From Candidatus Nitronereus thalassa (lineage in GTDB: Bacteria; Nitrospirota; Nitrospiria; Nitrospirales; UBA8639), in NCBI RefSeq assembly GCF_032191465.1, contig NZ_JAQOUE010000002.1:248001-312000 (forward strand): a DNA stretch of 64,000 bases. Direction: 5' to 3'. The stretch's first letter is position 1. Each line of letters begins with the position of its first letter. A program made the translations under genes and the position numbers. The notes below the pieces were generated by a model that saw nothing but the letters and a program-made list of their open reading frames with translations, did not search any database and had not been told where the DNA came from. Positions 1 through 64,000 of the stretch are shown here, one piece after another.

Positions 1-463
1 CCAAAGCCTGACTGATTTCATACAGATCCTTAATTTCGTCCACCACACCTAAATATTCCGGGGAAGGTTGAGACATGATCACCTGCTGTACCTGATCCTT
101 CACAACCAATAGTTCGACAGGAAACACGCCAATGTTACACTCAAACATGAATCGGGTAATTGGTTCCTGCAAGGGAAACTTATTCAACAAACTGAGGACA
201 AAAAAGGTGCCGATGACCGGATGTCCGGCAAAAGGAATTTCTTGGGTTGGAGTAAAAATTCTGAGCTTGGCAATTGCCGCCGGATCAGTCGGAGGAACGA
301 CAAACACGGTTTCAGAGAGATTCATTTCCCTAGCAATTTGCTGAAATTCCCGATCAGTTAAGTCTTCAGCATCGGGAATGACCGCCACGGGATTTCCACC
401 AAAAGGCTGATCCGTGAACACATCAGCCTTATAAAACTGCAAGCGTCGAGTTGGAGTTGTCAT
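1..463 (-). CDS. PhzF-family isomerase, N-terminal part (cut by window edge)
   Basis: Reading the minus strand from ATG at 463 gives 154 codons with no stop before the window edge, so the C-terminal half is missing. The N-terminus carries the PhzF-fold signature: [12 protein letters not shown] at residues 14-25, LSETVFVV around 49-56 and [13 protein letters not shown] further on. In PhzF the Glu of the SETxF motif is the acid/base residue that moves a proton in a diaminopimelate-epimerase-like fold; here it is Glu51. The family also includes general isomerases of unknown substrate, and nothing nearby suggests phenazine synthesis, so the substrate is unknown. The family call is firm and the specific role is not. 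Confidence 0.85.
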
Positions 464-627
464 AGAATTTTTGATTTAGTAGGAGAGGATAATGGCTTCA
501 TAAGATTTGGGGAAATAAAATCTTCCGGCCCCCATCGCACCCTACCCAGCAGGCCAATGGACATGGAAACTATTGAATTGGTGCACTTTTTTACCGAAAC
601 AGAAAATTTGGCAGGTAGTAGAACACG

Positions 628-1866
628 TTACGCACTTAAAGGCAAGGCTTCATAGCTGGCGGCGGCGGGATTTCGTACATAGTCCTCAACAAAATTTTTC
701 AGCGTCCCATTTCGATACAGCCGGGTATTGGCAAATTTCGTATCTATCTTATGGAGCACCTTCACTTTCACACCAGTTTTGTGGATAAACTCCTCTAAGG
801 TGACTCCCATTATATCCATATTCGTCCCACGCCCAGATTCCATGACGCTTTTTGGAATGTGCAGGCGCTTTTCGTTCGTAAGACATTTCCGTATATCATC
901 AAAGGTCAGAAGTACCGTGCAATCGGAATCTCCACCCAACATCGCATTGGGTATATGGAGAAAGCGCGCCCTCCCCTTTCGGTACATGTTCAAAATTTTA
1001 TGAACACTCCCGGCCATCACCACCGTATCCTTTTTCTCTAATTCGAGGGCATCGAACGCACTCACAATGCGTTTTCGATTCAAAAATGCGGTCACATAGG
1101 CTTCCGTATGAATCGTGGTCAGATTGGGATATCCCGCATCATATATTCGTTCCGCTTCAAGGGGGAGAAACTTTCTCCCCTGTCGCATCAGATTGGCCGT
1201 ATCTTCCTTTAACCCACGAACCGGGGTCAGGCACCCCATCCACAACACGCATTGTTGATTAACCTTGGCAATCTGTTCGGCATCCTTAGACATCGTATCT
1301 TGGTCAAAGGAATAAAAATTAGCCGAGGACACGGCAGGGCCATCCAACACCTTCATGACGTGCCTCACCGACGGCGCATGGGGCATTAATTTTTCTCGAT
1401 ACTTGCTGAGTGTGATCACCGACAGTTCAAAATTGATCCGGCCCGGATATTGTGCCACCAGCTGATGAATTTTAGGGACATGGACAAAACCAACAGTAAA
1501 AAACTGAATATTCTTATCGGTGTGCTTTAAAAAGTCTTCCACCCACTCCATGCCTTTGGGATGCAGGAATAAATCCGTCCACTCCATATACTCATTCCCT
1601 CCCAAACACCAGAACTGCATGGGATCGGTAGGCTTGGCATTGATATAGTTTAGGATAAACTCCCAATCATCTTGCGATGTTTTCGGCGGATCTTGCGTCT
1701 CGCGATAGGAATGATCCAGCTCGTAACAAAAGTCACATTCCACCGGGCACTTCTTCCCCAAACTCAAGGGAATTTTTCCGGCATCCATTTCACGCTTGAG
1801 CACTTCCCGATACCCCTTGCCTTGGAGAACGAGAGTTGGCTCTAATACCGGCAGGTCTCGCCCCAC
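628..1866 (-). CDS. radical SAM protein
   Basis: A 412-residue protein starting with GTG. The cluster-binding motif is classical CX3CX2C (Cys40, Cys44, Cys47 in KKCPVECDFCYE), which should hold a [4Fe-4S] cluster and cleave S-adenosylmethionine. The rest follows a partial TIM-barrel pattern with no recognisable twitch or SPASM cysteine cluster. The C-terminal third (LLTFDDIRKCL followed by IPKSVMESGRG) weakly recalls the DUF512 region of other radical SAM proteins; I would not rely on that. It lies downstream of and on the same strand as two B12-binding radical SAM genes, with about 500 bases and an opposite-strand small gene between. A shared pathway is plausible but unproven, and the substrate is unknown. 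Confidence 0.8.
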   Translation of the reverse strand: MGRDLPVLEPTLVLQGKGYREVLKREMDAGKIPLSLGKKCPVECDFCYELDHSYRETQDPPKTSQDDWEFILNYINAKPTDPMQFWCLGGNEYMEWTDLFLHPKGMEWVEDFLKHTDKNIQFFTVGFVHVPKIHQLVAQYPGRINFELSVITLSKYREKLMPHAPSVRHVMKVLDGPAVSSANFYSFDQDTMSKDAEQIAKVNQQCVLWMGCLTPVRGLKEDTANLMRQGRKFLPLEAERIYDAGYPNLTTIHTEAYVTAFLNRKRIVSAFDALELEKKDTVVMAGSVHKILNMYRKGRARFLHIPNAMLGGDSDCTVLLTFDDIRKCLTNEKRLHIPKSVMESGRGTNMDIMGVTLEEFIHKTGVKVKVLHKIDTKFANTRLYRNGTLKNFVEDYVRNPAAASYEALPLSA

Positions 1867-2013
1867 GGTTAACCCCTCACTCCTAGTCGCTCATGACCAT
1901 TCTTGTCTATAAGAACACAATGGCTCGTTGACACCCTCACAAAATTTTTGCCAGACTTTGTACAGTCAAGCCAAGTCTCGATTATCATAATTCCAATTTC
2001 GCCCAAATACTCC

Positions 2014-2286
2014 ATGGAAAATTCCCATCTCCCATCCAATGAATCCTTCAAAAACGCGTTAGCACTGTTCCAGCTTTCCCTGCCCTTGGAATCGAAAACG
2101 TTACATCACCGATACCAAGAACTGCTGGTCACATGGCATCCTCACCGCTATGCCAATATGACCAACAACCCGACCAAATATATGCAGATGTACAAAAAAG
2201 GTGAAGCGATGACTAAGGAAATTCGGTCAGCCTACGCCCTATTGAAAGAGTCGTTAGAACAGGGTACTGGCACATCCTCGGACTAA
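2014..2286 (+). CDS. small J-domain-like protein with HPH instead of HPD
   Basis: About 90 residues from the ATG at 2014. An earlier in-frame ATG at 1903 would add 37 residues unlike the domain. The body looks like one J-domain: helix I around residues 10-20, helix II (RYQELLVTWHPHRY) around 33-46, then an extended loop and the helix III/IV pattern EIRSAYALLKESL. The invariant HPD tripeptide that triggers DnaK ATPase is HPH at residues 42-44, so classical DnaK stimulation is doubtful. There is no zinc finger or client-binding region. It is antisense to nothing and sits between three radical SAM genes on the other strand. It could be a J-like adaptor or a degenerate cochaperone; the fold call is moderately sure. 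Confidence 0.6.
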   Translation: MENSHLPSNESFKNALALFQLSLPLESKTLHHRYQELLVTWHPHRYANMTNNPTKYMQMYKKGEAMTKEIRSAYALLKESLEQGTGTSSD

Positions 2287-2380
2287 ATTCTACTCTAACC
2301 AACTTTTTGAGCAGCAACTTCAGCGGGAATCTGAATTATTCTAAACCTGGGAGCAATGAGGGCAACTTAAAACAATCGGA

Positions 2381-4348
2381 CTATTTAGCCGAATGACTCA
2401 CTACTCTCGCCATGCCAGGTTCCCCATCCTTTCCGCCCTCAGGATCAGCTTTGGCCACGGGCCAGGTAATTAATCCCGCCACGGTATCCGGCTTAGCCTC
2501 GGCAGGTGTATGGTTGGTGGCATAAATCTGAGGCAGCTTATTAGTGCCATATTTGGAAATATAAAGAAATATCTGCTCGCGCGCATTAATGCGTACGGCC
2601 CAAGATGCAAAGTCATTTTGATAAAACTCTTCGCATAATTGCATGGCATCCAGACAACTGACACCACCAGGTTCATTCAAGGTATAGTAATAATCCAGCG
2701 GCATATCGTATTCATCTTGCTTGTGAATCGTAATGCCAAATTTTTCTGGATTTCGAACCATGGGGGTATGCCTGTACGCCACGAAGTAAAATAACTCAAC
2801 AGAATGAATGCTGGCTTTATTGTCCAGCAAAAACTGTCTCGTATCCTCGGCCTCCTCTTTCGTTTCTCCGGGAAATCCATAAAAGGCCATCACATGATTC
2901 CAAATGCCAACTCTCGCCGCTTCTTTTAAATTATTTTCGATGACGCTCTTCTTGGCATGTTTATCCATTAATTCCAGTACTCGTTCGTTCGCCGACTCCA
3001 TCCCATAGTAGAGCGTTTTACACCCCGATTTGGCTGCCAAGTCCCAAATTTCTGGATCTTGTAGAGTTTCTTCAAATCGAATGAGCGTCGTCCATTTAAT
3101 ATCAACATTCTCCTCAATAAGCAGTTGGGATACTTTTTTAAAGAGAGCCGGGGGATAGGATTCATCGGCGAATAAAAAATGATCGGCATGAAATTTTTCC
3201 TGCAACGCCTTCACCTCGCGCACAACATCTTGGGCTGGCTTTCCACGATATTGATCAAAATATCCTTGCCCATGATCGCAAAACGTACATTTCCCCCAAT
3301 AACACCCGCGAGTGGCAAGGTACGGAAGAATACGTGTCGGGACAAAATATGAGTCCAACGGAAACCCTTCGAAGTCTGGAAGTGGGAGGCTGGTCGTTTT
3401 TTCGGTATAAATTTCCGAATTGATCCGAACATGGCCTTGCTCTTTGTACATAAGGTTAGGAACGGCGGTCCATTCCCGATCCCCCACCAAAGCCTCCAGC
3501 AACCACAAGAGGGCATGCTCACCTTCATACATGATGGCCGAGTCAAATATTTCCGTAAAAAATGGTTCTTGCTTTGCCAGGTCCTCTTGCAAACGCGTGA
3601 TAACGTTTCCCCCGACCGTAATATGAATATCGGGATAGGCTTCCTTAATCAGCTTTCCAAAGGTCAACCCAGCGATCAGCTGCATTTTGGTGCCAATCGA
3701 AATCCCCACCACATCCGGCCGCTCCTTCGCGATGGAAGGCAAAACCAACTGCTGGCACACATCGCGATACACATTGACCTGAGGGTCATTTAAGCAGGCA
3801 TACACTTCACTTGAGACTCCAGGACGATACCCTAAGTTGCTTTCCATCGGGTAATAGACTAGGGAAGCCGGATAGTATGCCACTGAGATGTAGCGCATCA
3901 CATCACGAAAAACATTCAGTGCCCATTCGAGTTTGCTAGCATCATAGAAATCTTCGCTACGGTTAATGCGTTTGGCTTCCTCGGCACTAGAGGCTAATTC
4001 CATCACGTCGAACGACAAGACTTCCTCCAGGCACTCCTTTTGATCAATTTCCTTTTCCGTCAGTTCGCCTTGTGCTTCTTTCCCTTTCAGCTCCCTGAGC
4101 TGTTGTGCCATTCGCGCATTCACCCAAATAAGGAACATATCGCTAAAAAACAATTCATACATTTCGATATTGATGTCTCGCTGAATAACTTCATGCCCAT
4201 TTTCCCGAAGCACCGCCGTCAGGCTAGGAAGGGCTAAATACGGCGCCGTTGGCACCCATTCCGGAGGGAAGAGCAGCATGGTCTTTAACTTACGGCCACT
4301 CTTTGGCTTCGCATTTTTAGTATCGATTTTTATGAAGGAAGAAGACAT
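2381..4348 (-). CDS. B12-binding domain radical SAM protein (copy 2)
   Basis: A 655-residue protein. An N-terminal Rossmann-like cobalamin-binding region runs from about residue 20 to 290, with LLFPPEWVP near 25-33 and VGGNVITR at 245-252. It lacks the DXHXXG motif, as most B12/radical SAM proteins do. The radical SAM domain follows: Cys349, Cys354 and Cys357 in RGCYWGKCTFCDHG, giving CX4CX2C rather than the usual CX3CX2C. Known relatives methylate unactivated carbons or catalyse ring contractions and rearrangements; the substrate here is unknown. It starts 6 bases after the stop of its upstream paralogue, so the two are almost certainly cotranscribed. Length and domain order match class B radical SAM enzymes. 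Confidence 0.88.
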   Translation of the reverse strand: MSSSFIKIDTKNAKPKSGRKLKTMLLFPPEWVPTAPYLALPSLTAVLRENGHEVIQRDINIEMYELFFSDMFLIWVNARMAQQLRELKGKEAQGELTEKEIDQKECLEEVLSFDVMELASSAEEAKRINRSEDFYDASKLEWALNVFRDVMRYISVAYYPASLVYYPMESNLGYRPGVSSEVYACLNDPQVNVYRDVCQQLVLPSIAKERPDVVGISIGTKMQLIAGLTFGKLIKEAYPDIHITVGGNVITRLQEDLAKQEPFFTEIFDSAIMYEGEHALLWLLEALVGDREWTAVPNLMYKEQGHVRINSEIYTEKTTSLPLPDFEGFPLDSYFVPTRILPYLATRGCYWGKCTFCDHGQGYFDQYRGKPAQDVVREVKALQEKFHADHFLFADESYPPALFKKVSQLLIEENVDIKWTTLIRFEETLQDPEIWDLAAKSGCKTLYYGMESANERVLELMDKHAKKSVIENNLKEAARVGIWNHVMAFYGFPGETKEEAEDTRQFLLDNKASIHSVELFYFVAYRHTPMVRNPEKFGITIHKQDEYDMPLDYYYTLNEPGGVSCLDAMQLCEEFYQNDFASWAVRINAREQIFLYISKYGTNKLPQIYATNHTPAEAKPDTVAGLITWPVAKADPEGGKDGEPGMARVVSHSAK

Positions 4349-4354
4349 AGGATT

Positions 4355-6250
4355 TTAAACTTTCGCTAAGGCCTGGTCCTTTTCATCGGGGGCAATTCGA
4401 AATTGGAGAGCAGGAAGTTTGTTGGTGCCAAAATGGGCCACATAAAGAAACACATATTCCCGGATGAAAATTTTCAAATCCCAGCCGGGATAATGATTCT
4501 GTTCAAACTCTTCAAACACGCGCTCGGCATCTTCAATACCCAACCCATCTTTTACTGTGAAATAATAATCCAGAGCCAGGTCCCATTCAGGATTGGCGTA
4601 GTATGTCACGCCCCACTTTTCAGCATTCTTGGCGACGGGAGTATGTTTGCTCAAATCAAATGTTCCAAATCCAATGGAATGCACATGTTCTTTATTGTCT
4701 TCTAAAAATTGCATGGAAAATTTTGCATCTTCGTATCGCTCACCCGGAAATCCAAAAAATCCCATGACATGATTCCACACGCCATGCTTCGACGATAACT
4801 CCATGCTGCGTTGAATCACCTCCGTCGTGGTGGCTTTATCCATGAGTTTCAGCACGCGCTCACTGCCAGATTCATACCCGAAGTGAAGAAATTTGCACCC
4901 GGAATCCTCCGCATCCTGCCACACTTCATCATCCAGCAAACTTTTTTCGAATCGAATGTGCGTGGTCCAGGCGATATCCATTTTTTCTTCTTTTAAGGCC
5001 CGGGTGAGCTTGCGGAATAAGGCAGGGGGATAGGATTCATCGGTGAAGTGGAACATGCGGGTGTGATATTTATCGCGAAGCAATCGAACTTCTTCAATAA
5101 CCTCCTGAATCTTTTTGGTGCGGTAGCCCGCAGTATATCCTTCACCGTGGTCACAAAATTCGCACCGTCCCCAATAACAGCCACGCGTGGCCAGATAGGG
5201 AAGAATCGGTTCCGGAACAAAATATTTTTCGAGGGGCAGCCCATCAAAATCCGGCGGCGGCAAATCCGACATACTTTCTGAGGATGTCACCGAAGAGGTA
5301 TGAATCCCGGACTCATCACGCCAAAGCAGATTGGGGATTTCGTTAAAATTTCGATCAGTGCCGATGGCTTCAATTAACTGCAAAAATGCCGTCTCACCTT
5401 CATACACTATCGCACTATCGAACAAGGCAAATAATCTTGGGGTATTGGGTAATACATCTCGCAATCTGGTAACAGTGTTCCCCCCAATGGTTATGTGAAT
5501 ATCAGGGAACGCTTCTTTGATCATGGCGCAGAAGGTCATTGTCGAAAATAATTGCTGCCGAAGCACAATGGACAGACCAATAATTTCTGGCTTTTCCTCC
5601 TCAATCGCGGGCCTCAAAATATGCTCAAAGACATCCCGGTACACATTCACTTGCGTATCGTTAACTGCCTCTAAGACTTCAGACGACATGAAAATTTTAT
5701 AAGAAAGGTCGGTTTCCATGGGAGGCATACAAATACGAGCAGGGGCGTAAACCAAAGAAATAGTCGCGGTCACTTCGCGAAAAATATTAATAGCCCATTC
5801 GAGTTTCTCCGCATCATAGAAATCTGGAGACCGAACGATCGCCTTGGCTTGTTCGGCCTGGTCACTCAATTCGGCAATGCGTGATCGAGTACATTCACAC
5901 AACGCAAGTTGCAGTTCCGTCTCAGGTTCAGTCAGGCTACGATCGCGACTGATCCGCTTCAGCCGATCCAACTGCTGAGGTACGCGCTTAAGCACGCGCT
6001 TTAAAAAGTCCGCACTAAAATACCAATCATACATTTCCAAATTGACATCTTTTTGAACGACTTCGTGACCGGCCCGGCGAAGGAAGGCGGCGAGGGTGGG
6101 CAAACTCAGGTAGGGTTCCGAAGGATACCAGTCGGGGGGGAAGACCAGCATGACCTTCTTTTTGGGCCCTATATTGGCATCACTCTCTTTTCTCCGCAAT
6201 TGAATAAGCTCAGAACTCAGCAAGCCCCCTTTATTATAATCAATCCGCAT
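4355..6250 (-). CDS. B12-binding domain radical SAM protein (copy 1)
   Basis: A 631-residue paralogue of the following gene, first in the operon. Its start has a plausible AAAGGA ribosome-binding site upstream of ATG at 6250. The N-terminal cobalamin-binding domain is similar (LVFPPDWYP near 35-43, IGGNTVTR near 255-262), and the radical SAM motif RGCYWGRCEFCDHG again has CX4CX2C spacing (Cys358, Cys363, Cys366). After the motif both proteins share HFTDESYPPALF- and FGFPGE-type segments. Retention of both copies side by side suggests a heteromer or successive steps on one substrate. No hopanoid, bacteriochlorophyll or antibiotic genes lie nearby to suggest a product. Confidence 0.88.
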   Translation of the reverse strand: MRIDYNKGGLLSSELIQLRRKESDANIGPKKKVMLVFPPDWYPSEPYLSLPTLAAFLRRAGHEVVQKDVNLEMYDWYFSADFLKRVLKRVPQQLDRLKRISRDRSLTEPETELQLALCECTRSRIAELSDQAEQAKAIVRSPDFYDAEKLEWAINIFREVTATISLVYAPARICMPPMETDLSYKIFMSSEVLEAVNDTQVNVYRDVFEHILRPAIEEEKPEIIGLSIVLRQQLFSTMTFCAMIKEAFPDIHITIGGNTVTRLRDVLPNTPRLFALFDSAIVYEGETAFLQLIEAIGTDRNFNEIPNLLWRDESGIHTSSVTSSESMSDLPPPDFDGLPLEKYFVPEPILPYLATRGCYWGRCEFCDHGEGYTAGYRTKKIQEVIEEVRLLRDKYHTRMFHFTDESYPPALFRKLTRALKEEKMDIAWTTHIRFEKSLLDDEVWQDAEDSGCKFLHFGYESGSERVLKLMDKATTTEVIQRSMELSSKHGVWNHVMGFFGFPGERYEDAKFSMQFLEDNKEHVHSIGFGTFDLSKHTPVAKNAEKWGVTYYANPEWDLALDYYFTVKDGLGIEDAERVFEEFEQNHYPGWDLKIFIREYVFLYVAHFGTNKLPALQFRIAPDEKDQALAKV

Positions 6251-6581
6251 AACGGTCCTTTATTGAAATTTTTGGGGTAAACATGGAGAAAGTACCGTTT
6301 TTCCCCAGGATTTCCCTCTGAGAAAACTATTGAAATCTCAACTGGTTATTTTCACAGAATGTCATTCTATGCTTACGGAAAATAGCTGGTCAAGGTTGCT
6401 AACCACATGAAAAATAAAGGGTAATACTGTTGACAGTTTCCAGTCCATCCATTAGGATGAAAGTTCGTGTTACACAAGGGCAATTTCCGGGATAGACCCG
6501 CCAAGATTTCCCACAACATCACCAATACAGCAACTCAAGTACACCATGGCTTGACCCGAAAGGGTGCGTAAGGAGCGAGAG
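6251..6581. other. divergent intergenic region (331 bases)
   Basis: No gene is apparent here. The region separates the minus-strand radical SAM operon from a plus-strand orphan gene and must hold both promoters. One plus-strand promoter candidate is annotated separately; I could not pick a convincing minus-strand promoter. Confidence 0.6.
6430..6458 (+). promoter_or_regulatory. candidate sigma-70-type promoter
   Basis: TTGACA at 6430-6435 is followed after 17 bases by TAGGAT at 6453-6458. Transcription would begin near 6465, giving a leader of roughly 115 bases before the ATG at 6582. Confidence 0.5.
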
Positions 6582-7088
6582 ATGAACGAGTCAAAAAGCA
6601 CAACTAACAGGAATTGGCTGTCATATTTAATGGACTCTCTGGTGCATTCAGGGACAATGCCGAGTTGGGAAGCCACCGAATACCTGACGACCCACCTGAT
6701 CGGAGTGGGCCCAAACACTCAGCTCCATGAATCAAAATCGCCGTATGAAGCTATCCATCAATTTCTTCATCGAGTGTACGGTCCGATTGTCGAAGCCGCC
6801 TCCCGCTCCATGTATCTCCCGAAGGAATCCATGATCCATATGTTTACGGATATTAGTGTGATCGGAAATTCCGCTGTGCTCGTAGTGTACTTTCCAGGAA
6901 AAAACAAACCGCATCAACTTCTCCTCCTCGATGGTGTCAAAGCCTGGGACCTGATGTTTCAGGATACAGACGCATTCAACGCCTGGGCCCAAGAACGACA
7001 TACCTGGATTACGGATGCTTTAAAAGCAGTCAGCATTGACTCCATGTTCCAAGAACCCACCGAAGCATCAATGGCCTTGAGTTCCTAA
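6582..7088 (+). CDS. hypothetical protein
   Basis: About 168 residues. The ATG at 6582 is preferred over an in-frame GTG 18 bases earlier because AGGAG lies 6 bases upstream of it. The protein looks soluble and globular with no signal peptide or membrane segment. The central part (VIGNSAVLVVYFPGKNK, about residues 91-107) looks like a beta-hairpin and the C-terminus is helical. I do not recognise a family. It is monocistronic, between two minus-strand genes, so its context does not point to a role. Confidence 0.6.
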   Translation: MNESKSTTNRNWLSYLMDSLVHSGTMPSWEATEYLTTHLIGVGPNTQLHESKSPYEAIHQFLHRVYGPIVEAASRSMYLPKESMIHMFTDISVIGNSAVLVVYFPGKNKPHQLLLLDGVKAWDLMFQDTDAFNAWAQERHTWITDALKAVSIDSMFQEPTEASMALSS

Positions 7089-7149
7089 GAGGCCCCAAAG
7101 TCCCGCAAAATTTCCAATATTTGCAATCTCTTTCTCAGTGAAAAGACCC

Positions 7150-10100
7150 TTACAATAAATTGGGCGAAAGCCATCGTTCGACTACCGACACATCCATTTG
7201 TTTTCGAATTGCATAGTCTTTAACCTGATCTTGGTCGATTTTCCCGACCCCAAAGTATTTGGCCTGGGGATGGGCAAAGTAGAGACCACTCACGGAAGCC
7301 GCGGGAAACATTGCGAATGTTTCAGTCAGATGGATCCCCGTGGACTGTTCAACATTCAGCAGCTTAAACAAAATACCTTTTTCCGTATGGTCGGGACAGG
7401 CCGGATAACCTGGAGCTGGGCGAATTCCACGATAGGACTCTTTGATTAACTCTTCATTCGAGAGGTCTTCATCCTGTCCATAACCCCATTCCCTCCGAAC
7501 TTTTCGATGCAGCCATTCCGCAAAGGCCTCCGCCAGTCGATCGGCCAACGCCTTTGCCATGATGGAATTATAATCATCGTGGTCTTTTTCAAATTGCTTG
7601 CAGATGTCCTCCAGGCCAATGCCTGCCGTCACGGCAAACCCACCAAGATAGTCGGCAAATCCCGTTGATTGAGGGGCAATAAAATCGGCCAAGGCATAAT
7701 TAGCCTCGCCTTTAGTTTTTTCCAATTGCTGTCGAAGCGTGTGAAACACCGTCAACTCTGTCGAGCGAGTCTCATCTTGATAAACAACAATGTCATCCTC
7801 CCGACTATTGGCGGGGAAAAATCCATACACGGCCTTGGCAGTAAGTAACTTCTTATCGACAATTTCCTTGAGTAAACCCTGCGCATCATCAAACAACTCT
7901 TTCGCTTTACTTCCGACAGTGGCATCCTCAAATATCTTTGGATATCGACCCTTCAGTTCCCAGGTCTGGAAAAAAGGCGACCAATCGATTAGAGGAATTA
8001 AATCTTCTAGCATTTGATTTTCTATCACTCGTGTCCCTAGAAAACTCGGCTTGGTCATATCCGAAGATTGCCAATCTATTGGGGTTCGGCGCTTTCTGGC
8101 TTCCTCCAACCTCAATAACTTTTTCGTGGTTTTCTTGCTCTCGTAGGCTTCGCGTGAGGAGGCTTGCTGCTGGCGAACCTTTTCTACAAATCCAGGTCTT
8201 TCTTCCTCACTTAACAATTGTCGTACGACATTCACTGCCAAGGAAGCATCCAGGACATGTACGACTGGTTCTTGATACCCTGGAGCAATTTTCACGGCGG
8301 TATGAGCCTTACTTGTGGTCGCGCCTCCAATGAGCAAAGGAATATCGAAGCCTTCTCGCGCCATCTCTTTGGCGTTATGCACCATTTCATCCAATGAAGG
8401 TGTAATCAATCCACTCAAGCCGACCATGTCGACCTTTTCTTCTCTAGCGGTTTTTAAAATTTTCTCGCAGGGGACCATCACTCCAAGGTCGATCACTTCA
8501 TAGTTGTTACAGCCCAATACCACCGCAACAATATTTTTGCCAATATCATGCACATCACCTTTCACCGTGGCCATTAAGACTTTCCCCTGCGCTCCACTCC
8601 CAGAAGCTTCTTTTTCTTTATCCATGAAGGGCAACAAATAGGCCACAGCTTTTTTCATCACGCGAGCGCTCTTCACGACTTGCGGCAAAAACATTTTCCC
8701 AGAACCAAATAATTCCCCGACGATATTCATACCAGCCATCAGAGGGCCTTCAATGACCTGAAGTGGTTTTTCAAATTTCTGACGCGCCTCTTCCACATCT
8801 TCGTCAATATATTCCACAATGCCCTTGACCAATGCATGTGACAGACGTTCTTCAACCGTGCCTTTGCGCCAGACATCGTCTTTCACGATGGCCTTACCAC
8901 CTTGCTTGACCGTCTCGGCAAAGGAGACCAACCGTTCCGTGGCATCGGACCTACGATTCAGCAGGACATCTTCCACCAACTCCAACAAGTCCTTAGAAAT
9001 TTCTTCGTATACGCCCAATTGACCGGCATTCACAATAGCCATATCCATCCCTGCCTTAATGGCATGAAACAAAAAAGCGGTATGCATGGCCTCGCGCACA
9101 AAGTTGTTTCCCCGAAAGGAAAAGGAAATATTGCTGACGCCACCACTCACTTTACAATGCGGCAAGGTCGCCTTGATTTGTCGAGTGGCTTCAATAAAAT
9201 TCACCGCATAATTATTGTGCTCCTCGATCCCCGTGGCCACCGTAAGAATATTGGGGTCAAAAATAATGTCTTCAGGAGGAAACTCTACGTCTTTGGTTAA
9301 GAGATGATATGCCCTCGTACAGATCTCGACTTTTCGTTCAATGGTATCGGCTTGCCCCTGTTCATCAAAAGCCATGATTACTGTGGCCGCACCGTACCGT
9401 TTAATGAGGCGGGCCTGTTCCTTAAATTTCTCCTCACCCTCTTTCAGGCTAATTGAATTGACCACCCCCTTACCCTGAATACATTGAAGGCCGGCCTCGA
9501 TCACCGACCATTTGGAGCTATCGATCATGATCGGCACACGACAAATATCCGGCTCCGAGGCAATGAGGTGGAGGAAGTGCACCATGGATTTTTCAGAATC
9601 CAACATCCCTTCATCCATATTAACGTCGATGATTTGAGCGCCACCCTCCACTTGTTGTCTCGCTACAGACAAGGCCTCCTCGAACTGGCCATTGAGAATC
9701 AACTTGGCGAATTTTGGTGAACCAGTCACATTGGTCCGTTCCCCAATATTGATAAAGTTCATTTCAGGCCGAATGACCAACGGCTCTAATCCGCTTAACC
9801 GGGTAACATGATCTGAAGGAACAACCACATGAGGAGGAAGGCCTTTCACCGCTTGAGCAATGGAATGAATATGATCGGGTGTGCTTCCACAACACCCGCC
9901 CACAATGTTCAACCACCCATTGCTGGCAAAGTCGCGTAAATCCTCACCCATCCGTTCCGGCGTTTCATCAAACCCGCCAAACGCATTCGGCAAACCGGCA
10001 TTGGGATAGCAACTAATATAGGTAGGGGCGAGTTTTGCGAGTTCTTCAATATAGGGACGCATTTGTTTGGCGCCAAGCGCACAATTTATTCCCACACTAA

Positions 10101-10896
10101 AGGGGTGAGCATCGGCAATGGAATTCCAAAACGCTTCAATTGTCTGCCCGGACAGGGTCCGTCCGCTTTGATCTGTAATGGTAACCGACGCCATCACCGG
10201 GATCTGTATGCCATGTTCCTCACGATATTGATCAATCGCAAAAAATGCGGCTTTGGCATTGAGGGTATCGAAAATGGTCTCCACGAGAAGCAAATCTACT
10301 CCGCCATCGAGGAGCCCCCGGACTTGTTCATAATAGGCTTCACGCAACTGATCAAACGTAACCGCACGGAAGGCCGGATCATTTACATCGGGCGACATAC
10401 AAGCCGTACGATTGGTGGGGCCAAGGGCCCCAGCCACAAATTTTGTTCGAGACGGATCTTTGGTCATGACCATCTCAACAGCTTTTCGCGCGGCCTTGGC
10501 TCCCGCGACATTCAAATCGTAAGCCAAATGCTCCATTTTATAATCAGCCATGGAAATGGAGTTGGAATTAAACGTATTGGTTTCAATAATATCCGCCCCG
10601 GCATCAAGGTACTGCTGATGAATCGAGGTAATTAGGTCGGATTGCGTGATCGCCAATAGATCATTATTCCCCTTTACGTCACAGGAATGGTGGGCGAACT
10701 GGGATCCACGGAAATCAGCTTCCTCTAACTTTTGCCGTTGAATCATGGTGCCCATGGCCCCATCCAACACCACAATTCGCTTCGTCATGAGGGCCTGCAA
10801 ATCTTGTATTCGGCCTGTTGAATGTTTCACATTTTCCTCTTCAATTAAATCCTGACTATATGATTGTCTAGACTGACTTTCGTCATTCCTTGCCAC
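7150..10896 (-). CDS. metH: cobalamin-dependent methionine synthase
   Basis: Transfers the methyl group of methyltetrahydrofolate to homocysteine through methylcobalamin. All four modules are present in 1248 residues. The homocysteine-binding barrel spans about 30-350, with zinc ligands Cys272, Cys335 and Cys336 in NCALG and GGCCGS. The pterin-binding barrel is about 380-650. The B12 cap and binding domain is about 680-920, with DVHDIGKN at 781-788, where His783 is the lower cobalt ligand. The C-terminal reactivation domain, about 950-1240, binds S-adenosylmethionine. Length matches E. coli MetH. It is transcribed alone behind a promoter at 10961-10989. I saw no cobalamin or SAM riboswitch in the short leader. 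Confidence 0.98.
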
Positions 10897-10960
10897 ACCC
10901 CACTAAAATGAGGCTTTGCACTCGCTCTGGTATAGATATCATCGATTTTACGGAAAAACG

Positions 10961-10989
10961 ACTATACCGGGTAAGAAGACGAGGGTCAA
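10961..10989 (-). promoter_or_regulatory. metH promoter
   Basis: On the minus strand TTGACC (10984-10989) is followed after exactly 17 bases by TATAGT (10961-10966), close to the sigma-70 consensus. The transcript would start near 10955, leaving a leader of about 58 bases, which is too short for a riboswitch. Confidence 0.65.
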
Positions 10990-11042
10990 AAGTCAGCCTG
11001 CAAAAAATTTTGAAAAAACTATTCCTGTGGTGCCTGCCTGGC

Positions 11043-11072
11043 TTGACGCCCTATAAGATGAGGGAATAGGAT
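11043..11072 (+). promoter_or_regulatory. candidate promoter for the secreted protein gene at 11103
   Basis: TTGACG at 11043-11048 and TAGGAT at 11067-11072 are 18 bases apart on the plus strand, placing a start point near 11079, a few bases upstream of the first possible start codon. Confidence 0.45.
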
Positions 11073-11102
11073 AAATTAGTTGTGTTTGTACTAGCTAAAT
11101 CC

Positions 11103-11888
11103 ATGCCTGTCTCATTAACAAAAATTCCTCAGATCTTTTTTCTTATCCTGGTCGGCTTGAGTTTTTTGGGTTCGCCCTCACAGTCCCAGGCCATGCCCTA
11201 TTTCGAAGATGGGTTTTTGGGGCTCACGAAAAAGGAACTGCACCAAAAAATTGGGACCCCTCACGCCATTCGGGCCCGAAAAGCCGCCTTGCGGATCTTT
11301 AGCTACTACTCGCCCCAAGATTGGGAAAAGTATTTTAGCAAGTTGGTGTCTCCAGAAAACGGGGAAGATGTGTACACCTATGAAAAAAACGGCATCCAAG
11401 TTCGTTATTCATTTGTGTATACACCGGACCTTCGCGAGCAAAAAGATTTTCCTACTTTATATGTTAAACGAGTTGAAATCGAATTCACCCCTGCGGTCCC
11501 GATTGAAACCATTCCCAGCCTCGTCAAAGAATTTGTTCCTCCCACCCAACCCGATGCACCAGTATTCCGATCGAATCTTTGGGTGCTAATTTTCAAAGGC
11601 CCTCCTTCTCAAGAAGCAACCCTCTTGGTCAAGGAACATAATAAAGAACAATGGGATTGGTCTTTAGCCTACCAACTCTTTTCCCTCAATGGCATTCCGA
11701 ACTATGTCACGGGACAGTCGCCCATTGATCGGTTGGAATTTACTATTCAAAGCCTGCCCCAAATTCGAAAAACACGACCCTATACCCATGAACCCTTTTT
11801 AAACCCCTATTCTCCTGAGTTTGCCAAGCGCCCCACGGAACCTCCAAAAAAACAGAAGTCCATTCCTTTGCCTCAATACGCTGATTAA
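11103..11888 (+). CDS. hypothetical exported protein
   Basis: About 261 residues from ATG at 11103; a GTG at 11082 is also in frame. The N-terminus is a typical Sec signal peptide: a Lys, a hydrophobic stretch (FFLILVGLSFLG) and a small-residue cleavage region ending near SQA. The mature protein is soluble, with YFEDGFLGLTKKELHQKIG just after the signal resembling the helix of BamE/SmpA-like repeats. The C-terminal 35 residues are rich in Pro and Lys. No catalytic motif is seen. It is convergent with the next gene. Function unknown. Confidence 0.7.
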   Translation: MPVSLTKIPQIFFLILVGLSFLGSPSQSQAMPYFEDGFLGLTKKELHQKIGTPHAIRARKAALRIFSYYSPQDWEKYFSKLVSPENGEDVYTYEKNGIQVRYSFVYTPDLREQKDFPTLYVKRVEIEFTPAVPIETIPSLVKEFVPPTQPDAPVFRSNLWVLIFKGPPSQEATLLVKEHNKEQWDWSLAYQLFSLNGIPNYVTGQSPIDRLEFTIQSLPQIRKTRPYTHEPFLNPYSPEFAKRPTEPPKKQKSIPLPQYAD

Positions 11889-11921
11889 GGCCTCAAGCCT
11901 TCGAAACTTTCCACGACAAGT

Positions 11922-12326
11922 TTAGGGTTCTTGAAATCGTAAATCTCCAATATCGGCAAGAAGGAGATGAGATTCCCCCCATTGGTAGGGACTTTCGAGT
12001 GACCAAGGTTCTTTAATTTCTACCGGCCTTATCCGAATACCACACATGCCCCCAAACACGAGATAGGCCAAACCCGCCCCTGAATCTTCCACAGGTTGGC
12101 CAAACGCAGGACAAACAGGGTCGGCCTCATTGTCTGTCCAACCAACTACGTCACACCATTCCCCTTGTATTGAGCGTTCATACAGTTTTACCTGCATCAA
12201 AGGTTTCGCTAGCCCAACCTCCTTGAAACGGAGAAATAATGACCCCTCAAAATTTTCACTATGTTCAATCTCCAGAAACATTGGATCTCCACATTGACGA
12301 CATTTATTTCGCCCTGATAAAGTCAC
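11922..12326 (-). CDS. hypothetical protein with N-terminal CXXC
   Basis: 134 residues from a GTG start. The N-terminus has NKCRQCGDPMFLE, a CXXC knuckle, and further cysteines occur at WCDVVG, PVCPAFG and GGMCGI, so a metal or disulfide site is possible. The remainder looks beta-rich. The gene is divergent from the next plus-strand gene, with only about 10 bases between the starts, and is convergent with the exported protein gene on its other side. No family recognised. Confidence 0.5.
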   Translation of the reverse strand: MTLSGRNKCRQCGDPMFLEIEHSENFEGSLFLRFKEVGLAKPLMQVKLYERSIQGEWCDVVGWTDNEADPVCPAFGQPVEDSGAGLAYLVFGGMCGIRIRPVEIKEPWSLESPYQWGESHLLLADIGDLRFQEP

Positions 12327-12336
12327 CTAGCGTTTT

Positions 12337-12774
12337 ATGGTACCCAACAATTCCATCTCAGCCACCTCTGTCCACCCTCCCAAACCATCTTCGGAAAATG
12401 GGGAAGCCGTGGACTTGCATCCAAATCTCCAGACGCCCGAGATACCCTTTATCTGTCGAAAACCTGTACGCATTACCATTTACTCCCTTTTGGCCGCCTT
12501 CGCGCTTTTCATGATTGCCTGGGGATTTCTGCCTAGCTTCTTAGACCCAACCTTTGAACAACATATTCAGGACAAAGAAGTTGTTGCCGGCATGACTCGC
12601 GATCAGGCCATCGCCGCATGGGGATCACCCTACCAAATGAATGTCACCTATACGGATCGGGGCATTCGGCGAGAAGAATGGGTATATGAAGATTGGATCG
12701 ATGCAGGTTCGGTTCGACACCGCTACCTTTATTTTGAAGAAGGCGTGCTTGTTGGAGGATGGTACTATAAATAA
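12337..12774 (+). CDS. membrane-anchored SmpA/OmlA-like protein
   Basis: 145 residues. A variable N-terminal tail of about 44 residues is followed by one membrane segment (IYSLLAAFALFMIAWGF, about 47-63). The outside domain has the BamE/OmlA signature: VAGMTRDQAIAAWGSPYQ then EEWVYEDW and RYLYFEEGVLVGGW, that is a helix, GxP turn and paired beta strands. BamE helps assemble outer-membrane proteins, but this protein has a transmembrane anchor rather than a lipobox. It is not next to other Bam genes, so it may be a general envelope protein of the same fold. Confidence 0.65.
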   Translation: MVPNNSISATSVHPPKPSSENGEAVDLHPNLQTPEIPFICRKPVRITIYSLLAAFALFMIAWGFLPSFLDPTFEQHIQDKEVVAGMTRDQAIAAWGSPYQMNVTYTDRGIRREEWVYEDWIDAGSVRHRYLYFEEGVLVGGWYYK

Positions 12775-12907
12775 CCTCTCCTTATGGCCTAAATGCCGAG
12801 CCAATTAATTCTCAATCCAATCGGCCTTTTTTGCATCTAATTGGATAGCACTATAACTATTTAAATGACTTGCCCCCATCATGTCCATTCGGGCCAGGGC
12901 AATTGCC

Positions 12908-13198
12908 CTAAGGAGTTTCTGTTATTTGCGCGCGCCGACCTCTCCCTCCCCCATCACTAATGACAAGAACCCGTTTCCACTCTCGGATTTGATATACCGC
13001 CCAGGCATTAGGCTCCCCCTTATAATACGCTTCTGGATCCTCGCCTTTGGCACTCAAATAGGTCGGTTCGGTAAATCCTTCGTCTAATACATATTCCATT
13101 AAGCTGTCAGTGGTGAGTCCCTCACCTTTTAGGGAAACGTCCGCCAAAAAAGTCAAAATTTGGTCAGGATCAGCAAGATTTACCGGAGCTCTGGCCAT
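12908..13198 (-). CDS. small hypothetical protein
   Basis: 96 residues from ATG at 13198, with GAGGAAA upstream as a possible ribosome-binding site. The first 70 residues look folded (helix LADPDQILTFLADV, then LTTDSLMEYVLDEGF). The C-terminus ends in a Gly/Arg-rich stretch (SDGGGRGRRAQ). No family recognised. The open frame and ribosome-binding site support a real gene, but the evidence is modest. Confidence 0.5.
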   Translation of the reverse strand: MARAPVNLADPDQILTFLADVSLKGEGLTTDSLMEYVLDEGFTEPTYLSAKGEDPEAYYKGEPNAWAVYQIREWKRVLVISDGGGRGRRAQITETP

Positions 13199-13369
13199 GT
13201 TGATTTTTCCTCATGTGTGTTATTATAAATATCCTATTGTAGGTTTGATTTTCCAGAAATTGCAAATTTGCCTTGATTAAGCTCGAACCAAAATATTCCG
13301 ACAAGGCTTTAAATTCCCACGCCAACGTGTAGCAACACACACGGCTCATCCCGAACCCGATGGATTCGA

Positions 13370-14119
13370 ATGATTTGGAAGCTTTCAGCTGACCAGTTTC
13401 GCGAACGTCTTTTTGACATTGTTAGCCGCAAACAACATTGGTCGACACCCTACTTCAACGGAAGCACGGCCACCAAGGCCCAGCTAAATATTCATTTCCG
13501 CCAAGAGTATGCGGTATACATCCGGGATTTTTCCGTGCTGCTCGGTCGGCTTCTTGGGAAAAACCCTGCATGGGAAATGCGCCGACAGCTGGCTACCACG
13601 ATCTACGAAGAGGAAACCGGGAAACTCTCGCTTGGCCAGCCACACCAGGAACTCTTTTTGGACATGATGTTAGGTCTCGGGTATCCACGCGCCGAATTTC
13701 GCGATGTCGAATTGCTCTCGCAGAGTTTTTCGTTCCGGGAATGGCTCGATGATATTTGCCAAGAGCAAGAGTGGATTGTGGGTGCCGCGATCTTGACCCT
13801 TCTTGTTGAAGGATCGGCGAATGATCGACAGGAAGTCTTTAGCCAAGAAGAACCAAAATCCGAAGCTGAAATCGAAGATATTGTCCTTAAACACCCGCTT
13901 GTGATCTACCATGGCCTTGACCCCAAACACATGGATTTGGTCCGGGTTCGTGAAATGATTGAGCCCTCTAATCGAAAAATTGTGTACGATTCAATTGTCA
14001 AAGAGGCAACTGCCAACAAACAGCATACTCTGGTATTGGAGCACTTGGAGGAAGGTCTCCAATTATGGCTAAACTACCGAGATGGCATTGCTCGTGCTTG
14101 TGGGCTCCGCCAAGTTTAA
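13370..14119 (+). CDS. CADD/PqqC-like haem-oxygenase-fold di-iron protein
   Basis: 249 residues, the usual size for the TENA/PqqC/CADD (HDO) superfamily of helical di-iron oxygenases. Probable metal ligands line up with those known for chlamydial CADD: a Glu among Glu80-82 (IYEEETG), His92, Glu147 (LLVEGS), and His181, Asp184 and His187 in YHGLDPKH. The last motif is HX2DX2H, one residue shorter than the HX3DX2H I expect in this family. Tyr28 falls near the tyrosine that CADD sacrifices to make p-aminobenzoate, and CADD-type proteins substitute for pabABC in Chlamydia and in Nitrosomonas. A similar role in folate synthesis is therefore possible; another HDO oxidase is the alternative. The gene stands alone. 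Confidence 0.72.
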   Translation: MIWKLSADQFRERLFDIVSRKQHWSTPYFNGSTATKAQLNIHFRQEYAVYIRDFSVLLGRLLGKNPAWEMRRQLATTIYEEETGKLSLGQPHQELFLDMMLGLGYPRAEFRDVELLSQSFSFREWLDDICQEQEWIVGAAILTLLVEGSANDRQEVFSQEEPKSEAEIEDIVLKHPLVIYHGLDPKHMDLVRVREMIEPSNRKIVYDSIVKEATANKQHTLVLEHLEEGLQLWLNYRDGIARACGLRQV

Positions 14120-14318
14120 CCATTCTCTTTTCTCCCTACACATCCTTGCCTAAAATGAAATTTGTTCTTCTCTTCCCCTGGCTCCCTACAAAAAACTTAA
14201 TAGGGAAACATTTTACCATATTAAGATTTCCATTCATCTCTAGTTAAGCAAAGATTATAAAAACCGTTCCCTCAAGTTCAGTATTTTGTTAGGCTAGAGC
14301 TTTCAGCGACGAACCATC

Positions 14319-15203
14319 ATGTATGAATTTCCATTTCCTTATCGAATTCTGCATCTATGCATCCTGCTCGCCTTTTTGAGTGGGTGCTATTGGACGCCCC
14401 GGGTCGAAACCCCCATTTTTGAAGATTCCCAAGTATCGGTTTCACTCACCACTGTGTCCGACGAATCCTTCTCGGCAGATCACCCCGTCTCTTTCCACAC
14501 CGAAACAATGACTCACATCTTGACTGGCTTGAAACTGGAGCAACATAAACGATTACTCCAAAAATTATTTTCCAGTGACAATTCCCCGCACCCTGTGTTC
14601 ACCGAGGAACAAACCCATGTATTAGCGGATCAGTTGAAACAAGCCTTTTCTCAAGTGACACCTGAGGAACATGTGGCTTTTCAAACCCACGGCAACCCCA
14701 AACAAGATATTCAGCCCCTCAAAGGGACCATGTATGTGAAAAATGAAAATCTGTATATTTCTTTAATATTTGCAAACTCCGGAGCTCATGCCGCAACTAA
14801 AACCGCGGGAAGAACGGTCCGAACAGTTCAGGAAGGTACTGGAAAACCTACCATTGTATTTACTCCCCAAGAAGCAATCCAAGCAGAACAGAAGCCCCAT
14901 TGGCTCTTGGGCGGAGCAGATACCAACCATGTCGTCATCAATCTTCGTCTCCTTGCCTCCCTCAAAGACGAGCACTCCTTTCCATCCATGCAAGCAGACA
15001 AAACCACCGACACCGCCCCAAAGGCATCCATCTCCGAGAAAACAACACCTTTATCTCAGGAGATCGAGACCGCTTCGGATCAAAGTGAAACAAACTCTGA
15101 CACGCAATTGTTAATGGAGGAAATTAAAGCACTTCGAAAAGAATTGGCCGACCAGAAAAAAGCCATTGAGGAAATAAAGCAGGAAAAAACCGAAACCCGT
15201 TAG
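14319..15203 (+). CDS. hypothetical lipoprotein with C-terminal coiled coil
   Basis: 294 residues. The lipobox FLSGC (Cys23) follows a hydrophobic signal (ILHLCILLAFLSG), so the protein should be lipid-anchored. The middle (about 30-215) looks like a beta-rich folded domain including IVFTPQEAIQAEQ. The tail (about 262-292) is a charged heptad pattern typical of a coiled coil (MEEIKALRKELADQKKAIEE). The stop overlaps the end of the convergent exonuclease gene by a few bases. No known family recognised. Confidence 0.7.
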   Translation: MYEFPFPYRILHLCILLAFLSGCYWTPRVETPIFEDSQVSVSLTTVSDESFSADHPVSFHTETMTHILTGLKLEQHKRLLQKLFSSDNSPHPVFTEEQTHVLADQLKQAFSQVTPEEHVAFQTHGNPKQDIQPLKGTMYVKNENLYISLIFANSGAHAATKTAGRTVRTVQEGTGKPTIVFTPQEAIQAEQKPHWLLGGADTNHVVINLRLLASLKDEHSFPSMQADKTTDTAPKASISEKTTPLSQEIETASDQSETNSDTQLLMEEIKALRKELADQKKAIEEIKQEKTETR

Positions 15204-15922
15204 CTTGCTTCAATTAATTGAGGATTATGCACAACAAGATCTCGTCCCAGGGGTTCACGAAAGGTCATCCGATTATAACAAGCATAGGTGACATAGGTAT
15301 CTTGTAGACAATATTCTGCAATGGCTTTACCCTGTCCCGCAGCCCACATCTCCGCAACCTCTTTCCCGCTACCCGACTTGGTTTCGACCTGTAATGCCCG
15401 AGCCAAAATATCCAGCTTCACCCATCCTCGCATATCCCAATTACTCCAAACGGCCATCGTATCGTAGACCGGTTCGGTGCGAAACTTTGCCAGACTGATT
15501 TCCATTGAAGGTTTGACACGATGAATAATCGACCGTTTTTTAATAAACGGCAAATCAAACCCCAACCCATTATGCGTAATGAATAGTGACGGACGAATTT
15601 CCCCTAGCCGGCCCCAAAATTGACGAAGCAAGTCAGCTTCATTGGAACCATACCAACTCACGGCTCCCTGTGGTTCCATAGAAGGAGAAAAAACCAACAT
15701 CCCAATGCACACAATTCGGCTATAGGTCCCATCAAACGATGAACGTTCATACAATTCATCCTCTTTTTTAAGCTGCTCCTGGACCTCCGCGTGGGAAAAC
15801 AAATCAGCAGAAGGATCCCCATCGCAAGATTCTGAGATAACATTCTCTACGCCTGCTAACCGTGCCCATTCCTCGCGAGGCGCTTGCACGGTTTCAATAT
15901 CAAGAACAACTTTCATCTGCAC
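15200..15922 (-). CDS. PolB-like DEDDy 3'-5' exonuclease
   Basis: A 240-residue RNase H-fold exonuclease. The metal ligands of the DEDDy class are visible: Asp8 and Glu10 in VLDIET, Asp123 in HNGLGFDLPF, and Tyr204 and Asp208 in YCLQDTY. This arrangement matches the predicted 3'-5' exonuclease family related to the proofreading domain of family B polymerases, without any polymerase part. It is third in a minus-strand cluster after mutY and mutT (54 bases from mutT), so a role in DNA repair or nucleotide quality control fits. Confidence 0.85.
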   Translation of the reverse strand: MQMKVVLDIETVQAPREEWARLAGVENVISESCDGDPSADLFSHAEVQEQLKKEDELYERSSFDGTYSRIVCIGMLVFSPSMEPQGAVSWYGSNEADLLRQFWGRLGEIRPSLFITHNGLGFDLPFIKKRSIIHRVKPSMEISLAKFRTEPVYDTMAVWSNWDMRGWVKLDILARALQVETKSGSGKEVAEMWAAGQGKAIAEYCLQDTYVTYACYNRMTFREPLGRDLVVHNPQLIEAS

Positions 15923-15976
15923 CTTGTGGGATTTTTTTGGATCGTGTGGTGAATGAGCATGAAATAAAGTCCCACA

Positions 15977-16387
15977 TCATTTTCTTTGATTTTGTTCCTG
16001 GAGTTTAGCCATAACCGGTTCATCTGCGGGTGGAAACTGATAGCATGAAAATTCGTCAGGATGAACCCAATGAAAATCCGCGCATCCGAGCGGCTGCAGA
16101 TCACCCGACAATAACGAACTGAAGAAAAAATGCAATTCCACGGCTTTCTCTGTATATTCGTGTTTGACGACCACGAAAGGTTGGGGATGCGTGATCTCAA
16201 CCCCCAACTCCTCGAGCAACTCTCGCCTCAAACATTCCTCTAAACTCTCACCAGGTTCTCGCTTGCCGCCTGGAAATTCCCAATAACCGCCCAAATGTGA
16301 ATTTGGTTCTCGTTTGGTAATGAGATAACGCCCTTCACATTCAATCACCGCAGCCGCAACCTGAATATATTTTTTCGTAGACATCAC
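15977..16387 (-). CDS. mutT: MutT-like Nudix hydrolase
   Basis: 136 residues. A perfect Nudix box GX5EX7REUXEEXGU lies at residues 41-63 (Gly41, Glu47, Arg55-Glu56, Glu59-Glu60, Gly62). MutT removes 8-oxo-dGTP from the nucleotide pool. The gene begins 8 bases after mutY and is clearly cotranscribed with it. The C-terminal domain missing from this MutY is itself a MutT-like fold that reads 8-oxoG, so this protein could alternatively help MutY. The intact catalytic box argues for real hydrolysis. Confidence 0.88.
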   Translation of the reverse strand: MMSTKKYIQVAAAVIECEGRYLITKREPNSHLGGYWEFPGGKREPGESLEECLRRELLEELGVEITHPQPFVVVKHEYTEKAVELHFFFSSLLSGDLQPLGCADFHWVHPDEFSCYQFPPADEPVMAKLQEQNQRK

Positions 16388-16395
16388 CCTGACAG

Positions 16396-17109
16396 CTATT
16401 TAATTTCAACAGGAAACGCCTGACAGAAGTCTCGCATAGGACAAAACAGACAATAGGGCTTACGCGCGGTACAGACGACGGCGCCAAAATCCATGAGCGC
16501 CTGATTAAAATCATACCCCTTCCCTTTGGGAATAAGCTCTTCCGACATAGCCCACAATCGAGACGTCTTCTTCTTGGGATCCCCATTTCCAAGAAACACA
16601 CGATGCAACACTCGCATGACATTGGTATCAAGAATAGGAGCATCCTCATTAAAAGCAAAAGACCGTACCGCCCCTGCGGTATATCGACCAATCCCTTTCA
16701 TCGATTGAAGCTGCGCCGGGTCTCGAGGAATGGTGCTCCCATACTTTTCCACGGCTTCGCAGGCAATACTATGTAACCGATAGGGCCGTACATTATAGCC
16801 AAGTGGATACCATGCCTTACGGACATCATCGGGTTTCGCCGCAGCCAAATCTAGTAAGGTGGGATATTTTCCTAAAAATTCATGATACTTAGGTACCACC
16901 CGATCAACCTGCGTTTGCTGAAGCATGACTTCAGAAACTAAAATTCTGTAGGGATCCGAAGTGCGACGCCAAGGAAGGTCTCGTCCAAATTCGCCATACC
17001 ATTTCAGCAACCGATTTTGGAACCGCCGCTTTGGACCGCGATCGATAGAAGATGAAGAGACAGAACTTTTTAATGAAGATTTTTTCTTGTGGTTTTTTGC
17101 GGGTGCCAT
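16396..17109 (-). CDS. mutY: short A/G-specific adenine glycosylase (catalytic domain only)
   Basis: Removes adenine mispaired with 8-oxoguanine. At 237 residues it carries the full catalytic part: catalytic Glu60 (SEVMLQQTQVD), helix-hairpin-helix MKGIGRYTAGAV (137-148), Asp161 (ILDTNVMRV) and the [4Fe-4S] ligands Cys213, Cys220, Cys223 and Cys229 (CX6CX2CX5C). It stops just after the cluster, so the MutT-like C-terminal recognition domain of standard MutY (about 350 residues) is absent. The Lys/Ser-rich first 28 residues may be an extension. First gene of the mutY-mutT-exonuclease operon. A related HhH-GPD glycosylase is the alternative reading. Confidence 0.85.
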   Translation of the reverse strand: MAPAKNHKKKSSLKSSVSSSSIDRGPKRRFQNRLLKWYGEFGRDLPWRRTSDPYRILVSEVMLQQTQVDRVVPKYHEFLGKYPTLLDLAAAKPDDVRKAWYPLGYNVRPYRLHSIACEAVEKYGSTIPRDPAQLQSMKGIGRYTAGAVRSFAFNEDAPILDTNVMRVLHRVFLGNGDPKKKTSRLWAMSEELIPKGKGYDFNQALMDFGAVVCTARKPYCLFCPMRDFCQAFPVEIK

Positions 17110-17154
17110 AGGTGGCAGGATTCTATGGATGAGATTGGGCTAATGCAAGACAAG

Positions 17155-17190
17155 CAAAAACCCGTAGATTTCTTCTACATAGATAACGGG
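17155..17190 (-). terminator. possible intrinsic terminator of the metalloprotease gene
   Basis: On the minus strand an imperfect hairpin with arms GTAGA/TCTAC and outer CCC/GGG is followed by TTTTT, shortly after the metalloprotease stop at 17209. Confidence 0.45.
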
Positions 17191-17208
17191 CGGGATAATA
17201 GGGCCAAG

Positions 17209-18135
17209 TTATGATTTGGCTGGTGAAAGACCAATTGCATTGGGTCCTATTTTGATTACTTTGTCATTCTCACCTTGCGTCAGAGTAGTTTCAGGAAATT
17301 CTTTTTGCTCAAACCTGGGAGGTGTCAGATTCAATTTAGTAAAGTGGCTCAATTGCGCGTTGACCAAAATATCCAACATGGAGAGCAACTGACGGGTCTT
17401 TGCTTGGGACGACCCCATGACCGGACGGCCCTGAATTTTCGTAGGATGGATATGAGTAGTGACACCATAATTATTGGTGGCTAAAGGAATGGAAGTTCCC
17501 GAAAAAGGAAGAGGCATTGTAATCTCAATAATACCCTTCTTAGAAAATGCTTCCCAATTTTTATTTGCCAAGCTTTTTCCCAGCGAATGCCCAATTTCAT
17601 GAAGAGCTACCGAAAACAAATCGATATAGTCACCATTCGAGAATTCACCTTTGGGGTTGGAATAAACTCGGCTAACTACAATCTGGCCACCCCCTAAATC
17701 TTGCGTCAATTCGGTGTAGGACTGAAACTCTTCACTTTGATGAGGGGTCGCATCCAACCACCATTGAAAATTATTGGGATTGGTATTGTTATTGAAGAGA
17801 ATGGTGCCTTCAGTTTCACGATTAGGAGAACCCTCTTGACGATTCAACGTGTGTACTCCTCCCCCTACGGGAGCCCACCCGAACTTTAATATCAAGGTGT
17901 GGTCATCTTGAATGGCATGTTCCCAAAAGTCAGCTGCAGCATGAAAGATGGCCACTAAGTTCCCCTTTCCAATGGCCGTCGGCTGAGGGGTTCCTCCCTG
18001 AAAATGCCGGATAATATCCAATGCATTAGCATCACTGGAACTCACTGAAAAAAACAATATCAAAATTATCACGACACAACTCAATTTTTCCCACCCCCTG
18101 GAGGTTGCCTTTTGAAGTTGATCTTTTTTGATCAT
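17209..18135 (-). CDS. secreted zinc metalloprotease (metzincin-like)
   Basis: 308 residues starting at ATG 18135 with GGAG 7 bases upstream. A signal peptide (VVIILILFFSVSSSDANA) ends near residue 38. The active site is HEIGHSLG at 179-186, the HEXXHXXG of metzincin-type proteases, but the usual third His is not at its standard spacing; His228 or His230 (TTHIHP) may serve, followed by a candidate Met-turn at Met240 (RPVMGSS). The protein probably acts outside the cytoplasm. No PEP-CTERM or other sorting tail is seen. A sigma-54-type promoter lies 97 bases upstream, suggesting activator-controlled expression. Confidence 0.75.
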   Translation of the reverse strand: MIKKDQLQKATSRGWEKLSCVVIILILFFSVSSSDANALDIIRHFQGGTPQPTAIGKGNLVAIFHAAADFWEHAIQDDHTLILKFGWAPVGGGVHTLNRQEGSPNRETEGTILFNNNTNPNNFQWWLDATPHQSEEFQSYTELTQDLGGGQIVVSRVYSNPKGEFSNGDYIDLFSVALHEIGHSLGKSLANKNWEAFSKKGIIEITMPLPFSGTSIPLATNNYGVTTHIHPTKIQGRPVMGSSQAKTRQLLSMLDILVNAQLSHFTKLNLTPPRFEQKEFPETTLTQGENDKVIKIGPNAIGLSPAKS

Positions 18136-18523
18136 TTCATTTCTCCAGGTTTAACGATGAGGGTTGTGAATCGTTATGCTATTTTTTTGTACTAAACAGG
18201 CTTATTGGCTGCTTTACCTCCAACAGACATCGCAAGCCCTATGCCACCAGGATGACTGAGATATGAAACAGCGTGGCGGCCCCTGTAACTCATTGAATAC
18301 CAGCATTTTTTTAGTAAGTTTGACGTGGCCGAAAGAACTCATCGCGACCAGCAACGTGGAATGGGCAAAATTCACAGTAAATGTATCCGACACCTATAGT
18401 GCTTGAATCCTAGAAACATGGGCATAAACCCATTGAGTTTCAACAGGTTGGACTTATAGATAGGGTTTGGAAAGAATTCTGACTGCCGTAGAAGAAATTG
18501 AGAGTAAATTTATTGAAGAATTC
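18136..18523. other. 388-base region with a sigma-54 site and overlapping short ORFs
   Basis: No assured gene. On the minus strand there are two overlapping open frames, 18214-18393 (GTG start, 59 codons) and 18192-18293 (ATG start, 33 codons). Neither has a good ribosome-binding site. The sigma-54 site lies inside the first. The region may be a repeated or insertion-derived module; see findings. Confidence 0.5.
18232..18246 (-). promoter_or_regulatory. sigma-54 (RpoN) promoter for the metalloprotease gene
   Basis: Minus-strand TGGCATAGGGCTTGC matches the -24/-12 consensus TGGCAC-N5-TTGC with one mismatch and correct GG/GC spacing. Transcription would begin near 18221, about 86 bases before the ATG at 18135. 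An enhancer-binding protein would be needed; none is encoded in this window. Confidence 0.65.
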
Positions 18524-19111
18524 CTAGTGTTCCTTTCGCCAGAGACTTACGCATGGTGGACCGTTCCAATCGGTAATTGGATCGGGAAAGGTACATTGTG
18601 CAACCAGATTCAGACCAGAAGCCACCATAAACTGACAAGCCTTGACCCCTCCCCTTTCTCCACGATTGACCATAAACACAAAACCATTGACCTTGAGCAC
18701 TCGCGCCATGGTCTGAGCCAATAGTTCTGGGCGGTATACCTTTAGGGGCAATCGCCATCGAACCAAAGCGTTCGGTTCAAAAAATGGATAGAAACAGGTG
18801 ATGCCGTCCACCTCTCCATCGAAATCACAAAAATCCATGACTCGGTATTGAGTATTCGGCATATCTTGAATATAGGCCATGGCGTAATCAAAACGGCTGT
18901 GCCCATCCTGATAAATCCGATAGCCTTCCAGCTCTATTCCTACCAATGCCTTTGGTTGAAAAAATGCGTGCAAGACAGAAGCATAATAAAAGTTCTGGGA
19001 TCCCACATCCACGATATGGGCACCAGGGGAAACTTTCCATGGAAAATTTTGGAAAGCCCGATCCAATAAATCTAAATACAGATAATTAGTCAGTGCGAGG
19101 GATTGTCGCAA
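18524..19111 (-). CDS. SAM-dependent methyltransferase-like protein, start uncertain
   Basis: 195 residues from the first permitted start, TTG at 19111. A class I methyltransferase core is visible: motif I AHIVDVGSQNFYYASVL (32-48), acidic strand-2 end VGIELEG, and VMDFCDFDGEVDGITCFYPF as the motif for strand 4. The open frame continues 73 codons upstream to 19330 with protein-like sequence (PFLRLFSLYNRFWFEIQRT) but no ATG, GTG or TTG. The codon right after an upstream stop is ATA, where ATG would be expected. Either the true start was mutated or a rare start is used. Substrate unknown; it adjoins a truncated gene. Confidence 0.6.
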   Translation of the reverse strand: MRQSLALTNYLYLDLLDRAFQNFPWKVSPGAHIVDVGSQNFYYASVLHAFFQPKALVGIELEGYRIYQDGHSRFDYAMAYIQDMPNTQYRVMDFCDFDGEVDGITCFYPFFEPNALVRWRLPLKVYRPELLAQTMARVLKVNGFVFMVNRGERGGVKACQFMVASGLNLVAQCTFPDPITDWNGPPCVSLWRKEH

Positions 19112-19330
19112 TTGGCCTTCAAAGGATACTTGGTAGGTCGATTGAAGCTGATCAATACGGTTGATTTTTTGGGAAGTCAGGTTTTGAAGAGTACCGGCAA
19201 CCGGTTCCTCAAAGTGGGGTTTGGACCACTTTACGGTTCGCTGGATTTCGAACCAAAATCGATTATAGAGGGAAAAGAGTCGTAGGAAGGGAGAAATAAT
19301 AAGGATGTCTCTCGCCCAAGGGAGAGTTAT

Positions 19331-19489
19331 TTACGACATGATCCAGAGTTCCAGATCCCCTGGGACCGGTTCGGGAACAATAGGATGAAAGCCCAAATAA
19401 GGTTGTAGGTGATGCGCCTTAGAGGAGAAACTTCGAACCAACTGTTCCAGATATTGGAAGAGTGGAACACCATTCTCCAAGGCACACCG
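19331..19489 (-). pseudogene. C-terminal remnant of a truncated gene
   Basis: Minus strand, 52 codons ending in TAA at 19331-19333. The translation (GVPLFQYLEQLVRSF, then LQPYLGFHPIVPEP, then GDLELWIMS) reads like the C-terminus of a normal protein. An in-frame stop at 19490-19492 closes it upstream and no good start exists. It ends directly at the presumed start of the methyltransferase frame, as two genes of an operon would. The upstream part was probably lost when the toxin-antitoxin segment arrived. Family unknown. Confidence 0.5.
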
Positions 19490-19609
19490 TTAGAACTTAG
19501 CCTATCGCCGTAAGTACCTTAAAACAAGCCGGGTTGTTATCTTTCGAGCCCTTCTACATATTTTGCAATATTTGTAAAAGTCTGGGCCAAGATGCAGCCA
19601 TTATTTATA

Positions 19610-19637
19610 TTGACATTTGTATAGACAAATGTATATT
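19610..19637 (+). promoter_or_regulatory. brnTA promoter
   Basis: TTGACA at 19610-19615 and TATATT at 19632-19637, spaced 16 bases, just before the toxin gene. The operator palindrome fills the spacer. Confidence 0.7.
19613..19632. promoter_or_regulatory. palindromic operator in the brnTA promoter
   Basis: ACATTTGT-ATAG-ACAAATGT is a perfect inverted repeat with 8-base arms, placed between the -35 and -10 boxes. BrnA antitoxins and BrnTA complexes repress their own promoter, so this is the expected binding site. Confidence 0.7.
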
Positions 19638-19645
19638 TTATTGCT

Positions 19646-19963
19646 ATGATAAAAATACAAGTTAACGGCTTTGATTGGGATGAGGGAAATCGGGAGAAAG
19701 GCCAAAAGCATGGCCTGTCGCAGAAGGAGATTGAATATTTCTTTCAACAAAAAGAGGTTTTCGTTACCCCCGACCCCAAACATTCCGATGACGAAGAGCG
19801 TTATCTGGCGATTGGACGCTCGAAAAAACAAAAGCCGATGTTTATAGTGTTTACCCTGCGGGAGATGAATGGAGAGAGTTTAATCCGACCCATTAGCGCC
19901 CGTTATATGCATGAGAAAGAGGCGAAGAGATATGAAGAAGAAAGTGCCAAAATTCAAAAATGA
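19646..19963 (+). CDS. brnT: BrnT-family ribonuclease toxin
   Basis: 105 residues with the BrnT pattern: FDWDEGNREK then KHGLS near the N-terminus, DPKHSDDEERYLAIGRSK in the middle, FTLRE and IRPISARYMHEKEAKRYEEE at the end. BrnT is a small RelE-fold RNase that blocks translation when freed from BrnA; the conserved Arg and His residues of the active region are present. Toxin first, antitoxin second is the usual order. It overlaps brnA by about 30 bases. A+T-rich sequence and the position near a tRNA 3' end suggest acquisition. Confidence 0.88.
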   Translation: MIKIQVNGFDWDEGNREKGQKHGLSQKEIEYFFQQKEVFVTPDPKHSDDEERYLAIGRSKKQKPMFIVFTLREMNGESLIRPISARYMHEKEAKRYEEESAKIQK

Positions 19964-20183
19964 TAAGGAAGCGGAAAAGTTCCTGGACCAGGATTTAACG
20001 GATTACATTAATCTGAAGAATTTTACATCGGTCAATTTTGAGATGCTTCCGAAGGACAAGCAGGTCAATCTACGGTTTTCAGAGCAACTCTTGTCGGCGG
20101 TTCGGCAAAAGGCAGATGAAGAAGGGATTTCCTACCAAAAATATATACGCAAGGCTGTTGAGGAATCTCTTGCCTCGCAGTAA
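19932..20183 (+). CDS. brnA: BrnA-family antitoxin (ribbon-helix-helix)
   Basis: About 83 residues from ATG at 19932; an upstream in-frame start at 19911 is possible. The C-terminal half is a ribbon-helix-helix DNA-binding unit: strand QVNLRFSEQLLSAV, helix RQKADEEG, helix SYQKYIRKAVEESL. The Lys-rich N-terminus (MKKKVPKFKND) should be the arm that wraps the toxin. It neutralises BrnT and represses the operon through the palindrome at 19613-19632. Confidence 0.87.
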   Translation: MKKKVPKFKNDKEAEKFLDQDLTDYINLKNFTSVNFEMLPKDKQVNLRFSEQLLSAVRQKADEEGISYQKYIRKAVEESLASQ

Positions 20184-20225
20184 GAGCATTAAGCCTATTT
20201 TACAATTTCCTTAATATAGTGGGGT

Positions 20226-20417
20226 TTAAAGAAGATTTAGCTTACCTGCTTGAATCAAGTGCCTGTCTGTGCATTGTTGCACCGGATGGAGGCCCCAAGC
20301 CTGATCAACAAAACTTTCCATTATTAACCATACGTCTTTTATAAGCTGAACTTTCTTATCTTCAGTCAAATCATATTCATCCAGATAGGGCATGTATTTT
20401 TCAATGTCAGGTTTCAA
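20226..20417 (-). CDS. small acidic protein of a mobile-element-associated type
   Basis: 63 residues from ATG at 20417. The first 45 residues (KYMPYLDEYDLTEDKKVQLI, then WLIMESFVDQAWG) form two acidic amphipathic helices. From memory, similar proteins of about 60-90 residues occur beside recombinases and other mobile genes in many bacteria; I cannot confirm this here. The C-terminal sequence after HPVQQCTD may be altered. It supports the idea that 19.5-20.6 kb is a small acquired segment. Confidence 0.5.
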   Translation of the reverse strand: MKPDIEKYMPYLDEYDLTEDKKVQLIKDVWLIMESFVDQAWGLHPVQQCTDRHLIQAGKLNLL

Positions 20418-20577
20418 ATATGTATTTCCTTGGATTAACGCTCTAGATTATATCGAAAATTAGCTTCGAGGAATTGAACCAAAAAAAGTGTCTAAATTCG
20501 GCATTATAGCCAGTTATCCTTTTGCAGCCCACAATAGGCCAGAAAAAAATCCCTATAAAAATCAATCTGTTATATGA

Positions 20578-20664
20578 TGGTGCGGGAGACGGGAATTGAA
20601 CCCGTATGCCCTTGCGGGCGCAGGATTTTAAGTCCTGTGCGTCTGCCGATTCCGCCACTCCCGC
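20578..20664 (-). tRNA. tRNA-Leu(UAA)
   Basis: The minus strand folds as an 87-base class II tRNA with CCA encoded. Acceptor arms are GCGGGAG and CTCCCGC, the anticodon stem CAGGA/TCCTG encloses CTTAAAA with anticodon TAA, and the long variable arm GCCCGCAAGGGC and T arm GGGTTCAATTCCC are present. The acquired-looking segment with brnTA lies directly beyond its 3' end. Confidence 0.97.
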
Positions 20665-20755
20665 ATAGCGGGCGTCACTTTACCATCGCGGTCACGGACA
20701 GGCAAGAAAGGATGGCTTAAGGTCAAGGGCTTTTGAAGAACGATCGATAGACAGG

Positions 20756-20794
20756 GAATAAAAAGAGGGCAGCATGTTTCCACGCTGCCCTCTT
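20756..20794 (-). terminator. intrinsic terminator of pal
   Basis: On the minus strand, arms AAGAGGGCAGC and GCTGCCCTCTT (11 perfect base pairs) with a 10-base loop are followed by TTTTTATT. It lies about 30 bases after the pal stop. Confidence 0.85.
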
Positions 20795-20821
20795 CATAAA
20801 GAAAACCGAATCTACCATGTA

Positions 20822-21742
20822 TTATTGATGAAGTTGCATATGTCCTCGGCGATTCAACTGATAACATTGTTCATCGTTTCCATAGCAAAACGGACGCTCT
20901 TTGCCATAGGAAATTACTTGAATTTTATGAGATTCTACACCCAGATCCACGAGATAAGCGCGAACGGCTTCAGCACGTTTTTTCCCGAGTACCACGTTGT
21001 AGTCCCGAGTTCCTCGTTGATCACAATGGCCTTCGACAGTCAAACTGCGGGCTTGGTTTTGACTAATCCAGTCCGCATCATGGGCCAAGGCTTGTCGTCC
21101 CTCTTGGGAAATTCTCCAGCTATCCAATTCAAAAAACACATCTTGGAGTTCTACCTGGACCCGAGTATGCTGGTCCCCGAAATTCCTCTGGCCTTGGCCA
21201 AAAGATTGAGAACCATAGCCATTCCCTTGGTCATTCGGTTGGGAACCGAAACCATACTGCCCGCCTTGGCCAAATCCTTGGGACCGCGCATCTGCAATAT
21301 TGTCATAATCCTCTTGGATAAATTCATTGGCCATACTGCCTTCTGAAGAGTTCCATCCGCTTCCATACTCCTGCAAGTTAGCCAGAGGACCGGAAATCGC
21401 CTGGGATCCTGAATTGCTTTCATCATCGCCATAACCGGAAGACCCTCCCGACGCCCAATTTTGTGAGCCAGATCCTCCCCCATTTTGCTGAGCCCAATTT
21501 TGTGAGCCATTGCCCCCGGCTCCACCTTGCTGTCCCCAAGAGTATTGGGATGACGAAGAAACGCTGCCTTGTCCATATGGGTTACCTGCACCATACTGGC
21601 CATCGGCATACTGAGATCCCTGTTCAAAGGTTTCGGAATCCGCAGTAACGTTTACCGACTTTTGACTACATCCTTGCCCCAGCAGCAATGCCAGTCCCGC
21701 AAGACCAACAATTTTCATAATTTCTCGACTGGTTGCCATCAT
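20822..21742 (-). CDS. pal: peptidoglycan-associated OmpA-family lipoprotein (Pal) with long Gly/Ser/Gln linker
   Basis: 306 residues. The ATG at 21742 follows a strong AGGAGG; an upstream frame start is not needed. The lipobox LGQGC gives Cys25 as the lipidated residue. Residues about 50-195 are a low-complexity Gly/Ser/Gln/Asn region including repeated GSQNWA units. The OmpA-like domain (about 200-306) binds peptidoglycan: FFELDSWRI, then VEGHCDQRGTRDYNVVLGKKRA and RRGHMQL. Pal tethers the outer membrane to the wall with the Tol complex. Standard Pal is about 170 residues, so the linker is exceptional. No tol genes adjoin it. Confidence 0.88.
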   Translation of the reverse strand: MMATSREIMKIVGLAGLALLLGQGCSQKSVNVTADSETFEQGSQYADGQYGAGNPYGQGSVSSSSQYSWGQQGGAGGNGSQNWAQQNGGGSGSQNWASGGSSGYGDDESNSGSQAISGPLANLQEYGSGWNSSEGSMANEFIQEDYDNIADARSQGFGQGGQYGFGSQPNDQGNGYGSQSFGQGQRNFGDQHTRVQVELQDVFFELDSWRISQEGRQALAHDADWISQNQARSLTVEGHCDQRGTRDYNVVLGKKRAEAVRAYLVDLGVESHKIQVISYGKERPFCYGNDEQCYQLNRRGHMQLHQ

Positions 21743-22233
21743 ACTACCTCCTTGTTTGTCCGCGAGGCCTTCCCATGGACCTCCTGTATTTAATACGAGC
21801 CCTGTCTTCTTCATCATTAAAAACAAAAATTAAGAATTTTCACCTAAGATATTTAACTCGGCATTGAGTACATGCCACTTTGTCCATTTTGACTAACCAA
21901 TTGTGGTGATGTATCGGAAATGGTCAAAAAAACTTGAGTTTAAATAAGGAGTTATGAAATGTAAGAAATAGTGGGTAAATATTGCAGTAAGTAGAAAAAT
22001 CTAGCTAGATTATTTGTTGACTAGTAAAATGTAGCGCACGGGAGCAACGGTGAAGAATCGACCAAGACTAGCGAAAAAACCTGCACACGTCTCAAACGAA
22101 ATATTAATTTTCTTCGAATAGGGAAGAAGAAAAATTGGAGAGAAATCGATAATTCCCAAAATTTCCCAGTTCATCCAAAAGTAATAAGGGGTAAAAAGGG
22201 GGGGACCCTTCTCTCAATAGGAAAATATGGGAT
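21743..22233. other. 491-base A+T-rich intergenic region
   Basis: No gene supported. It must hold the promoter of pal (minus strand) and the 3' end of the epimerase transcript. A five-codon ORF with AAGGA upstream at 21954 was noted and not accepted. Confidence 0.5.
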
Positions 22234-23256
22234 TTAAGATGGGGAAAGGATCGTCTTCTGGTACCAATCCCAGAATTGGCGAACTCCTTGGCCAACCGAT
22301 AACTTCGGGTCATACCCTAATAAATCGCGCGCCTTGGTAATATCAGCAAATGTGTAGGCGATATCAGCATCAACCATTGGGGTGGGAATTAAATGAGCAG
22401 GTTTGCCAGCCAACTCCTCGATAGTCTTGACAAATTCAGCCAACAGGACAGGCTCACCACGGCCAAGATTGATGATCTCATACCCAAGCGGTCGATCCAC
22501 GGCTCCAACAATACCCTGCACAATATCCGTGACATAGGTCCAATCACGATGCATTTGCCCCGAATTGTAGAGGGGAACCTCCCGTCCAGTAAAAATATTG
22601 TCTAACACCTTGTAGGCCATCATGTCCGGACGACCCCGAGGACCATAGACCGTAAAAAATCGTAAGGCCGTAAACGGTAAGCCATAGAGATAATGATAGG
22701 AATATCCCAACAACTCGCCCGCTCGCTTACTTGCAGCATAGGGAGCCAAGGGCTTATCAGAGGGATCATTTTCAACAAAGGGAATCTGCTTGGTATTGCC
22801 ATAAGCCGAGGAGGTTGAGGCAAACACAAAAGTCGGCAAGGAGTCAGGCTTCTTTTGTCCGATCGCCTTTCCACCAAACCGTCCGACCGATGCCTCGACA
22901 AGGTTTAACGTTCCGGTCACATTCACATCATAGTAAATATGGGGATTTTCAATTGACACCCGAACACCTGCCATAGCGGCAAGATGGACAACCGCATCAA
23001 AGGAATGAGCAGAAAATAATTCAGCAACAAGATTCTGATCCCGAATATCCCCCTCCACGAAGGTAAAACCATCACCCTGCCCAGTGTGAGCTAGAGCTTG
23101 CCGGACCTCTTCTAGATTGGCACGTTTTCTGGCAGGATCGTAATAATCATTCAGGTTATCCAAGCCAACGACTCGGTCCCCCCGAGACGCGAGGATTTGT
23201 GAAGCATTGCTTCCAATAAAACCTGCGGCCCCCGTGACTAAAATGGTCTTGCTCAA
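22234..23256 (-). CDS. UDP-glucuronate 4-epimerase-like NAD-dependent epimerase
   Basis: 340 residues, an extended short-chain dehydrogenase. The NAD-binding Rossmann motif is GAAGFIG at 9-15. The catalytic triad is Ser149, Tyr173 and Lys177 (YAASK). NLNDYYDPARKRANLE near 35-50 and the FFTVYGPRGRPDMM segment are typical of UDP-glucuronate 4-epimerases that supply UDP-galacturonate for lipopolysaccharide or capsule. Related UDP-sugar epimerases cannot be excluded. It is monocistronic here. Confidence 0.88.
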   Translation of the reverse strand: MSKTILVTGAAGFIGSNASQILASRGDRVVGLDNLNDYYDPARKRANLEEVRQALAHTGQGDGFTFVEGDIRDQNLVAELFSAHSFDAVVHLAAMAGVRVSIENPHIYYDVNVTGTLNLVEASVGRFGGKAIGQKKPDSLPTFVFASTSSAYGNTKQIPFVENDPSDKPLAPYAASKRAGELLGYSYHYLYGLPFTALRFFTVYGPRGRPDMMAYKVLDNIFTGREVPLYNSGQMHRDWTYVTDIVQGIVGAVDRPLGYEIINLGRGEPVLLAEFVKTIEELAGKPAHLIPTPMVDADIAYTFADITKARDLLGYDPKLSVGQGVRQFWDWYQKTILSPS

Positions 23257-23460
23257 TGGAATCTCCCTTTTGTGGTCAAAGCTAGGTTGAAGCTCGTATG
23301 TCTTGGATCACCAGCAATAAGCAGGCGGAATGTTTTTGCGTAATGATCTTCCATCGGAGAATAAAAGTGAAGCCTTAAATACTGAAACCTGAGCCATCTG
23401 CCTCAGATATTGAGCCATTCGTCCACCACTGATAGAATACCCTCATTCTCACATTCCATT

Positions 23461-23757
23461 ATGGCAACCTTTCCCTCTACAGAAGTTGACGAAATCATCG
23501 AAGAAGGCACGGACCTCGGAACCGGGAAGGACTTTGAGGCCGAAGTTATCGTCTATAACTGCGACTGTCATACCTATCAGCAGGTCATCGACCTATTCTG
23601 TCGCTTTATCCCTGGAATGAATTCGTCAAAAGCCTTCGAACTTGCCTGGCGCATTGATCATGAGGGGAGCGCCCAAGTCTACAAAGGCTCGAAAAAGGCT
23701 GCAGATAATATTGCAGCAAAACTGGCAGGTGGTGGCCTCAAAGTAGAAGTTCGCTAA
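23461..23757 (+). CDS. clpS: ClpS-like N-degron adaptor
   Basis: 98 residues from ATG at 23461; an in-frame ATG at 23410 would add 17 residues unlike ClpS. The folded part (about 27-98) matches ClpS, which passes N-end-rule substrates to ClpAP. The substrate pocket motif is VYNCDCHTY at 31-39. Asn33 is kept, but the Asp that follows in E. coli is Cys34. The pocket His is present as His67 (RIDHEG). The N-terminal tail that controls ClpA is short and acidic. Substrate preference may therefore differ. No clpA or clpC lies nearby. Confidence 0.75.
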   Translation: MATFPSTEVDEIIEEGTDLGTGKDFEAEVIVYNCDCHTYQQVIDLFCRFIPGMNSSKAFELAWRIDHEGSAQVYKGSKKAADNIAAKLAGGGLKVEVR

Positions 23758-23803
23758 CTTCCACAATCGTTACCTTCCACCACGACATTTCACAATCCCG
23801 GGA

Positions 23804-24484
23804 TTATTTATGTTTGGCGATAGCCCTAGCCTTGGTTTTTTGCTTGGGTTTGGTTTTGGATTTAGATTTTGGTTTAACCTTCGAGGATAATTTTGGCGTA
23901 GACTTTTTAACCGGTTTTACTTTGGCGCGAGACGTTGAGGCAGATTTGGGTTTCGCTTTGGGTTGAGTCTTAGTTTTAGCCTTGGAAGTACTTTTTGTAA
24001 GCCGGGCACCTGACATGGAAGACTTTTTCGCCTGACTCTTGAGTATTGGTTTCCGGGTTTTCCCCTTTGACGCGGGTTTAGCCTTAGATTTCGATGGAGA
24101 AGTGCTTCCAGCAACCTTTTTAGATTTAGCAGGAGTTTGTTTCGATGCGGTCTTTTGACCCTGAACTTTTTTCAAGGAGACCGACTTTGAACCCTTCAAA
24201 GATTTAGATTGAATAGAGGGGGAAGTGTCAACAATGGGTGGTAAGGGTCTCGGGGCTGGCTTTCTGGCCGTCGGAAGCCCTTCCTTGTGCTTATGGGATG
24301 GCGGAGGGGGTGGCAATTTTCGAATTTTTATGGATTTCAGGCTATTCCCACTATACACCTTAACCTGATACAGCTCCATTAACTTGGAAACAGCATTTGC
24401 GTCACCCTTTCTCGCCAACGCCAGCAAATGCCGACGCTGGTTCATTTCCTCTTCTTCGGTATGCGATGTAACGCGCCTCTCCAT
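23804..24484 (-). CDS. histone H1-like Lys/Ser/Pro-rich protein
   Basis: Up to 226 residues; a second start 13 codons downstream (MNQRRH) is also possible. A small helical N-terminal region (HLLALARKGDANAVSKLMELY) precedes a basic tail of about 160 residues made of SK, KPK and KSKAK units, like eukaryotic H1 tails and bacterial AlgP/Hc1-type proteins. Such tails bind DNA non-specifically or polyanions. The repeats are imperfect but extensive, so slippage between strains is likely. Confidence 0.7.
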   Translation of the reverse strand: MERRVTSHTEEEEMNQRRHLLALARKGDANAVSKLMELYQVKVYSGNSLKSIKIRKLPPPPPSHKHKEGLPTARKPAPRPLPPIVDTSPSIQSKSLKGSKSVSLKKVQGQKTASKQTPAKSKKVAGSTSPSKSKAKPASKGKTRKPILKSQAKKSSMSGARLTKSTSKAKTKTQPKAKPKSASTSRAKVKPVKKSTPKLSSKVKPKSKSKTKPKQKTKARAIAKHK

Positions 24485-24589
24485 AATAATTGAGACATCC
24501 CCTGTGCTGGTGGAAAATAGCCGAAATCCGTTCGGCGTGCGGGAGAGTTTGGCGTAAAGTACACTGTTAGGAAAATATTTTCCAGCAGC

Positions 24590-24775
24590 TTATTTTTTGG
24601 CAAATACCGCCGCATCGCAAGAAAAGTATTTTATCTGCTTCAGAGGGATGATCATCACCTCTTGGGGCGTATCAATTTCCAAGACTTCCATATCATCACT
24701 GATGGTATGGCGGACGGCATTATTCACCATCACTTCCTGATTATCCGTAAAAACGACCTTCACCCAATACTGCAC
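24590..24775 (-). CDS. small hypothetical protein
   Basis: 61 residues from a GTG start with AAGGAG 6 bases upstream. Predicted all-beta: VKVVFTDNQEVMVNNAV, then MEVLEIDTPQEVMIIPLKQIKYF, similar in shape to Hfq/LSm- or SH3-sized barrels, though no specific motif is present. It is located between the H1-like gene and proC. Function unknown; the good ribosome-binding site makes it a likely real gene. Confidence 0.6.
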   Translation of the reverse strand: MQYWVKVVFTDNQEVMVNNAVRHTISDDMEVLEIDTPQEVMIIPLKQIKYFSCDAAVFAKK

Positions 24776-24840
24776 AACCTACTCCTTTCCCCAAATTTGA
24801 TGAGCCCTATTTTCCCCCACTCACCCGGGGGAGGACCTAT

Positions 24841-25716
24841 CTAGGTAGCCCGCTTGGCTCGACCAACGCCATTTTTTCGTGACGCTATATGCCTTGACTG
24901 GCCCAGTTTCCCTAACTTTCTAGAACGTAGGGTGGCGCTTTGCACCGCATTAATTACGGTCCCCCGAAGTTTTCCTTCTTCCAAACTATGTAACCCCGCA
25001 ATGGTCGTCCCTCCAGGAGACGCCACGCGGTCTTTCAAAGCCCCAGGGTGCTCACCACTTTCAAGGACCATCTTGGCCGCACCTAAAACCGTCTGGGCGG
25101 CTAATAACTGTGCAACTTCACGCGGCAAGCCCATTTTTACTCCACCATCGGCCAACGCCTCAATAAAAACATAAACATAGGCAGGCCCTCCACCACTAAG
25201 CCCCGTAATGGTATCAATGTGGGTTTCCTCGACCACCACGACCTTTCCGACCGCCTCAAAGATGGATTTTCCTATTTCAAGTTCCTGAGAAGATACACCT
25301 GGGCCCCCGGCCAATGCCGTGGCCCCCTCCAGCACAATGCTGGGGGTATTCGGCATGACCCGGATAATATGCTTGGTAGAACGAAGCTTAGATTGGATTC
25401 TTTCAATAGGCACACCAGCCGCCACAGATAATACCAAGGGATTTGATCGAGCAGGTAACTTCAACCCTACCACGACCTCATCAATAACCTGAGGCTTCAC
25501 CGCCAAAATTAGAATATCGCACCATTTAGCAGCCTGAGCATTGTCAGACCCAACACGAACCCCATATTGGGTTTTAAAATGCTTCAACCTCGACTCCGAA
25601 ACATCCGTGGCAAAAATTTGCGAGGGCTGAACCACTCGTTTCTTAAGCAATCCAGACACCAAGGCCTCGGCAATATTTCCGGCCCCGATAATGGCAATAT
25701 TGAGATTTTTCAGCAT
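24841..25716 (-). CDS. proC: pyrroline-5-carboxylate reductase
   Basis: Last step of proline synthesis. About 291 residues from ATG at 25716; earlier in-frame starts would only add a non-conserved tail. The nucleotide-binding motif IGAGNIA lies at about 10-16, followed by VKPQVIDEVV, VMPNTPSIVLEGATAL and the C-terminal helical dimer domain with GLSGGGPAYVYVFIEALADGG and DRVASPGGTTIAGL, the ProC signature. The C-terminus has an extra basic tail (SRKNGVGRAKRAT). It is a monocistronic housekeeping gene. Confidence 0.96.
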   Translation of the reverse strand: MLKNLNIAIIGAGNIAEALVSGLLKKRVVQPSQIFATDVSESRLKHFKTQYGVRVGSDNAQAAKWCDILILAVKPQVIDEVVVGLKLPARSNPLVLSVAAGVPIERIQSKLRSTKHIIRVMPNTPSIVLEGATALAGGPGVSSQELEIGKSIFEAVGKVVVVEETHIDTITGLSGGGPAYVYVFIEALADGGVKMGLPREVAQLLAAQTVLGAAKMVLESGEHPGALKDRVASPGGTTIAGLHSLEEGKLRGTVINAVQSATLRSRKLGKLGQSRHIASRKNGVGRAKRAT

Positions 25717-26280
25717 AACCGCGCGAGTATATCGTGTGCGGATTACCCATTCAACTAAAGAACCATCTCCAATTTGGCCCACAACTCATAATGCCCATGG
25801 AAAAAAATTCATTGCGATGAGAAAAGGAGTGGATAAGTTAAGAGGCCCGGCATGAATATTGCCCTATTCCTTCACTGACAGGACCTCATTTTTTCCAAAC
25901 AAAAACGATTGCCTGCCAACGGTTAGCCGGAAATTCAAAACCGGTTCCTGGGTAGAGGCTGACACTCCTTCTCCTGCAAAACCAAAAAACCCTCCCCAAC
26001 TCAGGCTTATCCCTATACATCTTCCTTTTTACCGTTTATCATGTTCTCGTGAAAAAGGAGTGCAGTGCCTTTTTCCGTCTAAAATTATTAGGAAGTTTTT
26101 GGCTATTTCCTCTGGAAAGTTTGTGTATTGTAAGATGTGATTAGAATGTTAAACAGCCTCAAAAGATTATGCCCATCCAATCCAGCCCCACGACTATTCC
26201 CGACTGTATTCTGTACTGCCGCAAACGTTGGCAGCCCGTCACCATACCATGGGACGACTATGGCCCCAAGGAGGCTCCTC
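25717..26280. other. 564-base intergenic region
   Basis: No gene supported. A short ORF at 25859-26140 lacks a ribosome-binding site and has a coding-unlike composition. It contains a hairpin at 26051-26075 and must carry the promoter of the exported HEAT-like gene. Confidence 0.45.
26051..26075. terminator. hairpin, possible terminator
   Basis: GAAAAAGG and CCTTTTTC form a perfect 8-base-pair stem with a 9-base loop. It reads T-rich on both strands. Its role is uncertain because neither adjacent gene ends close by. Confidence 0.3.
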
Positions 26281-27384
26281 ATGAAACACTGCTTATTCTT
26301 CACTTCTATTTTAGTCACATTATCTCTTCTAATGGTTCCCGAAAGTAGTTTCGCTCGACGAACTCATATGACTCCCGAAGAAAGGACCCACCTTGAAAAA
26401 GCCAAGACGGTTCTCGTCACAGTCCTTGCCTTAACTGAAAAAGGCGCCTCGGACGCCACAGATCTCACTAAGATTGTGACTCAGGGTTTAGGAGACATTG
26501 GATATGAGGTAGTCACTGATCGAACAAAGGCTCATGATGTCGAGTTTAAAGTTAAATGCGAAGAGCGAAAAACCTGGACGGGAACGACACCTGAGGGAGG
26601 AGACGCCGAATTGGCGGATGCGCCATCCCGACTTTGGAATGGTCCAGCCTGTCTCTTTACTTACCTGCTCAACGGAAAAAATTTGGGTTGGTATAAAGAG
26701 GTACGTACTCCGTTTCAAGATTCTATCACTGCGGCAAAAATTGCTGGAGCGAAAGATCCAGGCTTGTTTGCCCTGGAACAATTAACTACGCAAGTATCCA
26801 ACTATGACTTTCCGGTATTGATCGCCGCAGAATGGGGACAACCCCAACGACTAGTAAAACTCTTGGAGGCCCCGAATACACCAAAACTCAGGAAGCTCAA
26901 AATTCTCTCTACGCTAAGTATGCATGAAGCTGACCTAGCACTACCGCAAATCACCGAACTGGTGAAACAAAAGGACTTGGCTCAGGAAGCCATTGCCGCA
27001 CTCAAAGGAGTTGGAGAAGACTCCATCCCCACGCTCATCGATTTATTCCAAAACTCCCCGCAACCAGAGATTCAGGCAGCGGCAGCTGAAGCCCTCGGAG
27101 ATGTTGCGGGGGCCAGTGGCAACCCTACTGCGATTCCCCCACTGATTGCCTACCTCAAGAGGGCATTGTCCACCATGAAAACATCTGAAGATATTAATTT
27201 TCCCGTACTCACTCCTGTGGTCTGGTCATTGGGAAAATTGCGGGATGAAAAAGCAATAGCACCCATGACCGAATTGAATAAAAAGGTATGGCTCATTTAC
27301 GATAAATCTAAAGAAATGGCGGATCTTCGCGAAGCCGCCAATTGGACGTATAAACAGTTGGATCTGGATGGACACGTAAGTTAA
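26281..27384 (+). CDS. exported HEAT-repeat-like protein (copy 1)
   Basis: About 367 residues; the ATG at 26281 is chosen because AAGGAGG lies upstream and a signal peptide (FFTSILVTLSLLMVPESSFA) follows at once. The domain right after the signal contains a highly conserved unknown block (VKCEERKTWTGTTPEGGDAE, then CLFTYLLNGKNLGWYKE). The second half has about three HEAT-like helical repeats (LPQITELVKQ, IPTLIDLFQNS, IPPLIAYLKRA). It is one of two tandem paralogues. Probably periplasmic; no enzyme motif, so likely a binding or scaffold protein. Confidence 0.75.
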   Translation: MKHCLFFTSILVTLSLLMVPESSFARRTHMTPEERTHLEKAKTVLVTVLALTEKGASDATDLTKIVTQGLGDIGYEVVTDRTKAHDVEFKVKCEERKTWTGTTPEGGDAELADAPSRLWNGPACLFTYLLNGKNLGWYKEVRTPFQDSITAAKIAGAKDPGLFALEQLTTQVSNYDFPVLIAAEWGQPQRLVKLLEAPNTPKLRKLKILSTLSMHEADLALPQITELVKQKDLAQEAIAALKGVGEDSIPTLIDLFQNSPQPEIQAAAAEALGDVAGASGNPTAIPPLIAYLKRALSTMKTSEDINFPVLTPVVWSLGKLRDEKAIAPMTELNKKVWLIYDKSKEMADLREAANWTYKQLDLDGHVS

Positions 27385-27441
27385 CCATGGGCATGAAACA
27401 CTGGGCCGGTTAAACACTCAAACAAACCTTAGACAATTTTC

Positions 27442-27482
27442 ACCCTTGTCCTTCACGTTGAAGGGCAAGGGTCGTTTATTTT
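27442..27482 (+). terminator. intrinsic terminator after HEAT-like copy 1
   Basis: Arms ACCCTTGTCCTTCA and TGAAGGGCAAGGGT pair over 14 positions with one G-T wobble around a 3-base loop, followed by a T-rich run (CGTTTATTTTA). This makes the two tandem paralogues separate transcription units. Confidence 0.85.
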
Positions 27483-27530
27483 ACAATCCCCCCCCACACA
27501 GCAATGACTCCACCTTGGTCAGGAGGCCCC

Positions 27531-28640
27531 ATGATGACACATTCTATTAGACTGTTCTTGAGTATTTGTTTAGTTATCCTGGGAATTGCCGCAGAAAGTT
27601 CGGCACGACGAACCCACATAGACCAAGAACAACGAACGCAACTCGCCAAAATCAAAACGGTTTATCTCAATATCATAGCTCTCACAGAAAATGGCCGTGT
27701 GCCATCCGATGATCTTTCGTCACTCATCAAAAGTCGTATGGAAGAGATCGGCTATACCGTGGTCACCGACAAGAAAGCCCCGCATGATGTACAGTTTTTT
27801 GTCAAATGTGAAGAACGAAAGCGTTGGAAAGGCACGACCCCTTCCGGAGGCGATGCCGAGTTAGCCGATGCCCCGGCGCGATTGTGGAGAGGTCCAGCCT
27901 GCTTGTTTAACTATTTGCTTGATGGCCGTGATTTAGGTTGGTACAAAGAAACCCGCACGGACTTTGAAGATGCTTATGCCGCGGCCCAACAAGCCAAGGT
28001 CAAAGATTCCGGGGAATACGCTATGAGCCAACTCAAACTTAAATTAGAAAAATTTGATTTCCCGGTGATGGCTGCCACCGAATGGGGGCATACGGAACGC
28101 TTGGCCAAATTACTGGAAGATCCGAAAACCTCTAAGCCCCGCTTGCTTCGCATTCTCGGCACCTTGTCAAAAGTGCAATCCAAAGCAGCCATGCCCCACC
28201 TCATTAAATTGGCTCATGATGAAAATACGGAATATGCAGAGGAAGCCATCATTGCACTTGCCGGGATGGGTAGTTCTGCAACACCAATCTTGACCGACAT
28301 CTTCGTGAACTCAAAAATCTCACGAATTCAGGCCGCAGCTGCCAAGGGCCTGGGGTTGATTGGGGCCCACACCGGCGATCCTACTATCACTCCTCCGCTC
28401 TTGGATTATCTCAATAAAAACCTTGAAGACATGGACGAATCCTCAGATATCGACTTTCCTGTACTAACTGAAGTCGTATGGTCTATTGCGAAATTGCGAA
28501 ATGATAAATCTATTGTCCCCATTGAACAACTCAACATTAAAATTTGGCTCATCCGCGACACCTCCGAAGAAATGAAAAAACTTCGGGAGGCGGCCAATGT
28601 CGCCACGAAAATGGTGGACTTGGATTATCAGATCATGTAA
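27531..28640 (+). CDS. exported HEAT-repeat-like protein (copy 2)
   Basis: 369 residues; the ATG-ATG at 27531 has AGGAGG upstream, and a signal peptide (LFLSICLVILGIAAESSA) follows. It is closely related to the preceding gene along its whole length, including FFVKCEERKRWKGTTPSGGD, CLFNYLLDGRDLGWYKE and the C-terminal HEAT-like repeats ending in LREAANVATKMVDLD. The terminator between the copies suggests independent regulation after an old duplication. Function unknown. Confidence 0.75.
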   Translation: MMTHSIRLFLSICLVILGIAAESSARRTHIDQEQRTQLAKIKTVYLNIIALTENGRVPSDDLSSLIKSRMEEIGYTVVTDKKAPHDVQFFVKCEERKRWKGTTPSGGDAELADAPARLWRGPACLFNYLLDGRDLGWYKETRTDFEDAYAAAQQAKVKDSGEYAMSQLKLKLEKFDFPVMAATEWGHTERLAKLLEDPKTSKPRLLRILGTLSKVQSKAAMPHLIKLAHDENTEYAEEAIIALAGMGSSATPILTDIFVNSKISRIQAAAAKGLGLIGAHTGDPTITPPLLDYLNKNLEDMDESSDIDFPVLTEVVWSIAKLRNDKSIVPIEQLNIKIWLIRDTSEEMKKLREAANVATKMVDLDYQIM

Positions 28641-28715
28641 ATCGGTATCCAGCCCGCCTTTGACACCCCTCACCTTTATGCAGAGGGAGATTTTATCCCC
28701 ATCTTTGAAGGGTCT

Positions 28716-29270
28716 ATGCGCGCACCACATGTTATTTTATCACCTAGCACAGTTGATACATTAGCACTTGTAAACCTCATTTTGCTTCTCTGTCTTCCCC
28801 AGTTCTTGCCACTCGCATCCGCACAAACTTCAAAAGACCAAGTAGAACTGATGCACTTGCGAGACAAAGCCGAAGAAGCCATGTCCGTGGGTGATCCTCA
28901 AACCGCCGCAACCAATTCCGGCAAAGCCGCACTCTTAGCTTCGCTCATGGCCAAGGATGAAACGCGCCCAGTTTTTCGTTCTCAATTGGAAAGCCTGGAA
29001 GCCATGTTTCGCACACAAGAGCAGATCTATCGAGCCATTGCTCTATTCCAGCAAAGTGGAGAACATGTCCCCGCCTCCTCCGGTGTATGCAAATCAATTA
29101 CACAGGCTTCGAGTCACCAGAGGCAGGCAAAAAAGCTGTTGGCCACAAATCCCCCCGCTGATCCAATGTTCGAATCACTGCCAACCGACTTACAAGAATG
29201 GAAAGAAATTATCGATGAATTACAAACCGAATTTGGCTGCGCAAAGAAAATCGGAAAGGGAGGGCCTTAG
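28716..29270 (+). CDS. hypothetical exported helical protein
   Basis: 184 residues. The N-terminus has a hydrophobic signal (LALVNLILLLCLPQFLPLASA) with cleavage likely near residue 36. The mature part is almost all helix, with TPR-like spacing (LRDKAEEAMSVGDPQTAATN, then AIALFQQSGE) and two cysteines that could pair (VCKSI and FGCAKK). It lies just downstream of the HEAT-like pair on the same strand and is convergent with the lipoprotein operon. No family recognised. Confidence 0.6.
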   Translation: MRAPHVILSPSTVDTLALVNLILLLCLPQFLPLASAQTSKDQVELMHLRDKAEEAMSVGDPQTAATNSGKAALLASLMAKDETRPVFRSQLESLEAMFRTQEQIYRAIALFQQSGEHVPASSGVCKSITQASSHQRQAKKLLATNPPADPMFESLPTDLQEWKEIIDELQTEFGCAKKIGKGGP

Positions 29271-29272
29271 AA

Positions 29273-30409
29273 TCAAGGCCGATGATTCAGGCAGGGACTG
29301 GAAAACACTGGAACATTCTCAGTCGATTCTCTCGTTAAAGAACTAAATATCGTGGTCACGACCTCTTGAGCCAACGTAGCCTGCATTACGGCGGATGCCC
29401 GGGCCCGAGCCTCACGTGGAGTGACATGTCCTTCACGGTCGGATCGATTTACTACTCCTATCACACGATTTTGACGCGGATCAATTACCTGCACATCTCC
29501 ACACCACCGCGCATAAACAAATAACGGATCACGCGAATCAATATCCCAGACGCGAACCGAACCCTGAATGAGCAAATCTGCAGCTTGTTGGGAAACTCCG
29601 ACATGAGAATCCAAAGCCTCTATCGTTGAAGCACCCTCGATACGTACAGGGAGCCCTTCTTGGCCAAGCTTCTGCACAATCGCTGACTGGACGTCAGCCG
29701 CTTGATCACCGACAATATGAACCTCAACCACAAACTGTTCCTTGACAAATTCATCAAGCTCCTGTCGAAGCTGACCTAATTCATAAGGAGGCGGAATCCC
29801 ACGTCCACTTTCTCGGATAACCCGAAGGTCCACATTCACCTTATCGCGCTCCTGCCATACCTGAATGGCATGTTTGAGCTGTCCCAAGTGCGTGAGCTTG
29901 TCCTCACTTGTTCGAGCCCGCTGTACCTTACTCTTTATCGTCTGATCATAGGCTTGAATTTGTTCCATCAAGCCACGTTCCACTTGTTGGCGATCAAGCC
30001 CGGCAAGCACATACATTTCCTTGGTTTCTGGATGTTGCCACCGTTCCAACACTTGCACATGACTAAGAACCTTATTTGTCGTCACACGCGTGGACTGTTC
30101 GAGTCCCAACTCACGTTGTGTCTGTGTCGACCCATCTTTTTCCAATAACCGAAACGCCTCCGAATCCTGAACCCTCGACTGAACATGAGCCGAAAAAATT
30201 TTGGCTACGGCGGCGTACGCCCGCTCCTCGGCCACAGAACCGGAGGACCCATGCCCGACACCGACGAGATACCGACTTGTTGGATATTGCTCGCTGGCTC
30301 CCATGAGCCAGGAGGGAGGGTCCACGTATTTGAACATCGTACAGGCGCTCAGGCTAAACCCTACGACCAAGATTAAAATTGACCACTGTTTACTTGCCAT
30401 TGGGATCAA
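29273..30409 (-). CDS. LPP20-family lipoprotein
   Basis: 378 residues; starts at TTG 30409 with GGAG 7 bases upstream, inside the stop region of the previous gene; an ATG three codons later is possible. Lipobox LSAC makes Cys23 the anchor. The LPP20 domain follows (YLVGVGHGSSGSVAEERAYA at about 47-66, then VLERWQHPETKEMYVLAGL). The C-terminal half resembles periplasmic alpha/beta domains of FlgT/CsgG-like proteins. Last gene of a four-lipoprotein operon. Envelope role; ligand unknown. Confidence 0.78.
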   Translation of the reverse strand: MIPMASKQWSILILVVGFSLSACTMFKYVDPPSWLMGASEQYPTSRYLVGVGHGSSGSVAEERAYAAVAKIFSAHVQSRVQDSEAFRLLEKDGSTQTQRELGLEQSTRVTTNKVLSHVQVLERWQHPETKEMYVLAGLDRQQVERGLMEQIQAYDQTIKSKVQRARTSEDKLTHLGQLKHAIQVWQERDKVNVDLRVIRESGRGIPPPYELGQLRQELDEFVKEQFVVEVHIVGDQAADVQSAIVQKLGQEGLPVRIEGASTIEALDSHVGVSQQAADLLIQGSVRVWDIDSRDPLFVYARWCGDVQVIDPRQNRVIGVVNRSDREGHVTPREARARASAVMQATLAQEVVTTIFSSLTRESTENVPVFSSPCLNHRP

Positions 30410-30413
30410 GTTT

Positions 30414-31940
30414 CTACTCCGGGGTAAATACCGTCAGAATTTGCGTTTCCCCAGGCTGCACAGTCACGGTAAAAGTCTTGGGGGCTCCTATTAAATTACT
30501 TTGCCGACCTACTGATTGATACTTCAAGGTCAAGGGACCAGGCGTTACAAAAAACCGAGAAACATGAATTTCATCAGGAAGGGTACGCCAACTACGCTTA
30601 TCCGCTTCTTCCGTGGTAATCACAAGGACTTTCAGCAAGGTGGATACGATCGCGTGAATAAGATTCCGTGTTTCCTCATCCTTGCCAGCGGCACTCACTC
30701 CGTACCCAATGCCCTCAGCGGTGGACATTTTTAATGCTGCCCGAGCGACCGTCCGCAAGGTCACGCTCGGCAAGCGGTCTGCCAAATTTTTTTTCGCCGC
30801 AGCCGTCACACTGCTCATCAATTCCGTCTGATAATTCTCTTGCCCTCCCACCCCGTTTACAATAACCCGGCCAAAGCTGACCCTTGTCTTTTGCGGAACG
30901 ACACGCGGAAGAGAGATTCTCACGATTTCGCCTTGGAGTCCATAGAGCACGGCATCCACCCCACCCGCCTGTTGGGGTTGATTCCGCCCCAATTGCTTGG
31001 TGTACAACAGGAGCCCCAACGCATCCAGACTGATCGGCACATCAATAAACTGATCTTCTAAACGTGGTGCTCGGCCATGCATGCCAATAAGGACAATCTC
31101 TCCTTGTCCATTATTCTGCCCTGACGGCCACGAAATTCCAGGAAATGCCTGTTTATAGCCGGCATGCTCATTCGAGAGATTCAATCGTTGGGTGATTCGC
31201 AATAAATCCTGTTTTAGCGTTTGTGGAATCGTCACCTCCGACCAAGACTGGGCACGTTGATATGCCTCGTAGGATTTTCGATAGGCCACGAACGCATTAC
31301 TGAGATCGCCATTAGCCTCATACAACAGCCCCGATAAATAGCGTGCAAACGGATCTTCCTGGTAATCTTCTTTATCAACAGTATCGGCTAACACGTTAAG
31401 TCGATGATCTATCCGGCGCGCCTCAACCAATGCCTCGCCAAGTTGACCAAGCCTGGCATAATTCAACGCATTGATAACATTAATATACACTTGCTCATAT
31501 GGATCACCACGAAAGGGCCGCTTGGCATCATTGACGATGAGGGACAAGGCTTCATTGCGAAGTTGACGCGTATATAAATCTTCCACCATCGCGTCGGCCT
31601 GTTCCAAGACCTTGGCACTTTCTTCATAGCGACCTGCCAAATGTAACGCCATCCCATGATCCATAAGATACAGTAGCTGACTTGTCGCCCCATACTGGGC
31701 TTCCGCAGCCACAATTATTTGGTTGGCTTGCTCAGGATTTCCCTGATGGAGGCTGGCGTACAATTTGTCGTAATGGGATAAGCTTCCTGCACAGCCTTCG
31801 AGCACCATGAACAACAAAAGCAATAGCCAGGAAGCCGGAACGAGGGGGAAAACCTGTTGAAATCTTTTATTTAGGAAGGAAAGAGGAAAGAACCCTAAGG
31901 AAGCGCTTGAAGTCTGCTCGGCAAGATGCAAGACCTTCAC
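30414..31940 (-). CDS. COG3014-type TPR lipoprotein
   Basis: 508 residues starting with GTG. The lipobox VLEGC gives Cys50 after a long N-terminal region. TPR-like repeats occupy about 60-250 (MDHGMALHLAGRYEESAKVL, NYARLGQLGEALVEARRID, SGLLYEANGDLSNAFVAYRK). The C-terminal half contains IVLIGMHGRAPRLEDQ and a beta-rich domain ending in a Thr-rich segment. COG3014 proteins are usually found with LpoB- and LPP20-type lipoproteins, as here. The family's function is poorly defined; an outer-membrane assembly or wall-synthesis role is inferred. Confidence 0.75.
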   Translation of the reverse strand: MKVLHLAEQTSSASLGFFPLSFLNKRFQQVFPLVPASWLLLLLFMVLEGCAGSLSHYDKLYASLHQGNPEQANQIIVAAEAQYGATSQLLYLMDHGMALHLAGRYEESAKVLEQADAMVEDLYTRQLRNEALSLIVNDAKRPFRGDPYEQVYINVINALNYARLGQLGEALVEARRIDHRLNVLADTVDKEDYQEDPFARYLSGLLYEANGDLSNAFVAYRKSYEAYQRAQSWSEVTIPQTLKQDLLRITQRLNLSNEHAGYKQAFPGISWPSGQNNGQGEIVLIGMHGRAPRLEDQFIDVPISLDALGLLLYTKQLGRNQPQQAGGVDAVLYGLQGEIVRISLPRVVPQKTRVSFGRVIVNGVGGQENYQTELMSSVTAAAKKNLADRLPSVTLRTVARAALKMSTAEGIGYGVSAAGKDEETRNLIHAIVSTLLKVLVITTEEADKRSWRTLPDEIHVSRFFVTPGPLTLKYQSVGRQSNLIGAPKTFTVTVQPGETQILTVFTPE

Positions 31941-31954
31941 CAGACATCAGTCAG

Positions 31955-32569
31955 CTAAAAAATTGTGCGCTTTCGTTCAATGACTTTTTTAATCTTATGC
32001 TGGCCATACCAGGATTTCGTATTATCGGCCAAGCTTACTAATTCTAAATCGACCTGATAAAAAATCGCCTTAGTGCCTTCAGCTTCATCCTGAATGGTTG
32101 AAATCCGGCCTTTCATAATATAGTCGGCACCAATCTCACGACCTGGAGCCTTTTGAGTATCCTGACGAGAATGTGATGCCTGGTCCAGCCGTTCTTCACG
32201 AACTTCCTGTCGGTCAGATTTATCAGCCACAAAGGTGACTTTTTGGCTATTGGTCATTTCTCGTTCTAAATCACTGATAAACGTCTGGGTATTAATATGT
32301 TCATGGCTAAGATTTTCAACGGTGCCGACAATCACCACTGGCTGCCGAGTTTGCTGCGAGGTAAAATTTCCCAACCACGGACGCGACAACATTTCACTAA
32401 TCATTTTTTCGGCGACTTGCTTGGAATCAGTATCATTCCAACGTCCGCTAAGATCCGTAGTCACACCGGTATCAACCCGCGTCACTCGCTTTTCCGTCGC
32501 GCAACCAGAAAGCAACCCCGTCAACAACAATAGCGCGCTTAACCAAGAAACTTGTCGGATCATGTTCAT
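31955..32569 (-). CDS. lpoB: LpoB-like activator of penicillin-binding proteins
   Basis: About 204 residues from ATG at 32569 (an in-frame ATG 39 bases earlier is less likely). Lipobox LLSGC gives Cys23. The family segments VAEKMISEMLSRPWLGNF, VIVGTVENLSHEHINTQ, GADYIMKGRIS and YQVDLELVSLADNTKSW are present. LpoB in E. coli crosses the periplasm to stimulate PBP1b; distant bacteria use LpoB-like proteins of unclear partner. It lies between two LPP20/COG3014 lipoprotein genes in one operon. Confidence 0.8.
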   Translation of the reverse strand: MNMIRQVSWLSALLLLTGLLSGCATEKRVTRVDTGVTTDLSGRWNDTDSKQVAEKMISEMLSRPWLGNFTSQQTRQPVVIVGTVENLSHEHINTQTFISDLEREMTNSQKVTFVADKSDRQEVREERLDQASHSRQDTQKAPGREIGADYIMKGRISTIQDEAEGTKAIFYQVDLELVSLADNTKSWYGQHKIKKVIERKRTIF

Positions 32570-32611
32570 GACCGGTGATCTTTCCACTATAAATTGATTT
32601 ATTATCATCGT

Positions 32612-33190
32612 TTACTGCTCAGACACACTCGCTTGGCGTTTTGCTTCTTCTTGTTCCAAGCGATCAAAAATACGTTCGCCATTTTTCTTCACGAAGTTTT
32701 TGACTTCCTTGTCCAACTCCTTGGCTTGATTCAAGGCCTCTTGCATATCTTTAAACGAGAGCTTGGCCAGGACATAATACATATCTTTTTCTTCATCTTT
32801 ATACCGTTCAATTTGTCTCACACCATTCAAAGTCACAGCCGTAAACGTCTTGATCGCCCGTTGGACATCTTGTTCTGCAGACATGCCTGGAGATTCCGTA
32901 GCCGCCGTGGTGGCGACATAATCTCTCATCAGGTACGCGGTATAGGTCTCAAAACTTTTGGCCACCTCGGCACGAGCGCGATTTTCGGCTATCTCCCAAG
33001 CGACAGATTCCATGGGAACTTTTTCAACCGTTCCCACTCCATAGATTGACTTACTGTCATCTTTATTCAGCACTCCTGAGCCCTCTTTCACCCAGTCCGG
33101 AGCCCCTCCGCATCCGCTAAGCAACAAGGCCACGACCAGACATACCCCGCCTGCGAAATAGTTCCATTGTGTGCGTACTGGGACTTTCAT
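32612..33190 (-). CDS. LPP20-family lipoprotein, first gene of operon
   Basis: 192 residues. Lipobox LLSGC gives Cys27. The LPP20 domain covers GVGTVEKVPMESVAWEIAENRARAE to about residue 80 and continues with VRQIERYKDEEKDMYYVLAKLS. A charged helical tail ends the protein (LDKEVKNFVKKNGERIFDRL). It is the promoter-proximal gene of LPP20-LpoB-COG3014-LPP20. Such operons occur in several phyla and are linked to the cell envelope. Confidence 0.8.
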   Translation of the reverse strand: MKVPVRTQWNYFAGGVCLVVALLLSGCGGAPDWVKEGSGVLNKDDSKSIYGVGTVEKVPMESVAWEIAENRARAEVAKSFETYTAYLMRDYVATTAATESPGMSAEQDVQRAIKTFTAVTLNGVRQIERYKDEEKDMYYVLAKLSFKDMQEALNQAKELDKEVKNFVKKNGERIFDRLEQEEAKRQASVSEQ

Positions 33191-33403
33191 AGATGCCTCC
33201 TCAGATCTTCAAAGGTCAGGTGGGGAAAACTGAGTCAACCTTAATCTTCACAAACCAACATTAGAGAAAACCTCAAAAAAATGCTAACATGCACCCCCTA
33301 CCCTGTCAAGAAAACTTCGAAGAAAAACCTCGTCATTACAGGGGATTACGAGGATACATCTCAGACGCGCCAAGATCGCGACAAAGAACATGGAGGACAT
33401 ACC

Positions 33404-33574
33404 GTGGCTGAAGTTAAAATGGAAGACGGGATCATCAAGATTATTGAATTAGACATACAGGATCCCAAGGTGGCCAAAGTGCTGGCGGAATACCCGGAAA
33501 ATCGATGGTGCGAAATCACCCGACGCGCCTTGAAAATTGGGCTGGGTTACTTAAAAGGAGGCGCTCAAGATTAA
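33404..33574 (+). CDS. small conserved-looking protein
   Basis: 56 residues from GTG at 33404, chosen because GGAGG lies 7-8 bases upstream; the longer frame from 33281 adds sequence unlike protein. The product (IIELDIQDPKVAKVLAEYPE then RWCEITRRALKIGLGYLKGG) looks like a beta strand plus two helices, similar in shape to ribbon-helix-helix proteins. The target is unknown. It stands alone upstream of the DUF4301 gene by about 230 bases. Confidence 0.55.
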   Translation: MAEVKMEDGIIKIIELDIQDPKVAKVLAEYPENRWCEITRRALKIGLGYLKGGAQD

Positions 33575-33802
33575 TTTCCACATGCGGGGCCAGCTTCAAG
33601 ACAGTATGTGGATCCATTCCTCATATGAGCGTCAGGCAGTAAAATTGTTTATTGGTCGGCTCTATACCGAGTGAAAGCCACTCTTGATCTTATTCATTTG
33701 TCGGTACCCATTAAAGGCTCCCCTTAAATATGACGAAATGACTGAAGGGTTGATTTTTCAGTCCCTTAGAAGGCCTTCAATGGTTAGGAAATTTTAGAAC
33801 TT

Positions 33803-35371
33803 ATGAACTCAACATGCAAAATTGACCACATGCTCACTCAACATGACCGAGAGTGCATCGCAAAGAGAGGAACCTCCGTCGAAACCATTGAACACCAGCT
33901 CACCACTTTTCAACGCGGAATTCCTTTTACTCACATTACGAAACCCTGTACGATTCAAGATGGCATAACACAATTCACCAAAAGCGACCTTCCGGATCTC
34001 GAAGCGACTTTCGGGCAAGCCATGACCACGGGGCGGGTCACTAAATTTGTCCCAGCCTCTGGCGCAGCCTCCCGCATGTTTAAAACTCTGTTGGCTATCT
34101 GTGCGGATTCTACAATCGCTGCCCCCTTTTCCGTGACTCCGTCAGAACAATCTGATCTAGAAACCTTTTTACAACGACTCTCGGACTTTGCCTTCATCAA
34201 TGACTTAACGAGCACTCTCTCCAAACAAGGACACCAACTAGAGAACCTCCGTGACCAGGGGCAACATCAACCTATCTTGGAAGCGCTACTCCATCCAACT
34301 GGGCTGAATTACGCCAAACGACCTAAAGGCCTTCTGGCATTTCATAGGTATCCAGACCACATACGCACCCCCATTGAAGAGCATTTAATTGAAGCCACCG
34401 TGTATGCCAAAGACGCCAACAACCAAGCTCAAGTGCACTTTACGATTTCCCCCGAACATCAGGAGGCCGTACAAGAACATATTGAAGTTGCCCGTCAACG
34501 ATTCAAGAAAGCTGACCACGATTGGATCGTCACATGCTCACTCCAAAAAGCCTCTAGCGATACCATTGCCGTAGACTTGAATAACCAACCGTTCCGAGAC
34601 CGCCACGGCAATCTACTTTTTCGTCCGGGGGGCCATGGTGCGCTTCTTACAAACGTGAATGAACTCGAGGGAGATATTGTCTTCATCAAAAATATCGACA
34701 ATGTGGTCCCGGATCACCTGAAAGAAGAAACCTATACATATAAACGAGCCATAGGCGGCTATCTCATTTCGATTCAAGGGACCCTCTTTGAATACCTTCG
34801 ACAGCTCGACAAGGAAAGCGCGACCACACAACAACTGGACGATATGTTGGAATGGGCTCAGTCAACATTGCATTGTTCACATCCAACACCGTGGAAAGAG
34901 TGGGATCGTTTACAACGCACCCATCATCTCCGTAGGTTCTTCCACCGACCAATCCGCGTCTGCGGCATGGTGAAAAATACGGGTGACCCTGGAGGAGGAC
35001 CATTTTGGGTACAACACCAAGACGGCACCACTTCACTGCAAATTGTAGAATCTTCTCAGGTGGATCCTCGTTCCACGGAACAACAACGCATCTTTGCTTC
35101 CTCCACACACTTCAATCCTGTCGATATGGTATGCGGGGCCCGCGACTACCAAGGCAAGCCATTCGACCTCACACAATACATCGACCCCAACGCCGGATTC
35201 ATCTCACAAAAATCATACGAGGGACGTGAGCTGAAAGCACTTGAACTCCCTGGGCTTTGGAATGGTGGCATGGCTAAGTGGCATACGATTTTCGTAGAAG
35301 TTCCACGTCACACTTTTAACCCTGTGAAAACCGTCTTCGATCTCCTCTTACCCGCACATCAACCAGAATAA
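33803..35371 (+). CDS. DUF4301 family protein (nucleotidyltransferase-like)
   Basis: 522 residues; a second in-frame ATG nine codons in is also possible. The segments FVPASGAASRMFKTLL (about residues 83-98) and FRPGGHGALLTNVNEL then IVFIKNIDNVVPDHL match the DUF4301 family, known mainly from Bacteroidetes. The GAASR loop and the NIDN acidic cluster look like sugar-nucleotidyltransferase folds of the UDP-sugar pyrophosphorylase type, so a nucleotide-sugar activity is an inference. It is monocistronic; no sugar genes adjoin it. Confidence 0.75.
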   Translation: MNSTCKIDHMLTQHDRECIAKRGTSVETIEHQLTTFQRGIPFTHITKPCTIQDGITQFTKSDLPDLEATFGQAMTTGRVTKFVPASGAASRMFKTLLAICADSTIAAPFSVTPSEQSDLETFLQRLSDFAFINDLTSTLSKQGHQLENLRDQGQHQPILEALLHPTGLNYAKRPKGLLAFHRYPDHIRTPIEEHLIEATVYAKDANNQAQVHFTISPEHQEAVQEHIEVARQRFKKADHDWIVTCSLQKASSDTIAVDLNNQPFRDRHGNLLFRPGGHGALLTNVNELEGDIVFIKNIDNVVPDHLKEETYTYKRAIGGYLISIQGTLFEYLRQLDKESATTQQLDDMLEWAQSTLHCSHPTPWKEWDRLQRTHHLRRFFHRPIRVCGMVKNTGDPGGGPFWVQHQDGTTSLQIVESSQVDPRSTEQQRIFASSTHFNPVDMVCGARDYQGKPFDLTQYIDPNAGFISQKSYEGRELKALELPGLWNGGMAKWHTIFVEVPRHTFNPVKTVFDLLLPAHQPE

Positions 35372-35502
35372 TTTGAAATTACATTTTTTCTTGCAGCAAG
35401 GCGTCAAGGACCGCATAATAAAAATCATACACCAACATATCCCAAGTTTGATGATTTCAATCCACCCACATCACGACTTTTTATTTTCGAGGGGAACCAC
35501 TC

Positions 35503-37386
35503 ATGGCAGAACAAATTGAAACATTATTAAAGACTTCCACCGTGTACCGCCCCACCGAAAAAACTCTGAGTGAGGCGTATATCAAGGATTATGAAACCGC
35601 ATATAAAGAGTCGATTGCCGACCCTGAAAAATTTTGGGATGGCATCGCCAAGGAATTGGAATGGTTTTCCCCTTGGAATCAAGTATTGGAATGGAAATAC
35701 CCATGGGCCAAATGGTTTCTCGGCGGAAAGTGCAACATCTCCTACAATTGCCTGGATCGGCACGTCAACAGTTGGCGCAAGAACAAGGTTGCGGTCATCT
35801 GGGTCGGAGAAAAAGGCGAGGAACGGATTTTCACCTATGCCGAACTCTCTCGACAGGTAAATCGTTGTGCAAATGCCCTAAAATCCATCGGGCTCAAAAA
35901 AGGCGATGTGGTCACCATTTATCTCCCAAAAATTCCCGAGCAAATTATCGCGATGTTAGCCTGCGCTCGAATCGGCGTCATTCACTCCGTTATTTACTCA
36001 GGGTTTAGTGCCCCGGCTTTAGAATCGCGCATCAAGGATGCCAACGCCAAAATGATCATTACCGCTGACTGTGGTTACGATCGCGGGAAAAGTATCGATC
36101 TCAAAAAAGTTGTCGACGAGGCAGTATCAAAAAGTCCAAGCATTGAAAAAATGGTCGTCGTGCGGCGAGAAAAACCTGGCAATACTCTCAAAGAGAATGA
36201 AATCGATTGGGAAGAATGGATGGAGGGACAATCCACCAACTGCGAAGCCGAACAATTGGACTCCGAAACACCGCTGTATTTCCTGTACACCTCCGGAACC
36301 ACCGGCAAACCTAAGGGCGTGGTGCATGTACACGGTGGTTATATGGTCGGCACCTACATTACTACGAAATATATTTTCGATCTCAAGGATGAAGATGTGT
36401 ACTTCTGCGTAGCCGATCCAGGTTGGGTTACCGGACACAGTTATATCGTTTACGGTCCGTTGCTCAATGGCGCCACCGTGTTGACCGCCGAAGGCAAACC
36501 CGACTACCCCAATCCAGGACGCTGGTGGGACCTCATTTCAAAATATGGCGTATCGATTTTTTATACAACCCCTACGGCCATTCGTTTACTCATGAAGTAT
36601 GGCGAAGATTGGCCTGGAAAATACGATCTCTCCTCCTTACGTGTGCTCGGCTCAGTGGGAGAACCCATTAACCCCGAAGCATGGGAATGGTTTCATCGCG
36701 TAACAGGTGGAGACAAACCTATCATGGATACCTGGTGGCAAACAGAGACCGGATCAATTCTCGTGAGCCCACTACCCTGCGTGCCGCTCAAACCTGGGTC
36801 TGCTACCCGACCCTTCTTAGGCATTGAAGCGGATGTGGTGGATAAAGAAGGCAACAGCATCGGCACCGGTGGGGGATTCGCCGTCATCAAAAAACCTTGG
36901 CCCTCGATGATGCGCACGATTCACAAAGACCCGGATCGTTACCTTGGATACTGGAATAACATCCCTAACTGCTATACCGCAGGCGACGTGTGTCACAAAG
37001 ATGAAGACGGCTATTTCTGGTTCATGGGCCGGGCGGATGATGTAGTCAAAGTCGCGGGCAATCGAATCGGCACCGCAGAAGTGGAAAGTGCGTTAGTGAG
37101 TCATGATGCAGTCGTTGAAGCCGCCGTTATCGGCAAACCACATAAAACCGCCGGGGAGATGATCAAAGCCTTTGTGATATTAAAGCAGGGACAAACCGAA
37201 AGTTCAGAACTGATTAAGAACCTGAAGGCGCATGTCCAAACCGAACTCGGAAAAATTGCCGTTCCACGAGAAATCGATATCGTCACCTCGCTGCCAAAAA
37301 CCCGGTCAGGAAAAATCATGCGCCGCGTCCTAAAAGCGAAAGAACTCGGCCAAGACCCCGGTGACATTTCGACATTAGAAGAATAG
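35503..37386 (+). CDS. acs: acetyl-CoA synthetase (AMP-forming)
   Basis: Converts acetate, ATP and CoA to acetyl-CoA through acetyl-AMP. 627 residues with all adenylation motifs: YTSGTTGKPKGVVH (P-loop), MDTWWQTETGSILVSPLP, GYFWFMGRADDVVKVAGNRI (hinge) and the C-terminal lysine in LPKTRSGKIMRR, the site regulated by acetylation in other bacteria. The W in DTWWQTE favours acetate over longer acids. GNRIG replaces the common GHRLG. Monocistronic with a strong terminator; no acetylase gene nearby. Related propionate ligases are possible. Confidence 0.9.
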   Translation: MAEQIETLLKTSTVYRPTEKTLSEAYIKDYETAYKESIADPEKFWDGIAKELEWFSPWNQVLEWKYPWAKWFLGGKCNISYNCLDRHVNSWRKNKVAVIWVGEKGEERIFTYAELSRQVNRCANALKSIGLKKGDVVTIYLPKIPEQIIAMLACARIGVIHSVIYSGFSAPALESRIKDANAKMIITADCGYDRGKSIDLKKVVDEAVSKSPSIEKMVVVRREKPGNTLKENEIDWEEWMEGQSTNCEAEQLDSETPLYFLYTSGTTGKPKGVVHVHGGYMVGTYITTKYIFDLKDEDVYFCVADPGWVTGHSYIVYGPLLNGATVLTAEGKPDYPNPGRWWDLISKYGVSIFYTTPTAIRLLMKYGEDWPGKYDLSSLRVLGSVGEPINPEAWEWFHRVTGGDKPIMDTWWQTETGSILVSPLPCVPLKPGSATRPFLGIEADVVDKEGNSIGTGGGFAVIKKPWPSMMRTIHKDPDRYLGYWNNIPNCYTAGDVCHKDEDGYFWFMGRADDVVKVAGNRIGTAEVESALVSHDAVVEAAVIGKPHKTAGEMIKAFVILKQGQTESSELIKNLKAHVQTELGKIAVPREIDIVTSLPKTRSGKIMRRVLKAKELGQDPGDISTLEE

Positions 37387-37392
37387 AACATC

Positions 37393-37440
37393 AAAAAAAA
37401 TGGCGAGCGGCATTTCTAAAAGCCACTCGCCATTTTTTCT
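37393..37440. terminator. bidirectional terminator between acs and the four-Cys membrane protein gene
   Basis: AAAATGGCGAG..GGC and GCC..CTCGCCATTTT form a long stem with a 10-base loop, flanked by A-rich sequence on the left and TTTTTT on the right, so it can end transcripts from both convergent genes. Confidence 0.85.
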
Positions 37441-37520
37441 TCGAACCCTCTACCTATCAGCCATCGACACCCGAAAGAAAGCAAAAACTTTCAGTCCATA
37501 ACTCAAGACTCTTTAGCCAA

Positions 37521-38087
37521 TCAACCTCCCTGTTTAGTTTGCCCTTTTAGGCCTAATTGGGCCAAAGTCTTCCCGGCGCATTCAGGACAATAACTATGTG
37601 TAAACTGGGTGTTGGAATGCTGCCCGATATACACTTCCAGCTGTTGCCAGAGGCCTTGCTGATCGCGAATCTTCTTGCACTGGGCACAAATGGGAAGGAA
37701 GGACTCAAGAACTTTGATTTCCGAGAGCGATTTGCGCAAAGCCTCTGTGACCTCCCGCTCCCGATCGAGTAAGTCTCTCACCTTTGCGAGGGCCCACCCA
37801 ATGGCCAGGAACGACACGAGGCGAATCAGAGAGTTCCAAACGAAGATACCCCATGACGAGTAGGCATGCCCATCATGAAAATCCGCAACAAACCAAACTA
37901 CGGCGCTGAATAACGCAAGACCAACGGCTCCCAAAAGGCCGAAGAACCACGCACCAACCGACACGGGTAAAAAGTACAACGCAAAAAAGGCTAACTCATA
38001 ACCCGTAAGCCAATCGAGAATTCCCACAACCACTACGGAAATGATAGACACTACCCCCCACACCCACAATGGCAACTTATTTTTCAT
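37521..38087 (-). CDS. membrane protein with four-Cys signalling tail, no kinase
   Basis: About 188 residues from ATG at 38087 (AAGGGA upstream). Three or four membrane helices fill residues 5-103 (VVSIISVVVVGILDW, LAFFALYFLPVSVGAWFFGL, VGLALFSAVVWFVADF, LIRLVSFLAIGWAL). A helical linker leads to SFLPICAQCKKIRDQQG and FTHSYCPECAGK. Cys134, Cys137, Cys167 and Cys170 form a CXXC-CXXC set that could bind zinc. The same tail ends many histidine kinases and response regulators; here no kinase or receiver is attached. A sensor or adaptor role is inferred. Confidence 0.75.
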   Translation of the reverse strand: MKNKLPLWVWGVVSIISVVVVGILDWLTGYELAFFALYFLPVSVGAWFFGLLGAVGLALFSAVVWFVADFHDGHAYSSWGIFVWNSLIRLVSFLAIGWALAKVRDLLDREREVTEALRKSLSEIKVLESFLPICAQCKKIRDQQGLWQQLEVYIGQHSNTQFTHSYCPECAGKTLAQLGLKGQTKQGG

Positions 38088-38346
38088 GATGTGTTTCCCT
38101 TGGGAAAATGAAATAGATGCCGAACAATGGCCAAATGCCACGGGCTAACAATATTGAGATGGATACGTTCGTCGTTGGAATTTTACCACGCTTGGAGGGG
38201 AGGATGCTGTCGGAAGGTAGCTGCTTTTTCTGGCAACACACCACCATCAACGGTCGGTAATTCGTGCAGATGTTCCTACGCCATTGATGATGCAGTCAGT
38301 TAATAGAAGTCTATTAGTTCCTCATTCGTATTTAGGGAATGGCATA

Positions 38347-39270
38347 CTACTCACTCAACACATAAAACCGAGTAGATAGCGTTTTACCGTCCGGAAAGCG
38401 ATCAAAGCTCCCCATGGCATCGCCCAATTTGGACAGGCGTGCGTCGGGTTGTGGATGCGTCTTGAACAAGAGGGAAACACTACTATCCTTGGCACTCACA
38501 TGCCCAATTTCTTGTAACACGACAGGCAATCCGTAGGAGTCATACCCGGCTCGTGTTGCTAACACAACACCGATTCGGTCAGCCTCGTATTCGGCATCCT
38601 TATCCAAGCCCCGCGCCATGATTTCCGCACCGTTTCCGATTAAATGTTGAATGGCTTCATCCCCGGTCTTGTTCCCGACACGGCCAAGCTTGCTGGATAA
38701 CAGACGACTTCCTAGATCAAGGGCTTTGCTTTTCTTGAGCACGGTCAAATGGTGCTGTTTAATCACGTGGCCAATTTCATGTCCAAGCACGCCTGCCAAT
38801 TCGGCTTCGTTGTTCAATTTCCTGTAGAGCCCTTTGGTAAGAAAAATGAATCCACCGGGCGCCGCAAACGCATTAATGTCCTCACTCTCCAACACCCCGA
38901 ACGACCACGGCAAATCGTTCCGTCCACTCTGAAGCGCCACCCACATGCCTACTTTATTGACGTACCGCTGGAGAGATTCATCAGGCACGAGTGGGGCAGC
39001 GCCAAGAAGCCTCCCGGCGATTTCCTGTCCGATGGCAATTTCCTCTTCTACAGATGTCCCCTTGAGCAACCCTGCCACATCAGTAAGCGATGGTGGATTT
39101 TTCGCTTTCTGATCCTGAGAGGATGGAGGCGACTTTTCCTTTTTGAGAATTGTGGATAGATCTTCCTTTTTGTCGAGTTTCTTGAGCACCTCGCCAAAGT
39201 CGAAGGCGTAGGAAAAATTTACTGTGATGGCCATGATGAGAAGTCCGATACCTATGGCAATTGATCGCAT
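38347..39270 (-). CDS. periplasmic M48-family metalloprotease (BepA/Oma1-like)
   Basis: About 307 residues from ATG at 39270; the longer upstream frame lacks a signal. A signal peptide (IAIGIGLLIMAITVNFSYA) is followed by a Lys-rich stretch, then the M48 core: NAFAAPGGFIFLTKGL, HEIGHVIKQHH (zinc ligands His164 and His168, catalytic Glu165) and EYEADRIGV with Glu227 as the likely third ligand. BepA-type enzymes clear misfolded outer-membrane proteins. No TPR domain is present. Third gene of the CHASE2-SH3-M48 operon. Confidence 0.88.
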   Translation of the reverse strand: MRSIAIGIGLLIMAITVNFSYAFDFGEVLKKLDKKEDLSTILKKEKSPPSSQDQKAKNPPSLTDVAGLLKGTSVEEEIAIGQEIAGRLLGAAPLVPDESLQRYVNKVGMWVALQSGRNDLPWSFGVLESEDINAFAAPGGFIFLTKGLYRKLNNEAELAGVLGHEIGHVIKQHHLTVLKKSKALDLGSRLLSSKLGRVGNKTGDEAIQHLIGNGAEIMARGLDKDAEYEADRIGVVLATRAGYDSYGLPVVLQEIGHVSAKDSSVSLLFKTHPQPDARLSKLGDAMGSFDRFPDGKTLSTRFYVLSE

Positions 39271-39289
39271 TGCATATCCCTTTCTACTA

Positions 39290-39802
39290 TTACTTTCCAG
39301 CAGAATTTTCGAGAAGTTCCACCCGCAGTGATTGCAGCCCACCTTCTTTGGCAAACGATTGGGACTCCTGAACCGATGTGGCATACGTTTTGAGTTTGGA
39401 GAATTCTTGGGCATTATACGTGGCGCCCTTCAACTCTTCTTCGCTTAAGCCACGGACACCGGTGGCAGCCACCACATTGCCTTTCCCAGATCGGCCAGTG
39501 GCCAATCCCAAGACGCCAGAGGCTTCAGTGACGGCCGAAGTTTTTCCAGCGGATGCGCCACGACGGACAAACAGCATTCGCACCCACCCCGTTTTCCCCT
39601 TGGCGGTGACCTGCAACCATCCACCCTTTCTCCTTCCGATGTCGACCGAATCCCCAGCCTTCAAGGATGCAATCTCTCGAGCATCGGCAAACGGTTCATT
39701 CAGCACCTTACAGCTTCTCACAGCCACACCACTTTCAGCCGCCAAAGCGGAAATGGAATACCCTACACACATGAACAATAGGAACCCTAACAGCCACCTC
39801 AT
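39290..39802 (-). CDS. exported bacterial SH3-domain protein
   Basis: About 170 residues from ATG at 39802 with AAGGAGG upstream. A signal peptide ends near residue 22. One SH3_3-type domain spans about 24-82 (VAVRSCKVLNEPFADAREIA, IGRRKGGWLQVTAKGKTGWV). The rest is Gly/Ser/Ala-rich and then helical. SH3b domains usually bind peptidoglycan or peptides. It sits between the CHASE2 and M48 genes, 19 bases before the latter. Confidence 0.8.
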   Translation of the reverse strand: MRWLLGFLLFMCVGYSISALAAESGVAVRSCKVLNEPFADAREIASLKAGDSVDIGRRKGGWLQVTAKGKTGWVRMLFVRRGASAGKTSAVTEASGVLGLATGRSGKGNVVAATGVRGLSEEELKGATYNAQEFSKLKTYATSVQESQSFAKEGGLQSLRVELLENSAGK

Positions 39803-39880
39803 CGTTCGATACCTCCTTACCACTCTAATCAACTTACTTCGCCTTTCGCAGCAACCACACGAGGTAGACTCCCGTTTCAT

Positions 39881-41578
39881 TCAGGAGACCTGCCGCGTTT
39901 CCTGTTCTCTCAAATCGAGCATGCTCTTCATCACCAGGTGTTGCCATGCTTGAATCCGTCCCTTTTCCTGGCCATAGGGCAAAGCCCCCTGACAAAAGCC
40001 AATGCGCCAAACACGATGCTCCTTTGCACAAAGTGCTTGGGCCTCTTCCTGAACCAACGCACGCGTGGTGTTCCCATCGGTCCTGGGCACCCATTGACCA
40101 TTCTTCACGGCACTCTCCACATAGTATATCAAGAACATGTCATGATAGGCTCTGCCGATTCCCGCGGGCTTGCGGGGAAACGCCTCGACTGTGAATCCAG
40201 GCTTTCGATTATTCAGATCGCGCTTAAAAGCAGTGAGAAAGTGGGATTCTGAAGCTTCCGGTAAATCCTCGACATGGAGCACCATGATTTCAGCATGCTG
40301 CCATCCGTCAACACCTTCTTCGACATTGAGCCAGACATATTTCTCCATGAGTGTGGCTTCGGCATAGGCATACACCCGTGCAAGGGAAAAATAAATCAAC
40401 CCGGTGGTGATAGGCGCCGTCAGATCCACATAAAACGTGGAAAAGTTCAGACTGGCAAAGGTGACCCCAATCAAACCAGCTTGCGAACTCGCAAAAATGC
40501 CATCAATCCACTTCCGGTTCACGCCCGTCATAAACGCAAAGGCCGTTCCCCAAATAAGACCCAGAGCCAATAAAGTAAACATCCAGGGATTTTTCACCTG
40601 CGTGATCCAATCCCCGTTTTTCAGATTATCGATGGCGGTCGCCAGGATTTCCACGCCAGGATGAATGCGTGCCATAGGTGTCGGTTTCGTATCAAACAGG
40701 GCTGAAGCCGTAGATCCAATGATGACAATCTTGCTGGTAAATTCGTTAGAAGGCCGCTGGCGGTCACGACGCAAGAAGTCCTGGAATACTTCGCTGAAAC
40801 GAACGGATTGAAAGGCTCCAGGTTTCCCGCGCCAATTTAAAAAGACATCCTGTTTTTGGGGTAATGTCCATCCCTGCGTATCGCCAATCTTCGCCGGCAA
40901 CGACGGAATGCGCCACCCATGGTGATTTCGGAAAATGGGATACTGCCGAACAATACCGTCCCGATCAGGATAGACATTGTTTGTACCGATTCTGCCGCTG
41001 GCCAAAATCCCCGAAAAGGAAGGCAAGACCACGGCCATACCTTTGTCTAACTGCGATTGACCTGGGATAGTGCCCATACCAGGTATCATCCCAGGAGTAA
41101 CTTGGCTGGCATCATCATTCTGTGGAGCCAATCGCAGCATGGGGAAAAAAGTGTTGGGCCACATTCCCACCACCTCATTGAAATATGCATCTGAGTCCGG
41201 GTTGTAGATATCCGGATCGCTGAACAAAATATCAAACACCACAGCCTCAGGTTCTTGTTCCTGAAGGATTTCCAGAAATTCCGCGAACACCTGGCGTGGC
41301 CAAGGCCATCGCCCATAGTCCGTCGCCATGGCGGCCAGGCTTCCTTCGTCGATATCAATAATCACAATGTTCGAATCAGCCTGGTGAAAGAGCAGACGAT
41401 TTTTCATGATGACATCGAAAGTTTTCAACTTCATCCCGCTGACCAATTGGGTAGACCCGGCATCCAGGATTACCAGCAGGCTACAGAACACGGCTAGATA
41501 AAGATAAAACCGCCCCTTGGACCTGGTCACATAGCGGTAGCCGATCTGAATGAGTTTTTCCACGGAAGAATGCTTCAT
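39881..41578 (-). CDS. CHASE2-domain membrane protein with non-cyclase C-terminus
   Basis: 565 residues. One N-terminal helix (YLYLAVFCSLLVILDAG) leads to an extracytoplasmic CHASE2 sensor (about 45-325; NIVIIDIDEGSLAAM, then GRWPWPRQVFAEFL and AVVFDILFSDPD). Three helices follow (WMFTLLALGLIWGTAFAF and two more, to about 415). CHASE2 proteins usually end in an adenylate cyclase or kinase. Here the last 150 residues (YVWLNVEEGVDGWQHAE, ALCAKEHRVWRIGFC) show neither cyclase nor kinase motifs. First gene of the CHASE2-SH3-M48 operon. Confidence 0.82.
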   Translation of the reverse strand: MKHSSVEKLIQIGYRYVTRSKGRFYLYLAVFCSLLVILDAGSTQLVSGMKLKTFDVIMKNRLLFHQADSNIVIIDIDEGSLAAMATDYGRWPWPRQVFAEFLEILQEQEPEAVVFDILFSDPDIYNPDSDAYFNEVVGMWPNTFFPMLRLAPQNDDASQVTPGMIPGMGTIPGQSQLDKGMAVVLPSFSGILASGRIGTNNVYPDRDGIVRQYPIFRNHHGWRIPSLPAKIGDTQGWTLPQKQDVFLNWRGKPGAFQSVRFSEVFQDFLRRDRQRPSNEFTSKIVIIGSTASALFDTKPTPMARIHPGVEILATAIDNLKNGDWITQVKNPWMFTLLALGLIWGTAFAFMTGVNRKWIDGIFASSQAGLIGVTFASLNFSTFYVDLTAPITTGLIYFSLARVYAYAEATLMEKYVWLNVEEGVDGWQHAEIMVLHVEDLPEASESHFLTAFKRDLNNRKPGFTVEAFPRKPAGIGRAYHDMFLIYYVESAVKNGQWVPRTDGNTTRALVQEEAQALCAKEHRVWRIGFCQGALPYGQEKGRIQAWQHLVMKSMLDLREQETRQVS

Positions 41579-41700
41579 GGATTATCAGCTTACCTTACTT
41601 CCAAAAGATCAGAAAGGGCTGAATCGTCTAACGCTAGAGGAAAGACTCAGGATAAACTCCGCAAGTTCCTAAGCCATTATATTCAGGGTTGAGCGGAGGG

Positions 41701-41762
41701 AGCCCATGGGGCTGCGCACGGAAACCCATGGTTTTAAGCACTTTTGCCGAAACAATCATGCC
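41701..41762 (+). repeat. interspersed repeat, copy A (62 bases)
   Basis: This intergenic block aligns without gaps to 52390-52451 at about 42 of 62 positions, with a fully shared 15-base core CTTTTGCCGAAACAA. It lies between the CHASE2 operon and the zinc-finger gene. In copy B the core is part of a perfect hairpin; here the right arm has diverged. Confidence 0.6.
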
Positions 41763-41840
41763 GGAGAACGCCTATCTAATAATACACGTTAACAGCATAC
41801 GCCAAGGTTAAGCGTGCAAAACCAGGACGCGACTAATTTT

Positions 41841-42128
41841 CTATTTTACGATCTTGTGTGGATTTCTGTTTGGGCAGGATTTATCACTGCACCGATTGGG
41901 GATGGTTTTTGTGCCCTTCACCATGAGGGCGCCACATTTATTTCCATTTCGAACATATTGGCACTTCTTCCCTGTCGGACACGTTTCAACGTAGAAATTG
42001 CACCCTTTGGTTGTGCATCGATAAATTGGACCAAAACGTCCACGTGCTGGATCAAGTGTTCCTTTTCGACATTCAGTGCATTTCACCCCCGTCGGTTCCA
42101 AATCACGCAACCTACATTCTTTCGCCAT
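41841..42128 (-). CDS. stand-alone topoisomerase-type zinc-finger protein
   Basis: 95 residues with a ribosome-binding site (AAAGGTGA) before ATG at 42128. Cys17, Cys20, Cys38 and Cys43 (CTEC, then IYRCTTKGC) form a C4 zinc ribbon around GRFGPIYRC, the pattern of the C-terminal fingers of topoisomerase I. A second half-conserved finger uses Cys56, Cys65, Cys80 and Cys85. There is no catalytic domain, so it may bind DNA or assist topoisomerase. It could be a detached finger from a topA gene elsewhere. Confidence 0.75.
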   Translation of the reverse strand: MAKECRLRDLEPTGVKCTECRKGTLDPARGRFGPIYRCTTKGCNFYVETCPTGKKCQYVRNGNKCGALMVKGTKTIPNRCSDKSCPNRNPHKIVK

Positions 42129-42248
42129 TATTCACCTTTCCAACAGGAAATGCCCTGCCCCCCAGCAGGGGAGCTTCAACGTTCGTGAAAATTTACACAT
42201 TGAAAAAAAGAAATTTTGAGTGTTTGTGGTCAGACGCCAGAGGAGGTT

Positions 42249-43070
42249 CTATCGAAGGTCCTCATCTTCAGCATTGGAGTCCACCTCCTGCAAAATACTT
42301 TTAGCCAACTCGACCACTTCGGGATCAGAGTCATGCAAGGCATTTTGCAAGATGGTTTTGGCGGCTTCTTCGTCGCGGGAGGCCAGCACCACAATGGCTT
42401 CCATACGCCGTTCGGGATTGGGATCGTCGGTCACCATTTTCGCAATTTGATCGATGGGAAGAGGGCCTTCGGTTTCCCCTAACAATTCCAAAGCCAATTC
42501 GCGCACCTCTGGGCTTTGATCGTTCAAAGCATCTGCAAGGGTCGATATGGCGATTTCTTCATTCTCGTTACTCAGTAATTCTAATGCCGTGGCCCTTGCC
42601 TCCGGATCCTTACCATGAAGAGCCTGATATCGAAGATCTTCCCCAGAAATTTCCGGCTGTTCTTCTAGTTCTTGCGGAGGCGTCTCTTGCTTTCGTTCTC
42701 GCCACTGCCCACTTTTTGGAGACTCACCCCGCGCCCACACATAGAGGTCGCGATCGGTCAGCACATAATTTGTATTGGCAAGCAGTTTAGCCAAACCTTC
42801 ACGAAAAGGAACATCCTTCAGGGTCAAGGTCACAAGCATCTTTTCAAGATCCGGATCCACATGGCTGGTGAGCAATAAGATTTGTGTGACTCGCTCTACC
42901 ACTTCCACCAAAAGCGCATCATGCACGTGCATGGTCAGGTGATCCTGTATCACTTCAATATTCATTTCAGATGCCGCGGCATACACCATGCCCTCCCGGC
43001 TGGTAATCCCCCAAACCACCGCCGTCACCAGCAGGCAAAGACTCATCGATTGTAATAGTTTCTTATTCAT
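42249..43070 (-). CDS. exported STN-like plus HEAT-repeat protein
   Basis: About 273 residues from ATG at 43070, with a signal peptide (LLQSMSLCLLVTAVVWGI). Residues about 35-110 resemble the secretin/TonB short N-terminal domain (LTLKDVPFREGLAKLLANTN, YVLTDRDLYVWAR). Residues about 145-260 are four HEAT-like repeats (ARATALELLSN, VRELALELLGET, RMEAIVVLASRDEE, VVELAKSILQE). It resembles periplasmic partners of pili or secretion systems, but no such genes are nearby. Confidence 0.72.
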   Translation of the reverse strand: MNKKLLQSMSLCLLVTAVVWGITSREGMVYAAASEMNIEVIQDHLTMHVHDALLVEVVERVTQILLLTSHVDPDLEKMLVTLTLKDVPFREGLAKLLANTNYVLTDRDLYVWARGESPKSGQWRERKQETPPQELEEQPEISGEDLRYQALHGKDPEARATALELLSNENEEIAISTLADALNDQSPEVRELALELLGETEGPLPIDQIAKMVTDDPNPERRMEAIVVLASRDEEAAKTILQNALHDSDPEVVELAKSILQEVDSNAEDEDLR

Positions 43071-43391
43071 GGGAGGTTTCTCTTTGCCCAAACAAGGCTT
43101 GTTACGCAAGAACCATTGCAGAATCCACCTCTTCTCAGATAAGGCTGATTCTACCATTATCGATGCGCACCCGACATCCCCTCATTCTTCGGATACCTGA
43201 CAAATGCTTATAACAACATTGCTTTTGGGTGTTTAAGCCAGAGCAATTTTTTTTGGAACACTACAAGCAACAACCAGGTCTAAGATTGTGCCTTCTTAGG
43301 TAATGAGCAAAAAAACCGACGAATAAAGATTTCCTATCAAAGGCAGGCTGAAGACTTTCGAATCAGGCGATAGGCAGAAGAGAGTTTATTT
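43071..43391. other. 321-base intergenic region
   Basis: No gene or clear regulatory element seen between the STN-HEAT gene and the small membrane protein gene that ends at 43392. The minus-strand promoter of the former should lie here. Confidence 0.45.
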
Positions 43392-43538
43392 TTAGCGTTT
43401 CTTCACCATGGGCTCACAGGTCACCCAGGTGGCACAACTCCATTCATAGAATTGCACGATTAGCCAAAGGGTCAGAGGAATGGCGACGGCCACAAACATG
43501 GCAAAGAGTAAGGCGCGTACTGGAACAGAAAGTTTCAT
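43392..43538 (-). CDS. small single-span membrane protein (48 residues)
   Basis: Minus-strand ATG at 43538 to TAA at 43392. The product has a basic N-terminus (MKLSVPVR), one strongly hydrophobic helix (ALLFAMFVAVAIPLTLWLIV) and a short outside tail with two cysteines (SCATWVTC). This composition is hard to obtain by chance. It lies 59 bases after ribE on the same strand and may be the last gene of that operon. No good ribosome-binding site is seen. Function unknown. Confidence 0.6.
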   Translation of the reverse strand: MKLSVPVRALLFAMFVAVAIPLTLWLIVQFYEWSCATWVTCEPMVKKR

Positions 43539-43597
43539 TTTAGATTAGGATATGAACAGTCTACCGAGGAAGGATGAAAGACAGGCATTCTCCACAA

Positions 43598-44254
43598 TTA
43601 GAGCAGCCCCCGTTTTTCCAAATATTCCCGGTCAATGATCGTCGTTGGTTTTTGCGGGAGTTGTCCGGCATTTTGCATCAACCGCTCTACATACTTTCCA
43701 ATTAAATCCGCTTCTAAATTTACAGATTCGCCAGGTTGTTTGATGCCAAGCGTCGTCACCTTGGCCGTATGAGGAATAATCGCCACAGACACTGACTTTT
43801 CCGTAACCTGGTTAATCGTCAGGCTCACGCCATCAATAGTGATTGATCCTTTTGGAATACAGTAGCGCAGAATATTGTCCGGGGCTTCAAACATCAGCAG
43901 CGTCGCATTACCCTCTGGTTGGCGTTCTCGCAGAATGCCAATCCCTTCAACATGCCCAGAAACCAGATGCCCGCCGATTCGGTCATTCAACTTCATGGCC
44001 CGTTCGAGATTGACGGGTGCCCCCGCTGTTAAACTTCCAATATTCGTCACGTTCAACGTCTCAGTCGAAACATCGACCACAAAATCTCGGTCGTTCACAT
44101 CAGCTGCGGTTAAACACACCCCTGAGACACTCACACTTTCTCCAAGTTTCAGACCTTCTAATATCGTCTCAGCAAAAATGGCTAGCCGAGCCCCACTCAA
44201 GTTGCGGTCGAAAGATTTGACCACTCCCATTTCTTCAACAATCCCGCTAAACAT
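43598..44254 (-). CDS. ribE: riboflavin synthase alpha subunit
   Basis: Dismutates two 6,7-dimethyl-8-ribityllumazines to riboflavin. About 218 residues from ATG at 44254 (MFSGIVEEMG, the canonical N-terminus). Two lumazine-binding barrels are seen: SVSVSGVCLTAADV and NLERAMKLNDRIGGHLVSGHVEG in the first, SITIDGVSLTINQV and IPHTAKVTTLG in the second. The start overlaps the stop of a 46-residue membrane protein gene. Other rib genes are not in the window. Confidence 0.95.
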   Translation of the reverse strand: MFSGIVEEMGVVKSFDRNLSGARLAIFAETILEGLKLGESVSVSGVCLTAADVNDRDFVVDVSTETLNVTNIGSLTAGAPVNLERAMKLNDRIGGHLVSGHVEGIGILRERQPEGNATLLMFEAPDNILRYCIPKGSITIDGVSLTINQVTEKSVSVAIIPHTAKVTTLGIKQPGESVNLEADLIGKYVERLMQNAGQLPQKPTTIIDREYLEKRGLL

Positions 44255-44387
44255 CCCGATGTTCCTTTTTATTTTTATCCACAAAGACCATCTTCACGAC
44301 CCAAAAAAACACCGCAATCAACACGACCACGCCACAAGCCGCGAGTACCCCAATTACCACATCACCGGAGGTCATTGCCTCTTCCAT
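44247..44387 (-). CDS. small single-span membrane protein (46 residues)
   Basis: Minus-strand ATG at 44387 to TAG at 44247. The product has one hydrophobic helix (VVIGVLAACGVVVLIAVFFW) and a charged cytoplasmic tail (DKNKKEHRDV). The last codons overlap the ribE start (GATGTTTAG contains both), so translation is probably coupled. AAGGA lies 9 bases before the start. It lies between an MFS gene and ribE; a link to either is inferred only. Confidence 0.65.
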   Translation of the reverse strand: MEEAMTSGDVVIGVLAACGVVVLIAVFFWVVKMVFVDKNKKEHRDV

Positions 44388-44421
44388 CTCGCCCAATCCT
44401 TTCTTTCCCCCAAAAGCCAGG

Positions 44422-45615
44422 TCATACTGGCTGCACTGCGGAAGACCGGTAGGTCATGAGCCAAAACCCCCAGGCAGCCACAAACTGAAGCCCCCCCAAC
44501 ACCGTGAAGGCACCAGTATAACTGATTGTCGCCACAAGCACACCCGCCAGGACCGGCCCACCGGCATGCCCCATATCCATAATCGTCCCACGCAATCCCA
44601 TACCCGCGCCAATATTCTCCGGTGCCGCGAGGTCGGCGATAAACGCAGCAGAAGATGAGGTGATCACTGCCTCGCCAAAGCCAAACCCCGCCGCGAGACC
44701 GAGGAGGGGTAGAAATTCCGTCACGTAGGGCAGGCTCATGATCGTGACCCCACAAATGACAAGACCCAAGGTAATGAGTGGGCGTCGTCCGACCTGATCC
44801 GAAACTCGCCCCATCACCGGTTTCGATAAAAATGACGTCAAGCCTTGAATGCCAAATAATAATCCACTGTCCGTCAAACTTAAACCAATGGAAAGCGCGT
44901 ACAAAGGCAAGAATGCCATGAGCGTCCCACTCGCCATCATTTTAGCGGCTTCTGCCAAACTGGTCATCAGCATTTGCGAATGACCGATCACCGTGGACAA
45001 ACCCCGCTGCAAATCGGCCCACACTTCGCGAGTATCTTTTTGAGTCATCGGTGTTTCTTCTGGATACAAAAATAAAATAATCACAAAAAGGGCGAGCGCA
45101 ACCAGACCGAATCCACCACCCGCAAGAAAAGCCTGAGTAAACCCCGCGGTATCGACCAGCCATCCCCCGAGCATCGGTCCCAATAACGCGCCACCCTGCG
45201 CCGCAGACGTATACCACCCCAACGCGGCCCCACGCGTCATCGGGTACATCGACGCCACTGAAGCCAGCACCAGAGGAGTAAACACGGCAGTCGCCAAACC
45301 ATGAATCACCCGCAACACCGCCAACGTTTCGAGGTCCGGCACTAAGGGATAGGCAAACGGTGGAAGGGCAAAGGCTAACACTCCCACCAACATCAGGCGA
45401 CGCCGACTCACCACATCTGACAGCGCCCCCATCGGGAGCTTGAGGAAGACCCCAGTTAACGTCGAGGCCGCGACTATAAACCCTACGGCCACAGGCCCCG
45501 CGCCTAAAGATTCTGCAAACGGCGCTAAGGCGGGCATGCGCACGAGGTTGTAACTCATAAATGAGCACAACCCAACCCCGCACAAGATAAGAAACACGGG
45601 AGTCGAAGGCATCAT
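44422..45615 (-). CDS. MFS transporter
   Basis: About 397 residues with 12 hydrophobic segments in two halves, typical of the major facilitator superfamily. The cytoplasmic loop 2-3 motif appears as GALSDVVSRRRLMLVG and its second-half copy as GRVSDQVGRRPLITLG. The ATG-ATG pair at 45615 with GGGAG upstream is preferred over the GTG at 45639. Substrate cannot be told; drug or sugar efflux are typical. It may share an operon with the 46-residue protein and ribE, which raises flavin as an untested possibility. Confidence 0.85.
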   Translation of the reverse strand: MMPSTPVFLILCGVGLCSFMSYNLVRMPALAPFAESLGAGPVAVGFIVAASTLTGVFLKLPMGALSDVVSRRRLMLVGVLAFALPPFAYPLVPDLETLAVLRVIHGLATAVFTPLVLASVASMYPMTRGAALGWYTSAAQGGALLGPMLGGWLVDTAGFTQAFLAGGGFGLVALALFVIILFLYPEETPMTQKDTREVWADLQRGLSTVIGHSQMLMTSLAEAAKMMASGTLMAFLPLYALSIGLSLTDSGLLFGIQGLTSFLSKPVMGRVSDQVGRRPLITLGLVICGVTIMSLPYVTEFLPLLGLAAGFGFGEAVITSSSAAFIADLAAPENIGAGMGLRGTIMDMGHAGGPVLAGVLVATISYTGAFTVLGGLQFVAAWGFWLMTYRSSAVQPV

Positions 45616-46227
45616 CGGCTCGCAGCTCCCGACGCACACGACGAACGAATATGGAAAGAGTATCCTGACAAAAGATTCATACTTATGGAAGGTAAGTGGT
45701 GAGTTAAAAAACCCGTGGAGAAATTAAATGGGTAAGGTTAACCAGGAGCGGAAAATCATACAAGCCGACAAATGAGTGTCTCAAGAAAAGACGCTATCAC
45801 TGGTTTCAAAAACCTGTCAAACACAGGTCAGTTAACCGAACCGGTAATTCCAGATCTCCAACGGTCAAAAGCAACCACTCTCCAGAGGAAACATCCATTC
45901 AACGAAATAGTACTTTCACATTCGACAAACTTCCTCCTGAATGGACAGTTTTGCCAATTTTTCAAAATTTCCTTGTTCTACAAAATATGGGTCAATTGAT
46001 AAAGCCAAACCCTACAGATTGAGGTCAAACAGTTATAAACCCTTCAAAAGATCTTCGTACGTACCTTTACCTCAGGATTTTTATCTTGACAAAATTTAGG
46101 CATTTCAAGATCATCCGATTTCTTAAAATCCTTACACTATTTTTTCATACTGTGCCCTGTACGTTTCTATGCTGATCGTCCTTATTCTTACTCATCATTC
46201 ATGGATTGTTAGTTCAGGAGGAACTCG
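45616..46227. other. 612-base intergenic region
   Basis: No gene supported. An ORF at 45772-45999 lacks a ribosome-binding site. TTGACA at 46086 has no convincing -10. The region should contain promoters for the divergent MFS and guanylyltransferase genes. Confidence 0.45.
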
Positions 46228-46389
46228 ATGATTTCGAATCAATGCCGTCTTGATCCTTCTTGGACTGGAACCTCAACTCTGATGTTAGGACCGTCACGAA
46301 GTTTCACGAACGACCAAGGAGGGTCACAGCATGGCAACCGCTGTCAGCAGAAACGGACAAGTATGGTCTATTATTCTCGCGGGAGGTGA
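46228..46389 (+). other. leader ORF (53 codons) overlapping the guanylyltransferase start
   Basis: ATG at 46228 follows a perfect AGGAGG with 6-base spacing and runs to TGA at 46387, overlapping the next gene by 59 bases in another frame. The translation (MISNQCRLDPSWTGTSTLML) does not look like a folded protein. It may be a coupling leader that controls the downstream gene, or chance. Confidence 0.45.
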
Positions 46390-47275
46390 AGGAAAACGCC
46401 TCACCCCCATGGTCCAACAATGGTTGGGCCAAGCTTTACCAAAACAGTACTGTGCCTTTGTTGGAACACGCACCATGTTCCAACATACACTGGATCGGGC
46501 ACAACAAGTTTCGTTTCCTGATCATACCGTCACCGTCATTGCCCGCTCCCATGGCGAATATGCGCTCCCGCAATTCGGCCATCGGGCTTCCGGCACCGTC
46601 CTAATTCAGCCTGAAAACCGAGATACCGCAGCTGGTATTTTTCTTCCGCTCACCTACATCCGAACGCGTTCCCCTCATGCTATTGTTTCAATTTACCCTT
46701 CGGATCATTTCATTTTTCCAGAAGCGCCGTTTGTCGAGGCCGTCCAACATGCCACCTGGACAGCCCAACGATTTCCCGAACGGCTCGTGTTACTCGGCAT
46801 TGCCCCAGATCAAACCGAATTACAATATGGATGGATCCAACCGGGACATGAGCTCGGCCACGTTGAAGGCCATTTGATCCGAGCCGTTGAGACATTTGTG
46901 GAGAAACCCAACTATGCGGAGGCCCTCGCGGCCCAACACTCAGGCGCCCTGTGGAATACCTTCGTCGTCACCTGTCGAGCCAGCACCTTGTGGGAATTGG
47001 GATGGCGTTGTGTGCCGGAATTAATGCCGCTGTTCGATAAATTGAGTCGGGCCATTGGCACATCTCAGGAAGGTCATGTTCTTGACCTCATCTATCAGCA
47101 CATGCCGAAACGAAATTTTTCATTCGACCTCCTTCAGAAAATCCCGGAACGCATTGCAGTCATTGAAGTCAAAGACGTGTTGTGGAGTGATTGGGGACAC
47201 CCGGAACGCGTGCTCTCCACACTTCGGCAAATCGGGAAATCGCCTCGCTTCCCTGCTCATTTAGTGGAAGCGTAG
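46331..47275 (+). CDS. mannose-1-phosphate guanylyltransferase-like protein
   Basis: Makes GDP-mannose from mannose-1-phosphate and GTP in this family. 314 residues with AAGGAGG 9 bases before ATG. The nucleotidyltransferase signature LAGGEGKRL lies at about 16-24, Lys-Gln at LPKQYCAF, the ENRDTAAGI motif that corresponds to xRNTApA at about 96-104, YPSDHFI and VEKPN. The C-terminal isomerase domain of longer ManC/AlgA proteins is absent. It would feed polysaccharide or O-antigen synthesis. Related NDP-sugar transferases cannot be excluded. Confidence 0.85.
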   Translation: MATAVSRNGQVWSIILAGGEGKRLTPMVQQWLGQALPKQYCAFVGTRTMFQHTLDRAQQVSFPDHTVTVIARSHGEYALPQFGHRASGTVLIQPENRDTAAGIFLPLTYIRTRSPHAIVSIYPSDHFIFPEAPFVEAVQHATWTAQRFPERLVLLGIAPDQTELQYGWIQPGHELGHVEGHLIRAVETFVEKPNYAEALAAQHSGALWNTFVVTCRASTLWELGWRCVPELMPLFDKLSRAIGTSQEGHVLDLIYQHMPKRNFSFDLLQKIPERIAVIEVKDVLWSDWGHPERVLSTLRQIGKSPRFPAHLVEA

Positions 47276-47345
47276 GAGAAGAGACCTTGGGGGTTACAGG
47301 AAAATCTAACCAAACGGCATTAGGATTGTAGACAACTGAAGATGG

Positions 47346-47684
47346 TTAGGCCACCGCCGATTCAAAGGCTTCTTGCTCGGTGGCGTAGATGGGAACCAGG
47401 GAAGGAATATTGAGATTGTCCAATAAGGCTTTGACATGCCCCCGAGGCTGCACCCAACTCATTTTTCGTTGAAGCCCGGTAAACTGCACGTAGGCAAGCA
47501 CTAAAAAACCTAGTCCCGCACTATCAATAAAGGAAAGCGATTGGAGATTGATGACGAGATGGTCGTGTTCCGTTAAACAACATTGCTTCATGATGGCTTT
47601 GAAGTTCCATCGAGCAGCTGAATCCAACCGACCATGAAGGTCCACGACTGTAGCTTCTTTGTGGGCCCTGACTACAACTTCCAT
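47346..47684 (-). CDS. STAS-domain anti-sigma factor antagonist
   Basis: 112 residues forming one STAS domain: VVDLHGRLDSAARWNF, LVINLQSLSFIDSAGLGFLV and the helix after it. Ser55 in FIDSAGLG is the residue phosphorylated by anti-sigma kinases in SpoIIAA/RsbV proteins. A partner kinase or phosphatase is not present in the window, so the regulated process is unknown. Confidence 0.88.
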   Translation of the reverse strand: MEVVVRAHKEATVVDLHGRLDSAARWNFKAIMKQCCLTEHDHLVINLQSLSFIDSAGLGFLVLAYVQFTGLQRKMSWVQPRGHVKALLDNLNIPSLVPIYATEQEAFESAVA

Positions 47685-47870
47685 TTTGAAAATCTCTCCC
47701 CGTTGGGGTGTCTTATCGGTCGTAAGACTGGGAAACTTTACTAGGGAAATAACCCTAATAATTTTATCTTAAAATTTAACTCAACTCATTATCCCGTTTT
47801 AGTAGTATTGATCTCATTACAAACGATCTTTGTACTTCCCACCAGATCTTGTTAATATTTTCTTCGATTC

Positions 47871-49730
47871 ATGCCGCCAGCCATACACCCAGTTGATCTC
47901 ATCCAGGTTCTCCGTTTTAAACACCTTACCCCAGCTATTGTCTTTTTTACCTCACGCCGAGCCTGTGATGAAGCCATCGATAGCTTCGAACACCGCCACG
48001 TCCCTCTCCCCCCAAAACGAACGGCGGCCATTCAACAAGCCTTAGCTCCGATCATCACCGAATACCCGAGCATTGCCCAACACCCATTTATTCCCATCGT
48101 GGAACAGTACGGAGTGGCGGCTCATCACGCTGGACACCTGCCTTCTTGGAAAATTGCCATCGAGGAACTCATGCGAAAGGGATGCCTCGATGCCGTGTTT
48201 GCGACCACCACCCTGGCAGCGGGAGTAGATTTCCCTGCACGCACCGTTGTGGTGACCCAATCAAGTGTGCGCAAAGCTCGCGACTTCATGGACCTGACCG
48301 TGAGTGAGATTCAACAACTCGCGGGGCGCGGAGGTCGGCGAGGAAAAGATTTCGTTGGATTTGTCGTCATCACGCCCTCGCCCTATATCGACATCGGACA
48401 CTTGGCCAAGGGACTCACCGGAAATCCTGAACCCATCGACAGTCAATTCGTGATTTCCTATCCCATGGTCTTGAATTTACTCAAAGCCCACACCATCGAT
48501 CACATCCAACCGATTTTAGAAAAAAGTTTTGCGCAGTTTCAGCTCAACCAACGAGCCAATACCTTCGAAACGAAACTCGATGGCATAGAGCAACAGCTTA
48601 CAGATTTTGGTCAACGCGAATGCGCGGATTGGATTTCTCAATGGCAATCATTTGAACTCGCCAAACGACGTCGATCGCATCGGCACATCAAGGTTCCCTA
48701 CGAAACCCCTGAAGTGAATGCGCGCCTAGCCTTTTTGACACCAGGACGGGTCGTGGGACTCTCCAAGGAAAAAGCCATTGTACTTCGGCAATATCGGAGC
48801 AAGGGCCAGGCCCATGCCATGCTCACTGTCATCCGCAGCCGTGGACGGCTCGTCGAATATCCCGCAGGGTCGGTCACGGAAGTGTTTGATCAAGTCATTG
48901 ACATTGCCGAAACTCGCGCCTTTCCATGGTGCACAACTGCCAGCTTGGAACATGCCATCGAAGCAATCGACGATCTGCCAAGCCGGCTGCGCCCATTGCC
49001 CATTCGGGTGGAGGATGACGCCACCGACAATCCAATTCTCACCGAAACCTTGAGCGATGAATTTCCCTGTCCAGCCTGCCCTTCACGACAGGCCTGTCGG
49101 AAGGATCATCCACAAGCCATACGCCTGCGACAAGAAGAGCAACGACTCACGAAAACCATTCATACCCTTCGCACGGAACTCTGGCACAGCTTTCAACAGC
49201 ACATCGAAATCTTGCAAAAGTTTGGCTACCTCACCGCAAGCTGCCAACTCACCGCCGATGGCGAATGGGCGCGTTTCATTCGTATCAATCACTCATTGCT
49301 GCTCACCGAACTGATTCGCATGGATGCCTTCAATGGAATCGAGCCCGCTCTCTTAACCGGGGTGCTGGCGAGCATTGCCCATGACGACGACAGGCCAGGA
49401 TCCTTTCCACGACGAAGCACGGGACTCGGTACGGTTTTGAAACAAGTACGAACCGTGGCACATTCTCTGGCAGCATACGAAGATCCTCCCCTGCTGCGTT
49501 CCGACATTGCCGCTATTGCAGAGATTTGGGTGGGGGAACCCCACCTGCCATGGAGCAACTTGATCCGCATGACCTCCATGGCCGAAGGAGATATTTATCG
49601 CATTCTGGCCCGCACGTTGGAATATCTTTCGCAAGTGCATAGCCTCAAAGCTACGCATCCGAGCCTTGCCGAAATCGCCGACCAAGCCATGAACCTCATG
49701 CGGCGGGATGTATTAGAGGAATTACCGTAG
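47871..49730 (+). CDS. C-terminal half of a Ski2-like helicase (encoded first)
   Basis: 619 residues starting exactly at the second RecA-like domain: motif IV PAIVFFTSRRACDEAI (21-36), VAAHHAGHLPSWK (82-94), motif V ATTTLAAGVDFPARTVV (111-127) and motif VI QLAGRGGRRG (149-158). A Cys cluster CPACPSRQAC (Cys400, Cys403, Cys409) and the DSHCT-type helical C-terminus follow. Walker A and motif II are missing; they are on the next gene. An in-frame stop lies just upstream of the ATG, so the N-terminal half is absent, not missed. The protein needs the other half for ATP hydrolysis. Confidence 0.85.
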   Translation: MPPAIHPVDLIQVLRFKHLTPAIVFFTSRRACDEAIDSFEHRHVPLPPKRTAAIQQALAPIITEYPSIAQHPFIPIVEQYGVAAHHAGHLPSWKIAIEELMRKGCLDAVFATTTLAAGVDFPARTVVVTQSSVRKARDFMDLTVSEIQQLAGRGGRRGKDFVGFVVITPSPYIDIGHLAKGLTGNPEPIDSQFVISYPMVLNLLKAHTIDHIQPILEKSFAQFQLNQRANTFETKLDGIEQQLTDFGQRECADWISQWQSFELAKRRRSHRHIKVPYETPEVNARLAFLTPGRVVGLSKEKAIVLRQYRSKGQAHAMLTVIRSRGRLVEYPAGSVTEVFDQVIDIAETRAFPWCTTASLEHAIEAIDDLPSRLRPLPIRVEDDATDNPILTETLSDEFPCPACPSRQACRKDHPQAIRLRQEEQRLTKTIHTLRTELWHSFQQHIEILQKFGYLTASCQLTADGEWARFIRINHSLLLTELIRMDAFNGIEPALLTGVLASIAHDDDRPGSFPRRSTGLGTVLKQVRTVAHSLAAYEDPPLLRSDIAAIAEIWVGEPHLPWSNLIRMTSMAEGDIYRILARTLEYLSQVHSLKATHPSLAEIADQAMNLMRRDVLEELP

Positions 49731-49749
49731 AAAGCAGCGAACACACCAC

Positions 49750-50817
49750 ATGACCAACGACGAACTCTTACGACAACTCTACGCATTGCCAGTCAGGTTA
49801 TTGCACCGATTAGCGAAAGGGCGAATCCCACGCTATTTCCGGATGGGCAAACATCGAATTATCCAAACGTTGCTCGACCTTCCCCCCAACCAGCGGACCA
49901 AACTTACGGTAGAGGTGGAAGGGTTGACTCAAGAAGCCGCTCAACCTCGGCCACCCAGAACACGCCCAGTACGATCAACACCCAATGTCTCACCTCCAAA
50001 ACCCAATCCGCCCGCTCCACCCAAACACCACATATCTGAACATGCGCTTGAAACAGCTGTTACCACGGAAGCACTACTGGAAGGCATTGGTGTGCCAACG
50101 AAAAAAGAGTTCAAACCCGACCCTTGGCAAGAAGAAGCCATAGAACAATTAGCCGCCAACGATGTCATTGTCAGCGTACCGACCGGCAGTGGGAAAACCT
50201 ATGTGGCGGTCGAAGCCATGCGACGGGCTATTGAAGCAGACCGAACCGTAATTTACACCTCACCGCTCAAAGCCTTATCGAATACCAAGCTCACAGAGTT
50301 CTCCCATATTTTTGGGGCAGATCAGGTCGGCATTCTTACCGGTGATCGTCGCGACAATCCGCAAGCTCCCATCCTCATCATGACCACCGAGATCCTTCGC
50401 AACTTGCTGTACGATGCCGCTAGTGGAGAAATCGATTTGCGAATCGACACCCTAGGCTTGGTCATCTTGGACGAGTCGCAGTTTATCGCCGATCCCGAAC
50501 GCGGAGTCGTCTGGGAAGAAACGATCATCTTTTGCCCATCCCAAGCACGGCTTTTGTTACTCTCCGCCTCTATCGGCAACCCCGATGAAATCGCTGCCTG
50601 GATTACCTCTATCCGATCGACACCCTGTCACCTCATTCACCATCGCAATCGATCCGTCCCTCTTCGCGCCGCCTACCTCGATCCCTCAGGCAAACTCTCG
50701 CCTTTGTTCCGCACCAAAGACATCACCCACGGCAAGGGCTTCACCATCCACCCCGAAACCAAACGCCTCTTCACCGACTACGAACACCACACCACGGGGC
50801 CACGGTATAGAAGATAG
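49750..50817 (+). CDS. N-terminal half of a Ski2-like helicase (encoded second)
   Basis: 355 residues: a short basic N-terminal domain, a Pro-rich linker (about 66-95), then a DEAD/DEAH RecA-like domain with PTGSGKT at 144-150 (motif I), TSPLKALSNTK (170-180), DESQ at 241-244 (motif II) and SAS at 272-274 (motif III). It ends near where the second RecA domain should begin, with a non-conserved tail (HHTTGPRYRR). The missing part is the gene immediately upstream, 19 bases away. Motif II is DESQ rather than DEVH. A HEPN gene follows within 50 bases. Confidence 0.85.
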   Translation: MTNDELLRQLYALPVRLLHRLAKGRIPRYFRMGKHRIIQTLLDLPPNQRTKLTVEVEGLTQEAAQPRPPRTRPVRSTPNVSPPKPNPPAPPKHHISEHALETAVTTEALLEGIGVPTKKEFKPDPWQEEAIEQLAANDVIVSVPTGSGKTYVAVEAMRRAIEADRTVIYTSPLKALSNTKLTEFSHIFGADQVGILTGDRRDNPQAPILIMTTEILRNLLYDAASGEIDLRIDTLGLVILDESQFIADPERGVVWEETIIFCPSQARLLLLSASIGNPDEIAAWITSIRSTPCHLIHHRNRSVPLRAAYLDPSGKLSPLFRTKDITHGKGFTIHPETKRLFTDYEHHTTGPRYRR

Positions 50818-50864
50818 AGTCTAGAGAAGAACTACCTCCTTTTTTTATTAAAATAGAGGTTGAT

Positions 50865-52229
50865 ATGGATACATTAAGACCCAAAACAGATTGCGCAGAA
50901 ATCCTGGGAAAAATTGTGGAAGCAAATGAGTATCTTGTACTTGAAGTTCGCCAAAAGTGGGGGCATTTTGGACAAGCTCCATTAACCCTAGCTATTTCAC
51001 TAGAAGAAACCCCGCCTGACAAGTTGAACGATCCGCTCAAACAATTAAGAGATTTCTTTCTAAGTTCTTCGCAATATAAGCAGTTAAATATTCGATCCTT
51101 ATTGGATCAAATATTAAACCAAGAACCCCATTTGAAGGCTTGCTGCCTTAATGCCAAGGGAATGGCTAAAGCTATTGAGGTATTAAAAGACTCGGCACTT
51201 AATCAGATGACCATGTCTTGGAATGAGGGTGGGAAAAAAGCGGCAATAGGATGGCTGACAGCAAAACTCTTTGAGCAGGAATACCAAGAGGAACATTATA
51301 TCCACCTCTATAATCTCCAACTCGATATTTCGCCAGTGCGGATTCAAACGATGAACATGGAACTTATTAAACTTGCAGACCATGAAATTCCTCAGCTTAT
51401 TGGGGAACAACCCCCCATAAGTTTTCTTCATAATTCTTCGACCGGCAATTGCTTTTTAAAGAATGTGAACAAAGGTCCAGAAGGTGAAGGAAAAAGTTTT
51501 GAGGATTCTTGGAAACTAGCTTGGGAAATAGTGCAGACCCTTATTTATCTGAGACATGGAACCGTTGATCTGGATTATGGAGCTATCTGGTACAGGCCAG
51601 ATTGGGTTAACCAAAAAAGAAGATTCGGAATTTCCATCAGAGGGTTGCCGAGGCAAGACCAACAAGCAAGTCCATACTACCTCCGACTTGAAGATCTTGA
51701 TACCTTCAAGAAGTACTCAATAGCCTATCAAAAAATACAACATCTATTGGCTGATACATCTTCGACACTGAGAAAAGCAACTGAACTTGCTGGAGACTTT
51801 TATGAAGGGCACGTAAGAAGAAATAAATTAGAGGATCAGCTTATCGACCTTACTATTTCCTTGGAAGCCTTGTTTTCCCCTGGTGACAGAATGGAGCTGG
51901 GATTTCGAATATCCCAACGAACTGCTACCCTTCTAGGCAAGACACCAAACGAACGAAAGGAAATTTTTCAATTTATCAAAGATTGCTACTCCAAACGATC
52001 TACCCTCGTCCATGGAGGAAGGCCACCATTAACTACTGCTGTAATTTATACTTTGGCTAATTATGTTAGAGAAGCCATTCTACGACTAATTACTTTACAA
52101 TTCAGAGAATATGGAAGTAAAAAAGAGGTTGAGAAAAACCTTGATGATTGCGCCTTTGATAATGAATTAAGGGAAAGGCTTCAGGCCATTTCAGACTACA
52201 ATGTTGCTATTCAAGAACTTGCGAGTTAA
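50865..52229 (+). CDS. HEPN-domain (ApeA-like) protein
   Basis: 454 residues, clearly more A+T-rich than its neighbours. The C-terminal part has an ApeA-like HEPN pattern: LIDLTISLEALFSPGDRMEL, GFRISQRTATLLGK and CYSKRSTLVHGG, where Arg378 and His383 form the RX4H RNase motif. The N-terminal 300 residues are unknown and may sense a trigger. HEPN proteins act in phage defence and toxin-antitoxin systems by cutting RNA. It directly follows the truncated helicase half and precedes a repeat cluster, which suggests acquisition. Confidence 0.75.
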   Translation: MDTLRPKTDCAEILGKIVEANEYLVLEVRQKWGHFGQAPLTLAISLEETPPDKLNDPLKQLRDFFLSSSQYKQLNIRSLLDQILNQEPHLKACCLNAKGMAKAIEVLKDSALNQMTMSWNEGGKKAAIGWLTAKLFEQEYQEEHYIHLYNLQLDISPVRIQTMNMELIKLADHEIPQLIGEQPPISFLHNSSTGNCFLKNVNKGPEGEGKSFEDSWKLAWEIVQTLIYLRHGTVDLDYGAIWYRPDWVNQKRRFGISIRGLPRQDQQASPYYLRLEDLDTFKKYSIAYQKIQHLLADTSSTLRKATELAGDFYEGHVRRNKLEDQLIDLTISLEALFSPGDRMELGFRISQRTATLLGKTPNERKEIFQFIKDCYSKRSTLVHGGRPPLTTAVIYTLANYVREAILRLITLQFREYGSKKEVEKNLDDCAFDNELRERLQAISDYNVAIQELAS

Positions 52230-52309
52230 TTGGAAATATAAAATGAATGGAAAGGGGGATTAGAAGTTAAGATCTCTTTACTCCCCGCATTGGGCGCGGC
52301 GGAGCCGTA

Positions 52310-52378
52310 GTATCGAATTCGACTTTCTGGCGAGCATTGTCTGAGCGAAGCGAGTTGCGCAGCCATATAATTCGATAC
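52310..52378. repeat. inverted repeat with 10-base arms
   Basis: GTATCGAATT at 52310-52319 and AATTCGATAC at 52369-52378 are perfect inverted copies 49 bases apart, in a G+C-rich spacer. The unit lies downstream of the HEPN gene in a gene-free stretch (52230-52585). Confidence 0.7.
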
Positions 52379-52389
52379 GAAGGCGAAGG

Positions 52390-52451
52390 AACCCGTAGGG
52401 CCGCGCACAGGCGGAAATGGTTTTGGGTCCTTTTGCCGAAACAAAAGGACC
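52390..52451 (+). repeat. interspersed repeat, copy B (62 bases) with a hairpin
   Basis: The relative of 41701-41762. The right part, 52426-52451, is a perfect hairpin with arms GGTCCTTTTG and CAAAAGGACC and a 6-base loop. It could act as a terminator-like or REP-type element. A third degenerate core may lie at 583-602. Confidence 0.65.
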
Positions 52452-52585
52452 TCGCCTGCAGGGACGAAACCCCGCTTTTAAAAAATTTTACTTTGAGTTT
52501 GAATGAATACTTTGGAAGATTTTGATAGGAGGAAGACTCTACCCCACCTACCCTCCCCTTACAAAGGGGAGGAAGGAAGGTATGA

Positions 52586-52954
52586 TTACATCAAACGGCG
52601 GGAGGACAATTTCTTTTTCGCCTCTGGCTCTTTATTCGGCACACAAATATCGCATTGGCACATTTTGCGAAGATTGCCGAAGGTGTAGAGTCCCGTATCA
52701 TGTCCATCACTCCAGATAAACCGCAGCGCATAATGTCCCACAGGTTCAATGTCCTTGAGCATCATGAGCAATGGGACGTCTTCGTCTTTGAGTTTCAGTT
52801 CACCCGTCCATTCATCCGTACAGGCCGCACAGGGACAATGCAGTCGTAAATAGCGAACGGGATACACGCCCTTATGCCCATCACTCCATTCGATGCCGAA
52901 GACTCCCTTTTCGATCCAATTCATATCTTTGGGTTGGATTGTGTCATCACTCAT
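52586..52954 (-). CDS. DUF971 protein (gamma-butyrobetaine hydroxylase-like N-terminal domain)
   Basis: 122 residues. The family pattern is GVFGIEWSDGHKGVYPVRYLR, CPCAACTDEWTG and FIWSDGHDTGLYTFGNLRKMC. The Cys-rich ends (CPCAAC, CQCDIC) fit a zinc- or iron-sulfur-binding role proposed for DUF971 proteins in metal-cluster handling. Here it is a stand-alone domain with a Lys/Arg tail. It ends the recO-containing stretch on the minus strand, 5 bases after recO. Confidence 0.85.
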   Translation of the reverse strand: MSDDTIQPKDMNWIEKGVFGIEWSDGHKGVYPVRYLRLHCPCAACTDEWTGELKLKDEDVPLLMMLKDIEPVGHYALRFIWSDGHDTGLYTFGNLRKMCQCDICVPNKEPEAKKKLSSRRLM

Positions 52955-52959
52955 TGTCT

Positions 52960-53760
52960 TTACGCTCTTTCCACAACAAAATTTTCATTTACTTTGCCAT
53001 ACACCGGCAACGGTTCGGCAGCCAAGAAGTCGATGGCAGGTAACCGTTTGCCGACCACGGCTCGGGCGTAGGTATCAATAATATCTTCCAACTCTCGTCG
53101 CATAGAACCTTCGGCTTTAAGGCGCAAGGCGACGGAAAACTTCGTGCGACGCGCTTGCTGCACGAAGGCCACACTGCCCGGGGACATCTCCAAGCAATAA
53201 TCCCAACTGGCTTGATCGCACCCCTGACACACCAGGCCACCCGCGGAGGGTGAAAACCGTGGTGCCCGTGTCCCAAAATCCTTGCCACACGAAGCGCAAT
53301 GATCGACCTGCGGACGAAACCCGGCATGTGAGAGCACATGAATCTGAAAAATGAGCGTGGTCAGAGAAAGATCTTCCTGCTCTAGCAAAGATCGCAAACC
53401 CTCGCGAAGCGTGTGAAACAATTGGTGACTGGGATCTCGATCCGCCGTGATAGCATCCACCAAGGAGACCATGCGCGAGGCTGCCGAAATTCGCGCTAAA
53501 TCTTCGCGCAATCCCGAAAGATCTTCCATAATATGAATAGCGCTGACGGTGGCTAAATTATCATGCCGACGGTCGAATAACGTGAGGTTCACGGAGGTAA
53601 AGGGTTCAAGCGCGCCGCCAAAGCGATTTTTCATCTTCCGCGCCTCGCGCGCAATTCCTCGCACCTTTCCCAACTTATAGGAAAAGAAGGTTACGATGCG
53701 ATCGGCTTCTCCCCATCGGATACTTTTGAGCGCTATGGCGTCGGTGGTGATATGGGCCAT
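52960..53760 (-). CDS. recO: DNA repair protein RecO
   Basis: Helps RecR load RecA on SSB-coated DNA. About 266 residues from ATG at 53760; the longer frame adds an unrelated N-terminus. The N-terminal OB-fold (TTDAIALKSIRWGEADRIVT, KVRGIAREARK), helical domain and a zinc finger (CASCGKDF and LVCQGCD, about residues 156-192) are present. Operon order mgtE, recO, DUF971. Confidence 0.93.
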   Translation of the reverse strand: MAHITTDAIALKSIRWGEADRIVTFFSYKLGKVRGIAREARKMKNRFGGALEPFTSVNLTLFDRRHDNLATVSAIHIMEDLSGLREDLARISAASRMVSLVDAITADRDPSHQLFHTLREGLRSLLEQEDLSLTTLIFQIHVLSHAGFRPQVDHCASCGKDFGTRAPRFSPSAGGLVCQGCDQASWDYCLEMSPGSVAFVQQARRTKFSVALRLKAEGSMRRELEDIIDTYARAVVGKRLPAIDFLAAEPLPVYGKVNENFVVERA

Positions 53761-53874
53761 AAGGAAAATTACAGGATGTTGAAAATGGTTCGTCCAGCAA
53801 GGCCGACCAAAGGTCTGCTCAAGCCGCTTCGGCAAAGCCAGAGAACGCCATTGGTAGACATTTGGAACATCCTA

Positions 53875-55311
53875 TTACCGGATATACTCAACCATGATTG
53901 TTGCGAGCCCAAGATAAATGGTCACACCCGTGATGTCCATAGCCGTCGTAATAAACGGGCCTGCTGCCACGGCAGGATCGATTGTACACTTTTTCAACAA
54001 CAACGGCGTTACGGTGGCGAGGCTTGCGGAAATCAGAAACGTCAGCAGGATGGAAGCCCCAACCACGAGGCCGAGGAATCCGCTTCCTTGCCACACCCAC
54101 CCTGTTATCAACAGCAAGGTTCCACAAATTAAACCAAGAAACAATCCAATGCGTAATTCACGAAACACGACTTTCCACAGATCACTCAACTCGACGCGCC
54201 CCGTGGCCAATCCACGAATGATGAGCGTTGACGATTGCAGCCCTAAATTTCCACTCATCGCAGCAATTACCGGAATAAACGTCACGATGGCCACCACTTC
54301 TTGAATGGTGAACCGAAACCACCAGAGAATGGCTCCGGACGCCAAACTTCCTACCAAGTTTGTAAACAACCAAGGCAGACGATGGCCAACGGCTTGCATA
54401 CTGGTCGTATGCATTTCCGCATCTTCCTCAGCCGCGCCCGCCATTTTTAACATATCTTTGGTATCTTCTTCCCGTATGACGTCCACAATATCGTCAACAG
54501 TAATAATGCCCACCAATCGTCCACCCTCCGCCAACACAGGAATGGCTAACAGGTTATAGTTGGCCACCTGTCGCGCCACTTCTTCTTGGTCCGTATCGAC
54601 GGTCACGCTGAGCACGTCCCGCATGAGCATGCTTTTTAACGGGGCTGTGGGGGCCACAACCAGCAGTTCTCGTAACGATACAACCCCAGTCAACCTTCCC
54701 TCTGCATCGGTCGCATAGATATAAAACACCGTCTCCGCTTTGGTGGCCTGTTGCAAACGCTGGATCGCTTCTTGAGCCGTCGTTTCTTCGGGGAGGGCAA
54801 GAAACTCCGTGGTCATGATGCTGCCCGCCGTTCCCTTGGGATAGGCCATCAAGTTGACCACTTCTTGCGATTCCTCGGCCTTCATCAAGGTCAAAATTTC
54901 TTGCGCGCGCTCCTCGGGGAGCACCCCTAAAATGTAGGCCACGTCGTCGGCGGGTACCGAGCGCAACATCCAGGCAATTTCGGCAGGATGCTGATCTGCG
55001 AGGATTTGCGGAATCATTTCCTTACTCAGCTCACTGACCACCTGCCCTTGCTCGGCAATACCCTTGACCAGCTCAAAAATGGTTTGGCGTTCCTGCGGCG
55101 TATCCAAATGCACGATGACCCTGGCGATATCTGCCGGATGCAATCGATTTATCAAATTTGTCAGGTTGGCAATGGCTCCTCGTTTGAGCAACCGACGAAC
55201 GGAGAGAAGGACCACGTCAAACTTGCGTTGTTGACCGTGTTCCGTTGGCAAAACCTCAGACTTGGCGCTATCGCTAACCGAGGATTCTGTGATGTGGGCA
55301 GGGTCCATCAT
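53875..55311 (-). CDS. mgtE: magnesium transporter MgtE
   Basis: 478 residues: an N domain (about 30-155; ADIARVIVHLDTPQERQ), two CBS domains (about 160-285; LLVVAPTAPLKSMLMRDVL, LLAIPVLAEGGRLVGIITVD) that gate by Mg2+, and five C-terminal helices (WLFTNLVGSLASGAILWWF to the end) forming the pore. PVIAAMSGNLGLQ is the conserved pore segment. It follows era after 7 bases. Constitutive housekeeping gene in many bacteria. Confidence 0.96.
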   Translation of the reverse strand: MMDPAHITESSVSDSAKSEVLPTEHGQQRKFDVVLLSVRRLLKRGAIANLTNLINRLHPADIARVIVHLDTPQERQTIFELVKGIAEQGQVVSELSKEMIPQILADQHPAEIAWMLRSVPADDVAYILGVLPEERAQEILTLMKAEESQEVVNLMAYPKGTAGSIMTTEFLALPEETTAQEAIQRLQQATKAETVFYIYATDAEGRLTGVVSLRELLVVAPTAPLKSMLMRDVLSVTVDTDQEEVARQVANYNLLAIPVLAEGGRLVGIITVDDIVDVIREEDTKDMLKMAGAAEEDAEMHTTSMQAVGHRLPWLFTNLVGSLASGAILWWFRFTIQEVVAIVTFIPVIAAMSGNLGLQSSTLIIRGLATGRVELSDLWKVVFRELRIGLFLGLICGTLLLITGWVWQGSGFLGLVVGASILLTFLISASLATVTPLLLKKCTIDPAVAAGPFITTAMDITGVTIYLGLATIMVEYIR

Positions 55312-55318
55312 CGTAAGT

Positions 55319-56206
55319 TCAATACCCTAAATCGATCAGTAAACTTTCATTATCTCGCCAGTTTTCCTTAACCTTCACATGCAGATCGAGAAAGACCTTC
55401 ACTCCCATTTCACGTTCAAGATCTAGTCGTGCCGCAGTACCAATTTCTTTAAGTCGAGACCCACCTCTTCCAATGATAATCGCTTTTTGCCCAGATCGTT
55501 CAACCATAATGGATGCCGAAATCGAATACAGCTTCCCCTTCTCCACAAATTCATCAATGCGCACGGCCACAGCATAGGGCAATTCCGCTTTGGTTTGTTC
55601 GAGAACTTTTTCTCGAACGGTCTCTGCCGCCAATCGTCGCAGGGACTGATCGGTGACAAAATCCTCGTCGTAGGCTCCCCCTTGATCGGGAAATCGAGCA
55701 AAGGCCAGTGCCCGCAAACGATCCAAATTTATCCCTGTCTTCGCAGACAACGGAATTATTTCCGTCCATTTTCCCAACGACTGGTACGCATCCATCACGG
55801 GAAGGACCTTGGGTTTGGTGATTACATCGATTTTATTCACCAACAAAAACACTGGCAGCTCCTCTGCCCCTTTATTCATCGAAAATACTTGATCAATGAC
55901 AGCCCGATCGCCCGCACCTGGCATCTTTCTGCCATCTACCATGACGGCCAACACATCCGCCTCTTCAATCGTATCTAAAGCCGCACGGACCATACGCTTA
56001 TTCAACCGGTGCAATGGCCGATGCAATCCCGGCGTATCCAACAATGCTAATTGCCCTTCAGGGAAATGGGCCACGCCCAGTATACGCGATCGCGTGGTCT
56101 GGGGTTTATCCGACACGATGGCAATCTTTTGATTGACCAGCGTGTTCACGAGGGTGGACTTTCCGACATTCGGACAGCCCACAATAGCCATGGTTCCAAA
56201 TTTCAT
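55319..56206 (-). CDS. era: GTPase Era
   Basis: Assists maturation of 16S rRNA and the small subunit. About 295 residues from ATG at 56206. G motifs are GCPNVGKST (10-18), DKPQTTR, DTPG (about 60-63), NKID (about 127-130) and SAKTG (about 159). The KH RNA-binding domain follows (VERSGQKAIIIGRGGSRLKE near residues 231-250). Both domains are complete. No rnc or glmU gene nearby. Confidence 0.97.
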   Translation of the reverse strand: MKFGTMAIVGCPNVGKSTLVNTLVNQKIAIVSDKPQTTRSRILGVAHFPEGQLALLDTPGLHRPLHRLNKRMVRAALDTIEEADVLAVMVDGRKMPGAGDRAVIDQVFSMNKGAEELPVFLLVNKIDVITKPKVLPVMDAYQSLGKWTEIIPLSAKTGINLDRLRALAFARFPDQGGAYDEDFVTDQSLRRLAAETVREKVLEQTKAELPYAVAVRIDEFVEKGKLYSISASIMVERSGQKAIIIGRGGSRLKEIGTAARLDLEREMGVKVFLDLHVKVKENWRDNESLLIDLGY

Positions 56207-56354
56207 AGATCGTAACAGGGGAAAATCTTCGTGAAGGAACGACACAAGGGGAAGGAATAATCGTATCAATCTTTGATCAAGTACTCATCGATTGCTCCTT
56301 CCCGCAGTCAGGTGGACTCTCGACCCATCCACAATGTGCATACGCATGAGCCAG

Positions 56355-57979
<1,625 letters not shown>

Positions 57980-58049
57980 TCAGGATTTCCTTGTCAGGCG
58001 AGAATGAACAATGAAGTATCCCCTCAAGGAAAGAAGGGTGTCTGGGCCC

Positions 58050-58077
58050 ATCATACTAATTTTCTGGCTTTTGACAA
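58050..58077 (-). promoter_or_regulatory. eno promoter
   Basis: Minus strand: TTGTCA (58072-58077), 16 bases, TATGAT (58050-58055), about 70 bases before the eno start. Confidence 0.55.
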
Positions 58078-58127
58078 GACAATTTGTACAAGGAAACGTG
58101 CAGACAGAGGGGAATAAAGAAGTAATC

Positions 58128-59558
58128 TTAGGAAGACAGGGCGCGTTTGAGGAGTTCGTTGACTTTCTGAGGATTGGCTTTTCCTTTTGAAGTTTTCATG
58201 ACTTGTCCGACAAAAAATCCTAGCACGGCGTCTTTTCCACTTCGGTACTGCTCAACTTGAGCAGGGTTCTTGTCTACCACCTCTTGGATCATGTGTTCCA
58301 AAGCCCCCTCATCGGAAACCTGCTGCAGACCTTTTTCCTCAACCAATTGGGTCGCTGATTTTTCGCCAGCGTACAGTTCCGGGAAAATTTCCTTGGCGGC
58401 TTTTAAACTGATTGTCCCGTTATGAACCATTTGTAAGAGTTCCACTAATCGATCCGGGGAAACCGGAGAGGATTCTACTGCCATTCCAGCCTGGTTCAGT
58501 TCCCGCAATAATTCGCCCATGATAAAGTTACTGACGAGTTTGGGTTCCGCAAAACGCTGGACACAGGATTCAAAATAATCAGCCAACGCGCGCGAGCTCG
58601 TCAGCACTCCTGCGTCATACTCCGGTAAGCCATGCTCTTGGATAAAGCGTTGCTGGCGGGCTTGAGGTAACTCTTGCAACGTGCCGCGAAGCTCCTCGAT
58701 CCACTCCTCGGGAATTGACAAAGGCAGGAGATCGGGATCGGGAAAATAGCGATAGTCATGCGCCTCTTCCTTGCTGCGCATCACGGCCGTTTGGCCGAGA
58801 TCAATATTCCATAGTCGTGTTTCCTGATGAATCTTTCCACCTTCGGTTAATACCTTCGTCTGCCGCTTAATCTCATATTCCACGGCATCTTTGACATTTT
58901 TAAACGAATTGATATTTTTTAGTTCGACTTTTGTGCCGAAGGTCTCCGAACCGACGGGACGAAGTGAAATATTCGGCTCACACCGTAAATTCCCCTCTTC
59001 CATATTCCCATCGCACACATCGAGATAGACCAGGGCATCCCGAAGAGATTTTAAGTAGGCCACCACTTCATCTGCGGATCGCATATCTGGATCGGTCACG
59101 ATTTCCAGTAATGGCGTGCCTGTCCGATTCAAATCGACATAGCTCTGCCCGCCTTCATTCGCATGAATATTTTTCCCGGCGTCCTCTTCTAAATGAGCGC
59201 GACAAATCCGAACTCGTTTGGATTCGCCATTCACATTCAGATCAATCCACCCATGTTCACAAATGGGTTCTTCATATTGGGAGATTTGATAGCCTTTGGG
59301 CAGATCAGGGTAAAAATAATGTTTTCGGGCGAACACATTGGTGGTCCGAATCGAACAATTCAATGCCAGACCTGTTCGAATGGCCATCTCCACGGCACGT
59401 TTGTTGATAACCGGCAAGGAACCTGGCAATCCCAGGCACACGGGACAGGTTTGAGTGTTGGGCAGATGGCCAAATTCCGTCCCACACCCACAAAACAGTT
59501 TAGATTGCGTCCGAAGTTGGGCATGAACTTCGAGACCTATGACGGTTTCAAAGGTCAC
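58128..59558 (-). CDS. gatB: Asp-tRNA(Asn)/Glu-tRNA(Gln) amidotransferase subunit B
   Basis: Phosphorylates and, with GatA, amidates mischarged Glu-tRNA(Gln) or Asp-tRNA(Asn). 476 residues from [15 protein letters not shown]. The GatB signature [16 protein letters not shown] and the [11 protein letters not shown] segment are present, with the C-terminal YqeY-like tail ([20 protein letters not shown]). The start overlaps the ytxH stop by 4 bases. Its presence means this organism uses the indirect route for Gln and/or Asn tRNA. Confidence 0.97.
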
Positions 59559-59881
59559 AGTGGCGTATTTGGTTCATCACGGGAAGAATTCCGTAAAGGC
59601 CGCATCGCCTCTTTTCCAGCATCCACCGCATCCTGCACCACGGAACTGGCTTCGGACATAAAATCGCGGCTTTTCTCCACCACGTCTTCCCAGGTATGGG
59701 TGGCTTTTTCTGAAAAATCTTTGAAATCGTCTCCCGCCCGACGAGCAGCTCGCAATAATCCCTCACGCGACTCCCGTCCAGATTGCGGGGCCAATAAAAA
59801 GGCCGTGGCGGCGCCCAAAAGAATTCCGCTTAAAAACGCCAGTGCCACACTTCCTGCTGAAGCTCCGTTATTCCCACTCAT
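59555..59881 (-). CDS. YtxH-domain protein
   Basis: 108 residues. One N-terminal hydrophobic helix ([22 protein letters not shown], 11-32) is followed by the YtxH signature [10 protein letters not shown] and an alternating helical tail. YtxH proteins are small membrane proteins induced by stress in Bacillus. It is embedded between DUF948 and gatB with a 4-base overlap with gatB. Confidence 0.85.
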
Positions 59882-59885
59882 AGTT

Positions 59886-60272
59886 CTACCCTCCTTCTTT
59901 ATGAACCCGGTCTTTTATGGTTGTCGCTGCGGCTCTCATTCCGGAAAAGACTCGCGCGAGCTTCATCCCCACCGCAACGCCCTTCCCTCTCACCGCTCCA
60001 TGAACTTGATGTACGGTCTGTCCGACCTCTCCAATAGCATTCATGAGCACCGAGGCCCTATCCACGCCAGCCTTCGCTTGAATGGTCATTGCATGAACAT
60101 TCTCACTTGTGCCTTTCAACTCTCTTAGCAATCCCGGTAACTCATTATTCAATTGTGCCAATAATCGTTCGGACTGGGCGACTGTTCGACGCAACTGCAC
60201 CACGGTCGGAACCAGATACCCCACCAACACCAAAAAGGCTACAGCAATTACCACCGCCGCAAAGTCAATCAT
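59886..60272 (-). CDS. DUF948 membrane protein
   Basis: 128 residues. One N-terminal helix (FAAVVIAVAFLVLVGYLVPTV) then a long amphipathic helix (LRRTVAQSERLLAQLNNELP) typical of DUF948. DUF948 and YtxH genes are often adjacent; here they lie inside the gat cluster. Function unknown; a general-stress membrane role is inferred from the YtxH pairing. Confidence 0.85.
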   Translation of the reverse strand: MIDFAAVVIAVAFLVLVGYLVPTVVQLRRTVAQSERLLAQLNNELPGLLRELKGTSENVHAMTIQAKAGVDRASVLMNAIGEVGQTVHQVHGAVRGKGVAVGMKLARVFSGMRAAATTIKDRVHKEGG

Positions 60273-60286
60273 GCATCACCCTTTCA

Positions 60287-61756
60287 TTAGCGGATCGCCG
60301 GCCGTTTTTTTCGCCAATTCGTGACCAGTTCGTATGCACGCGCAGCGCGCAACACGGTTTCCTCTTCAAAAGGACGGCCCATGAGCTGCAATCCTATTGG
60401 AAGCCCCTGCTGGCTGAATCCACATGGAATTGATATGGCCGGAATTCCGGCCAAGCTGGCTGAGATAGTATACAGATCTGACAAATACATTTGTAAGGGA
60501 TCTTCGATTTTCTCTCCCAACTTGAATGCCGGCGTCGGCATCACTGGTGTGACGAGCAAATCAACTTCGTCAAACACTCGATCAAAATCTTGCGTAATGA
60601 GGGTTCGCACGGCCTGAGCCTTGGCATAATAGGCATCATAATATCCGCTACTCAACGCATAGGTGCCAAGCATCACGCGGCGTTTGACTTCTGGACCAAA
60701 CCCCTCCTGGCGGGTTTTCCGATACATTTCTAACAATTCCTGGCTATCCTTGGCACGAATCCCATATTTGACACCATCATAACGAGCCAAATTGGAACTG
60801 GCCTCAGCCGTGGCCACGATATAGTATGTCGCCACCGCCACTCCGGTGTGGGGTAGCGATACATCCTGAATTTTTCCTCCGAGTTGCTCAAGCTCCTCGA
60901 TGGCTTGCCGAACAGCCCCTTCCACTTCGGAGTCAAGCCCTTCTGCGAAAAACTCTTTCGGGATACCAAACTTGAGTTTTTTAACATCTTTTTTCTTAAA
61001 CGCTCGAGTAAAATCCGAGACTGGCACATCGGCCGTTGTCGAATCCATGGGGTCTTGTCCAGCCAACACATTGAGCATCATGGCTGCATCATAAACATCT
61101 TTGGTGATGGGACCAATCTGATCGAGCGAGGAAGCGAAGGCAATTAATCCATACCGGGAAACGCGGCCATAGGTGGGCTTGAACCCCACGACCCCGCAAC
61201 ATGCCGCTGGCTGCCTGATTGACCCCCCCGTATCCGTCCCAAGCGCCGCGGCACATTCATCCGCCGCCACGGCAGCAGCAGACCCACCGCTGGATCCCCC
61301 CGGCACATGACTGAGCTTCCAAGGATTTCGGCTGGGCCCAAAGGCGGAATGCTCCGTGGAGGAACCCATCCCAAATTCATCGAGATTGGTTTTCCCAATC
61401 GAAAAAAATCGATGTTCACGGAATTTGGAAATCACCGAGGCATCATACGGCGGTTGGAACTGCCCCAAAATTCTTGACCCACAGGTCGTCGGCAAATCCG
61501 CAGTACAAATATTGTCTTTGATGGCAATGGGCATGGCCATGAGTGGCATAGTTTTCCGCCACGATTTGAGTTCATCATCGATTGCTTGGGCCTGAGTCAG
61601 AATTTGCTCTTTGTCATTCACCGTCACATAGGCTTTTACTTTAGATTCGACCACACTTAATCGAAGGAAATACGATCGTGCGATTTCATTTGCGCTTACA
61701 TCGCCACGGGTAAACGAATCTTGTAATTCCTTGAGGGTTAATTTGAATAATGACAT
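60287..61756 (-). CDS. gatA: Asp-tRNA(Asn)/Glu-tRNA(Gln) amidotransferase subunit A
   Basis: Amidase that frees ammonia from glutamine and hands it to GatB. 489 residues. The catalytic triad Ser-cisSer-Lys is Lys80 (MAIKDN), Ser155 (GGSSGGSA) and the nucleophile Ser179 ([10 protein letters not shown]). C-terminal [21 protein letters not shown] is typical of GatA. Second or third gene of gatC-panD-gatA. Confidence 0.97.
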
Positions 61757-61833
61757 GGTAGGACTAACAACAACGTACGGATTGAGAATTCACCACAGAA
61801 GACTTGTGTCCCCAGACCTGCAAAGGAAGGCCA

Positions 61834-62190
61834 TTACGGCGTGTTGGTAATTCGGTTCTGCGAATCCACTTGTATGACCTTGGGATGATGACGCTTTGCT
61901 TCTTCGTCGTTATAGTATTCATAACAGAAAATAATGACGCGATCCCCGATTACGCCCTTTCGCGCCGTTGGACCATTGAGCACCACCTCACCTCCGCCGC
62001 GCTTACCGTTGATCGCATAGGTGGTAAAGCGTTCGCCATTATTCAAATTTGAGACCATCACGAGTTCATACGGAAGGATGCCCGCGGCATCGAGGAGGTC
62101 TTCATCGACCGTTAAACTGCCTTCATATTCCAAGCATGCGTCGGTCACCACCGCACGATGAATTTTAGCCCGCAACATCTGACGTAACAT
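61834..62190 (-). CDS. panD: aspartate 1-decarboxylase
   Basis: Makes beta-alanine for pantothenate and CoA. 118 residues; the precursor self-cleaves between Gly24 and Ser25 in EYEGSLTVD to make the pyruvoyl group. MLRAKIHRAVVTDA, NGKRGGGEVVLNGPTARKG and GDRVIIFCYEYYN are classical. It lies 18 bases after gatC in the same direction, an uncommon placement. Confidence 0.97.
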   Translation of the reverse strand: MLRQMLRAKIHRAVVTDACLEYEGSLTVDEDLLDAAGILPYELVMVSNLNNGERFTTYAINGKRGGGEVVLNGPTARKGVIGDRVIIFCYEYYNDEEAKRHHPKVIQVDSQNRITNTP

Positions 62191-62208
62191 TCGTCTATTC
62201 CTTCTCGT

Positions 62209-62502
62209 TCAACGATCGCTAATAATTTTTGGCACTTGAAACAACCCATCCTTCGCAGCAGGAGCATTCCCCACGGACTTGTCTTGGGGCAAGGATTCGC
62301 GCACCTCGTCGTCTCTCAACACATTGGCCTGACTCACGACGGAGGCCATCGGGCTTACCCCATTGGTGTCTACCTGATTGAGTTCTTCCATATAGGTCAA
62401 AATACTGCTGAGATGTTGACTCAATTGATCCTTTTCCCCCTCGCTCACTTGAATCCGTGCGAGATCAGCCACATATTCTACTTCCTGTTGACTAAGTTTC
62501 AT
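62209..62502 (-). CDS. gatC: Asp-tRNA(Asn)/Glu-tRNA(Gln) amidotransferase subunit C
   Basis: Small subunit that holds GatA and GatB together. 97 residues with VEYVADLARIQVSEGEKDQL and the conserved C-terminal LRDDEVRESLPQDKSVGNAP followed by DGLFQVPKII. First gene of the gat cluster. Confidence 0.95.
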   Translation of the reverse strand: MKLSQQEVEYVADLARIQVSEGEKDQLSQHLSSILTYMEELNQVDTNGVSPMASVVSQANVLRDDEVRESLPQDKSVGNAPAAKDGLFQVPKIISDR

Positions 62503-62730
62503 TAGTCACCTTCTTCCCTTCAGGCTTTCGTTCAACCCAGTTGAGCCTTCGAAACCTCAGTAGTGTGGGTATTTGACCATGAATATATAGAAAAGGGCAA
62601 CGATTTGAAAAGCCGCACTTGTAGCATGAAGCCCGAGCTAAAATCTACTAAAACGGCCCCCAGTCTCATTGCTCCTTATTCATCAGAATTCGTTGGTCAC
62701 GATAACTCTGGCCTTTTCAGGTCAGAATTT

Positions 62731-63426
62731 TTACGCTATCCATCCTTCATCCGCAAAAGACACAAATCGCCCATCACCAATAACGACGTGGTCCAGAACT
62801 TGAATCCCCAGGATGTTTCCAGCTTCCTGGAGACGTCGGGTAAGGATTCGATCCTCGCTACTCGGCGAGGGGTCCCCGCTGGGGTGATTGTGAAGAAAAA
62901 TGACTGCCGCGGCTGATTCACGTACGGCTTCGTTGAAGACCTCTCGGGGATGCACGAGACTGGTGGTGAGACTGCCTTCCGACACTGTCAGATCCCGAAT
63001 CACGGCATGTTTGGCATCCAATAAAATCACCTTAAATACTTCGTGCCGCAGGTCACGAACCAGGGGATAGTAATGTTGAAACACGATTTGGCTATTCGCG
63101 ATCTTGGTTCCGGTCGTCAGTGGGGTAGAAAGCACCCGCTTACCTAACTCAATTGCTGCTTTTATTTGTGCGGCCTTAGCCGGACCAATCCCTGGAACCG
63201 CACAGAGCTCTTCGAGGGAACGATTGGCTAATCCCTGCAATCCTTCCAAATGGTGAAGGAGATCCATTGCCACCTGGACCGCTGAAAAATCTTGCCGACC
63301 CACGCGAAGAAGAATTGCCAGCAACTGCGCATCCGATAAACTTGCCGGGCCTGCCTCTAATAAACGTTCACGAGGCCGTTCAGATTTCGGCCAATGCGCA
63401 ATGCCCCTAGACTTCTGATTCATCAA
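62731..63426 (-). CDS. radC: RadC/MPN-domain protein
   Basis: 231 residues. An N-terminal helix-hairpin-helix (LCAVPGIGPAKAAQIKAAIE) and a JAMM metalloprotease-like domain with His179, His181 and Asp185 in HNHPSGDPSPSSED. Despite its name, a repair role is doubtful; the JAMM motif suggests a zinc hydrolase. It is monocistronic. A second in-frame Met follows the first. Confidence 0.95.
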   Translation of the reverse strand: MMNQKSRGIAHWPKSERPRERLLEAGPASLSDAQLLAILLRVGRQDFSAVQVAMDLLHHLEGLQGLANRSLEELCAVPGIGPAKAAQIKAAIELGKRVLSTPLTTGTKIANSQIVFQHYYPLVRDLRHEVFKVILLDAKHAVIRDLTVSEGSLTTSLVHPREVFNEAVRESAAAVIFLHNHPSGDPSPSSEDRILTRRLQEAGNILGIQVLDHVVIGDGRFVSFADEGWIA

Positions 63427-63660
63427 GAAAGACCTCGCCAGTTAGGTATCCTCGAATCTTTCGCCTCAGTAATACTTGTGACCTTTCGGGGTATAAAAAT
63501 ATCAGAGACAAAAGTCCACAAACAAACACTTGGTCCCAACAAACCTCGCCTCACTACAAGTAGGTTTTAATACGTAATTTATTCCACCTCACGCAGGCTC
63601 TCCCTTCTTGCTGCTGTTCAAAATGGTGTGCTAAGGTTTTTCCCTTGTGGGAAAACCCGA

Positions 63661-64000
63661 ATGACCATGCGCGTAGTGGCGGGATTTCAGAAAGGGAGGC
63701 GACTGAAACAGCCCACAGGCCGCGGCCTTCGCCCGACCTCGGCACGGGTCAAAGAGGCATTATTTTCCATCATTGCCGAACGCCTTACCAACGCCAATGT
63801 TTTAGATTTGTATGCTGGAACAGGCGCCCTTGGGCTGGAAGCCCTAAGTCGAGGAGCACGAAAGGTTATCTTTGTAGAAAACCAGCCAACCTCGATTCAA
63901 ATTCTTCGCGAAAACATTGCTCTTTGTGAACTCATGCATAACAGCACAATTATTGACCAGGATGTCACGGAATATTTAAGCGCTGATTTTCCCCGGCGGG
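63661..64000 (+). CDS. rsmD: 16S rRNA m2G966 methyltransferase RsmD, N-terminal part (cut by window edge)
   Basis: From ATG at 63661 (a second at 63667) the frame stays open to the window end, 113 codons. MRVVAGFQKGRRLKQP, GLRPTSARVKEALFSII and the SAM-binding VLDLYAGTGALGLEALSRGA are diagnostic of RsmD. The catalytic NPPF motif lies beyond the window. Confidence 0.93.
   Translation, partial: MTMRVVAGFQKGRRLKQPTGRGLRPTSARVKEALFSIIAERLTNANVLDLYAGTGALGLEALSRGARKVIFVENQPTSIQILRENIALCELMHNSTIIDQDVTEYLSADFPRR

Follow-up and report, generated by a model that had tools for sequence, protein, structure and literature searches.

How can one helicase be encoded by two genes that stand in reversed order, and what has kept them so? 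The question is raised by a locus in the window, by which we mean the whole stretch of 64,000 nucleotides of Candidatus Nitronereus thalassa (order Nitrospirales) that was analysed. According to the original prediction, gene 1 begins at the second RecA-like domain and contains motifs IV-VI, a Cys cluster and a DSHCT end, and gene 2, which follows after 19 nt on the same strand, contains motifs I-III and stops before the second domain. Both descriptions were borne out, the former by Pfam and by alignment to PDB sequences, the latter by the coordinates (Table 1) and by alignment to SKI2W. Pfam places Helicase_C at residues 78-158 of gene 1 and DEAD at residues 125-279 of gene 2; the DSHCT domain of gene 1 scores 84.5 bits against a cut-off of 22.7. 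A search of NCBIfam returned helicase matches only below the cut-off. Gene 1 represents the half of a HelY/Ski2-like helicase that extends from RecA2 to DSHCT (the C-half), and gene 2 represents its RecA1 half (the N-half). Their reading frames differ and together they encode 974 aa, in agreement with the approximately 970 residues expected. The frame of gene 1 from stop to stop comprises 624 codons, which means that no N-terminal domain is concealed upstream; a missed upstream fusion is thereby excluded, as had been claimed.

Table 1. Positions in the window of the two genes, their domains and motifs, and the predicted promoter
Feature	Residues	Position	Strand	Basis
Sigma-70-like promoter TTGTAC - 17 nt - TAATAT, extended -10 TG, ending 12 nt before the C-half ATG		47829..47858	+	
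Gene 1, C-half, 619 aa: RecA2 (motifs IV-VI), insertion region, Cys cluster, DSHCT end	1-619	47871..49730	+	Pfam, PDB sequence matches to Ski2/Mtr4, model
Motif V FATTTLAAGVDFPAR	C-half 110-124	48198..48242	+	
Motif VI QLAGRGGRR with arginine fingers	C-half 149-157	48315..48341	+	
Cys cluster CPACPSRQAC	C-half 400-409	49068..49097	+	
DSHCT domain	C-half 459-615	49245..49715	+	Pfam
Gene 2, N-half, 355 aa: new N-terminal domain, RecA1 (motifs I-III), end in the inter-domain linker	1-355	49750..50817	+	Pfam DEAD, PDB sequence matches, model
N-terminal domain, short helices	N-half 1-45	49750..49884	+	Alignments, model
Walker A / motif I PTGSGKT	N-half 144-150	50179..50199	+	
Motif II DESQ, replacing DExH	N-half 241-244	50470..50481	+	
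C-terminal linker helix; HPExKRLF conserved	N-half 335-347	50752..50790	+	Model

Where do the two halves meet? In phmmer comparisons against PDB sequences, residues 81-339 of gene 2 align with SKI2W 271-526 and residues 9-246 of gene 1 with SKI2W 556-796. AlphaFold2 modelled the core of the N-half with pLDDT >90 and the C-half with a mean pLDDT of 85.6. Residues 120-304 of the N-half model superimpose on Mtr4 147-325 (Z 24.7, 1.4 Å over 178 residues), and longer alignments extend to about Mtr4 354-361. The entire C-half model (1-619) matches Mtr4 359-1070 with Z 25.1 over 597 residues at an rmsd of 9.3 Å, and other Mtr4/Ski2 chains at 2.5-3.0 Å over 400-430 residues. As modelled, the halves tile Ski2/Mtr4 with a junction near Mtr4 residue 360. 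These alignment limits place the break in the linker between RecA1 and RecA2, a segment that varies in length among HelY and other relatives in our alignment. The N-half has a RecA1 domain with motifs I-III that is closest to Ski2/Mtr4, and the C-half has a RecA2 domain with motifs IV-VI; the two domains lie in separate ORFs throughout the order (four families), and motif II of the N-half is not DExH, for which reason we class the helicase as a derived variant rather than as a plain DExH member. A circular permutation at the domain boundary had also been proposed. This is correct for the order of the genes but not for the protein: the chains are separate, their stop/start frames are variable, and in the family f4 as well as in one further genome (G021) the genes are not linked, so there is no single chain with permuted segments.

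The arrangement extends far beyond the window. Among 60 relatives the N-half was matched in 56 and the C-half in 57, and a draw of 296 genomes from the whole phylum contained strong orthologs of the C-half throughout the order and nowhere else, matches outside it being weak. Within the order, full-length C-half frames measure 619-730 codons and N-half frames about 280-520, sizes that leave no room for a fusion, whichever half came first. Coordinates for both halves were available from 55 genomes. In 50 of these the halves are neighbours on the same strand, separated by -4 to +195 nt (median 32.5), and in all 50 the C-half comes first; the permuted order is thus conserved in relatives, and its recurrence is far from chance. 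The stop/start overlaps or short gaps, seen in several families, suggest coupled translation of the halves. Co-translation is not essential, since the halves lie apart in the other five genomes: at different places in four genomes of f4, and at a distance of 7.2 kb in G021, where the intervening stretch (L056:3156-10343) includes an ORF of 1862 aa. In one f4 genome (G042) the placement of the halves is ambiguous; its contig ends in a palindrome, in which pieces of the N-half lie in forward and in inverted orientation (L059:16789-17166) and which was probably produced by the assembly. The halves are inherited together. Both are absent from two genomes, G116 (99% complete) and G311, and where a single half was found it lies at a contig end or the genome is fragmentary. 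There is one DSHCT protein per genome. Across the families, we found no conserved gene nearby that would point to a pathway.

The region upstream of the C-half shows some conservation of its own. A putative promoter directly before the C-half ATG is conserved in two families, and in the window its TAATAT element lies so close to the start codon that a leaderless, or nearly leaderless, transcript is implied. An element resembling an extended -10 occurs in 25 of 48 distinct upstream regions of the C-half versus 0 of 45 of the N-half, counted with a pattern that was picked after inspection of the upstream sequences. It precedes the C-half directly in many genomes outside the glgC-linked family, the only family in which glgC lies directly upstream and in which the C-half starts inside the 3' end of glgC with an overlap of about 26 nt. 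This overlap is kept in several genomes of that family (for example at L156:9136-10785), to which the genome with a contig of 4,317,083 bases belongs. Divergent from the C-half gene, a small ORF at 47346-47684 (-) resembles a STAS/anti-sigma antagonist and is kept in three compared neighbourhoods. Directly downstream of the pair lies a gene of 454 aa at 50865-52229 (+). It matches nothing in Pfam or NCBIfam, and none of the other neighbourhoods that we compared contains a relative; by eye only, its C-terminal part is reminiscent of HEPN/Apea-type proteins.

The motifs of the ATP site are intact and distributed over the two chains. Across the order, the N-half conserves motifs I, Ia, Ib and III, and the C-half conserves motifs IV, V and VI. 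In comparison with 43-45 single-gene relatives, P144-T145, G148-K149, D241-E242 and S272-A273 of the N-half and Q149, R153 and R156 of the C-half (43 relatives for the latter) are invariant, and Q..GR.GRR is found in 60 of 68 distinct C-half sequences, incomplete ones included. Beyond what the original prediction had described, the arrangement is ancestral to the order and is accompanied by two changes in gene 2. The first concerns motif II, which reads DESQ or DEAQ in every one of the 18 split genomes checked, whereas the 20 single-gene relatives all have DExH; without the His of DExH the coupling of ATP hydrolysis to unwinding may be different or weaker. The second change is a conserved N-terminal stretch of about 45 residues, absent from HelY, from the single-gene form of the same class (L054) and from f4, for which the model predicts helices at 3-11, 15-22, 28-31 and 36-42. 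A Pfam search with this domain yielded no convincing match, and a likeness to Rho-N/SAP-type helix-extension-helix folds, which we considered, was unsupported.

Single-gene forms, whose existence in relatives had been suggested as a check, were indeed found in other phyla and in one genome of the same class. All 80 relatives retrieved in one collection scan, from Methylomirabilota/Rokubacteria, Prochlorococcus, Chloroflexota, Dormibacter, Planctomycetota and Actinomycetota, are single ORFs in normal order; the query was an N-domain alignment and the ranking favours single-gene relatives. Four of the 80 seem different at first sight, the cause being alignments that run beyond the start codon. 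Split forms outside the phylum were sought separately in two phyla, and these directed searches found no clear case in 95 Methylomirabilota and 121 Chloroflexota genomes, where the N-domain lies in long frames, mostly of at least 730 codons; the few short ones are mostly at contig edges. G190 (L054), a genome that belongs to the same class but not to the order, carries a single-gene form with an N-domain that is 42% identical, and this form groups with Methylomirabilota; the gene (L054:1439-3592) is HelY-like without the insertion region and looks like a separate lineage or a transfer. In another genome of the class, a 964-codon frame (L055:1155-4046) encodes a Ski2-like helicase that belongs to a different type. 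All 18 split rows of a 38-row tree fall into a single clade with SH-aLRT 100, the stem of which is long (2.97 changes per column); the deeper branching of this tree is weak and long-branch joins were flagged. From most other orders of the phylum the gene is missing.

Different explanations can be weighed against these data. Nothing but the odd gene order favours an assembly artefact or a strain-specific rearrangement of a normal single gene, and independently assembled genomes of several families share the arrangement, several of them on single contigs of chromosome size (one of 4,317,083 bases). An artefact, which the original prediction had seen as a possibility, is excluded by these genomes. 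The order observed is just what would remain if a gene was duplicated in tandem and the outer halves were then lost, and the locus might thus be a decaying relic of which both halves are being lost. Pairwise dN/dS, counted only for pairs without synonymous saturation, is however 0.08-0.15 for the N-half and 0.08-0.09 for the C-half, which speaks against relaxed selection in either. The motifs and termini are conserved, as is the predicted promoter, the arrangement persists across the order, and the frameshifts, lost motifs and relaxed selection of a pseudogene are not what we see. Decay is therefore highly improbable; of the duplication residue suggested earlier, duplication fits as the origin, and the idea of decay falls, both halves being maintained.

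Maintained halves need not be partners. The C-half might serve as an RNA-binding or adaptor protein and the N-half as an ATPase with another RecA2 partner; the new domain of the N-half, the change of its motif II to DE[SA]Q and the unlinked halves of f4 would fit such separate jobs. However, the C-half retains motifs IV, V and VI, including arginine fingers for which no use is known in the absence of a RecA1, and the halves are co-inherited and jointly absent, so that we think it improbable that they have parted ways. It is also conceivable, though rather unlikely, that the same two-subunit helicase obtained its gene order by translocation of a fragment, or that an already split pair was acquired from an unsampled lineage. 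The long stem of the split clade and the absence of the gene from most other orders of the phylum could be read in this way. On the other hand, translocation to an adjacent upstream spot, on the same strand and with the break at the domain seam, would be a more special event than a duplication and two deletions, and the lack of a clear split form among the Methylomirabilota and Chloroflexota genomes argues against acquisition. For excision and reintegration, also proposed originally, no support was found.

We thus consider it very likely that both genes encode subunits of one HelY/Ski2-like 3'-5' RNA helicase, a heterodimer that was split once in the ancestor of the order, most likely via tandem duplication and loss of the outer halves. 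In SF2 helicases ATP is bound by RecA1 and the site is completed by the arginine fingers of RecA2. The N-half would contribute RecA1, whose Walker A and B motifs bind ATP, and the C-half would contribute RecA2, with motif VI and its arginine fingers, as well as the insertion region and the DSHCT end; as a heterodimer they would restore the usual fold, interrupted by a chain break in the linker between the domains. As the ATP site lies between RecA1 and RecA2, neither protein alone should unwind RNA, and judged from the sequences the enzyme very probably works only when both proteins assemble. A working two-subunit helicase, one of the readings offered in the original prediction, is well supported by the conservation across the order, by purifying selection, by motifs that complement each other and by the fact that the halves are present or absent together. 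The HelY enzyme of M. smegmatis acts as a 3'-5' helicase, and its ATPase is activated by RNA (Uson et al. 2015, as cited in PMC8931766). The split enzyme might have a role that involves RNA or the ribosome. As to its origin, a single gene may have been duplicated in tandem, copy 1 then losing its N-terminal and copy 2 its C-terminal half; this would give the order, strand and spacing of the halves in few steps. An intermediate with a duplicated gene was not found among the genomes searched, and the duplication route therefore rests on parsimony.

In conclusion, a gene of a known helicase family has undergone a real and old fission, the halves of which have been maintained in reversed order. 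Neither a split nor a permuted Ski2-like helicase was described in the open-access literature that we searched, also in combination with Nitrospira. SF2 helicase motors are treated as single chains, since both of their RecA domains have to move in concert around a single ATP. A split between these domains throughout an order, together with the loss of DExH in the same lineage, provides a natural test of how tight this tether has to be and how inter-domain coupling can be rewired. We see about an even chance that the pair is an obligate two-subunit SF2 motor whose ATP site is completed in trans across the order; the change from DExH to DE[SA]Q would then compensate at the inter-domain site, the added N-terminal domain might steer assembly or RNA loading, and activity might be switched by subunit association. 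A gene fission in reversed order that has long been kept also bears on the origin of circular permutations. Automatic annotation would tend to label the two genes as unrelated helicase fragments.

Several known systems come close to the pair. HelY, the actinobacterial Ski2-like RNA helicase of M. smegmatis and Streptomyces, is collinear over its full length with the halves once these are rearranged into normal order, and the collinearity covers the insertion region, the Cys cluster (HPCHGC at the position of CPACPSRQAC) and the DSHCT end; HelY differs in being one polypeptide, in its DExH motif II and in lacking the new N-terminal domain. The single-gene relatives in Methylomirabilota/Rokubacteria, Chloroflexota, Prochlorococcus and L054 are homologous over both halves but are single ORFs in N-to-C order with DExH. 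The eukaryotic DSHCT helicases Mtr4, Ski2 and FRH fold like both halves and, unlike the pair, are DExH single chains of about 1000 residues. In Suv3-type helicases motif II is DExQ. The N-half shares with them the Gln at position four of motif II and is also matched by the Suv3 DEXQ domain model (E 5e-9), although the general DEAD model scores higher and the best full-length relatives are Ski2/Mtr4. The reverse gyrase of Nanoarchaeum equitans is likewise a naturally split enzyme that contains an SF2 helicase module; there the break lies between the helicase and topoisomerase modules, whereas in the split helicase it separates RecA1 from RecA2.
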